Shown here: piece after piece, positions 1-41,028 of the stretch | Layout: each line of letters starts with the position of its first letter | How positions within the stretch are numbered: the stretch's first letter is position 1 | The notes under the pieces: generated by a model | Database searches by the model: none | What the model was told of the DNA's origin: nothing | What the model saw: only the letters and a program-made list of their open reading frames with translations | Assembly: GCA_025054525.1 (NCBI GenBank) | Contig: JANWZJ010000010.1 | Location: 1-41,028, forward strand | Source: Bacteroidia bacterium | GTDB lineage: Bacteria; Bacteroidota; Bacteroidia; SpSt-205 | DNA length: 41,028 nucleotides | Reading direction: 5' to 3' | Made by a program: the position numbers and the translations under genes

Positions 1-2
1 GC

Positions 3-1097
3 CCCCTCCTCCTTTTACTATCCCTCCTCCTTCTACAATGCCACCCCGCCCCTTGTACCCCCGCACCTCCTCCTACACCCTCCCTCCAAACATGGCAACT
101 TTCTACTCCCCTCCCACTTCTCGGCATCCAGCCTACCCTTTCCACGCAGGATTATGCTTGCCGAGAAAGATTGTACCAAGTACTAAACTTCTACTTAAAA
201 ACTGCCCGCCAGAGGGGCTGTCTCGCTGAAAGCAGCATTGTAGTTTTTCCCGAGTACATCGGAAGCTGGCTTGTCTTAGAAGGTCTGCCGGCGTGGGTAC
301 TCCGAGCTTCTACCCTTCGAGAAGCTATGATTCGGCTCGCGATGAGTTCTCCCCTCGCCTTTCTCAGGGCGTGGTGGCACGCCTATCAAACGCAAACTTC
401 TGACCCTTCCACAGCCGCTGTGTTTCATCTGCGGGCGATTTCTGTCGCCCGAAGTTATCATAGCCTTTTTTCGCAGCTTGCTCGCCATTACAAGGTATAT
501 ATAGTAGCTGGTTCGGTCGTATTACCAGGTCCTTTCATAGAGAAAGATAGCCTCTACATTACCCCAAAGGCCCCCCTCTACAACCTCTGCGTCGTCTACC
601 AGCCGGACGGACGCCCTTTCCCTCACTTCGTTCAAAAGGTTTTTCTCACCCAAGAGGAACAGGCCTTTACCCAAGCAGGGAATAGCCAAGCCTTACCTAC
701 CTTCTCCCTGCCTCAAGGGAAACTGGGAGTGCTAATCTGTGCGGATAGTTGGTACCCTGAAAGCTACGAGGCATTAGGGAAAGTAGATTGGCTGGTAGTG
801 CCCTCCTACTTAATGGGCGACTCAGCCTGGTGTAAGCCTTGGAAAGGATATAGCGGGCACACCGCACCAGCTGATGTAGTAGAAAAGAATAATCTCACAG
901 AAGGCCAAGCATGGCTGCAATATGCCCTGGCAGGGAGGCTACCTAAGCAAAGTAATAGGGCTGTCGGGCTGAATGTCTTTCTATGGGCTAAGATATTTGA
1001 AGTGGGAGCGGATGGATGGGGAACCGTAGTGAGCGCAGAGCGATATGATACGACGAAGGCAAATATCCTTTGTCTGATGCCCGAGAAGGGAAAATAA
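3..1097 (+). CDS. Nitrilase-superfamily (carbon-nitrogen hydrolase) protein, 5' partial, apparently secreted
   Basis: A carbon-nitrogen hydrolase, a family that cleaves amides or nitriles with a Glu-Lys-Cys triad. All three residues are visible: Glu in VVFPEY, Lys in HFVQKVFL and Cys in GVLICADSW. The ORF track starts at a TTG (171), but the frame stays open to the window edge and the upstream codons supply the first strand of the fold (PLLGIQPTLS), so 171 is not the true start. The first visible residues form a leucine-rich stretch ending LLLLQC, followed by a Pro-rich linker, which looks like a signal peptide, possibly a lipoprotein one, although Gln before the Cys is atypical. The gene therefore begins just outside the window. 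It converges on the nucleotidyltransferase with a 20-nt gap. Family assignment is firm; substrate is unknown; extracytoplasmic location is inferred. Confidence 0.85.
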   Translation, partial: PLLLLLSLLLLQCHPAPCTPAPPPTPSLQTWQLSTPLPLLGIQPTLSTQDYACRERLYQVLNFYLKTARQRGCLAESSIVVFPEYIGSWLVLEGLPAWVLRASTLREAMIRLAMSSPLAFLRAWWHAYQTQTSDPSTAAVFHLRAISVARSYHSLFSQLARHYKVYIVAGSVVLPGPFIEKDSLYITPKAPLYNLCVVYQPDGRPFPHFVQKVFLTQEEQAFTQAGNSQALPTFSLPQGKLGVLICADSWYPESYEALGKVDWLVVPSYLMGDSAWCKPWKGYSGHTAPADVVEKNNLTEGQAWLQYALAGRLPKQSNRAVGLNVFLWAKIFEVGADGWGTVVSAERYDTTKANILCLMPEKGK

Positions 1098-1117
1098 CCT
1101 CGCCCTAAATCAGACTC

Positions 1118-2116
1118 TCACACCTCTATAATGGTATTTTCTCCTAAATCTAAACTACCCTCCCGACCCACTAACAAGCAATCCCCCCCTATCACAGAAC
1201 TGCGCAGAATCATATTCCGCACCCTGCTATGAGCGCCGATGATGCTGTCTTGAATGACTGCATTCTGGATTTCAGCTCCTTCGCCTAAGCTTACATAGGG
1301 ACCGAGAATAGACCGATAGATTTTGCAGTCGTATGGAATATAAACTGGGGGAATAATAACGCTATAAGGATAATCGGTGGCGATACCTGCAAAGCTGCGT
1401 TGGAGTAGCATACGATTGGCGGTCAGAAGACTTTCGCGCTGTTCGCAGTTTAGCCAATGAGACACCGGCATGCCTCGTATCCGAATCCCTCGTTCCAGTA
1501 GATACTGGAGTGCATCCGTGAGTTGATATTCGCCGTGGGAGGTGAGATTTTTGCGGACGAGGTGGTCTATAGCCTCAAATAGCATTTCGGTTTCCCGAAT
1601 CAGGTACAGCCCGACCAGTGCCTGATTGCTGCGGGGAATAGCCGGTTTTTCCACCAGGCGAATGACCCAGTTCTCTGCGTCCATCTCTGCTATGCCAAAC
1701 TCAGTAGGACGCTCCACAGCCGCCACCCCTACTAATGAGGAAGGGCTTGCTTTTACCTTCTCCCAATCTACTTCTAAGAGGGTGTCTCCGAGAAAAATCA
1801 GCATGGGCTCCCCCTCAGCGAAATAGGGGCGCGTCAATGACACAGCATGAGCTAAGCCTAATCGGTGCTCTTGATAAACAAAGCGAACTTGAGTGTATGC
1901 TTCATAGTAGGAAGATATGAAATGATGGACTTTCTCACTTAGATAGCCGAGCACAAAGACAAAATCCTTAAAACCGGCTTGAATGAGTCCATCCATGATG
2001 TGTCCCAAAAGCGGCCTGCCAGCAATTGGGATGAGGGGCTTCGGCTGCATGAAAGTATGGGGACGCAGCCGAACTCCTGCCCCGGCTATGGGTACCACCA
2101 CACGCACAGGTAGCAT
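1118..2116 (-). CDS. Sugar-1-phosphate nucleotidyltransferase
   Basis: A 332-residue enzyme of the family that activates sugar-1-phosphates with NTPs (glucose-1-P thymidylyl/uridylyl- and mannose-1-P guanylyltransferases). The N-terminal signature is clear: GAGVRLRPHTF followed by QPKPLIPIAGRPLL, with LIFLGDTLLEVD as the metal-binding segment and LVEKP further on. The C-terminal ~70 residues (SLGEGAEIQNAVIQDSIIG) read as short left-handed beta-helix hexapeptide repeats, as in proteins that couple the transferase to a helix domain. The exact sugar and nucleotide cannot be told. It stands alone on this strand, divergent from the gene-poor stretch. The ATG at 2116 is used; TACCTTTA runs directly into it, so an in-frame GTG start a few codons downstream is also possible. 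Confidence 0.85.
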   Translation of the reverse strand: MLPVRVVVPIAGAGVRLRPHTFMQPKPLIPIAGRPLLGHIMDGLIQAGFKDFVFVLGYLSEKVHHFISSYYEAYTQVRFVYQEHRLGLAHAVSLTRPYFAEGEPMLIFLGDTLLEVDWEKVKASPSSLVGVAAVERPTEFGIAEMDAENWVIRLVEKPAIPRSNQALVGLYLIRETEMLFEAIDHLVRKNLTSHGEYQLTDALQYLLERGIRIRGMPVSHWLNCEQRESLLTANRMLLQRSFAGIATDYPYSVIIPPVYIPYDCKIYRSILGPYVSLGEGAEIQNAVIQDSIIGAHSRVRNMILRSSVIGGDCLLVGREGSLDLGENTIIEV

Positions 2117-2124
2117 AAAGGTAG

Positions 2125-2406
2125 AAGGTCTGTGCTTCTGCTGAAAAGGAGGATTGTCTCTTCCTCTCTCTTAGAACCCCCCCCTTTACCCCTGCGGACA
2201 AGAGAGGCGGCTACCTTCTCCATAATCTCAAATCAGGTTTCGGCCTGGCCTTTCACGGTTTCGGTCGGTACGATTATCCGAGCCCATTTGCTCAACTTGA
2301 TGAACCACAAGAGAACACACCTACCCCCTTGGCTCTCCTGATACAACGCCTACTGTATCCAGTCTTCCCTTGTGTAGTTGTACCTTTTGCCTCAGAAAGG
2401 ATATGA
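2125..2406 (+). pseudogene. Possible 3' remnant of an unknown gene (start-less reading frame)
   Basis: A 93-codon frame runs from just after a TAG (2122) to a TGA at 2404-2406 with no ATG or GTG; the only TTG is near its end. The translation looks protein-like in its middle and end (for example GFGLAFHGFGRYDYPSP and LLIQRLLYPVFPCVVVP), unlike the following 450 bp, where every frame is broken. It begins right beside the start of the divergent nucleotidyltransferase, as if the 5' part had been deleted. I do not recognise the family. An open frame of this length can also occur by chance. Confidence 0.3.
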
Positions 2407-2856
2407 GCTTTCTACAATCTTCATGTCATATCAGAAGTGAGGTAGTATCGCGTAGATAGTCGGGGGCATTTCTACGATGATGAGCGACCGGAGTCCTAAC
2501 GCGAATCGCACCGTCTAAATGCTTCGCACATGCTTGCACGAAGTATCCACTAAAAATATCTCCGTATCTGTCTATAGCACCTACACCGCCCACAGGATAA
2601 TCATCTTAACAAGGTAATATGCAGCCATGGCTGCTCGCCTCGGCGCAGTATTTTGGGTATTGAGTAGATATCCTATATTTCGTCTATTATCTGAGTTGTA
2701 GAACTATGCTGACATCAGTATGCATGGGACGAAGCAATATTAGGGGTTCCCGATGAGACATAGGCTTAATTCGTCGCTATGGGGCTTGTAAGACTTCATG
2801 GTACTGCGCTTCCTCCGCTTGACATTGTAATCATTAGCATATTAGTCTTAGCATGT
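2407..2856. other. Gene-free stretch with two small inverted repeats
   Basis: No frame is open for long on either strand, and no tRNA, IS end or repeat array is visible. It holds an imperfect hairpin at 2519-2546 (8-bp stem with one G-T pair, 12-nt loop) and a perfect 14-bp palindrome GCAGCCATGGCTGC at 2621-2634. The far end carries the promoter of the secreted-protein module. In a window where genes usually overlap, a gap this long suggests decayed sequence or an unrecognised RNA or regulatory region. Confidence 0.5.
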
Positions 2857-2864
2857 TAACTTTG
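2857..2864 (+). promoter_or_regulatory. Bacteroidota -7 promoter element TAACTTTG
   Basis: Exact match to TAnnTTTG, ending 4 nt before the ATG at 2869. In Bacteroidota this element sits at about -7, so transcription should begin at or next to the A of the start codon, giving a leaderless mRNA. No clear -33 TTTG is present; TTAG 19 nt upstream is the nearest candidate. Confidence 0.7.
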
Positions 2865-2868
2865 CACT

Positions 2869-4125
2869 ATGCGAACTCTACTTCAAGCCCCTCTCGCGCT
2901 GTCCCTACTTTGGGCACAAGGCACCCTACGTTGGAATGAAATCAAAAACCGACTTCAGAGCCCCAAGTTCCATGGCATTAGTGAAGAAACGGCTCCTTAT
3001 GCCCGAGGAAGCACGCTCTGGGTCCCTGAGAGCGTCTTAGTGCAAAACGCTTTCGCAGGAAGCTGGGCGAACTTTACATTAGACATCACTCGGTATGATG
3101 GATTTGGGCGTCCTACGTGGGATAGCTCTTATTCCTGGGTCGCGTCCCAATGGGAGCTCGGGGTCCGCACTCAATATCTCCGCTATAGAACGGGTAGCTT
3201 TGCAAACTGGGACTCTGTTATCGTGAACTATAATCCCGCTAATCCCTTCAGCAGACAACATTTCTTTTATACTGATTTAGGAGGGGGGCGCGTCCGAGTA
3301 GAAATCAGAGATAGTCTCTGGAATGCAGATGCCAGCCGTTGGGAGTTAGGATTACGGACTTTTGTATGGACACCCCGCAGTCGCTGGATAGCTCAGCAAG
3401 CCCCTGATAGCGGGGTCTCCCAAGTATATGTCTCTGGAAATTTCCAGGACTTTTATAAGCAGTATTTCTTCTTCCGAAATAATAGGCTAGACTCTACGTT
3501 TTTGTGGATAAATTTCAGATACCTTCTCGACTTACCTAGCGACATTTATGCAGGCAGTTACACCCTCTATTCGTATGATTCTCAGAATAGACTGATACGC
3601 GAGCGGGACACAGCATGGTTCATTTCTCCAGTCTCAGGCCCGGCACAAGGTAGCTGGGTATGGTATTTCTATCAAGGTAGCGCTACGCGTCCCTTCAAAG
3701 ATAGTAGCTACTCCCGGGATTACGGCCCAAGCGGAGAAATAGACAGAAGAGTTACTCTCTACACTTACGACTCTAACGGTAATCTTATCAGAGAGGAGGT
3801 AGATACCTGTACGCAAGCCAATCCTGGGGTTTGTCGGGACTATCAGCGTACTTTGTATTCTTATATTCGCCAGCAGGCTCCTGCCTCCTTAGAAGCGCAG
3901 GTCTATCCCATCAAAGCTGCGATTCCTTCACTGCTGCGGGCAGGGGATAGAGTACTCATAGAAACAAACTATGCGGCTCCTTACCGAGTCGTAGATGCCC
4001 TCGGCCGCCTCTGGGACCAAGGGTATCTCCCAGCGGGAGAAAGCACGCTCTCGCTTCCCCTCCAGAGTGGGCTTTATATCATCCAGATAGGCACTTACCA
4101 GCAGAAGGTGCTACTGTTGCCGTGA
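2869..4125 (+). CDS. Secreted T9SS type-A sorting-domain protein with YD-repeat-like segments
   Basis: A 418-residue exported protein of unknown function. Residues 1-17 form a short signal peptide (ending LLWAQ). The body is rich in Tyr, Trp and Ser and contains strand-like repeats: HFFYTDLGGGRVRVEIRD, then LYSYDSQNRLIRERD and LYTYDSNGNLIREE, which resemble YD/RHS-type repeats. The last ~70 residues are a T9SS type-A C-terminal domain (APYRVVDALGRL, then SGLYIIQIG and a final KVLLLP), so the protein should cross the outer membrane by type IX secretion and have this tail removed or modified. The start is fixed by TAACTTTG 4 nt upstream. It is the first gene of a three-gene module, overlaps the next gene by GTGA, and has a paralogue at 4987-6213. 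Function not identifiable. Confidence 0.85.
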   Translation: MRTLLQAPLALSLLWAQGTLRWNEIKNRLQSPKFHGISEETAPYARGSTLWVPESVLVQNAFAGSWANFTLDITRYDGFGRPTWDSSYSWVASQWELGVRTQYLRYRTGSFANWDSVIVNYNPANPFSRQHFFYTDLGGGRVRVEIRDSLWNADASRWELGLRTFVWTPRSRWIAQQAPDSGVSQVYVSGNFQDFYKQYFFFRNNRLDSTFLWINFRYLLDLPSDIYAGSYTLYSYDSQNRLIRERDTAWFISPVSGPAQGSWVWYFYQGSATRPFKDSSYSRDYGPSGEIDRRVTLYTYDSNGNLIREEVDTCTQANPGVCRDYQRTLYSYIRQQAPASLEAQVYPIKAAIPSLLRAGDRVLIETNYAAPYRVVDALGRLWDQGYLPAGESTLSLPLQSGLYIIQIGTYQQKVLLLP

Positions 4126-4967
4126 AGTTCGCTTTGGCTCTGGGGAGAGCACTCCTCTCCGCCTTATTCTTCATAGGGGGAGTGGGGTGCTCTCCTTCTT
4201 TTTCTCCTTCCCAAGAATCCACCTTCTCTGAAACAGCACCAGAAACAGAAGCCTCCCACGGGAGATTAGTGTATGAGCTGATATCGGTGGAGCAGTTTCA
4301 GCAGGAAGCCATACCTTCTGCAGTAGCCCCGACTATGGTCAAGCCAGACCCTCCACTCTTCCACTCTACGCGATTATCAGTGCCCATTCCAGAAATCTGC
4401 AAAGAATCCTTACCCAACGGCATGCATGCTTATACCTTCAACGTGGAAGGAGAAGAGCATCCCAGAGAAATCAGAGATAGAATAGAGCCGGACAACGGGA
4501 TTGTATCTTGGAAGCCTGTGGGCAGTATCCAGATACGAGGCAAAAGCTATCCTATCCTCTTCTACATAGCAGGCTTCTGTGCCTCCGAAATCATAGACTT
4601 GGGATTGAAGCTATTTTTCGCAGGTGCCCCCCCAGAAGGGTTTTCCATAAACAAGTCAGACTTTGAGGACAGAAGTATCCCCATTCTACATGATCGTTAC
4701 GTCATTAGTGTGTCTCCAAGTAGAATAGCTGTATTAGATTTGGAGACGGGGCATATATATGAAGAGGGAGAGCAGTTTGCCCAACTCGCCCAGAAGGCTC
4801 CACTTTTAGAACCTTTGGGTTTTGGCCCGGTTTTTCCGTCTCCCCCTATCTTTTATGCCCTGCGTGAGCGAAAAAGGGGGTGCATCATCTATTTTCCAGG
4901 CAGCCGAGCAGAAGAAACCATCATGAACCCTTCTATACCCCCCCACTATTTGAGGGTAGAGTGGTAA
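4122..4967 (+). CDS. Unrecognised secreted protein or lipoprotein of the T9SS module
   Basis: A 281-residue protein that I do not recognise. It starts with GTG overlapping the TGA of the previous gene (GTGA), so the two are probably translationally coupled. Residues 1-23 are a signal peptide with a hydrophobic core (ALLSALFFIGGVGC) ending in Cys, suggesting lipidation, though Gly at -3 makes a weak lipobox. A Ser/Thr/Glu-rich linker follows. The rest is a mixed-composition domain with about three internal Cys; no catalytic motif stands out. Its place between two paralogous T9SS-exported proteins suggests a surface or periplasmic partner, which is inference only. The next gene begins 19 nt downstream. 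Confidence 0.75.
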   Translation: MKFALALGRALLSALFFIGGVGCSPSFSPSQESTFSETAPETEASHGRLVYELISVEQFQQEAIPSAVAPTMVKPDPPLFHSTRLSVPIPEICKESLPNGMHAYTFNVEGEEHPREIRDRIEPDNGIVSWKPVGSIQIRGKSYPILFYIAGFCASEIIDLGLKLFFAGAPPEGFSINKSDFEDRSIPILHDRYVISVSPSRIAVLDLETGHIYEEGEQFAQLAQKAPLLEPLGFGPVFPSPPIFYALRERKRGCIIYFPGSRAEETIMNPSIPPHYLRVEW

Positions 4968-4975
4968 AAGTTGAG

Positions 4976-4983
4976 TAATTTTA
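4976..4983 (+). promoter_or_regulatory. Weak -7 promoter-like element TAATTTTA
   Basis: Matches TAnnTTTG except for the final base, and lies 3 nt before the ATG at 4987, the same spacing as the exact elements in this window. It may give the broken paralogue its own promoter, or be a decayed one. Confidence 0.35.
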
Positions 4984-4986
4984 CAC

Positions 4987-6213
4987 ATGCGCCGAGCCGT
5001 AACCCTACTTTCAGTCCTAAGTTTCATGCATGCCCAGTTCTCTCGCTGGCAAGGGAAAAACTAAGTAGAAGCCCTTTATTCTCATTCTCTCGCCAGAACC
5101 GCCTCAGTTTGGCTGAGAGACAGTTTCTGGGCAGACTTGCCTGCTTCTGGAGGAGGCTGGCGGCTAGATTCTCTGGTCGTCACCCGCTATAACGCCAGCA
5201 ACCGTCCCGTCTGGGATAGCTGTCATCGGTGGAACTCAGCTACCAACCAATGGGGCTTATCCGAGCGCCATAGATATCACTACTACTCATCGGGTAGCTT
5301 CGCAGGATATGATTCCGTAATCGTCAAACATGCCCCCCTCAACCCTTCTGATAGGCAACACTTCTTCTATACTAACCTCAGCGGAGGTAGGCTACAAATA
5401 GAAATACGCGACAGTACTTTGAGTGGGGGAGGGAGTTGGAGAGCAGGTTTCCGGTATTTCATCTGGGGGCCTCGCGCTCGGCTGGAAGCTGGCGGGGATT
5501 TTGACATTCTCCTTATACAAGCCTTCTCTGGAAGTAACTGGGAAAACGCGATCCGCATCTATAACTTCCTATCTGGTGGTAGATTAGACTCTACCACAAG
5601 ATGGATAAATGTGCGCTATCTGGTAAATCTGCCAGCCGACCTTATAGTGCGTGGCTACACCTACTACTATTATGACGCCTCCAGTAGGCTTGACAGAAAA
5701 AGAGATACCCTGTGGCTTGAGAGCCCTTCATCGGGCCCCGCTCAGGCTGGCTGGACATGGTACTTCTATACGGGCAGTGCTACTCGTCCTTCCAAAGATA
5801 GTACGGTATTCAGAGATTATGGAACTGGTGTCTCTATTTCCGTAAACTTCTACACCTATGACGCCAACAGCAATCTCATCCGAGTGGAGACAGATACCTG
5901 CTCTTTCAGCAATCCCAGTATCTGCCGAGATTATCGGCGTAAGCGATATAGTTATCGCCAAGGTACCTCCATTTATATACCCTCTCTTCCTCCCTATGTC
6001 CAGCCGATCATCCCTTCTCCTGTATGTGGAGGATGCACGGTGGGGCTAACTTTAGAACAACCCACACCCTACCGAATAGTAGATATGATGGGTCACATAG
6101 TGGCAGAAGGGAATCTACCTGCGGGACAGACGACCCTACCTATACCGAGCCTTAGCGGGATATACACTATACAGATAGGGAACTACTCGCAGAAGGTACT
6201 GATTTTGCCGTAA
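4987..6213 (+). pseudogene. Paralogue of the 2869 T9SS protein, interrupted by an in-frame TAA
   Basis: A second YD-repeat-like, T9SS-type protein. The ORF track starts at a TTG (5137), but the same frame extends upstream to ATG 4987, giving a good signal peptide (MRRAVTLLSVLSFMHAQ). Codon 26 is TAA (5062-5064). Right after it the frame continues with sequence that aligns to the sister protein: KN-stop here against KNR there, then SVWLRDSFW against TLWVPESVL and RLDSLVVTRY against TLDITRY. The rest aligns throughout (RQHFFYTNLSGGRL, SGPAQAGWTWYFY, FYTYDANSNLIR) and ends in an intact sorting tail (GIYTIQIG, KVLILP). Because both sides share one frame, this is a nonsense substitution, not an indel. 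Starting after the stop would lose the signal peptide. It is thus a recent pseudogene, a recoded gene or a sequencing error. Confidence 0.8.
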
Positions 6214-6230
6214 GGGCGGTTTTCAGGGGT

Positions 6231-6608
6231 TTATTCTCCCAACCACACCTTTCGTATCCACCTTCCCGTGGGCGTATCTAAGCTGGGCCAGCTCCTCATT
6301 ATCCTATACAAACTCCACAGATTCCATAGCCACGCCCCCACCAATCCTCCCGCTACCAGCGCCGAGAGAGGATTGTAGTCTAAGGCTATCTCCCACTCTC
6401 CATGCAGCATGTGCTGGGTGCCCCGCGTCAGACCACAACCAGGGCACTCTATGCCGTAGTTCACCTTCCAATAGCACCGCTCAGGCCCGTCATCAAAATA
6501 GGATGCAGGCATACTCCAAAGGAATACTGGTATAACAAAGAGTGCTAAGCGCAAAGCTATCTCACCTACAAATAGCCATAGATATATTTTTTCTCCAGAG
6601 TTACCCAT
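6231..6608 (-). CDS. DUF2752 small membrane protein
   Basis: A 125-residue integral membrane protein of the DUF2752 family, whose function is not established. The family signature is present: GIECPGCGLTRG, then a His in QHMLHGEWEIALDYNP. Three hydrophobic segments are visible (about residues 10-30, 80-100 and a weaker central one), and the CPGCG pair looks able to bind metal or form a disulfide. It is the last gene of the long cell-wall operon, 77 nt below the TPR gene, and converges on the T9SS pseudogene with a 17-nt gap. A short reading frame with a strong ribosome-binding site overlaps its start (see the 6601-6630 entry). Confidence 0.8.
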   Translation of the reverse strand: MGNSGEKIYLWLFVGEIALRLALFVIPVFLWSMPASYFDDGPERCYWKVNYGIECPGCGLTRGTQHMLHGEWEIALDYNPLSALVAGGLVGAWLWNLWSLYRIMRSWPSLDTPTGRWIRKVWLGE

Positions 6609-6630
6609 AAAGCATGGAGTTTATATGCAT
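6601..6630 (-). other. Nine-codon leader reading frame with Shine-Dalgarno, overlapping the DUF2752 start
   Basis: The minus strand has AAGGAGG (6636-6642), then 5 nt, then an ATG opening a nine-codon frame (MHINSMLYG) whose TAA lies across the DUF2752 start codon in another frame. This is the only textbook Shine-Dalgarno I see in the window. Ribosomes ending this mini-frame could restart on DUF2752. It may also be chance. Confidence 0.3.
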
Positions 6631-6685
6631 GGCTTCCTCCTTGTACGACTCTAATGAAGGCAAGACCAGCGGGCACCCGCTGCTG

Positions 6686-9655
6686 TCAGGGAGAAGGAGG
6701 TGGGCTGCCCGAAGGTTTCTTCTTTTTTTTCGGCTTAGCAGGAGTGGAAGGTGGTGCGGGAGGGTCCGGTGGAATGGAGTCCATGAGCTGTCTGGCTTCA
6801 GCCCGAATAGGCTCAGTAGGAGCATTCGCTATGAGGCTCTCCAAGAGCTGGCGAGCTGAGCGCCGCTTGTTTTCCTCTATGAAAATCCGAGCTAAAACTA
6901 AATAAGCCTGGGCTCTGGGCTCTAAATACTGAGGCATTTCATCTCGTAGGCGATATATGGCTGCACGGGCTTCTCCTTTTCGTCCGAGCTTGTAGAGTAG
7001 GCGAGCTTGGTGATAAACGGCTTCCGCAGCGAGGAAATTTTTTTCCACTTTTTCTACTTGATGTAGAAGCCCAAGCGCCGTGTCAGGCTGATCTGACTCC
7101 CAGAAGCGCGCAGCCGTCAGTAATACCCGTTGGCGCGCCAGATTCCCTAATAGCGTATCTCGGAGAAGCTGAGAGAGGAGTCTGAGGGTAGTATCCCGCC
7201 GACCCAAAGCCTGTGCTAGTTCGCACCAAGTGAGGATTCCCTGCAAGCGGGCGTAGCCCAGCGTAGGCAAGTGCTGGAGGAGCGAATCTTGCGCAGCGAA
7301 AGCCTGCTCTAACCTACCTTGTTGCTGATGAAGCCGGGCCAACTTTTCCCAGGCTTGGGGGGCATAATCGGGGTATCCTGCTAATCGCTGATAGAGGGTC
7401 ATAGCCCGATTCGTGTCGGCTAAGTTCTCGGCGGCCAAAGCCTGGTACAAGAGAGCTTCCCCAGCTAAGGCAGGATATTTCTGAGCAAGTGCTTCTGCTT
7501 CACTGAGGAGGTTTGACCACCGTGCGCTTTCGCGCAGGTACTTGAGGCGCTCTCGCTCAAAGCTCAAGCGCGTCTCACTCTGCGGAGGTAGTTTAGAGAG
7601 AAGCGAGCGATAGACTTCATCATATTCGGTTGGGGGCAAGCTGTGCTTTAGCCCCTCTAAGGCTAACCGCACCGCTTCTGGCTGATGGATATGCTTGTCT
7701 AAGACCTCTCGGAGGTGAGTCTGAGCTTCTTCTTTCTGACCCAGTTCCACTAAGGCTAATCCCAGCCGAGCCCGCGCCAGTGCCGCCCGAGGCGAATTCG
7801 GAAAGTGCCGCAGAAGCAAGCTGGCTGCTTCTTTGGTACAAGCAGGACGAGCCAGCCAAACCCCACAAAGCTCTGCCCTAAGATATAGCGCTGCATCGGC
7901 GCCAGGGCTGCTGATGGAAACCGATGCCAAAACGTCATCCGCTTCCGCATACTGTTCTAAACGGATGAGCGTCTGGGCCAAATGATAGCGAACCTGTGCC
8001 CCAGGTAAGTCCGAAGAGAGAAGTTCCCGATATAACGGCAGCGCTTCTCTGTAGCGTTTTTGGAGATATAGGGCATTTGCTATCAGAAAAGTCGCATAAT
8101 AGCCCAGCTTCTTATGAGTTTTGAGGGGCTCTGCAGCACGAAGAGTCTCATCCACAAGGCCTAACCGCAAATACGCCCAACTCAGCGCTAACCGCGCTTC
8201 AGCGGCTAACTCTTTATCCTGCGCTTGTAAAAGCGTATGGTATAAAGGAATGGCTCTTTTAGCATCGCCAGCGCGATAACGAGTTTCTGCCTGCCAAAAC
8301 CGAGCTAACTCCTGGTACGGGTTAGGTCGGCTCTGGGCTTCAGCAAAAAGGCTCTCGGCTCGTTCGTAATCTTTCTCTGCGAAGGCTTTGAGTCCTGCGA
8401 GGATTCGGAAGCGGGCTACGGCTTCCTGCAAAACAGGCTGAGGAATCGTATCCAGCATCGCGATCGCCGTGGTGTATTCCTCTCGCATGGCTAACATTTC
8501 CGCAAGCCAACGGAGAGCTTCTCGCCGGCGAGCCACCTCTCCCACGAGAAGGTATGCTTGGAGAGCTTCTATACCAGACTCTGGCAAGCGAAGCTGCCAA
8601 GCTATCTGAGCCTGAAGCCAAAGGGCTAATGGCGCTACCCCACTACTCTTAGGAATGCCTCGCAAGATACCCAAGGCCTCTTCCCTTCGCCCAGAACGCA
8701 GAAAGGCATGAGCACTGACATACTTTGCCCATGCGGAGAGAGTATCGTCTGAAGCGAATAGGGGCTCCCAGCGCCGAAGCGCCAGAGAGTCGTTACCTTG
8801 CCGATAAGCACATAATCCCGTCCAAAACTGGGCAAAGGGATGATGGGGCACCCGCCCCGCATAACGCTGCGCCTCTTCACACATCCCTACCTTCGCTAAA
8901 GCACTCACGACGAGTGCCCAGAGGGTATCCGCATGCGCAGGTTCGGGCTTTTGTTGATTCCATTTTTCGCTCCACTGGCGCAGCGCTACAAAATCACCCG
9001 TTTGTATCAAAGCATAGGCCAGCCACAGTGGAGCTTCCTGAAGATAAGGAGGTCGTACCTGCACGGCAGAGAAGTAGCCTACTGCCCCCCGCCAATCCCC
9101 CCGCTCTGCATGTATAACCCCCAAGTAGTAGTTTGCCGCATCGTGAAAATGACCAATTTTCTCTGAGAGAGGCCGGAAATAAGAAATAGCCTGTTCCTTC
9201 TCTCCCGAGACATAAGCAGCATAACCCCGCATATACTGCATTTCCTCTCGCAGAGAAGGCGGCAGTTCTTGGGGGAGAAATCGCTCTAAGAAATACAAGA
9301 CTTTAGAATAGGCTCTGCGCAGAAAGGCATAGCGAGCGGCATAAAATAGCGCCCAGCGACTACGAGCGGTAGGATTTTCTCTCCGAGCGTAGGCTTCTAA
9401 GTGAGAAGGCGTACTTTCTCGCAGTAGGTCATACAGGGCCTCTTCGGCGGACAACCGAGGCAGGTGATCAGGAGAGAGAGAGAGCCACGGCGCAGGAAAC
9501 CCCTCTTCATAGAGAAGAAGGCTTTGCCGCTCCCAACTGCGCGCACCTTGCCAGCCAGCTTGCCAAGCCCGCTGCTGAAAAAGTTCCGCCCCCCAAAAAG
9601 GCGGTAGCATCTGCACCCAAAACCCTACTACAATGCTGAGCGGTATGCTTGCCAT
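6686..9655 (-). CDS. Large exported TPR-repeat protein
   Basis: A 989-residue protein built almost wholly of tetratricopeptide-like helical repeats: many ~34-residue units with patterns such as YLGVIHAERGDWRGAVGYF, FWQAETRYRAGDAKRAIPLY and ALYLQKRYREALPLY. Residues 1-25 form a hydrophobic N-terminus fitting a signal peptide, so it is probably periplasmic, where it could scaffold envelope proteins. The C-terminus is a low-complexity Pro/Lys tail (PAKPKKKKKPSG) that could bind a polyanion or the wall. The start at 9655 overlaps the CHAD-like gene by 28 nt; no better start is nearby. Its place at the end of a peptidoglycan operon suggests an envelope role, but no enzymatic domain is seen. Confidence 0.8.
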   Translation of the reverse strand: MASIPLSIVVGFWVQMLPPFWGAELFQQRAWQAGWQGARSWERQSLLLYEEGFPAPWLSLSPDHLPRLSAEEALYDLLRESTPSHLEAYARRENPTARSRWALFYAARYAFLRRAYSKVLYFLERFLPQELPPSLREEMQYMRGYAAYVSGEKEQAISYFRPLSEKIGHFHDAANYYLGVIHAERGDWRGAVGYFSAVQVRPPYLQEAPLWLAYALIQTGDFVALRQWSEKWNQQKPEPAHADTLWALVVSALAKVGMCEEAQRYAGRVPHHPFAQFWTGLCAYRQGNDSLALRRWEPLFASDDTLSAWAKYVSAHAFLRSGRREEALGILRGIPKSSGVAPLALWLQAQIAWQLRLPESGIEALQAYLLVGEVARRREALRWLAEMLAMREEYTTAIAMLDTIPQPVLQEAVARFRILAGLKAFAEKDYERAESLFAEAQSRPNPYQELARFWQAETRYRAGDAKRAIPLYHTLLQAQDKELAAEARLALSWAYLRLGLVDETLRAAEPLKTHKKLGYYATFLIANALYLQKRYREALPLYRELLSSDLPGAQVRYHLAQTLIRLEQYAEADDVLASVSISSPGADAALYLRAELCGVWLARPACTKEAASLLLRHFPNSPRAALARARLGLALVELGQKEEAQTHLREVLDKHIHQPEAVRLALEGLKHSLPPTEYDEVYRSLLSKLPPQSETRLSFERERLKYLRESARWSNLLSEAEALAQKYPALAGEALLYQALAAENLADTNRAMTLYQRLAGYPDYAPQAWEKLARLHQQQGRLEQAFAAQDSLLQHLPTLGYARLQGILTWCELAQALGRRDTTLRLLSQLLRDTLLGNLARQRVLLTAARFWESDQPDTALGLLHQVEKVEKNFLAAEAVYHQARLLYKLGRKGEARAAIYRLRDEMPQYLEPRAQAYLVLARIFIEENKRRSARQLLESLIANAPTEPIRAEARQLMDSIPPDPPAPPSTPAKPKKKKKPSGSPPPSP

Positions 9656-10335
9656 AAACTCAGGGCCGCCTCATGCGCTTGACGATAGTTTTGCTCCACT
9701 GCCTCATAGAAAGTCTCCTCTACGCCTTTTTTCCTGAGCCACTGAACGAAAAGGTAAAGGTCGCGCGCCTCCCCCAGTGCCTTTGTTAGGGAAGGGGGCG
9801 GTACGGCTGGCAGTTCTACCCACCGAGCTGCCAGCTCCCAACTGCGTAGTACCCGCCGCAGCTCATGAAACTGCTCTGGCGTCTCAGGCACCGGGGGCAA
9901 GCTCATAAGCTTAGCCTTGTGAAGCTGTACCCACCGCTCCCCCTGCCGAAGCCAACTCGCAGGCACTCTCCCCTGCTTCCAAGGTGGAGGATACAGCTTT
10001 CTCCACTGATGCAGTAGAGCCCGTACCTCCTTTCTGTGCAGCCTAAGTGCTTCTAAAAAGCGTTTTCTCTGCTTTTTGATCTGCTTCCGTATAACCTTCT
10101 CCAAGGGAAAATCTAAATCCTGAATTGACTGCCAGGTTAGGTAGGCTTGGCGCAGTTTGCCCGCCCTGCGAAATAGCGCATCTAAAGCAAGGGCAGCTGG
10201 AGGGTCTGCAGGCAGGGTATAAAGGGCTAAATACACTCGCAGTTGTTTGACTCTGCGGCGAAAACGATAAATCCTTCGTGGAGTAGGCTTAGTCAGGGAA
10301 CGAAGCTTAAGCCTGAAAGGAGAATGGCGTTTCAT
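9628..10335 (-). CDS. CHAD-domain-like basic helical protein
   Basis: A 235-residue, very basic, all-helical protein. Two segments carry the hallmark of CHAD domains (conserved His/Arg helices that bind polyphosphate or other polyanions): IYRFRRRVKQLRVYL near the N-terminus and QFHELRRVLRSWELAARW about 165 residues in. Family length for a single CHAD domain is roughly 200-300 residues, which fits. It has no signal peptide or membrane segment, so it should be cytoplasmic. It follows murD with an ATGA overlap and overlaps the TPR gene by 28 nt, so it is co-transcribed with the cell-wall genes. The CHAD call rests on pattern, not a search, and no partner polyphosphate enzyme is nearby. Confidence 0.55.
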   Translation of the reverse strand: MKRHSPFRLKLRSLTKPTPRRIYRFRRRVKQLRVYLALYTLPADPPAALALDALFRRAGKLRQAYLTWQSIQDLDFPLEKVIRKQIKKQRKRFLEALRLHRKEVRALLHQWRKLYPPPWKQGRVPASWLRQGERWVQLHKAKLMSLPPVPETPEQFHELRRVLRSWELAARWVELPAVPPPSLTKALGEARDLYLFVQWLRKKGVEETFYEAVEQNYRQAHEAALSLWQAYRSAL

Positions 10336-11684
10336 GTAGCGGATTTGAGCTGCTGGACGGCGCGGCGAAAGGCCTCTCCCCGCTCCTCATAACTGCTATA
10401 CCAGTCAAAGCTGGCGCATCCCGGGGCTAAGAGAACTACATCCCCTGGCTGAGCGAGGCTGCGTGCCTTTTCCACGGCATCCTCCATAGAAGAAGCTCGC
10501 ATGAGCAAAGGCACTACCTCTCGGAAGGCTTCTTCCAAGCGCCGCGTATCCTTACCAATCAGCACAAGGGCGCGCACCCGTGCCCTGACCACATCCATCA
10601 ACTCACCCCAATCCGTACCCTTATCTACTCCCCCCGCTATCCATACCACAGGCCGCCCCAAACTCTGCATGGAGTACCATATTGCATCAGTGGTCGTGGC
10701 TTTGGAGTCATTCACATAGAGGACACCGTCTATGTAATCTACTTGCTCCAAGCGGTGGGGCAGCTTCTGAAACGTCTCAAACGAACGGCGCAGGTCCGCC
10801 CGCCTTAGCCCTTCTAACTGTGAGGCAATCGCTGCTGCCAGCGCATTTTTCCGCTGTGGCAGCTCCTGTAAGGGAGTCCCTTCATATGAGACTTCCCATT
10901 TGTCGGTATCTTCTGAGGTCTGCATATCACATACGAGTTGGTCTCCTTCTATCCATGCGTGGGTGCCTGGGACATAATCTCTGCGATATACCCAGCGCTT
11001 CGCTTGGATAGTGTAGCGGTTCAGCGCCCGCTCCAAAAGTACGCTATCTCCATCTAAGAGAAGATGACTTTCCCTGGGAAGCCGTTCCACGATATGGAGC
11101 TTAGCATCCGCATACGCAGCGAAATCTCCATGCCAATCTATATGATTATAGCTGAGCCCTGTAACCACCATAAGATGCGGAATAAGCGTAAAGGTATCCC
11201 AAAGTTGAAAAGAACTGGCTTCCACTACGAAGTAATCAGGCGAAGTCAAGATAGCCTGGCAGAAGCTGTACCCTATATTCCCACAGGCGAGTGCATTTTT
11301 ACCCGCTGTGCGTAAAGTATGTGCGAGAAGCGAAGTAGTAGAGCTCTTACCTGAGGTGCCTGTAACCAGCCATAGCCGCGCCGAAGAGGGAAAATGCCGC
11401 CATCCCCATTCTAAATCCGAGATGATAGGGATACCCTTAGCCCGAAGCCGGAGCAAGCTCGGATGCTGTGGGCGAATCCCCGGACTGCGCACGATCAGTT
11501 CGGCTTTCTGGAGCACTTCCACAGGGTCAGAGGTAATATGCCAAGATAAGCCAGCCACTCTAAGCTGCTGCGCATAGGCAGGTTGAGGGGGCTGTTCAGC
11601 CACCAGCAAACAGGGATAACCTTTTGCTGACGCCAGCAGCGCCGCTCCCGTCCCACTCTCCCCTAACCCCCAAATCCCTATCAT
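10332..11684 (-). CDS. murD: UDP-N-acetylmuramoyl-L-alanine--D-glutamate ligase
   Basis: Cytoplasmic Mur ligase that adds D-glutamate to UDP-MurNAc-L-Ala using ATP, the second amino-acid step of peptidoglycan precursor synthesis. The N-terminal Rossmann-like domain opens with IGIWGLGESGTGAALL. The ATP-binding loop is VTGTSGKSSTTSL, followed by NIGYSF and the central-domain NHIDWHG. The C-terminal domain has the characteristic YVNDSKATT and IAGGVDKGTDW. Length (450) is normal for the family. It overlaps mraY upstream and the CHAD-like gene downstream by 4 nt each, giving tight translational coupling within the operon. Confidence 0.97.
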   Translation of the reverse strand: MIGIWGLGESGTGAALLASAKGYPCLLVAEQPPQPAYAQQLRVAGLSWHITSDPVEVLQKAELIVRSPGIRPQHPSLLRLRAKGIPIISDLEWGWRHFPSSARLWLVTGTSGKSSTTSLLAHTLRTAGKNALACGNIGYSFCQAILTSPDYFVVEASSFQLWDTFTLIPHLMVVTGLSYNHIDWHGDFAAYADAKLHIVERLPRESHLLLDGDSVLLERALNRYTIQAKRWVYRRDYVPGTHAWIEGDQLVCDMQTSEDTDKWEVSYEGTPLQELPQRKNALAAAIASQLEGLRRADLRRSFETFQKLPHRLEQVDYIDGVLYVNDSKATTTDAIWYSMQSLGRPVVWIAGGVDKGTDWGELMDVVRARVRALVLIGKDTRRLEEAFREVVPLLMRASSMEDAVEKARSLAQPGDVVLLAPGCASFDWYSSYEERGEAFRRAVQQLKSAT

Positions 11685-13087
11685 CGCACCTTCAGGGTAA
11701 TAAAAGCCAAGCCATTTAGAAGAAGGGCTACTATCCAGAATCGTATCACTACCTGCACCTCATGCCACCCCCCTAACTCAAAGTGATGATGCAAAGGAGA
11801 CATACGGAAAATTCTTTTGCCTTCCCCATATTTGCGGCGAGTATAGCGAAAATAAGCCACTTGTATAATCACTGAGAGCGTTTCTGCGAAGGATATACCT
11901 GCAATCAGTGGAAGTAGCAGTTCTTTCTTCACCATAATGGCCATAGCTCCAATGAGCCCGCCTAACATCAGGCTTCCTGTATCGCCCATGAAGACTTGAG
12001 CCGGATAAGCATTATACCAAAGGAAAGCAATACAGGCTCCTACCGCTGCCCCTGCAAAGACAGTTATTTCTGCCGCATGAGGAAGGTATAGAATAGTAAA
12101 ATAGTCCGCCCATATGCGATTGCTGGAGAAGTAGGCAAAGCTACCTAAACTGATGAAAGCAATCGCACCTACACCCGTTGCCAGTCCATCTAAGCCATCG
12201 GTGAGATTGAAGGCATTACTGGTAGCTGTGAGGATGAACAAGATGACCAGCCCATACAACAGTACCCTCAGCCAGTAGGGGGCTTCATACGAGCCAAAAC
12301 GGCCATAAACTATCTGCTGGTCTTTGATGAAAGGTAGATTAGTGCGGAAGAGAACTTCACGATTCTCTATTCCGAAGAGCTCAGCCGCTATTTCTTGACG
12401 CAGCTCAGGGGAAATTAGAATACGCACTTCTCTGTCTGCGCGAGAGACCACATAGTAAGCGGGAGTTTTTGAGTTTGTCTGAGAATATGGCGACCATGCC
12501 GCGAGGGAAAAAGTATCTTGTTCTACTTGCAGCAACTTATCCCCTCGTTGGAAGCCTACTTTAGCCAGGAGAGGGGAGAGGCGGATTTTTCCATCGCTTC
12601 GGACGGAAGGGCGCGTGGTATAAAAGCGAGGCTCTGCCATCATCAAGAGGGTAAGCCAGAGAGCACCGCCGATTTGACCCATAACTTTGAGACGCGGGGG
12701 CAATCCTTTCTTACTACGGGTACGTTTGAGCCAATCATCTATTAGTCCGATTCCCCCCAGCCATATCGCTAGACCTATTAGAGCCCAGAGATAGGCATTT
12801 TGAAGGTCGCCCCATAGAAGTACCGCACTCAGCAAACTCAGCGCAATCAAAATTCCTCCCATAGTAGGGGTACCTTTCTTACTTGCGTGGGAAGCAGGTC
12901 CTTCTGACCTTATTGTTTCACCGAAGGAGTTTCGCCGAAGCCAGCGGATTATAGCAGGTCCTATAGCCCATCCAACTACTACCGCTGTAAATGCGGCCAT
13001 GAGCGTGCGAAAGCTGATATAATATCCCAATCGCATCCCAGGCAGACCGTAATGCTCTTCCAGCCAGCGCATGAGTTCAGCCAGCAT
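11681..13087 (-). CDS. mraY: Phospho-N-acetylmuramoyl-pentapeptide transferase (MraY) with enlarged periplasmic loop
   Basis: Polytopic inner-membrane enzyme that transfers phospho-MurNAc-pentapeptide to undecaprenyl phosphate, forming lipid I. Diagnostic motifs are intact: SKKGTPTMGG, GLIDDWLK, SNAFNLTDGLDGLATG, FMGDTGSL and SPLHHHFELGG. At 468 residues it is about 100 longer than the typical ~360. The excess lies at residues ~152-272, between two membrane helices on the periplasmic side, and reads like a PDZ domain (AKVGFQRGDKLLQVE, then VVSRADREVRILI). Bacteroidota MraY proteins commonly have some insertion here, so the position is expected, but this one looks large and folded. It overlaps murE by 11 nt and murD by 4. 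Confidence 0.96.
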   Translation of the reverse strand: MLAELMRWLEEHYGLPGMRLGYYISFRTLMAAFTAVVVGWAIGPAIIRWLRRNSFGETIRSEGPASHASKKGTPTMGGILIALSLLSAVLLWGDLQNAYLWALIGLAIWLGGIGLIDDWLKRTRSKKGLPPRLKVMGQIGGALWLTLLMMAEPRFYTTRPSVRSDGKIRLSPLLAKVGFQRGDKLLQVEQDTFSLAAWSPYSQTNSKTPAYYVVSRADREVRILISPELRQEIAAELFGIENREVLFRTNLPFIKDQQIVYGRFGSYEAPYWLRVLLYGLVILFILTATSNAFNLTDGLDGLATGVGAIAFISLGSFAYFSSNRIWADYFTILYLPHAAEITVFAGAAVGACIAFLWYNAYPAQVFMGDTGSLMLGGLIGAMAIMVKKELLLPLIAGISFAETLSVIIQVAYFRYTRRKYGEGKRIFRMSPLHHHFELGGWHEVQVVIRFWIVALLLNGLAFITLKVR

Positions 13088-14567
13088 GGGCGCCTCCTAC
13101 CTGAGAAAGCAGGACGTCTCTATCGCTGAAAGGGTAGCGCACCCCTTGAATCTCTTGATAGGTTTCGTGCCCTTTTCCGAGCACCGCTATGATGCTATGA
13201 GGAGGGGCCATGAGGACTGCCGTGCGAATAGCTTCGGCTCGGTCGGTTATCCGCAGAAACCGGTGGCGATGGGAGGCAGGAATACCCTGCTCCATGTCGG
13301 ACAGGATTTGCTGGGGGTCTTCGGAACGGGGATTGTCGCTTGTGAGAATAACTCGGTCTGCATACCGAATCGCAGCAGAAGCCATGGGTGCTCGTTTGGT
13401 GCGGTCGCGGTCTCCCCCTGCGCCTAATACCGCTATCAGTTCGCCCCGGCTCACTAAACCCCTAAGCGTGCGTAGGACATTCTCCACGGCATCAGGCGTA
13501 TGCGCATAATCTACGATGCCTATTTTGTCCTCGGGAAGTAGCACAGGTTCCATGCGACCCGGAAGCGGAATAAGCCGCGTAGAGAGCGAGAATAGGTTTT
13601 CCCATACTGCTTCTTGCTGCTCTATGAGATACACTGCTGCCACGGCTGCCAAGAGGTTATAGGCCTGAAAGCGCCCTACTAAAGCCGCATGCAAGGAAGG
13701 CGACTCGGGAGTTCCGGCCTTGCCTAAGCGATAACTTAGCCCATGGAGTGAGACCTCCTCCAGCCGCATGTAAAAGTCCCCTACACTCTCCAAAGTATAG
13801 TAGTACGAGGAAGCAGCAGTATTCTGCAGCATAAATGCCCCATGTTTATCATCTTTATTAGTTAGGGCGAAACTTCGGGGGGAGAGCCCATCAAATAGTC
13901 GCTTTTTGGAGTCTCGGTAGTGCAGGAAAGTACCATGATAATCCAGATGGTCATGAGTGAGATTAGTAAAAATAGCCCCATCAAAAGAAAGCCCTGCTGT
14001 TCTATGCTGGTCTAATGCGATGGAACTCACTTCCATCACGGTGTGAGTGATGCCTTTCTGACGGAAACGCGCCAACAAGCGGTATAGCTCGTAACTGTCT
14101 GGCGTGGTCAAAGTAGCAGGGAGTTTTTCATCCCCTGCCAAGCAGAAAACCGTACCTATCAATCCCGCCGCTCGTCCCAATCCCCGCCAGATTTGATAGA
14201 TGTAGTAGGCAGTAGAGCTTTTACCGTTTGTGCCGGTGATGCCTATGAGCCGCATCCCTCGGTCTGGAAAATCAAACCACGCTCGGCACAAATGTCCATA
14301 AGCCGCCCTACTATCATCCACTCGGATGCGCGTGAAGGACTGCGGAAAGTCTATAGGCTCTTGATAAACCACTGCGTGGGCTCCTTTGGCGATTGCTTCG
14401 GGGATGAACCGATGTCCATCTTGGGTCTTGCCTTTCCAAGCTACAAATAAGCTACCTGGTTGAACCTGCCGGGTATCTGCCGTGATATGCGAGATTGGAA
14501 TATCGGCGGGTCCCTCTATGTGGTAGGAGAGCGGTAAGCTGCCGAGCAGATCAGTGAGATTTCTCAT
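13077..14567 (-). CDS. murE: UDP-MurNAc-L-Ala-D-Glu:meso-diaminopimelate ligase
   Basis: Cytoplasmic Mur ligase that adds the third stem-peptide residue. The ATP loop is ITGTNGKSSTAYY, followed by TNLTHDHLDYHGT. The substrate-selecting motif reads DNPRSEDP; DNPR is the signature of enzymes using meso-diaminopimelate, where lysine enzymes differ. The glycine-rich VLGAGGDRDRTKRAPM and VLGKGHETYQ are also typical. Length (496) is normal. dapB, which feeds diaminopimelate synthesis, is elsewhere in this window (38289). It overlaps ftsI by 17 nt and mraY by 11. Confidence 0.97.
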   Translation of the reverse strand: MRNLTDLLGSLPLSYHIEGPADIPISHITADTRQVQPGSLFVAWKGKTQDGHRFIPEAIAKGAHAVVYQEPIDFPQSFTRIRVDDSRAAYGHLCRAWFDFPDRGMRLIGITGTNGKSSTAYYIYQIWRGLGRAAGLIGTVFCLAGDEKLPATLTTPDSYELYRLLARFRQKGITHTVMEVSSIALDQHRTAGLSFDGAIFTNLTHDHLDYHGTFLHYRDSKKRLFDGLSPRSFALTNKDDKHGAFMLQNTAASSYYYTLESVGDFYMRLEEVSLHGLSYRLGKAGTPESPSLHAALVGRFQAYNLLAAVAAVYLIEQQEAVWENLFSLSTRLIPLPGRMEPVLLPEDKIGIVDYAHTPDAVENVLRTLRGLVSRGELIAVLGAGGDRDRTKRAPMASAAIRYADRVILTSDNPRSEDPQQILSDMEQGIPASHRHRFLRITDRAEAIRTAVLMAPPHSIIAVLGKGHETYQEIQGVRYPFSDRDVLLSQVGGAHAG

Positions 14568-16602
14568 GCCCCAACCTAAGAAGAATTTCTCGGTCGGAAC
14601 GCATTTCCACAGAGGTTACGAAAGCACCCTGTCCATGCCAGTACACCTTATAGCCCCGACTCTCTAAGAGAAAGAGGGCCTGTCGTAGAGTCATGCCTCG
14701 CACACCTTCGGGCAGGGAGGGTAAGTACGGATGGAAACCCACAAAGTATCCCGTTGGCTGGGTGCGCACCCAGGGGGTGTTCGGTCTATCAGGGGTGGAT
14801 ATGCTGAGCGCATTGTAAAGAGATATGGCTTTCTGTTGGGGAAGAATCGGTACGGCTGGAAGGATGCGCTGCGTTTCTGCTTCTTCCCAGCGAGGCTCTA
14901 CCCGCAGCCGACGAAACATAATTGCATCCGCTACCTTGCGAAAAGCAGGTGCTGCTACTTCTCCGCCATAGATACCCCCCGCTTTGGGATCGTCTATTAT
15001 GAAGATAGCACTATACAGCGGCTTATCCGCAGGAAAAAATCCCACAAAAGAAGCCCTGTACCGATTGACATACATACCTTTTTCCACTTTCTTGGCAGTG
15101 CCTGTCTTACCCGCTATGCTATATAGAGATGTGTAAATCGTGCGAGCGGTACCTTTTTCTACCACGGATTGAAGCATGCGCCTCAGAGCGGCGGCAGTGG
15201 AAGAGCGCATGATGCGCACAGGAGACGGAAGTTCAAGCGGCTCCCGACGCCCATCTGGATAGACTATCTCTTTCACTAAACGCGGCGGCACCCATACTCC
15301 ATCATTCGCTATGGCGTTGTAAAAGCAGAGAAGCTGCAAGGGAGTCAGGCGAATATTATATCCAATCGCCATCCAAGGCAGCGTAGTGGGGTTAAAGTAA
15401 GGGGACTTCGGAGTGATACAGGTAGGAAAAGGCTCCCCGTATAAAGATACGCCTGTTTTTTGAAGGAGCTGCATTTTTTGGAGGTAAGCATAGAAATGCT
15501 GGGGCTGTCCGCCGAAAGCCTTATGGCAGAGCCCCGCAAAAGCCACATTACTGGAGTAGGCTAAGGCTTCTTCTAAGGTCATTTGACCGCCGGGATGTCC
15601 GTCAGTGAGGGTTCTATCGGCTACTTTGAGAGTAGCGGGTACGAAGATAGACTGGCTCAAAGAGACCTTGGCAGACTCCAGAAGTATGGCTGCCGTAGCC
15701 ACTTTGAAGGTAGAACCAGGCTCCCATAAGGTATGGACAGCGTCGTTGAACTGCTCACCGTAATTAGCGACAGCTAATATCTCGCCGCTGTTTACTTCCA
15801 TGAGGAGAGCGGTTCCGCCCACGGCTTGATGCTTTTCTACTGCTTCTTGGAGGGCACTGCTGAGTATGTCCTGGAGGTGCGGGTCTAACGTAGTGAAAAG
15901 GTCGGCACCCGGCTGCGGTTCAAACTCTGAAGGCTCTTCTAAAGGTACCTCCATTCCTCCGGGCAGCCGCTGTACTAATGCCCATCGCTCTTCGCCCCGC
16001 AGCTTCTCATGAAAGGAACTCTCTAAACCTCGCCATGCTACCGAGTCATTCACTAAATATCCCAGCGTAATCCTCGCAAGGGTACCATAAGGATAGGAGC
16101 GCTTATGACTGATTTTTTCTATGATGAGGGCTTTTCGGTCATGGCGAGGTTGTAGTAGCGGAAGCTCTGCCAAAAGTTTCTGCTCTCGGAACGTAAGCAG
16201 AACCCGATAAGGGAAAAGATAGACATGTCTATCTTTGGCTCGGTACCGCTCCAGGAGATGCTGGTAAAGGGGACGAGGTTGGGGGTGATACTCAGGGAAA
16301 AGCCGACTAATCTGCTGAGCTAAGAGCCAGAGAGAATCACGGACTTCTTCAGCTCGCCATGCCTGAGGGTCTACCGCTACCCGAAAGAAAGGCATACTCG
16401 TGGCAAGTATCGTCCGATCCCGAGCTACGATGCTTCCACGGTCGCCCACGACTTTTTTGAGGTAGGGGCGCTGCTCATAAGCCTGATAAGGCGAAACGCC
16501 ACTGTATTTGAGCTGGAGGTAGACAAGCCTAATCGCCAGTACCAAAAACAGGACCCCCACCCCTATGGCTACAGCGTAGAAGCGAAGCAGGGTTTTATTC
16601 AT
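14551..16602 (-). CDS. ftsI: Class B penicillin-binding protein (FtsI/PBP3) with PASTA domain
   Basis: Division-specific peptidoglycan transpeptidase anchored in the inner membrane. One N-terminal membrane helix (about residues 8-29) precedes the pedestal domain. The transpeptidase motifs are complete: catalytic Ser in PGSTFKVA (SxxK), YSSNVAF (SxN) and IAGKTGTAKK (KTG). The last ~60 residues form a single PASTA domain (VRGMTLRQALFLLESRGYKV), common in Bacteroidota FtsI. Length (683) fits. It follows ftsL (8-nt overlap) and precedes murE (17-nt overlap), the normal dcw order, so FtsL and FtsI should work together at the septum. Confidence 0.95.
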   Translation of the reverse strand: MNKTLLRFYAVAIGVGVLFLVLAIRLVYLQLKYSGVSPYQAYEQRPYLKKVVGDRGSIVARDRTILATSMPFFRVAVDPQAWRAEEVRDSLWLLAQQISRLFPEYHPQPRPLYQHLLERYRAKDRHVYLFPYRVLLTFREQKLLAELPLLQPRHDRKALIIEKISHKRSYPYGTLARITLGYLVNDSVAWRGLESSFHEKLRGEERWALVQRLPGGMEVPLEEPSEFEPQPGADLFTTLDPHLQDILSSALQEAVEKHQAVGGTALLMEVNSGEILAVANYGEQFNDAVHTLWEPGSTFKVATAAILLESAKVSLSQSIFVPATLKVADRTLTDGHPGGQMTLEEALAYSSNVAFAGLCHKAFGGQPQHFYAYLQKMQLLQKTGVSLYGEPFPTCITPKSPYFNPTTLPWMAIGYNIRLTPLQLLCFYNAIANDGVWVPPRLVKEIVYPDGRREPLELPSPVRIMRSSTAAALRRMLQSVVEKGTARTIYTSLYSIAGKTGTAKKVEKGMYVNRYRASFVGFFPADKPLYSAIFIIDDPKAGGIYGGEVAAPAFRKVADAIMFRRLRVEPRWEEAETQRILPAVPILPQQKAISLYNALSISTPDRPNTPWVRTQPTGYFVGFHPYLPSLPEGVRGMTLRQALFLLESRGYKVYWHGQGAFVTSVEMRSDREILLRLGHEKSH

Positions 16603-16870
16603 AGCGGAGAAAGAGAGGCTGTTCTTGGGGTAGGGCGAGTCCCATGCTGTCTAAAGCGGGCTTCAGGGCAGAGTAACTGCGTCGTTGACTGACCGCGGCA
16701 TTCAGCTCTAAATACTCGGCTCTCCTCTCAGAAAGAAGCCGTCGCAGTTTATGTAGCTCCCGAATCTTTATCTCGGCGCGATATTGAGTCGCTACGTAGA
16801 TTAGCACCCATAACGCGCCATACAGCCAAACCCATACCCGAGCTGGCAGAAGCGCCGTCCAAAATCTCAT
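16595..16870 (-). CDS. ftsL: FtsL-like cell-division protein
   Basis: A small bitopic protein in the ftsL position between rsmH and ftsI. It has a short N-terminus, one membrane helix (VWVWLYGALWVLIYVA) and a basic, coiled-coil-like periplasmic stretch (IRELHKLRRLLSERRAEYLEL) ending with a short tail, the FtsL/DivIC plan. The ORF track starts 21 nt earlier (16891), but the ATG at 16870 forms an ATGA overlap with the rsmH stop, the coupling used elsewhere in this operon, and leaves a 91-residue protein. FtsL proteins are too divergent for sequence alone, so position and architecture carry the call. Confidence 0.8.
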   Translation of the reverse strand: MRFWTALLPARVWVWLYGALWVLIYVATQYRAEIKIRELHKLRRLLSERRAEYLELNAAVSQRRSYSALKPALDSMGLALPQEQPLFLRYE

Positions 16871-17781
16871 CCCCCCTTTTCCAGTACCCATAACTGAGCC
16901 GAACGACTGCGTGGATTAGCCTTCACTTCATACGCACATGGGAACCGTCGCAAAATCAACCGCCACTGATATTTGCGCTGGCCAGTGACGGGGTTTTCCT
17001 GTAGGGGCTTATGCAAATGAGCTTTGATGACTCGTACTTCTCCACTGTGATAGGCCAGCAATGCTAATCGCCCTCCTTCCCGAAGAACCTCTGTGCTTTG
17101 CTGCAGGAGAGCCTCTAAAGCCTCTATTTCTTGATTGATTGCGATGCGCAGAGCCTGAAAAAGCTGAGGGAGATATGCCTGTGCTTTGAATCGGTATATT
17201 TTCTTAGCGATAGCGGCGACTTCTTGGGTGGTGATATGAGGTTTCCATTCCCGAATCAGACGCTGTGCCAGCCGATAGGCATGCGGTAGGTCCCCCCAGT
17301 GCCGCAAAATCCGCGCCAGTTCATCGGGGGATTGCCTACTCAACCACTCATGCGCAGGAATTCCCTCTTGGGGGTTCATGCGAAGGTCTATAGGTGCATT
17401 ATGCCGAAAGCTGAATCCACGCTGCGGCGTGTCTAACTGATGCCAAGAGACTCCTAAATCCGCTACTATTCCATCTACTTGCTCTATGCCTAAGCGCTTT
17501 GTATGTTCCCGTAACTGAGCAAAATTTCCATGCATGCCTGTAAATCGCTCATCTTTTATGCTATCCAAAGGGGCTTCAGGGTCTCTGTCTATGCCGACGA
17601 GCTTTCCTTTTGATGAGAGCCTCGCTAATATAGCCCGACTGTGTCCCCCTCCCCCAAATGTACAATCCACGTATATACCTTCTGGGCGAATAACGAGGGC
17701 TTGCGCAACGGTTTCGGCTAAGACAGGCACATGATAAGGGCTATCGGAAGCAAGGGGTTGGGTCGCCGAGGAGTATTGCAT
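16867..17781 (-). CDS. rsmH: 16S rRNA (cytosine-1402-N4) methyltransferase
   Basis: RsmH (MraW) methylates N4 of C1402 in the 16S rRNA decoding site with S-adenosylmethionine. Visible motifs are YHVPVLAETVAQAL at the start, YVDCTFGGGGHS as the AdoMet-binding loop, GIVADLGVSW and GFSFRHNAPIDLRMN. Length (304) is typical. It is the usual first gene of the cell-wall cluster; mraZ, often found before it, is absent and fabG takes that place 30 nt upstream. A TACCTTCG sequence 9 nt before the ATG is a weak -7-like match. Confidence 0.95.
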   Translation of the reverse strand: MQYSSATQPLASDSPYHVPVLAETVAQALVIRPEGIYVDCTFGGGGHSRAILARLSSKGKLVGIDRDPEAPLDSIKDERFTGMHGNFAQLREHTKRLGIEQVDGIVADLGVSWHQLDTPQRGFSFRHNAPIDLRMNPQEGIPAHEWLSRQSPDELARILRHWGDLPHAYRLAQRLIREWKPHITTQEVAAIAKKIYRFKAQAYLPQLFQALRIAINQEIEALEALLQQSTEVLREGGRLALLAYHSGEVRVIKAHLHKPLQENPVTGQRKYQWRLILRRFPCAYEVKANPRSRSAQLWVLEKGG

Positions 17782-17811
17782 AGCCTGTGCGAAGGTAGTA
17801 GAAGTGCTTTT

Positions 17812-18537
17812 TCAGGTCATTCCTCCATCCACGACAAACACTTGCCCTGTAATATATGAAGCCTCATCCGAAAGGAGAAAAGCACATACTGCGGCTACTT
17901 CATGCGTTTCCCCCAGCCGTCCTAAGGCTATGCTTTTTCTCCATTCTTCGGCGGGGAGGTTAGCCGTCATATCCGTTCGGATGAAACCCGGGGCTACGGC
18001 ATTCACTCGGATATTGCGAGAACCCACTTCCTTTGCGATAGAGCGAGAAAAGGCGATAAGTCCTGCTTTAGCGGCGGCATAATTAGCTTGCCCAGGATTG
18101 CCTGTGATGCCAACGATGGAACTGATATTGACGATACTCCCCTGACGCTGAGAGAGCATAGGCTTGAGCACTGCCCGCGTGTAAAGAAAAGGACCCTTGA
18201 GATTCGTAGCTATCACAGCATCCCACTGATTTTCATTCATGCGCAGGAGGAGGTTATCTTGTGTAATGCCGGCGTTATTGACCAGTCCGTCCACGCGACC
18301 CCAGAGGGTGAGTACTTCTTTGACGATGGCTTCGGCTCGGGCCCCATCGGTTACATCTGCTTGGAAGCCTCGGAGGCTGTCGGGTGCTTTTTCTTGAAGG
18401 GCTTGGGCGATTTCAGCAGAGCCCCGATAGGTGAAAGCCACCTTTGCCCCCTCCTGCAAAAGTTTCTCCACTATCGCCCGACCAATTCCCCGTGTGCCTC
18501 CGGTTACAATCACGACTTTATCCTGTAAGCGAAGCAT
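17812..18537 (-). CDS. fabG: 3-oxoacyl-[acyl-carrier-protein] reductase
   Basis: Short-chain dehydrogenase that reduces beta-ketoacyl-ACP with NADPH in fatty-acid elongation. Motifs are complete: cofactor loop TGGTRGIGRAI, NNAG, and catalytic Ser in IVNISSIVG with Tyr and Lys in YAAAKAGL; the C-terminus YITGQVFVVDGGM is typical of FabG. I place the start at ATG 18537 (241 residues), not the track's TTG at 18543, because that TTG is the end of the promoter element TAAGTTTG, 3 nt before the ATG. It leads the cell-wall operon, possibly tying lipid synthesis to wall growth, and diverges from rnhB with only 29 bp between start codons. Other SDR reductases are hard to exclude. Confidence 0.9.
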   Translation of the reverse strand: MLRLQDKVVIVTGGTRGIGRAIVEKLLQEGAKVAFTYRGSAEIAQALQEKAPDSLRGFQADVTDGARAEAIVKEVLTLWGRVDGLVNNAGITQDNLLLRMNENQWDAVIATNLKGPFLYTRAVLKPMLSQRQGSIVNISSIVGITGNPGQANYAAAKAGLIAFSRSIAKEVGSRNIRVNAVAPGFIRTDMTANLPAEEWRKSIALGRLGETHEVAAVCAFLLSDEASYITGQVFVVDGGMT

Positions 18538-18540
18538 GCG

Positions 18541-18548
18541 CAAACTTA
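18541..18548 (-). promoter_or_regulatory. -7 promoter element TAAGTTTG for the fabG operon
   Basis: Exact TAnnTTTG on the minus strand, 3 nt before the fabG ATG. It should start a leaderless transcript of the whole fabG-to-DUF2752 operon. No good -33 box is visible; that position falls inside rnhB. Confidence 0.7.
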
Positions 18549-18566
18549 GCAGTTTCTGAAAGGGCT

Positions 18567-19118
18567 ATGATATGGGCGGGTGTAGATGAAGCAGGAAGGG
18601 GCGCCCTGGCCGGGCCGGTAGTGGCAGCAGCGGTGATTCTACCAGAGGGATTTTCTCACCCGTGGCTGCGCGATAGTAAGCTACTGACACCCGCCCAGCG
18701 AGAAAAGGTATTTGCCTCGCTTCAACGGGCTGGCGCCCTCATAGGCATAGGCATGCAGGGACCTAACGCAATCGACCACTACAATATCTTGCGTGCTACC
18801 CTTCTGGCTATGCAAGAAGCCGTAGAAGCCCTTGCTGTGCGCCCAGATGCCGTGCGCATAGATGGAAAGTATGTGCCTCCGCTCCCCATCCCCACCTATG
18901 CTTGCATCAAAGGAGACCAGTTGTATCCAGAGATAGCCGCTGCTTCTATCGCAGCGAAGGTCATACGAGATCAGCTGATGTCCCTTCTCCATAAAGATTT
19001 CCCTGCCTACGGGTGGGCGGTAAATAAGGGCTACCCCACCCTTGCGCACCGAAAAGTACTGAGCCAATTAGGACCGTCTCCCTTGCATCGGCGCTCCTTT
19101 TTGAAGGGGATATTATAG
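18567..19118 (+). CDS. rnhB: Ribonuclease HII
   Basis: Endonuclease that cuts the RNA strand at ribonucleotides embedded in DNA. The protein begins IWAGVDEAGRGALAGP, giving the first two acidic active-site residues; the third is Asp in VRIDGKYV and the fourth Asp in KVIRDQLM. DSKLLTPAQRE and YGWAVNKGYPT are also family-typical. The track's start (18444) adds a non-homologous N-terminus that runs antisense through fabG; ATG 18567 gives 183 residues, at the short end for RNase HII. It diverges from fabG across 29 bp and is followed 6 nt later by the pheT start region. Confidence 0.95.
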   Translation: MIWAGVDEAGRGALAGPVVAAAVILPEGFSHPWLRDSKLLTPAQREKVFASLQRAGALIGIGMQGPNAIDHYNILRATLLAMQEAVEALAVRPDAVRIDGKYVPPLPIPTYACIKGDQLYPEIAAASIAAKVIRDQLMSLLHKDFPAYGWAVNKGYPTLAHRKVLSQLGPSPLHRRSFLKGIL

Positions 19119-19119
19119 G

Positions 19120-19127
19120 TACCTTTG
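19120..19127 (+). promoter_or_regulatory. -7 promoter element TACCTTTG for pheT
   Basis: Exact TAnnTTTG beginning 2 nt after the rnhB stop and ending 3 nt before GTG 19131. A TTTG lies 16 nt upstream, slightly closer than the usual -33 spacing. It indicates a leaderless pheT transcript and decides the start codon. Confidence 0.65.
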
Positions 19128-19130
19128 TGC

Positions 19131-21506
19131 GTGCAAATCTTATGGAGCTGGCTTCGTGAAATGGTGGATATTCCAGAGTCTCCCGAGGCCTTCGCCGAAA
19201 GACTTACTCGTGCAGGTTTAGAGGTAGAAGGAATAAAGACTTATACGCGTTTATCTCACCACCTTCGCGAGATATATGTAGGTAAAATCGTATCTTTAGA
19301 GAAACATCCGAATGCTGACCGCTTACAGCTCGCACAAGTAAGGCTTGATTCAGAGAAGCAAGTGCAGATAGTTACGGGAGCTACTAATATCCGGGTGGGC
19401 GTTCATGTACCCGTAGCGCTGCCCGGCAGCCATGTATGGATACAAGGCAAATGGGAGAAGTTAGAGCCTCGTAAGCTACGAGGTGTGCTCTCTGAAGGTA
19501 TGCTCTGCTCTGGCCAGGAGTTAGGATTAGGGGGGGATGCTGAGGGTATTTTTATCCTTTCAGAAGAGGTGCCTGTAGGAGCTACGCTAAGCCAAGTATT
19601 GGAAAATTACGAGGATATTCTTTTGGAGATAGCTGCTACTCCCAACCGCGGGGATGCTTTGAGCCACTGGGGCATCGCCAGAGAATACGCGGCGCTGACT
19701 GGCGCTTCACTGCACGCCCCCTCTCTGTCTATTCAGGGGGAGCGATTTCTTTTTCCGCTCACCTTAGAAGTGCCCGACCTTGAAGCCTGTCCTCGGTATG
19801 GAGGCCTCTATCTCAAAGGCATAGAAAAAGGAAAGAAATCCCCCTCTTGGCTGCATTTGCGGCTGGAAGCGCTGGGCATGCGTAGCCTTCATCCCGTAGT
19901 GGATATTACGAACTATGTACTCCTGGGATGGGGACAGCCTCTCCATGCTTTTGATGCCCATAACCTCAGAGGGCATACTCTGCGCATTTCTCCTCTGGAA
20001 GTACCTGCGGAGATGGAGAGTTTAGGCGGGAAAGTACTTGCCCTTCAACCAGGGGATATTGTGATAGCAGATGAAGCCGGGGCTGCGTGCTTAGGCGGTA
20101 TCGTAGGCGGTAAAAGAACCGCTGTCTCCGCAGAGACAACCGAGGTATTTCTGGAGTCTGCCTACTTTTCTCCTGCTTTTATCCGGCGCACGGCCCGGCG
20201 CTTGGGTCTGAATACCGAGAGCAGCTATCGCTTCATGCGCGGCACTGACCCGCATCAAGTCCCTACTGCCGCTCTGCTGGCTGCTTCCCTTCTCCAGTCC
20301 CTTTACCCTCATCTCCAAGTGTCTCATTACCATGAGGTTCATAGTCCTGCCCATACTGCTCCTTATCACTTCCCTATCTCCCTTAGCGACCTTCAGCGAA
20401 GAATAGGAATACCCTTAGCCCGATCCTCCTTCCATCAGCGCATGCAGCGATTGGATATTCAAGTGCAAATGCAGAGTGAGGATATTTTGGCTCTGGAAGT
20501 GCCTCGTTATCGTATAGATGTACAGCGTCCCGTGGATATTGCAGAGGAGATTCTGCGTACGGAAGGATGGAATAGCCTGCCTTCGGCCTGCTTATCCGTA
20601 GCCTTGCCTTCTCCTACTGAACACCGCTACGAACTGCGAGAAGAAATCGCTGAGTTCCTCACTGGGCTGGGCTTCTACGAAATCCGCACCAGTTCCCTCG
20701 GCAGGATGGAGGTGATTCCAGAGCCGCTGCGCGCCCAAGCGGTGCGTTTAGCCAATCCCCTGTATGAGGAGATGGCTTATTTGCGGGTTATCCTTTTACC
20801 CTCGGGGTTAGAAGTTATAGCGCATAATCGCGCGCATGGTGCCCAGGGGTTCTGGGCTTACGAATGGGGTAGAGTCTACTCTCAAGTCGGAGAAAAAGTC
20901 AAGTTAGGCCTATGGGGATGGGGTCGGCCCCCCTGGTATGAGCTTGAAAAAGAAGCCCCTTTGCCTTATCTCTTAGCTGCGGTACGGGGGCTCCTGCTCC
21001 GCACCGGCGTAACCTTCCAAGAAAAACAGACTTCCCCCAAATACCCTTGGCAAGTCAAGGTAGATTTGTTTAGCAGAGATATGTATATAGGCACAGTAGG
21101 CATACCCGACCCCGCATATCTCCGGCTATTTGGGCTGCAGGGTGAGTCCGTAGCCTGCGCTGAAATAGAAGAAGTGTTTCTGGATGCAGCTTTACGGCGT
21201 TTGCCCTCTTACCAGGAAGTACACTATACCCCCATCGTAATCAAAGACCTAAGCGTATATCTGCCGGATGGACTGACTTACGCTGATTTACAAGCAGCGA
21301 TAGAGGGTTTGCGGTATCCTCTCTTACAGGGAATGGAGCCGTTTGACCTTTATGAGGACAGAGAAGGACGACGCAGTTATGGACTTCGCTTTTACCTCCA
21401 AGGAAACCACACCCTCACTGATGCTGAAATCCATGACTTCTTAGAGAAAGCAATAAGCGCTTTGGAAGCTACAGGCGCTAAAGTACGCAGACCCGATGGA
21501 GGATAA
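19131..21506 (+). CDS. pheT: Phenylalanyl-tRNA synthetase beta subunit
   Basis: Beta subunit of the (alpha-beta)2 synthetase that charges tRNA-Phe; the alpha subunit pheS is not in the window. Domains in order: a short N-terminal segment (ILWSWLREMVDIP), a tRNA-binding OB fold at ~45-150 (VGKIVSLEKHPNADRL), the B3/4 editing domain at ~210-390, B5 at ~400-475, a synthetase-like core, and a C-terminal anticodon-binding FDX-ACB domain (YTPIVIKDLSVYLPDG). Length (791) is normal. The track uses TTG 19125, but that codon lies in the promoter element; GTG 19131, 3 nt after it, gives the expected N-terminus. The next gene follows after 16 nt. Confidence 0.95.
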   Translation: MQILWSWLREMVDIPESPEAFAERLTRAGLEVEGIKTYTRLSHHLREIYVGKIVSLEKHPNADRLQLAQVRLDSEKQVQIVTGATNIRVGVHVPVALPGSHVWIQGKWEKLEPRKLRGVLSEGMLCSGQELGLGGDAEGIFILSEEVPVGATLSQVLENYEDILLEIAATPNRGDALSHWGIAREYAALTGASLHAPSLSIQGERFLFPLTLEVPDLEACPRYGGLYLKGIEKGKKSPSWLHLRLEALGMRSLHPVVDITNYVLLGWGQPLHAFDAHNLRGHTLRISPLEVPAEMESLGGKVLALQPGDIVIADEAGAACLGGIVGGKRTAVSAETTEVFLESAYFSPAFIRRTARRLGLNTESSYRFMRGTDPHQVPTAALLAASLLQSLYPHLQVSHYHEVHSPAHTAPYHFPISLSDLQRRIGIPLARSSFHQRMQRLDIQVQMQSEDILALEVPRYRIDVQRPVDIAEEILRTEGWNSLPSACLSVALPSPTEHRYELREEIAEFLTGLGFYEIRTSSLGRMEVIPEPLRAQAVRLANPLYEEMAYLRVILLPSGLEVIAHNRAHGAQGFWAYEWGRVYSQVGEKVKLGLWGWGRPPWYELEKEAPLPYLLAAVRGLLLRTGVTFQEKQTSPKYPWQVKVDLFSRDMYIGTVGIPDPAYLRLFGLQGESVACAEIEEVFLDAALRRLPSYQEVHYTPIVIKDLSVYLPDGLTYADLQAAIEGLRYPLLQGMEPFDLYEDREGRRSYGLRFYLQGNHTLTDAEIHDFLEKAISALEATGAKVRRPDGG

Positions 21507-21510
21507 TCCT

Positions 21511-21518
21511 TATATTTA
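21511..21518 (+). promoter_or_regulatory. -7-like element TATATTTA
   Basis: One mismatch to TAnnTTTG (final A), 4 nt before the ATG at 21523. The spacing equals that of the exact elements, so it may start a leaderless transcript for the next gene(s). Confidence 0.4.
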
Positions 21519-21522
21519 GGGT

Positions 21523-22053
21523 ATGCGACGCCTGCTAATCTCCGCCCTTCTGCTTAGGGTATGCTGCCCCCCCTACCTTCGGGCACAGGAGCCCGAGCTA
21601 TACATGGGCAGCGAGTTTGCGCTTTTGCGATTTTATCGAGGCTACTTGCCTTCCTTTCTCACGGCTGGTATCGTAGCGGGCGCGCAGTGGGAGATTTTCC
21701 ATTCTGGAGAAGCGCACTCCCTTCGTACTTGGGCGGAGCTACACCTAAGCTACGTCGCCCGCAACTTCCCCCCTACGATATACCCCGGCGGAACAGCAGG
21801 ATTAGGTTGGCGCATCAACATTCCCCTCCGACACCAGTACTACCTCCAAGGCAACCTCGGTATAGATGCCTATCGGTTTCGCTATATTGATCTGGGGGGA
21901 ACTTCCATCCAAGACCAACAGGTACGCCCGATTTGCCTGATAGAGATAGGTAGTTATACTTTCTCAGGAAATGTTTTCGTACGGTATGGATTCTATCCTA
22001 TCAGTAGCTCTACGGCTAAATATCTCTTCGCCTTAGGCGTCTATATGAACTGA
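21523..22053 (+). CDS. Small exported protein, probable outer-membrane beta-barrel
   Basis: A 176-residue protein that I cannot assign to a named family. Residues 1-21 form a signal peptide (LLISALLLRVCC ... YLRAQ). The mature part alternates aromatic, Gly and polar residues as short amphipathic strands (SLRTWAELHLSYVARNF, QYYLQGNLGIDAYRFRY, GNVFVRYGFY) and ends with LFALGVYMN, close to the aromatic-ended terminal strand of outer-membrane barrels. This suggests a small eight-strand barrel or related porin-like fold. It lies between pheT and the metal transporter, which starts 3 nt after its stop, so it may be co-expressed with metal uptake. The barrel call is inference. Confidence 0.65.
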   Translation: MRRLLISALLLRVCCPPYLRAQEPELYMGSEFALLRFYRGYLPSFLTAGIVAGAQWEIFHSGEAHSLRTWAELHLSYVARNFPPTIYPGGTAGLGWRINIPLRHQYYLQGNLGIDAYRFRYIDLGGTSIQDQQVRPICLIEIGSYTFSGNVFVRYGFYPISSSTAKYLFALGVYMN

Positions 22054-22056
22054 CCG

Positions 22057-23232
22057 ATGCAACGATGGATAGGACCTGCCGCCTTGGTAGCAGTAGGCTA
22101 CATGGACCCCGGCAACTGGGCTACAGGCATAGAAGCTGGCAGTGGATATGGCTATAAGCTCGCCTGGGTTATCCTGCTCTCCAGTGCAGCAGCAATTCTT
22201 CTGCAAATTTTAGCCGCTCGCTTAGGGATTTATGGAAAAAAAGACCTGATTGGGTTAGGCTACCGATATTTCGGTCCTAAGGGAGGGAAAGCATTAGCGA
22301 TTACTGCCTTTGTTGCGGTTATTGCGACAGACTTGGCGGAGGTACTAGGCTTTGCACTGGCACTGCGTATGCTCTTCGGATTGCCCATGGAAATTGGCGC
22401 TCTCTTAGCCGTGGTAGAAACGGTTATCGTCCTCTCTATCACTGCTCGTCGCCCCCTCCTGCTGGAAAGCTTAGTGGGAACCCTAACCTTAGGCGTAGTG
22501 GGGATTTTCGCTTATGAGCTACTTCGTCTGAGACCCGACCCGCAAGCCATCCTGCGTGGCTTTCTTCCGGACCTTCATCTCCTTAGTGAAGGAGAGGCCT
22601 TGTACCTGGCGCTGGGGCTGATTGGGGCCACTATCATGCCCCATAACCTCTATCTCCACAGTGCCTGGATACGCCAGCACAAGTTAGCCCCCCGCCAGAT
22701 TATATGGGACACTGCTTTGCATTTGACGATAGCTTTTTTTGTCAATATTTCACTGCTTTTGGTAGCTGCTTCGCTGCGTCATGTACCTTCTGCCGAGAGT
22801 CGCTGGGGCATCCAAGAAGCCTACTTGCTCTTTGAGCCCGTGGTCGGCAAAGCCGCCCAAATCGCCTTCGCCTTCGCCCTCCTCATCTCCGGCTATAACG
22901 CCACCCTCACCAGTACCCTCACCGGCCAGATCGTGCTGGAATACCTCATACCCCAGCGAATACCTACCTTCTGGCGAGGAATTTTAGTGCGAAGTCTGAG
23001 CTTGATTCCTGCTCTATTGGCTCTTTGGCTGCTGGGTGAAAGCTATACCAGCACCCTACTCGTCCTATCCCAGGTAATACTTTCGCTTCAACTGCCTTTC
23101 GTCCTCTTGCCCATGATTTACTTTTTGCGGCATCTGCCCGAAGCTGCCCTCCATCCTATCGCCACTCACCTTACCTATGTTATCTCCTTGGGGATTGTAG
23201 GACTCAACATGTACCTACTATTCGCCCACTAA
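22057..23232 (+). CDS. Nramp-family divalent metal (Mn/Fe) transporter
   Basis: A 391-residue inner-membrane protein of the Nramp family, which imports Mn2+ or Fe2+ with protons. The two metal-binding motifs are present: DPGN in helix 1 (GYMDPGNWATG) and MPH in helix 6 (ATIMPHNLYLHS). About eleven hydrophobic segments can be counted, and SGYNATLTSTLTGQIVLE is typical of the later helices. The fold and motifs fit MntH-like proteins, but metal preference cannot be read here. It begins 3 nt after the small barrel protein. No MntR or Fur box was recognised nearby. Confidence 0.9.
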   Translation: MQRWIGPAALVAVGYMDPGNWATGIEAGSGYGYKLAWVILLSSAAAILLQILAARLGIYGKKDLIGLGYRYFGPKGGKALAITAFVAVIATDLAEVLGFALALRMLFGLPMEIGALLAVVETVIVLSITARRPLLLESLVGTLTLGVVGIFAYELLRLRPDPQAILRGFLPDLHLLSEGEALYLALGLIGATIMPHNLYLHSAWIRQHKLAPRQIIWDTALHLTIAFFVNISLLLVAASLRHVPSAESRWGIQEAYLLFEPVVGKAAQIAFAFALLISGYNATLTSTLTGQIVLEYLIPQRIPTFWRGILVRSLSLIPALLALWLLGESYTSTLLVLSQVILSLQLPFVLLPMIYFLRHLPEAALHPIATHLTYVISLGIVGLNMYLLFAH

Positions 23233-23247
23233 GCCAGGAGAAAAGCT

Positions 23248-23255
23248 TACCTTCG
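23248..23255 (+). promoter_or_regulatory. -7-like element TACCTTCG
   Basis: One mismatch to TAnnTTTG, 4 nt before the ATG at 23260, in the 27-bp gap after the transporter. The spacing fits the leaderless pattern of this window. Confidence 0.4.
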
Positions 23256-23259
23256 CTAC

Positions 23260-25698
23260 ATGCAAGCCGTAGCAGCTACTGCCCCTTCCGTGGCAACCAA
23301 ACGACGCATCCGACAAGTCGCCATATTAGGCGCAGGGGTTATGGGTTCTCAAATCGCCCTTCATTTCGCAGGGGCGGGCTTCCCTGTACTTCTCTTAGAC
23401 ATAGCCCCTAAAGAGCTCACCCCCGAAGAGCAACAAAAAGGACTCTCCTTAGAATCCCCGCAAGTACGCAACCGTATTGTACAGCAGCTTTTTGACCGAG
23501 CGCTCAAGCTCTCACCATCCCCCGTCTATGAGTCCTCTATTGCAGAACGCATAATCTTAGGTAACTTCACCGATGATCTGCCGAAAATTAAGGATGCTGA
23601 CTGGATTATAGAAGTCGTCGTAGAGGACCTTGCTATCAAGCGTGCTCTGTACGAACAAATAGAGCAATATCGCCGCCCAGGTACGCTGATCACCTCCAAC
23701 ACTTCGGGCATACCGATGCGTTTGCTGACTCAAGGACGCTCCGAAGATTTTCGCCGCCATTTTGCTGGTACGCACTTCTTCAATCCCCCCCGCTATCTTC
23801 CGCTCTTAGAGATTATCCCCGGACCTGACACTGACCCCGAAATCATCGCTTTCCTCATGGACTTTGGTCAAGTATATTTAGGCAAACAGACCGTTCTCTG
23901 TAAAGATACACCTGCTTTTATCGCTAATCGTATCGGAGTCTTCGCTATCATGCACTTGCTGCATGCGATGCCTCGGTATGGCTTCACTGTAGAGGAAATA
24001 GATCGCCTGACAGGTCCTATGATTGGACATCCGAAGTCGGCTACCTTTCGCACCGCGGATGTAGTAGGACTGGATACACTTGCCCGCGTAGCCCAAGGGC
24101 TCTATGACAACTGCCCCCAGGATGAAGCACGAGAAACCTTTCGCCTCCCCTCGTTCCTAAATGCCATGCTCCAGCAAGGACTACTGGGCGAGAAGTCTAA
24201 GAAAGGCTTCTATCAAAAAGTACAGGTAGATGGGAAAAGTGAAATCTACAGCTTAGACCCCCAAAGTTTAGAGTACCGCCCTCAGAAAAAGGTCCGTTCT
24301 ACGCTATTGGAGCAGCTCAAACAAGAAGAAGACCTGCGCAAGCGGCTATATATCATCGCTCGCAGCGATGAGCCGTACGCGCAGTTACTTCAGGAAAACT
24401 TAGCTGCACTCCTCTCCTACACAGCCCATCGTGTGCCCGAAATCTCAGACGAAATCTATTCCATAGACGAAGCCGTGCGGGCTGGTTTCGGCTGGCAGCT
24501 CGGTCCTTTTGAGAAATGGGATGCTATCGGAGTAGAACAAGGGCTGGCCCTCATCCAGAAATACGGCTTTTCTGTACCAGCTTGGGTTCATGAAATGCAA
24601 ACCCAAGGGTTTCATCGCTTCTATGAAGTGCGATCAGGTCGTAAGTATGTGTATAGCCCCCTTCGCAAGACCTACATAGAAGTGCCGGGGCAGGACCGGT
24701 TCATTCTCTTAGATACGCTACGCGGCGAAAGCGTCATCTGGAAAAATAGCGGAGCTTCCCTTTTCCACTTAGGAGATGGGGTGCTATGCCTGGAGTTCCA
24801 CACGAAGATGAATGCCATCGGTGGAGAAGTGCTGGATGCCATCAACAAAGCGATAGATATTGCTGAGAAAAGCTACACGGGCCTCATCATCGGCAATCAA
24901 GGGGAGAACTTCTCCGCAGGGGCCAATCTTGCGATGATCTTCATGATGGCGCTGGAACAGGAGTGGGACGAGCTGGACTTTGCCGTGCGTAGCTTTCAGC
25001 GCACTGTAATGCGCATTCGGCATAGCGCTATTCCCGTAATCGTGGCACCCCATGGACTTACTCTGGGAGGGGGCTGCGAAATGGTACTCCATGCCGACGG
25101 CGTACAAGCCGCCGCTGAAACCTACATAGGCTTAGTAGAAGTAGGCGTAGGGCTCATACCCGCAGGCGCGGGCACCAAAGAAATGGCGATTCGTGTCGCC
25201 GACCGATACGTAGATGGGGACGTAGAAATCAACTATTTCCGCGATGTGCTGACGATGATAGCCACAGCGAAAGTAGCTACTTCTGCCTTTGAAGCGGTGA
25301 AGATGGGGCTACTGCGTCCCTTCCAAACTCGTATCACCCTCAACCGCCAGAAGCTCCTAAAGGACGCAAAGGCTCATGTACTCCTGCTGGCAGAGCAGGG
25401 ATACGTTCCCCCTCAGCCCCGCAAGCATATCCGAGTATTAGGGCGCACTGCACTGGGTGGAGTAGAGGCTTCTCTCTACCAAATGTGGCAAGCTGGCTAT
25501 ATCACGGAATATGACCGCCATATCACCCGCAAGCTGGCTTATGTATTAGCGGGTGGGGACCTTACTGGCGTGCAGTATGTCAGCGAAAGCTATCTACTGG
25601 ACTTAGAACGGGAAGCCTTTTTGAGTCTGTGTGGGGAGCGGCGCACTTTGGAGCGAATCCAGCACATGCTCCAAACCGGTAAAGCCCTGCGCAACTGA
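23260..25698 (+). CDS. FadN-like bifunctional 3-hydroxyacyl-CoA dehydrogenase / enoyl-CoA hydratase
   Basis: An 812-residue enzyme of fatty-acid beta-oxidation. The N-terminal half is the NAD-dependent dehydrogenase: Rossmann loop VAILGAGVMGSQIA, THFFNPPRYLPLLEIIPG carrying the catalytic His, and a C-terminal dehydrogenase domain (~200-430). The last ~280 residues are an enoyl-CoA hydratase/isomerase domain with ENFSAGANL for the oxyanion hole and both catalytic acids in GGGCEMV and VEVGVGLIPAGAG. This dehydrogenase-first order matches B. subtilis FadN, opposite to E. coli FadB. No thiolase or acyl-CoA dehydrogenase is next to it, so the rest of the pathway must lie elsewhere. The alpha/beta hydrolase follows by 11 nt. 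Confidence 0.92.
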   Translation: MQAVAATAPSVATKRRIRQVAILGAGVMGSQIALHFAGAGFPVLLLDIAPKELTPEEQQKGLSLESPQVRNRIVQQLFDRALKLSPSPVYESSIAERIILGNFTDDLPKIKDADWIIEVVVEDLAIKRALYEQIEQYRRPGTLITSNTSGIPMRLLTQGRSEDFRRHFAGTHFFNPPRYLPLLEIIPGPDTDPEIIAFLMDFGQVYLGKQTVLCKDTPAFIANRIGVFAIMHLLHAMPRYGFTVEEIDRLTGPMIGHPKSATFRTADVVGLDTLARVAQGLYDNCPQDEARETFRLPSFLNAMLQQGLLGEKSKKGFYQKVQVDGKSEIYSLDPQSLEYRPQKKVRSTLLEQLKQEEDLRKRLYIIARSDEPYAQLLQENLAALLSYTAHRVPEISDEIYSIDEAVRAGFGWQLGPFEKWDAIGVEQGLALIQKYGFSVPAWVHEMQTQGFHRFYEVRSGRKYVYSPLRKTYIEVPGQDRFILLDTLRGESVIWKNSGASLFHLGDGVLCLEFHTKMNAIGGEVLDAINKAIDIAEKSYTGLIIGNQGENFSAGANLAMIFMMALEQEWDELDFAVRSFQRTVMRIRHSAIPVIVAPHGLTLGGGCEMVLHADGVQAAAETYIGLVEVGVGLIPAGAGTKEMAIRVADRYVDGDVEINYFRDVLTMIATAKVATSAFEAVKMGLLRPFQTRITLNRQKLLKDAKAHVLLLAEQGYVPPQPRKHIRVLGRTALGGVEASLYQMWQAGYITEYDRHITRKLAYVLAGGDLTGVQYVSESYLLDLEREAFLSLCGERRTLERIQHMLQTGKALRN

Positions 25699-25709
25699 TA
25701 GCGATTCTT

Positions 25710-26438
25710 TTGACTCAGGTAGTTCGGCAGTCTTTCTTGCTGGGCACCTGCTGGGTGGAAGTGGTAGAGCCAGCCTCAGGCGCTCAGAAGAGTCTTGTTT
25801 TGCTTCCTGGCTGGAACTATAGCCGCAAAACCTGGTGCGAAAAATCCTCCGTCTGTGAAGAAGCACTACGACGAGGATATCGGCTATTACTGCTGGAGAT
25901 GGGAAAAAGTATTTATGCTTCGCAGGTTTTTCCAGAGACTCGTGCCGATTGGCGCCAGTACCCCACCCTAAGTACGCTGAGAGACACGGTGCTACCTACC
26001 TTAGCTAAGAAAGCACTTCTCCCTTCCAGCCATACTTATCTTTTGGGATTATCCACAGGGGGAAGGGGCGTAGTGCTTCTCCTGGCTCAAGTAGGGGGAT
26101 ATTTTCGGGCGGGCGCGGCCTTATCGGGGGATTTTGATCCACATATAGACCCGCGAGACCCTCTGCTTACGGGCTGGTACGGACGCTACAGCCAACGCTG
26201 GGACGAAGTAGATAATCCCCTTCGTCTCGCCGCTTCCATAGATAAGCCGCTATTCTTAGCCCATGGCGTACAAGATAAAGTCGTACCCTACGAACACACT
26301 CTCCGCCTTCACGAAAAGCTCCATCAACTCAAGCCTTCCCTTCGATTAGAGCTGCACATAGACCCGCAAGGTGGGCATGACTTTACCTTCTGGGACAAAT
26401 ACGGACAGAAAGCCTTAGATTTCTTTGAGAGGCTATGA
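25710..26438 (+). CDS. Alpha/beta hydrolase (esterase-like)
   Basis: A 242-residue alpha/beta-hydrolase. The nucleophile elbow is LGLSTGGRG (GxSxG), the acid is likely Asp in HGVQDKVVPYEHT and the catalytic His lies in GGHDFTFW, so the triad is complete. LVLLPGWNYSRKTWC near the start provides the usual HG-like oxyanion region. It lacks a signal peptide and should be cytoplasmic. The only nearby start is TTG 25710, 11 nt after the FadN-like gene. It overlaps the next gene by ATGA. Substrate unknown; its position invites a role in acyl ester or acyl-CoA chemistry, but this is weak inference. Confidence 0.8.
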   Translation: MTQVVRQSFLLGTCWVEVVEPASGAQKSLVLLPGWNYSRKTWCEKSSVCEEALRRGYRLLLLEMGKSIYASQVFPETRADWRQYPTLSTLRDTVLPTLAKKALLPSSHTYLLGLSTGGRGVVLLLAQVGGYFRAGAALSGDFDPHIDPRDPLLTGWYGRYSQRWDEVDNPLRLAASIDKPLFLAHGVQDKVVPYEHTLRLHEKLHQLKPSLRLELHIDPQGGHDFTFWDKYGQKALDFFERL

Positions 26439-26968
26439 GCGAGGCAAACTGGGCATCCCTGCTTATCGTGGCGCTGAGCGGCATGATAAGCGCTGGCGCC
26501 GTGTTGATTTTCTTCTGGAAGCGAGAGCATGCCGAACGACGTCGTCTCATGTATCAGCAACTTTTACAGACCCTTCTTCCTCTGCGCCTACAGGCACTGG
26601 AACGGGCCGCGCTGTTCTTAGAGCGGAATGAGCCAGACAGTTTGCTCCCTCGGTTGGCTCCGCATACCTTCGCCCGTACATCCGACCTCATCCAAGCCCT
26701 GTATCAAGTCGTCCAAGAAGAATACCTGCATAATGCCGCTCAGCAGATTTATATGGGACCGCAGGTATGGATGGCTCTCCGCTCTGCCAAAAATAATCTC
26801 TTCCAGATCGTGCAAAGCACCTTGAGCGAATATCCTGCCGCTCAAACCCCTCCCTTGCTATGGGTGGAGAAGTTCAAAGAGAAATGGCGCGGACAGCCCC
26901 AGGACCCCTTCCAGCTTGCCATGGCTTACCTTCACAGGGAGATGCAGCGCCTTACGGAAATTTCATGA
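26435..26968 (+). CDS. Unknown single-pass membrane protein with helical cytoplasmic domain
   Basis: A 177-residue protein that I do not recognise. One N-terminal membrane helix (ASLLIVALSGMISAGAVLIFFW) is followed by positively charged residues (KREHAERRR), so the rest should face the cytoplasm. The soluble part is strongly helical and Leu/Gln-rich (LQTLLPLRLQALERAALFLERN, LIQALYQVVQEEYLHNA) with no catalytic motif; it may be a coiled-coil scaffold. It overlaps the hydrolase by ATGA, and the bactofilin follows after 22 nt, so a link to envelope or cytoskeletal organisation is possible. Confidence 0.7.
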   Translation: MSEANWASLLIVALSGMISAGAVLIFFWKREHAERRRLMYQQLLQTLLPLRLQALERAALFLERNEPDSLLPRLAPHTFARTSDLIQALYQVVQEEYLHNAAQQIYMGPQVWMALRSAKNNLFQIVQSTLSEYPAAQTPPLLWVEKFKEKWRGQPQDPFQLAMAYLHREMQRLTEIS

Positions 26969-26978
26969 CTGAAATCGC

Positions 26979-26986
26979 TATTTTTG
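26979..26986 (+). promoter_or_regulatory. -7 promoter element TATTTTTG for the bactofilin operon
   Basis: Exact TAnnTTTG, 4 nt before GTG 26991. It supports GTG as the start and predicts a leaderless transcript covering bactofilin, lptC, the CNNM/CBS gene and the flavin reductase-like gene. Confidence 0.6.
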
Positions 26987-26990
26987 TGCC

Positions 26991-27434
26991 GTGAGTTTAT
27001 GGAGTAAAAATGGAAGCACCTCCCCCACTCATGAGAAGGCTCTTTCTCTACTGGGAGAAGGCAGCCAAACAAAGGGGGAAATTACCACGCCGGGCAATCT
27101 GCGGATTGAAGGTAGTTTTAGCGGTAAGTTAGATGTAGCGGGAAGGTTAGTCATTGCCGGCAGTGCCGAAGTCTCTGGCACCATCTATGCCCGGCAAGTG
27201 CTCGTAGAAGGCAAGTTTGAGGGGGATATTCTGGCACAGGAACTGGTGGAGATTGGTCCGACTGCCCAAATCAAAGGCACACTGCGCACACGCCGTATGG
27301 AATGCCGAAGTGGCGCTAAGTTGGAGATTCACTGCTGGGTGCATGATGACCTTCCCCCTACCATTCCATCCAAGCCCGCCTCTGCCCCTTCTAAAGAAAA
27401 AGACAAGGATAGCGCTCCTGCTCGCACTCGCTGA
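26991..27434 (+). CDS. Bactofilin (polymer-forming cytoskeletal protein)
   Basis: A 147-residue bactofilin, a family that polymerises without nucleotide and scaffolds envelope enzymes. The core (~25-115) is a right-handed beta-helix with short Gly/Val/Ile repeats: TTPGNLRIEGSFSGKLDVAGRLVI, VSGTIYARQVLVEGKFEGDIL and AQIKGTLRTRRM. It is flanked by disordered ends, with a Pro/Lys/Ala-rich tail, as usual. The start GTG is supported by TATTTTTG 4 nt upstream. The lptC reading frame overlaps its 3' end. The order bactofilin-lptC-CNNM/CBS protein suggests co-regulated envelope assembly. Confidence 0.92.
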   Translation: MSLWSKNGSTSPTHEKALSLLGEGSQTKGEITTPGNLRIEGSFSGKLDVAGRLVIAGSAEVSGTIYARQVLVEGKFEGDILAQELVEIGPTAQIKGTLRTRRMECRSGAKLEIHCWVHDDLPPTIPSKPASAPSKEKDKDSAPARTR

Positions 27435-27936
27435 AGTGGGCGGGGAAAGCTGTAGTTCCTCTTCTCCTACGGCGCGCAAGGCTTTAGTCTCGCTCCCTCC
27501 CTATGAAGCACGAGGCTATCAGCTCAGTCTGATAGACACGGGCGCTCATCGCTTCTTTCTCCGAGCGCAGCGCGTGGAACGAGACCCCGGCAAAGACACG
27601 GCTGCCTGGCATCTCGCAGGCAACGTGTATGCTTGGCATGTGAGCCCCTCCGGCGAGACCTTAGAAACCCTGCAAGGACAAGAAGCTCACCTTTATCCCC
27701 ACCGAAACTTCTTCCTGATTCGCACGGCCGTAGTCCTTCAAACCCAAGAAGGACTCCGCCTCTATACGGAATACTTAGAGTGGCACAGAAATGAAAACAA
27801 GCTCCTTGCCCCCAACTGGGTACGTCTCTACACCCGCGAAGAGTATCTGACAGGAGAGGGTTTAGAATACGACACGCAAAAGCGCACTTATGTGCTGCGT
27901 CGCCCTCGCGGTCAAATGCAAGCCCCTACGCCATGA
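27343..27936 (+). CDS. lptC: LptC-like LPS-export periplasmic protein (start uncertain)
   Basis: Probable LptC, the bridge that passes lipopolysaccharide from the LptBFG extractor to LptA. The body shows the LptC/OstA beta-jellyroll rhythm: YQLSLIDTGAHRFFLRAQRV, then WHLAGNVYAWHVSPSGETLETLQG, then LRLYTEYLEWHRNENKLLAP and ending TGEGLEYDTQKRTYVL. The start is unsure. The track begins at 27217, but the sensible N-terminus is ATG 27343 or 27346, which gives a basic-hydrophobic signal (KKKTRIALLLALA) and a Cys soon after, though the lipobox is weak. That overlaps the bactofilin by about 92 nt. A GTG at 27436 would avoid the overlap but lose the signal. It overlaps the next gene by ATGA. Confidence 0.75.
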   Translation: MMTFPLPFHPSPPLPLLKKKTRIALLLALAEVGGESCSSSSPTARKALVSLPPYEARGYQLSLIDTGAHRFFLRAQRVERDPGKDTAAWHLAGNVYAWHVSPSGETLETLQGQEAHLYPHRNFFLIRTAVVLQTQEGLRLYTEYLEWHRNENKLLAPNWVRLYTREEYLTGEGLEYDTQKRTYVLRRPRGQMQAPTP

Positions 27937-29144
27937 GTTGGATTATCGTAGGCGCTTTGGCGATTATCCTAAGTGCTTGGGCTTCGGGCAGTGAGATGGC
28001 TTGGGTCAGTGCCAGTCCTCTTCACTGGGAGGCTTGGCGCAGTCGGCATCCCCACCGATGGAGAATCGTCCATTTTTTCCTGCAAAAACCTCGCCGATTA
28101 CTCATCACTGTCCTATTGGCTAACAATATTGCACTGGTTATCTTCTCAGCAGCTATTAGTGCTCTTCTCTCTCCGCTCTATCCCCTCCTGGGAAAAAATG
28201 CATCTTTCTGGGTAGAAACGCTACTGGGCACCCTCATTCTACTCATCGGTGGAGAATATCTGCCCAAAGCACTCTTTCGGCAGTGGCAACATTCTCTTCT
28301 ACCTGCGGTGGTTCCTATCACAGGCTTCCTTTACATTCTGCTCTCTCCGCTGGTAGAGATTATTTATTACGGAACGACAGGATTTTTTTCACTTATAGGC
28401 TTAGAGGAGCGCCGATTTGAGAAGCCTCTTTCACGCGAAAGTGTGGCCCAGATGGTGCGCACCAGTGAGCCTGCTTTCCAGAATGTGTTAGCAAGAGCGC
28501 TCGCCCTAAGCGAAACGCCCGTACGCGAGTTTATGATACCCCGCCGAGAAATCGTAGCCGTAAGCAGTCAAACCCCTCTTCACGAGGTATATAAGACCTT
28601 TATCCAAACGGAGCTATCTCGCGTGATTGTCTATGAAAATACGCTGGACCATGTAGTAGGCTATGTATATGTTCGCTCTCTCTTGAAAGAACCTCAATCT
28701 CTAACAGACATCATAGAACCGGTGGCGTTTGTGCCGGAGACGATGCCTGCCGACCGCCTATTGGAAGAGATAATTCAGAAAAGACTCCCCTTGGCAGTCG
28801 TGGTGGATGCTCGGGGAGGCGTGGCAGGATTAGTTACGGTAGAAGATATTGCCGAAGAGGTTTTCGGTGAGATTGAGGATGAGCGCGAACTGCCAGTCCG
28901 TCTGGAAGAGAATCCTACCCCCGATGTCTATGAGTTAGATGCCCGCTTAGAGATAGACTATCTAAATGAGAAGTACGGCCTTGGGCTTCCCACCAAAGAA
29001 GCAGTAACAATTGGCGGATTAGCTTTGGAGTACTTAGGATACCTTCCCAGCCGAGGGACTACCTGGGAGGCTTATGGATTTCACTGGGAGGTCTTAGATG
29101 CAATACCGCAGCGTATTGTAACTTTGCGGCTCAAAAGAATATGA
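27933..29144 (+). CDS. CNNM/CorC-type membrane protein with CBS domains (hemolysin family)
   Basis: A 403-residue integral membrane protein of the HlyC/CorC (TlyC) family, linked to Mg2+/Co2+ transport or resistance. The N-terminal CNNM (DUF21) domain, about residues 1-180, has four hydrophobic segments and the typical ASGSEMAWVSA, NNIALV and GEYLPKAL. A CBS pair follows (VREFMIPRREIVAVSS; AVVVDARGGVAGLVTVEDIAEEVFGEIEDE), then a C-terminal CorC/HlyC domain (YELDARLEIDYLNEKYGLGLP). It overlaps lptC and the flavin reductase-like gene by 4 nt each. Adjacency to lptC is known in Bacteroidota. Hemolytic activity should not be inferred from the family name. Confidence 0.92.
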   Translation: MSWIIVGALAIILSAWASGSEMAWVSASPLHWEAWRSRHPHRWRIVHFFLQKPRRLLITVLLANNIALVIFSAAISALLSPLYPLLGKNASFWVETLLGTLILLIGGEYLPKALFRQWQHSLLPAVVPITGFLYILLSPLVEIIYYGTTGFFSLIGLEERRFEKPLSRESVAQMVRTSEPAFQNVLARALALSETPVREFMIPRREIVAVSSQTPLHEVYKTFIQTELSRVIVYENTLDHVVGYVYVRSLLKEPQSLTDIIEPVAFVPETMPADRLLEEIIQKRLPLAVVVDARGGVAGLVTVEDIAEEVFGEIEDERELPVRLEENPTPDVYELDARLEIDYLNEKYGLGLPTKEAVTIGGLALEYLGYLPSRGTTWEAYGFHWEVLDAIPQRIVTLRLKRI

Positions 29145-30004
29145 GTTCCTACCAATCGTTAGACCCTGCTCAGATACCCCTGCCAGAATGGCATCCCTAC
29201 ATGATAGGGAGTATTATTCCGCGTCCTGTGGCATGGGTTACTACGATGGACTCAAAAGGCAGGTTCAACTTAGCACCTTTCAGCTACTTTGGGGCATTCA
29301 GCAGCAAACCGCCTGTAGTGGGATTCTCGCCAAGCACCAGCGCGCGCACTAGTCAGCCTAAAGATACCCATCACAACCTCTTAGAGGTTCCAGAATGCGT
29401 CATCAACTTAGTGCCTTACGCTTTGGCTGCCCGCATGAATATCACTACTGGTGAGTATGAACGGGGCATTAATGAGATAGAGCGGGCGGGATTAGAGACT
29501 CTTCCTTCGGAAGTAGTGCGCCCTCCTCGGATAGTAGGTTCGCCCGTGCATTTAGAGGCTAAACTGCGTCAGATTATATCTCTGGGCGAAAATCCCGGTG
29601 CAGGACAGCTTGTTTTAGTAGAAGTAGTGCGAATGCACTTAGCCCAACATATCTTAGACGAAAAAGGCTTGCCTGACCCCCGCAAGATGGATGTGATTGC
29701 GCGATTGGGAGCATTTTGGTATGCGCGTATCACGCCCGAGGTGATTTTCTGGATGAAGCAGCCTCGCAATCCCGCCGAAGTACTGGCTTGGCAGGAACTA
29801 CCTCGAGATATTCGGGAGAGCCGAGTTTTCACCGCAGCCGAAATAGGGCATTTACTGGCATTTCGTCCCGCCTGGGCTGAACTTCTCACCCAGCTCCCTC
29901 CTCCTTCTGACCCTGATACCCTCCATAAAGAAATGCGCAAGCTCCTCCCCCACCAAGCCGCAGAGGCTTGGGAACTCTATAGAAAAAGCCTCCAGCCTGC
30001 CTAA
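29141..30004 (+). CDS. Flavin reductase-like FMN-binding protein
   Basis: A 287-residue protein of the flavin reductase-like, FMN-binding split-barrel family. The family-typical start is present: IGSIIPRPVAWVTTMDSKGRFNLAPFSYF, followed by NLLEVPECVINLVP. Homologues bind FMN and reduce flavin or other small substrates with NAD(P)H; the natural substrate of this subgroup is unclear. The C-terminal ~80 residues are helical and not part of the barrel. It is cytoplasmic, with no signal peptide. It overlaps the CNNM/CBS gene by 4 nt. The ALDH7-type gene starts 24 nt later behind its own promoter element. Confidence 0.85.
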   Translation: MSSYQSLDPAQIPLPEWHPYMIGSIIPRPVAWVTTMDSKGRFNLAPFSYFGAFSSKPPVVGFSPSTSARTSQPKDTHHNLLEVPECVINLVPYALAARMNITTGEYERGINEIERAGLETLPSEVVRPPRIVGSPVHLEAKLRQIISLGENPGAGQLVLVEVVRMHLAQHILDEKGLPDPRKMDVIARLGAFWYARITPEVIFWMKQPRNPAEVLAWQELPRDIRESRVFTAAEIGHLLAFRPAWAELLTQLPPPSDPDTLHKEMRKLLPHQAAEAWELYRKSLQPA

Positions 30005-30012
30005 AATATCGC

Positions 30013-30020
30013 TAACTTTG
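30013..30020 (+). promoter_or_regulatory. -7 promoter element TAACTTTG for the aldehyde dehydrogenase operon
   Basis: Exact TAnnTTTG, 8 nt before ATG 30029, so the 5' leader would be only about 4 nt. It lies in the short gap after the flavin reductase-like gene. Confidence 0.6.
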
Positions 30021-30028
30021 CGTTTGTT

Positions 30029-31591
30029 ATGGCTACTGCTACGATAGAACATCGGGTGGAAGAGATTCTCGGGTACTTTCACCTGACTGGCGAGAACCCA
30101 GCGGCTACCACGGGACGCGAGATACTCACAAGTCCGGAGTACATGCCGGGCAGGCTTTCTCCTACCAACGGCTCGCCCCTCCCTACTGTACGCCGCACCA
30201 CACAGGAGGTCTATGAAAAAGTTATCACTACTGCACAGAAGGCATTTTTGACCTGGAGGGTCAAACCCGCTCCCCAACGAGGACAGGTGATTCGGCTCTT
30301 CGGAGAAAAGGTGCGCCAAAACAAGCCTGAGTTAGCCTACATCATGAGCTATGAGATGGGAAAAACTTATCAAGAGGCGTTAGGAGAAGTCCAAGAGGTG
30401 ATAGACATGTGTGATTTTGCGGTAGGGCTCTCGCGGCAGCTATATGGACTGACTATCGCTTCCGAACGCCCTAATCACCGCATTATGGAGCAGTGGCATC
30501 CACTGGGCATAGTAGGAATTATCACCGCATTCAACTTTCCCATGGCGGTATGGGCATGGAATGCCACTATCGCTGCCGTATGCGGAGACCCCACCGTCTG
30601 GAAACCCAGCGAAAAAGCACCACTCTCCGCCTTGGCTATTTTTTCCGTCCTGCGACAGGCTATAGAAGAGACAGACACACCCGAAGGCGTTTTCAATCTA
30701 ATTATCGGCGATGGGGAAACAGGTCAGTGGATGGCATCTGACTCTCGGCTGCCACTCATCTCTGCCACCGGTTCCGTGCGAATGGGACGCTCTGTCTCCC
30801 AGCAAGTAGCCAAAAGATTAGGTCGCACCCTCCTGGAACTCGGGGGCAATAATGCCGTCATCATTACGCCCAGTGCTAACTTAGATTTAGCGCTGCGAGC
30901 CGTTACCTTCGCAGCCTTAGGCACAACCGGGCAACGCTGTACTACTTTGCGACGACTCATACTGCATGAGTCTATCTATGACACTTTCCTACAGCGCCTT
31001 ATCCGCGTCTATGAGCAAGCCTGCGAACGAATCGGCAATCCCCTGCAGGAAGACACGCTGATTGGACCTTTGATTGACAAGGATGCGGTACAGATGATGC
31101 AAGAAGCCCTCCACGAAGTAGAGCGAGAGGGCGGAAAAATCCTATTTGGGGGAGAAGTACTACCTGAATCGCAGTTAGGCAGTCCCTGCTACGTACGTCC
31201 TGCCATCGTCGCCGCCCAAAATCACTGGGAAATCGTGCAGCGGGAGACTTTCGCCCCTATTCTCTATGTGATGAAGTATAAGACGCTGGAAGAAGCAATC
31301 ACTCTCCAAAATAGCGTACCCCAAGGGCTCTCTTCCAGCATCTTTACAGACAATATGCGAGAAGCTGAAATCTTTCTCAGTGCAATAGGTTCCGACTGCG
31401 GCATAGCGAATGTTAATATCGGTCCTTCGGGCGCTGAAATAGGTGGCGCCTTTGGCGGGGAAAAAGAAACGGGGGGAGGCAGAGAAGCAGGTTCTGACGC
31501 ATGGAAGGCTTACATGCGCCGCCAAACTGCCACCATCAACTATGGCAGTGACCTCCCTCTTGCTCAGGGCATTAAATTTGATGTTGGATGA
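30029..31591 (+). CDS. ALDH7-family aldehyde dehydrogenase (aminoadipate-semialdehyde type)
   Basis: A 520-residue NAD-dependent aldehyde dehydrogenase most like ALDH7A1/AmaB, which oxidises alpha-aminoadipate semialdehyde in lysine breakdown and also other aldehydes. Visible features: TAFNFPMAVWAWN and WKPSEKAPL for cofactor binding, catalytic Glu in LLELGGNNA, catalytic Cys in GTTGQRCTTLRR, and the antiquitin-type ending (VNIGPSGAEIGGAFGGEKETGGGREAGSD ... quoted in parts: IGPSGAEIGGAFGGEK, ETGGGREAGSDAWK). Length is normal. The glycosyltransferase gene overlaps its stop by ATGA. No other lysine-degradation gene is near, so the physiological substrate is uncertain. Confidence 0.9.
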   Translation: MATATIEHRVEEILGYFHLTGENPAATTGREILTSPEYMPGRLSPTNGSPLPTVRRTTQEVYEKVITTAQKAFLTWRVKPAPQRGQVIRLFGEKVRQNKPELAYIMSYEMGKTYQEALGEVQEVIDMCDFAVGLSRQLYGLTIASERPNHRIMEQWHPLGIVGIITAFNFPMAVWAWNATIAAVCGDPTVWKPSEKAPLSALAIFSVLRQAIEETDTPEGVFNLIIGDGETGQWMASDSRLPLISATGSVRMGRSVSQQVAKRLGRTLLELGGNNAVIITPSANLDLALRAVTFAALGTTGQRCTTLRRLILHESIYDTFLQRLIRVYEQACERIGNPLQEDTLIGPLIDKDAVQMMQEALHEVEREGGKILFGGEVLPESQLGSPCYVRPAIVAAQNHWEIVQRETFAPILYVMKYKTLEEAITLQNSVPQGLSSSIFTDNMREAEIFLSAIGSDCGIANVNIGPSGAEIGGAFGGEKETGGGREAGSDAWKAYMRRQTATINYGSDLPLAQGIKFDVG

Positions 31592-32364
31592 TTTATGGCA
31601 AAAAGGTCGTATTAGTTCTACCCGCCTACAACGCCGCTCGTACCTTAGAGAAGACTCTCAGCGAAGTAGACCGCAGCTTCGTGGATGAAATCGTGCTGGT
31701 GGATGATGCCAGCACAGACGCCACGGTAGAAATTGCACGCAAGCTGGGGCTTTCGCACGTGCTAATCCACGATAAAAACCGAGGTTACGGCGCTAACCAG
31801 AAAACCTGCTACCGATACGCCTTAGAGCTGGGAGGAGACATTATTATCATGCTCCATCCCGACTACCAATATACCCCCAAACTCCTCCCAGCCATGATAC
31901 ACATGATAGCTTCGGGCATCTACTCTATCGTTTTAGGTTCTCGTATCTTAGATGGAAAGGCTCTCCAAGGCGGCATGCCCTTGTACAAATACATTTCCAA
32001 TCGCTTGCTCACCGCTTTTCAAAACCTCTTCCTGGGCACAAAACTTTCCGAGTTCCACACAGGCTATCGTGCTTACACTCGAGAAGTTTTGGAGCGCCTT
32101 CCGTGGGACCAGAATAGCGATGACTTTATCTTTGACAATGAGTTTCTATCTCAGGCTATCTACGCAGGATATCGGATAGGGGAGATTTCTTGTCCCACGC
32201 GGTACTTTCCCGAGGCATCCTCTATCAATTTTTTCCGCAGTATCAAGTATGGAATGGGGATTATATGCGTTACGATAGAGCATCTATCAGCGAAGTGGGG
32301 CATTTATCGGCATCCTCGTTATAGGATACGACAGCTTACAGAGAAAGTATCTCTACCAGCTTGA
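31588..32364 (+). CDS. Family 2 glycosyltransferase (DPM1-like)
   Basis: A 258-residue GT2 enzyme with a GT-A fold that moves a sugar from a nucleotide donor, often to a polyprenyl phosphate. Motifs: VVLVLPAYNAARTLEKTL, DEIVLVDDASTDAT for nucleotide binding, KNRGYGANQKTCY, and a metal-binding segment MLHPDYQYTP in place of the usual DxD. The acceptor region (TGYRAYTREVLERL) is family-typical. It has no C-terminal membrane helices, so it resembles soluble dolichol-phosphate-mannose-synthase-like enzymes. It is coupled to the aldehyde dehydrogenase by ATGA and its 3' end overlaps convergent pfkA by 29 nt. Donor and acceptor are unknown. Confidence 0.88.
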   Translation: MIYGKKVVLVLPAYNAARTLEKTLSEVDRSFVDEIVLVDDASTDATVEIARKLGLSHVLIHDKNRGYGANQKTCYRYALELGGDIIIMLHPDYQYTPKLLPAMIHMIASGIYSIVLGSRILDGKALQGGMPLYKYISNRLLTAFQNLFLGTKLSEFHTGYRAYTREVLERLPWDQNSDDFIFDNEFLSQAIYAGYRIGEISCPTRYFPEASSINFFRSIKYGMGIICVTIEHLSAKWGIYRHPRYRIRQLTEKVSLPA

Positions 32365-33313
32365 GAAGGAGCGGATTGAGGGCGCCGTGCATTTTGACGG
32401 CTTTATAGAAGGGGGTGAGGACGATTTCATTTTTCTGGATGCCTACCATCGCGCCCGAAGCACCTTCGTGGAGACGATAAACGGCTTGCATGCCCAATAA
32501 AGAAGCTAAAATGCGGTCTTGAGCAGTAGGATTACCACCTCGTTGAATATGTCCCAGCACGGTGGTGCGTATGTCATACTGGGTGAAACGCTTCTGGAGT
32601 TCTGCGGCGATTTGTACGATATTCCCTGCTTCATCCCCCTCGGCTACGACGATGATAGCGGAAGTTTTCTGACGCTGCCAGCCCCGCTCTAAAACGCTCA
32701 CGATAGCATCAAAATCAGTAGGAGTTTCTGGTACTAAGACGGCTTCAGCTCCACTGGCAGCCGCCGTATGCAGTGCAATAAACCCCGCATCACGCCCCAT
32801 CACTTCTACCAGAAAGAGCCTTCCCATTGCGGCTGCTGTATCCCGTAGCCGATCTATCGCTTCTACAGCGATGTTCACCGCTGTGTCAAACCCAATCGTT
32901 GCGTCTGTACCATAGAGATCATTATCTATGGTACCTGGCAGCCCCAAAATCTGAAGGTCAGGATATTCTTCCAGGAAAGTTTGGGCTCCCCGAAATGTGC
33001 CATCTCCCCCAATCACAACTAAGCGGGTGATGTGGTGAGTCTTGAGATGGATATAGGCTTGGGCGCGTCCTTCGGGAGAGTGGAAGCGAGGACTGCGTCC
33101 CGCCCCTAAGATGGCTCCGCCCCGCTGAATAATCCCACTCACTGAGCCTGCACCCAGCGGCTCCAACTGCCCAGCGATAAGCCCCTCATATCCTCTGTAA
33201 ATCCCTATCGGCTCATACCCTAAATACAAGGCCGTGCGTACTACCGCTCGGATAGCTGCATTCATGCCAGGCGCATCCCCTCCCGAACAGAGTATGCCTA
33301 TTCGCTCTCTCAC
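32336..33313 (-). CDS. pfkA: ATP-dependent 6-phosphofructokinase
   Basis: Glycolytic enzyme converting fructose-6-phosphate to fructose-1,6-bisphosphate. The 325-residue length matches bacterial PfkA. Motifs: GILCSGGDAPGMNAAIRAVV, VVIGGDGTFRGA and the catalytic PGTIDNDLYGTD, then GFDTAVN and VEVMGRDAGF. The Gly in GGDG, where PPi-dependent enzymes have Asp, favours ATP as phosphoryl donor. It lies downstream of the GDP-mannose 3,5-epimerase-like gene with a 4-nt overlap and ends inside the 3' end of the convergent glycosyltransferase (29-nt overlap). Confidence 0.95.
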   Translation of the reverse strand: MRERIGILCSGGDAPGMNAAIRAVVRTALYLGYEPIGIYRGYEGLIAGQLEPLGAGSVSGIIQRGGAILGAGRSPRFHSPEGRAQAYIHLKTHHITRLVVIGGDGTFRGAQTFLEEYPDLQILGLPGTIDNDLYGTDATIGFDTAVNIAVEAIDRLRDTAAAMGRLFLVEVMGRDAGFIALHTAAASGAEAVLVPETPTDFDAIVSVLERGWQRQKTSAIIVVAEGDEAGNIVQIAAELQKRFTQYDIRTTVLGHIQRGGNPTAQDRILASLLGMQAVYRLHEGASGAMVGIQKNEIVLTPFYKAVKMHGALNPLLLKLVEILSL

Positions 33314-34296
33314 AGCTTGCCCGCCTCTATCGCCTTGCGAACCTGTTCTTCCACCCAGCGATATGTAATTTCCATGCCTTTACGCAGAGGATCTGAAGGC
33401 TTCCAACCTAACTTTTCATAAATCAGCGCATTATCGGAATTACGCCCGCGCACTCCGATTGGTCCTTTCACATGGCGTATCTCTAACCGTACCCCCGCAA
33501 TCTCCATGATCATCCGCACGAGCTGATTGATAGTTAGCATTTCTTCTGAGCCGATATTGACTGGACCTGTGAAGTCCGAGCGCATAAGGCGGATTGTACC
33601 CTCTACACACTCATCTATGTAGAGGAAAGAGCGGGTTTGCTGGCCATCACCCCAGACCTCTATGTAAGGAATACCCTTGAGCTTAGCTACGGCTACTTTG
33701 CGAGAGAGAGCAGCGGGTGCTTTCTCTCTGCCGCCTATCCAAGTGCCTTCTGGTCCGAAGATGTTATGGTAGCGCCCTATCCGCACTTCCATGCCATAGT
33801 TGCGATGATAGGCTAAGTACAGGCGCTCACTGAAGAGCTTCTCCCAACCGTATTCGCTATCAGGGTCCGCAGGATAGGCGGTGTGTTCGGCAGTTTTAGG
33901 ATTATCGGGGTCCATTTGATTGTAGGCGGGATACATGCACGCAGAAGAAGAATAGAAGATTCGCCGCACGTTGCGTTTGTAACAAGTATCCAGCATATTG
34001 AGATTAATCATGGCGGAGTTATGCATGATGTCGGCATCATGCTCACCCGTGAAAACATACCCTGCTCCCCCCATGTCAGCTGCGAGCTGATAGACTTCAT
34101 CAAAAGGTCCATCCACAATACTACGACAGAAACTCGTATCCCGTAAATCCCCTATTACGAAATCATCTGCCACAGTGGGCGAAAACTCAGGATACTTCAG
34201 GTCTACGCCACGCACCCAGAAGCCTTCTGCTTTGAGGCGCTTGGCAAGGTGGCTTCCGATAAAGCCACCCGCTCCGCACACTAAGGCTCTTTTCAT
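33310..34296 (-). CDS. GDP-mannose 3,5-epimerase-like NAD-dependent epimerase
   Basis: Extended short-chain dehydrogenase acting on nucleotide sugars. The Rossmann loop is CGAGGFIGSHLAK; the active-site set is Ser in FYSSSACMYP and Tyr/Lys in YGWEKLFSE. The segment QLAADMGGAGYVF, with SAMINLNMLDTC after it, is typical of GDP-mannose 3,5-epimerases, which make GDP-L-galactose in plants and sugar precursors in bacteria. The track starts at TTG 34305, but that codon is in the promoter element TACCTTTG; ATG 34296 gives a normal N-terminus (MKRALVCGAGG) and 328 residues. It overlaps pfkA by 4 nt. Substrate could also be another NDP-sugar. Confidence 0.85.
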   Translation of the reverse strand: MKRALVCGAGGFIGSHLAKRLKAEGFWVRGVDLKYPEFSPTVADDFVIGDLRDTSFCRSIVDGPFDEVYQLAADMGGAGYVFTGEHDADIMHNSAMINLNMLDTCYKRNVRRIFYSSSACMYPAYNQMDPDNPKTAEHTAYPADPDSEYGWEKLFSERLYLAYHRNYGMEVRIGRYHNIFGPEGTWIGGREKAPAALSRKVAVAKLKGIPYIEVWGDGQQTRSFLYIDECVEGTIRLMRSDFTGPVNIGSEEMLTINQLVRMIMEIAGVRLEIRHVKGPIGVRGRNSDNALIYEKLGWKPSDPLRKGMEITYRWVEEQVRKAIEAGKL

Positions 34297-34302
34297 CTCA
34301 GG

Positions 34303-34310
34303 CAAAGGTA
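34303..34310 (-). promoter_or_regulatory. -7 promoter element TACCTTTG for epimerase-pfkA
   Basis: Exact TAnnTTTG on the minus strand, 6 nt before ATG 34296, so the leader would be only about 2 nt. It lies 32 nt past the dnaK terminator, so the pair has its own promoter. Confidence 0.6.
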
Positions 34311-34342
34311 TAAGGAAAAAACCCTCTCCTTTCCTCCAGAAG

Positions 34343-34370
34343 GAAAAAAGGCAGGGCTAACGCCCTGCCT
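34343..34370 (-). terminator. Rho-independent terminator of dnaK
   Basis: Reading the minus strand, AGGCAGGGC and GCCCTGCCT form a 9-bp perfect stem with a 4-nt loop, followed at once by a run of five to six T. It sits 31 nt after the dnaK stop and separates dnaK from the epimerase operon. Confidence 0.85.
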
Positions 34371-34401
34371 ACCAGATACTGAAGTAGGGATTTCAGAGGG
34401 C

Positions 34402-36279
34402 TCAGGATTTATCTGAGGGAATCTCTTCGTACTCTACTTCTGTAGCACCAGAAGAGGAAGAGCGCCCATCGGATTGGCTGAAGTTAGAATACATGCGCTG
34501 CCCTGCCGAAGACAGTAGAGCAGAAAGCTGAGGCATCAGAGAGTCTATTCGGCTTATGTCTTTGCTGCCGTGAGCGGAGCGTAGGTCGCGAATGAGGCTT
34601 TCCATGCGTTCTTTATCTGAGGCGGGAATGCGATCGCCTTGTTCTCGTAGGAATTTCTCCGCTTGGTAGAGGAGACTGTCTGCTTGATTGAGTTTCTCAG
34701 CGGCTTCTCGGCGCTTCTGGTCTTCACTGGCATACATCGCCGCTTCGCGCTTCATCCGCTCAATTTCCTCTTTTGTTAGCCCACTGCCTGCCTCTATGCG
34801 AATAGACTGCTCTTTGCCAGTAGCCTTGTCCTTAGCTGTAACGGTAAGGATACCATTGGCATCTACATCAAAAGTAACTTCAATCTGAGGGAAGCCCCGA
34901 GGCGCTGGCGGAATCCCCTCTAAGTAGAAACGCCCCAAGCTACGATTGTCAGCCGCCATAGGGCGCTCTCCTTGAAGCACGTGGATTTCCACGACAGTTT
35001 GATTGTCTGCCGCTGTGGAAAATATCTCGGTTCGGCGAGTGGGAATAGTCGTATTCGCTTCTATGAGCTTAGTAAAGACGCCACCCAGCGTCTCCACACC
35101 AAGGGATATAGGTATCACATCCAAAAGCAATACTCCTTGGATTTCACCGCCTAAGACCCCAGCTTGAACTGCAGCTCCTAAGGCTACCGCTTCATCGGGA
35201 TTGACGCTTTTGTTGGGTACTTTGCCGAAAAGCTCCTCCACGATTTTCTGAATACGGGGCATGCGGGTGGAACCACCCACCAGTATCACTTCATCTATAT
35301 CACTGGGACGCAGTCGAGCAGCTTCTAATGCCTTGCGGGAAGGTATAATGCAGCGTTCATACAGGTCTTCGCACATACTCTCAAACTTACTGCGGGTGAG
35401 CGTTTTCTGAAGGTTGAGAGGACCTTTGCGAGGGTCTATTGTGATATAGGGCAGATTGATTTCAGTAGTCTGCTGATTAGAGAGTTCTATTTTGGCTTGT
35501 TCGGCGGCTTCCCGCAGGCGCTGCATGGCTCGGGGGTCTTTGCGTAGGTCTACCCCTTCCTCACGCAAGAACTCTTCCACAAGCCAGTTGATGATTCGTT
35601 GGTCAAAGTCATCGCCCCCTAAGTGCGTATCCCCACTGGTGGAAAGCACCTCAAATACCCCATCCCCCACCTCTAAGATGGAGATGTCAAATGTGCCACC
35701 CCCTAAGTCAAAAACAGCGATTTTGCCTTGCTTGATACGCTTATCTATGCCGTAAGCCAGAGCCGCAGCGGTCGGCTCATTAATAATACGACGAACATTC
35801 AGTCCGGCGATTTCTCCGGCTTCTTTAGTGGCTTTGCGCTGGGCATCGTTGAAGTAAGCGGGAACGGTGATAACCGCTTCGGTAACGGGCTCGCCTAAGT
35901 AATCCTCCGCTGCCTTCTTGAGCTTCTGCAGAATCATAGCGGAGATTTCCTGCGGGGTATAATGCCGATCGCCGATTTGGACTTGGCAGATGTTTTTCCC
36001 GGCTACGACCTTATAGGGGACGCGACGCACATCGTCAGCCGCTTCTTCATAAGTTTTGCCCATGAAGCGCTTGATGGAGTAAATGGTATTTTCAGGATTC
36101 ATCACGGCTTGGCGCTTAGCCATTTCTCCGACCAAGCGCTCACCATCTGCTTTGAAGGCGACGACGGAAGGGGTGGTGCGTTTGCCCTCTTGATTGACTA
36201 TCACGACGGGCTGTCCTCCTTCCATGACAGCGACTACTGAGTTCGTCGTGCCTAAGTCTATCCCTACGATTTTCGGCAT
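34402..36279 (-). CDS. dnaK: Hsp70 chaperone DnaK
   Basis: Cytoplasmic ATP-driven chaperone, 625 residues, of normal length. The ATPase domain shows [49 protein letters not shown] and [13 protein letters not shown]; a substrate-binding beta-domain ([18 protein letters not shown]) and helical lid follow. The C-terminus ends in an acidic segment ([13 protein letters not shown]), close to the usual EEVD-like end. It is monocistronic, with a terminator 31 nt downstream; dnaJ and grpE are not adjacent. Divergent to the nucleoside phosphorylase across 77 bp. No CIRCE repeat or clear TAnnTTTG is visible before it, so its control may be by an alternative sigma factor. Confidence 0.97.
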
Positions 36280-36344
36280 GGTTGAAGGTGCACAAAAAAC
36301 ATGCCGACTGCCTTTTTGACAGGCTTATTCGCAGAGAAAGTTTA

Positions 36345-36352
36345 GAAATTTG
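36345..36352 (+). promoter_or_regulatory. -7-like element GAAATTTG
   Basis: One mismatch to TAnnTTTG (first T), 4 nt before ATG 36357. The spacing fits the leaderless set. Confidence 0.4.
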
Positions 36353-36356
36353 CCCC

Positions 36357-37256
36357 ATGCATGAAAGCGAACTTCCCCTGCGCCCAGATGGCTCCATTTA
36401 TCACTTAGCCATCCGACCAGGACAGGCTTCTCACCGATGCATCTTAGTAGGAGACCCAGAGCGGGTCAGCTTAGCGGAGCCCCTTATGGAACGCATTGAG
36501 TTTCGCGGGGGAAACCGAGAATTTCGCTGGATTACAGGCATCTACAAAGGCGCTTCTATCACGGTGGTGGGTACTGGAATCGGACCAGATAATACCGAGA
36601 TTGCCTTACTGGAGTTAGATGCCGTCCATAACATAGACTTGAGCCGACGCCAACCCTTCCCCACGCAGAAAAAGATGTATTTTCTGCGGATTGGGACTTC
36701 TGGCTTGGTGCAACCTGAGGTCCCGGTAGGCACGGCAGTCTTCACGCGGATTGCTATTGGGATAGATGCGATGCCACTTTTTTATGGGGATTCTCCTATT
36801 TCTCCAGCTACCGAAGCCCTCCAGCATTATTGGTACAAGCGCACAGGCAGAACCCTCCCGTGGTATGTAGTAGAAGCCACGCCCTTCTTCCAAGAAATGT
36901 ACGACAAGGTGAAGATAGAAGATATCTCTACGGTGTCTGGAATCACCTACACAGCCCCGGGCTTTTATGCACCGCAAGGTCGTACGCTGCGCCGACCTGT
37001 GGCTTTTCCCCAAATGCCTTGGCTTTTGAGCCACTTTTCCTACGGGGATGAGAAAGTACAGAATATAGAAATGGAAGCCTCTTGTTTATATCTCTTGGCT
37101 CGGCTGTTAGGGCACGAAGCAGGGGCTTTATGCTTGGGGGTGGCGCATCGGTTACGAGGCGAAATGCTGTATGGGAACGGCAGCGGAATGTCCCCTCAGC
37201 AAGCCATCACTTTACTGCTCAAGGCGGGATTGGAGTGGCTGAGCCACGCCCCCTGA
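36357..37256 (+). CDS. Nucleoside phosphorylase (uridine/purine phosphorylase family)
   Basis: A 299-residue member of the PNP/UDP phosphorylase family, which splits nucleosides with phosphate for salvage. Motifs: CILVGDPERVSLAEPL, VVGTGIGPDNTEIALLEL for phosphate and ribose, and NIEMEASCLYLLARLLG with the ribose-binding Met-Glu. The N-terminus is slightly long, as in Bacteroidota members. The track starts at 36282, but upstream residues are antisense to the dnaK region; ATG 36357, 4 nt after GAAATTTG, is preferred. The base specificity is not certain. Its 3' end overlaps the convergent DAHP synthase gene by 45 nt. Confidence 0.88.
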   Translation: MHESELPLRPDGSIYHLAIRPGQASHRCILVGDPERVSLAEPLMERIEFRGGNREFRWITGIYKGASITVVGTGIGPDNTEIALLELDAVHNIDLSRRQPFPTQKKMYFLRIGTSGLVQPEVPVGTAVFTRIAIGIDAMPLFYGDSPISPATEALQHYWYKRTGRTLPWYVVEATPFFQEMYDKVKIEDISTVSGITYTAPGFYAPQGRTLRRPVAFPQMPWLLSHFSYGDEKVQNIEMEASCLYLLARLLGHEAGALCLGVAHRLRGEMLYGNGSGMSPQQAITLLLKAGLEWLSHAP

Positions 37257-38231
37257 ATGAAGATTAGCATGGAGGCTGTCTGCTTTTTCTTTGAGAGCAA
37301 GAAACTGCTCCAAAGTGAGCTGTTGCGCTGCGTCAGAACGGGCATGAAATGGCTCTGTGTGTACTTCCACGAGGATGCCTTCTGCACCTGCGGCTAAAGC
37401 AGCGTAGGTCAATGCCGCTACATGCTGCCAGCGTCCCGCCGCATGCGAGGGATCCGCGACCACAGGAAGTGCTGTATGTTGAGCCGCCACAGAAAAGATA
37501 CCCACATCCAAAGTATAGCGCAGACTGTAGTCAAAGGTGCGAATCCCTCGTTCGCAAAGCATTACCCACGGCGCACCATGAAGGAGAAGATATTCTGCGG
37601 CTAAGAGCCATTCTTCTAAGCGGGCTTGAGGATTGCGCTTGAGCAGGACTGGCAAGCGAAGGGAAGCCACTTCCTGAAGCAACCAGTAGTTATCCATATT
37701 GCGCGCTCCCACTTGGAGAATATCTATGCCCTTTTTCTGGTAGAGCGCTAAGTGCTTTTCACTGACAACCTCTACACAAAGCGGCAGGCCAGAGATAGCT
37801 TTTGCTTCGGCGAGCCAATCTAATGCTTCTTCGCCCAGCCCTTGGAAGGCGTAGGGGGAAGTACGAGCTTTATAGGCGCCCCCACGCAAGGCATGTACGC
37901 CAGCACGCCGAAGAGATAGCGCCAAGGAAAGAAGATCCGCTTTCCGCTCCACACTACAGGGTCCAGCTATCCAAAGCGGAGCCTCTCCACGCCGCCAACT
38001 CCCTACATTCACCGTGCCCTGCCAAGTAGCAACCAAAGGAAAAGCAGGCTTCTCTGCAATTACTCGTTCTACCTCTTCCCATCGCAAAAAGGCTTCAGGA
38101 GTGTATCCATTCTCTATGACTTCCAGCATCCAGCGCTGCCCTATGGGGTGGGCTTGGACGGATACTCCTTCGGCTTGAAGTTCTTCCAGCAGTCCCGCAG
38201 GCTCCGCGCCTTGCTTCAAGAGAAGCCACAT
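37212..38231 (-). CDS. 3-deoxy-7-phosphoheptulonate (DAHP) synthase, type I beta
   Basis: First enzyme of the shikimate pathway, joining phosphoenolpyruvate and erythrose-4-phosphate. Residues 1-65 look like a ferredoxin-like regulatory domain (MWLLLKQGAEPAGLLEEL), the AroA-I-beta arrangement known from Thermotoga. The barrel has the PEP and metal motifs: IAGPCSVE, LRGGAYKARTSPYAFQG, VGARNMDNYWLLQ, PVLLKRN, VMLCERGIRTFDY and VADPSHAAG. LLKRN replaces the more common LLKRG. It is convergent with the nucleoside phosphorylase (45-nt overlap) and divergent from dapB by 57 bp. No clear TAnnTTTG precedes it. Confidence 0.92.
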   Translation of the reverse strand: MWLLLKQGAEPAGLLEELQAEGVSVQAHPIGQRWMLEVIENGYTPEAFLRWEEVERVIAEKPAFPLVATWQGTVNVGSWRRGEAPLWIAGPCSVERKADLLSLALSLRRAGVHALRGGAYKARTSPYAFQGLGEEALDWLAEAKAISGLPLCVEVVSEKHLALYQKKGIDILQVGARNMDNYWLLQEVASLRLPVLLKRNPQARLEEWLLAAEYLLLHGAPWVMLCERGIRTFDYSLRYTLDVGIFSVAAQHTALPVVADPSHAAGRWQHVAALTYAALAAGAEGILVEVHTEPFHARSDAAQQLTLEQFLALKEKADSLHANLHSGGVAQPLQSRLEQ

Positions 38232-38277
38232 ATATCTTTACAAAACAGAATGAAACGAAGGTAAGCGAAGTTCCTAA

Positions 38278-38285
38278 TAACTTTG
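38278..38285 (+). promoter_or_regulatory. -7 promoter element TAACTTTG for dapB
   Basis: Exact TAnnTTTG, 3 nt before ATG 38289, so the dapB mRNA should be leaderless. The track's TTG start at 38283 lies inside this element. Confidence 0.7.
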
Positions 38286-38288
38286 CTT

Positions 38289-38954
38289 ATGCGCTTGGCT
38301 ATTCTCGGCAAGGGGAAAATGGGACAAATCCTATCAGAGGTGGCTGAACGGCAAGGGCATGAGGTAGTAGCTCATGTGGGAAGGCCTAATCCTTCTTTTT
38401 GGGACGACCTGCGAGCGGAAGTTGTGATGGACTTCTCGCACTGGAGCCAAACCGAAACGGTAGTTCGCCGGTGCCTGGAGAGGGATATTCCGCTTGTGAC
38501 GGGTACGACGGGCTGGCATGTGCTAAGAGAATCGCTACAAGCCTATGCCGAAAGCCTGCCCAAACCACGCTGGCTCTGGGCAAGTAACTTCAGCTCAGGC
38601 ATTCTTTTTCTCAAACTGATTCTGCGCAAGTTAGCCCAGGCTTGGACGGATTTCTCCGCATGGGATGCTCTGCTAATAGAGACCCATCATCGCCATAAAA
38701 AAGATGCCCCGAGCGGGACTGCTCTGGATTTGGCGCAGCACTTTCCTTTTCTCAAAAATATCGAAAGCCTACGTGTGGGCGAGATTGTAGGAGAGCACCG
38801 CCTACTTCTAAGCAAACGGGGGGAAGAGATAGAAATCGTTCATCGGGCTCAAGACCGAAAGGTATATGCGGAGGGCGCCCTTCAAGCAGCCGAATGGCTC
38901 CTCAAGCAGGAACGATTCGTAGGGCCTTGGGAAGCCGGCTGGGAGCGCGAATGA
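38289..38954 (+). CDS. dapB: 4-hydroxy-tetrahydrodipicolinate reductase
   Basis: NAD(P)H-dependent enzyme of the diaminopimelate/lysine pathway, giving precursors for MurE as well as lysine. The cofactor loop LAILGKGKMGQIL is the Bacteroidota form of the usual GxxGRMG. VTGTTGWHVL, SNFSSGILFLK and the catalytic ETHHRHKKDAPSGTAL are intact. At 221 residues it is shorter than the typical 240-270, but every core motif is present. ATG 38289 is chosen over the track's TTG because of the promoter spacing. tRNA-Asp follows 39 nt after the stop behind its own promoter. Confidence 0.93.
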   Translation: MRLAILGKGKMGQILSEVAERQGHEVVAHVGRPNPSFWDDLRAEVVMDFSHWSQTETVVRRCLERDIPLVTGTTGWHVLRESLQAYAESLPKPRWLWASNFSSGILFLKLILRKLAQAWTDFSAWDALLIETHHRHKKDAPSGTALDLAQHFPFLKNIESLRVGEIVGEHRLLLSKRGEEIEIVHRAQDRKVYAEGALQAAEWLLKQERFVGPWEAGWERE

Positions 38955-38977
38955 CCTTGTATAAATGCGAAGTTTTG

Positions 38978-38985
38978 TATCTTTG
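38978..38985 (+). promoter_or_regulatory. Promoter of tRNA-Asp (TATCTTTG with upstream TTG)
   Basis: Exact TAnnTTTG 8 nt before the tRNA, with a TTG at 38957-38959 (18-nt spacer), a near-consensus Bacteroidota -33/-7 pair. This is the best complete promoter in the window. Confidence 0.75.
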
Positions 38986-38993
38986 CGGAGGTC

Positions 38994-39067
<74 letters not shown>

Positions 39068-39070
39068 CTC

Positions 39071-41028
39071 ATGACTCGGCTGCCATCAACTGAATCCGAG
39101 GCAGCCCAGCGTATCCAGACTCTCATTTCCGAACTATCCGAGCATGATTATCGCTATTATGTGCTGGGGCAGCCTATCATCTCCGACTCCGAATACGACC
39201 GCTTACTACGAGAGCTACAAACCTTAGAAACGCAGTTTCCCCACTTGCGCCGCCCTGACTCACCTACGCAGCGGGTCGGTGGTACCGTTACGAAGGAATT
39301 CCCCGTCGTCCCCCATAAACGCCCCATGCTTAGCTTGGATAACGCCTATAGCTCAGAGGAACTCCTAACATTCTATCAGAAAATCCAAAGATTACTCCCA
39401 GGTATGAGCTATTCTTTTATCGCCCAGCATAAAATAGATGGCGTAGCTGTAAGCCTGCACTATGAGGGAGGACTGCTGACCCAAGGGCTTACCCGAGGCG
39501 ATGGAATACAAGGAGATGACATCACACCTAATCTCCGCACTATCCGAGATATACCGCTGAGATTGAGAGGAAAGGACTTTCCCCATGTCTTAGAGGTTCG
39601 GGGAGAGGTATATATGCTGCGCCGAGATTTTGAACAGCTCAACGCTGAGCGAGAAGCCCTGGGAGAAACTCCCTTCATGAATCCTCGCAATGCCACAGCG
39701 GGTTCGCTCAAACTCCAAGATGCCAGTGAGGTGGCTCGGCGCCGCCTTCGGTTCGTAGCTTACTTTGCAGAAGCGGAAGGTCTGCCTGACTCAGATGAGG
39801 AAGTGATGCGTCTCCTGCACCAGTGGGGCTTTCCTGTGGTAGTTACGAAAGGTCCTCTGCCCATGGAAGCAATACCCTCCCTACTCTCCCAAGTGCAAGC
39901 CCAAAAAGAAAGCCTACCTTACGATATAGATGGTCTGGTCCTCAAAGTAAACAGCCGAAGTCTGCGCGAAAAGCTGGGTAACACTGCTAAGGCTCCACGA
40001 TGGGCTATCGCTTACAAATACCAGCCTGAGCAAGCGGTTACCGAGCTGGTATCTGTCGCTTATCAGGTAGGACGCACGGGATATATAACCCCCGTTGCTC
40101 AACTCAAACCCGTACTGCTGGCGGGCACTACCGTCAAACGCGCCTCCCTTTACAACTACGATGAGATTCAACGCCTGGATTTGCATCTACCCGATGTCGT
40201 AGTGATTGAGAAAAGTGGGGAAATTATTCCCAAAGTCATACGAGCGCTCCCCGAGAAGCGCCCACCTCACGCTCAACCTGTAATACCTCCCGACCAATGC
40301 CCTGAATGTGGCACACCCTTAGTTCGGTCAGAAGGCGAAGTGGGTCGCTATTGCCCTAACTACAAAAACTGCCCTCCGCAAGTGCTGGGACGACTGGAAC
40401 ACTTCGTAAGCCGAAAAGCCATGAATATCCAGAGCTTAGGTGAGAGAATCCTCAAAAAGCTGTACGAGAAAGGATTAGTACGCACTTTCAGCGATTTGTA
40501 TCGGCTCAAGCCTGAGGACCTTACAACTATAGAAGGTTTTGCCGAGAAGATGCCTTACAAGATTGTGCAGAGCATTCAAGCCTCTAAGAACGTGCCTTAC
40601 CCCAGAGTGCTGTATGCTCTGGGGATTCGGCATGTAGGAGAAACAGTAGCCGAAAAGTTAGCAGAAGCATTCCCCTCTATCCAGCAGCTTATAGAGGCGT
40701 CCGAAGAAAATATCGCTCAAGTCTATACCATAGGACCTGTGATTGCCCAAAGCGTGAAGGCATTCCTCAGCGATGCTGAAAACTTGGCAGAGATAGCTGA
40801 GCTTCAAAAAATAGGTCTGCAACTAAGTCAGATGATTTCCACTAAGTCCAGTGAAGGGCCTTTGTCTGGCAAGAAATTCTTAGTCAGTGGAACCTTTGAC
40901 GGAGTGCGACGAGAAGAGATTATTGCGTACATCCAGGCCCATGGCGGGATTTATGCCAGCGGTATCACGAAGGACCTGGACTATTTAGTAGTAGGGGAAG
41001 GAGCTGGACCGGCTAAACTGGAAAAAGC
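39071..41028 (+). CDS. ligA: NAD-dependent DNA ligase, 3' partial
   Basis: Seals nicks in duplex DNA using NAD+ in replication and repair. The ORF track misses it because no stop lies in the window; about 652 codons are present, with probably only some 20 missing. An Ia domain (SEHDYRYYVLGQP) is followed by the adenylation domain with catalytic Lys121 in QHKIDGVAV, an OB fold, a four-Cys zinc finger (QCPECGTPL, then YCPNYKNCPPQ), helix-hairpin-helix repeats (ALGIRHVGETVAEKLAEA) and a BRCT domain from about residue 597 (SGKKFLVSGTFDG). The ATG at 39071 fits homologues. With no promoter or leader of its own visible, it is probably read from the tRNA-Asp promoter. Confidence 0.97.
   Translation, partial: MTRLPSTESEAAQRIQTLISELSEHDYRYYVLGQPIISDSEYDRLLRELQTLETQFPHLRRPDSPTQRVGGTVTKEFPVVPHKRPMLSLDNAYSSEELLTFYQKIQRLLPGMSYSFIAQHKIDGVAVSLHYEGGLLTQGLTRGDGIQGDDITPNLRTIRDIPLRLRGKDFPHVLEVRGEVYMLRRDFEQLNAEREALGETPFMNPRNATAGSLKLQDASEVARRRLRFVAYFAEAEGLPDSDEEVMRLLHQWGFPVVVTKGPLPMEAIPSLLSQVQAQKESLPYDIDGLVLKVNSRSLREKLGNTAKAPRWAIAYKYQPEQAVTELVSVAYQVGRTGYITPVAQLKPVLLAGTTVKRASLYNYDEIQRLDLHLPDVVVIEKSGEIIPKVIRALPEKRPPHAQPVIPPDQCPECGTPLVRSEGEVGRYCPNYKNCPPQVLGRLEHFVSRKAMNIQSLGERILKKLYEKGLVRTFSDLYRLKPEDLTTIEGFAEKMPYKIVQSIQASKNVPYPRVLYALGIRHVGETVAEKLAEAFPSIQQLIEASEENIAQVYTIGPVIAQSVKAFLSDAENLAEIAELQKIGLQLSQMISTKSSEGPLSGKKFLVSGTFDGVRREEIIAYIQAHGGIYASGITKDLDYLVVGEGAGPAKLEK

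Follow-up and report, generated by a model that had tools for sequence, protein, structure and literature searches.

The gene that begins at ATG 4987 of the window (the whole stretch of 41,028 nucleotides of Bacteroidia DNA that was analysed) carries a single in-frame TAA behind its signal peptide, and it is probably a dispensable tandem copy of a T9SS cargo gene, inactivated recently; its closest relative lies intact on the same strand about 2 kb upstream. The presence of the single in-frame stop is confirmed, and the frame behind it continues undamaged to a T9SS-type tail. The main rival to a real loss is a consensus error, because the stop is known from one assembly of the species. The features of the locus are as follows.

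2857–2864, + strand: TAACTTTG, Bacteroidota -7 promoter element before the sister gene, just upstream of ATG 2869
2869–4125, + strand: intact sister gene, 418 aa; it and the interrupted copy are each other's nearest relatives in the tree (support 93/94)
4122–4967, + strand: predicted lipoprotein gene of 281 aa, flanked by the two copies; it overlaps the end of the sister and stops 19 bases before ATG 4987
4976–4983, + strand: TAATTTTA, the matching place before the interrupted copy; the final G of the consensus is absent, which is not diagnostic
4987–5061, + strand: first 25 codons of the interrupted copy, with its start and signal peptide, ending in ...MHAQFSRWQGKN; this part can be aligned to the signal peptides found in the sister and in relatives
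5062–5064, + strand: in-frame TAA stop, which the family match lists as one TAA inside it
5065–6213, + strand: remainder of the same frame of the interrupted copy, 382 codons with the T9SS-type tail and a final TAA; no more stops or frameshifts

Structure of the Interrupted Copy

The original prediction held that ATG 4987 opens a signal peptide and that codon 26 is TAA, and both points are borne out on the sequence: the ATG at 4987–4989 opens MRRAVTLLSVLSFMHAQFSRWQGKN, and the TAA lies at 5062–5064 in the context AAC TAA GTA GAA. The frame is then open from 5065 to 6210, and its terminator is the TAA at 6211–6213; that is to say, the predicted continuation of the frame stands, while the predicted count of 383 codons comes down to 382, since 383 includes the terminator. 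The frame is identical on both sides of 5062–5064, so that no frameshift is involved and the change is a substitution rather than an indel, as had been proposed. The other frames tested over the downstream stretch carry 19, 22 and 13 stops, and therefore the downstream part is no chance open frame.

The downstream part aligns to the intact sister with an E value of 1.3e-104 and 48% identity, again as predicted, and the overall identity is 46%. In all three MAFFT modes the stop falls opposite an Arg of the sister (KNR), which agrees with the earlier alignment. The sister codon that faces the stop is CGA, two changes away from TAA, and therefore Arg was not necessarily the residue lost. Behind the stop, the linker of the interrupted copy is some 11 residues short of the sister's and is still in frame.

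Protein Family and Sorting Tail

The family is a small one, of proteins with a signal peptide, YD-like beta repeats and a tail that scores near the cut-off of 23 bits of TIGR04183 (T9SS type A sorting domain). A sorting tail had been predicted for the interrupted copy; its score is borderline around this cut-off: 22.3 bits for the whole protein and 24.4 bits in the genome search. In the sister, signal peptide and tail stand in one open frame, whereas the TAA splits them in the interrupted copy. The sister also has an RHS_repeat match (27 bits, cut-off 22). AlphaFold2 on the pair of window sequences gave a poor model (mean pLDDT 40.9) except at the tail, and in the sister's model the tail alone is fairly confident (pLDDT 68–84) and all beta. 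Tails of the TIGR04183 type are abundant in the genus, with 25 to 57 matches per genome.

On the preferred reading, a nonsense change would recently have inactivated the duplicate. Ribosomes starting at ATG 4987 would translate no more than the signal peptide region, 25 residues, before stopping; the downstream part would remain untranslated, or at best would be begun at TTG 5137 without a signal peptide, in a form that could not be exported. No start with a signal peptide was found after the stop. The sister would keep supplying intact secreted protein, so that the loss would be tolerated. Three marks of a recent nonsense pseudogene are found here: the stop is premature when compared with homologues, no alternative start keeps the signal peptide, and there is no further lesion.

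Probable Transcription Unit and Promoter Elements

The sister, the lipoprotein gene and the interrupted copy probably form one transcription unit, as is suggested by their arrangement on the DNA, because the three genes overlap or sit 19 bases apart; all three would then probably share the sister's promoter TAACTTTG. The predicted lipoprotein has no Pfam or NCBIfam match, and its single weak relative in the genus (G008:C125) is 23% identical. An Rfam scan returned the tRNA only.

The consensus of the Bacteroidota -7 element is TANNTTTG (PMC6847099). Loss of its final G before the interrupted copy (TAATTTTA against TANNTTTG) was considered as a second sign of decay and was set aside, because the element is found in only 24/43 intact T9SS genes and the gene is probably carried on the sister's transcript. 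In a survey of spacing that covered window positions 2857–2864 and loci L011–L017 and L109–L155, TANNTTTG stood 3–10 bases before the start codon in 22/133 genes of the genus, and in 0–1 at shifted positions. Because of this short distance, the transcripts of such genes may have very short leaders or none.

Upstream of the sister, at positions 2117–2868, no frame shows a recognisable gene; such a stretch of 750 bases is unusually long for so dense a genome and is possibly a degraded gene.

Age of the Interruption

The suggestion that the change is recent is upheld by the state of the downstream part, which has no second stop or frameshift in its 382 codons and matches 44/54 of the family-conserved columns, as compared with 42/54 for the sister. 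The codon usage of this part is intermediate between those of the sister and the lipoprotein gene. Under simulated neutral change, the next lesion appeared after a median of 3–16 substitutions and in 95% of runs before 13–74, which corresponds to about 1–6% divergence; these values depend on the assumed indel rate. At 98 of the 188 residues that are identical between the two copies the codons differ, and therefore both copies were long kept by selection at the protein level while their DNA drifted. From the absence of a second lesion, the kept conserved columns and the normal codon usage we infer that the interruption is young, or is not real. An undecayed downstream part also fits a consensus error or a gene that is read through.

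Distribution of the Family and Breaks in Relatives

Across the order, the family counts 9 copies, spread over 7 genomes, and an order-wide search gave none beyond those of the family-level search. It has no match in 5/11 genomes of the genus, and a shared gene neighbourhood was not found among its copies where these could be compared. Since the neighbourhoods are not shared, 5/11 genomes are without a match and a further copy (G002:C25) is broken as well, the family is accessory and its copies appear dispensable. The nearest genomes are only 54–59% identical in PheT, and none has an orthologue of the interrupted copy; a PheT scan of genome contigs yielded one relative at 59%, an uncultured Bacteroidia MAG, from whose genome the family is absent. 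The downstream protein gave no matches against plasmid records or genome contigs. The sense codon is thus visible in no close relative, and the stop may not be carried by the species as a whole. Comparison with related genomes, which had been proposed as a check, showed no stop at this position in the intact relatives, which encode one protein in one frame rather than two genes.

Two further members of the family are interrupted close to the N-terminus, each by a lesion of another type and at another position. The member in G007 has a TGA within its signal peptide, and that of G002:C25 (L010, about position 1530, reverse strand) is frameshifted at about codon 58, past the signal peptide and ahead of the first repeats. 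In G007, frameshifts also divide several other T9SS-tail genes (L158, L165, L166, L171), which suggests that this assembly of few, large contigs has residual indel errors; for this reason its TGA is not trusted, while the break in G002:C25 looks real. The apparent recurrence, with 3/9 family copies broken at the N-terminus, was accordingly discounted. The T9SS-tail genes of G000, G002 and G007 were surveyed for breaks, and assessable genes were counted in the two cleaner genomes, G000 and G002: 45/47 are intact, and both broken genes belong to this family. These two breaks fit a dispensable family with spare copies, although the enrichment is post hoc and concerns two genes.

Alternative Explanations

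Most cells could carry an intact gene into which the stop was placed by faulty consensus or assembly, or by strain mixture in the metagenome. It has been reported that assembly errors create internal stops (PMC11017572). With 116 contigs and 92% completeness, the draft genome is consistent with a metagenome bin, and the frameshifted T9SS genes of G007, from the same genus, indicate that such errors probably occur in this genome set. Yet the other assessable T9SS-tail genes in G000, the genome of the window, are uninterrupted (17/17), as is the sister, and no other break was recognised among the genes of the window. Moreover, consensus sequences are seldom wrong for substitutions in non-repetitive sequence, and the change seen here is of that kind. 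On balance this explanation is unlikely, though it is the main rival to a real loss.

Recoding had also been raised, in which some read-through of the stop would give a little full-length protein under regulation. Such a mechanism would account for the kept downstream frame and its normal codon usage, and many bacteria have been reported to hold in-frame stops followed by sequence under purifying selection, with frequent read-through proposed (PMC7918605); but TAA is a standard terminator here, ending 10/33 window genes including the lipoprotein gene directly upstream, folding of the RNA behind the stop is no stronger than that of shuffled sequences (z -0.59), and the stop is not conserved in relatives, so that this reading is very unlikely. 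Phase variation, another of the possibilities named originally, or gene conversion could switch codon 26 by drawing on the second copy 2 kb away on the same strand, but this is scarcely credible: there is no repeat able to remove the stop while preserving the frame (those nearby are limited to A5 and to TC or GA runs of three units), the longest identity between the two copies is 11 bp, and the genome has these two copies only, with no third. As for two separate genes, a short secreted peptide followed by a downstream protein with its own start, the only possible starts soon after the stop are TTG codons, at 5137 and 5419; each falls within the conserved part and gives no signal peptide, though a T9SS tail demands export, and relatives have a single protein in a single frame, which makes this division highly improbable. 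Likewise very improbable is the broader proposal that family copies are repeatedly switched off near the signal peptide, with the stop passed at a low rate or reverting, and that a surface protein is thereby slowly turned on and off.

Significance

Most likely, then, the locus is an ordinary broken tandem duplicate, with no new gene control. As an illustration of the ordinary turnover of duplicated secreted-protein genes it matters little; its practical lesson is that, in draft genomes, the reads behind an apparent gene break should be checked before a special mechanism is proposed. Were the stop shown to be passed, the gene would exemplify stop read-through for an exported protein.

Comparison with Known Systems

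Proteins with the T9SS type A sorting domain (TIGR04183, Por_Secre_tail) resemble the window family in combining a signal peptide with a C-terminal beta-rich tail; they differ in that the window tail scores near the cut-off and that the interrupted copy, as predicted from its reading frame, would not be exportable unless the stop were passed. The suspected read-through stops of Belinky et al. 2021 (PMC7918605) likewise lie within a well-kept frame, whereas the stop of the interrupted copy is not conserved among relatives. The closest likeness is to the recent nonsense pseudogenes of bacterial paralogous families, which also have one in-frame stop, an intact downstream frame and an intact paralogue nearby; with the stop known here from one assembly, nothing essential separates the interrupted copy from them.
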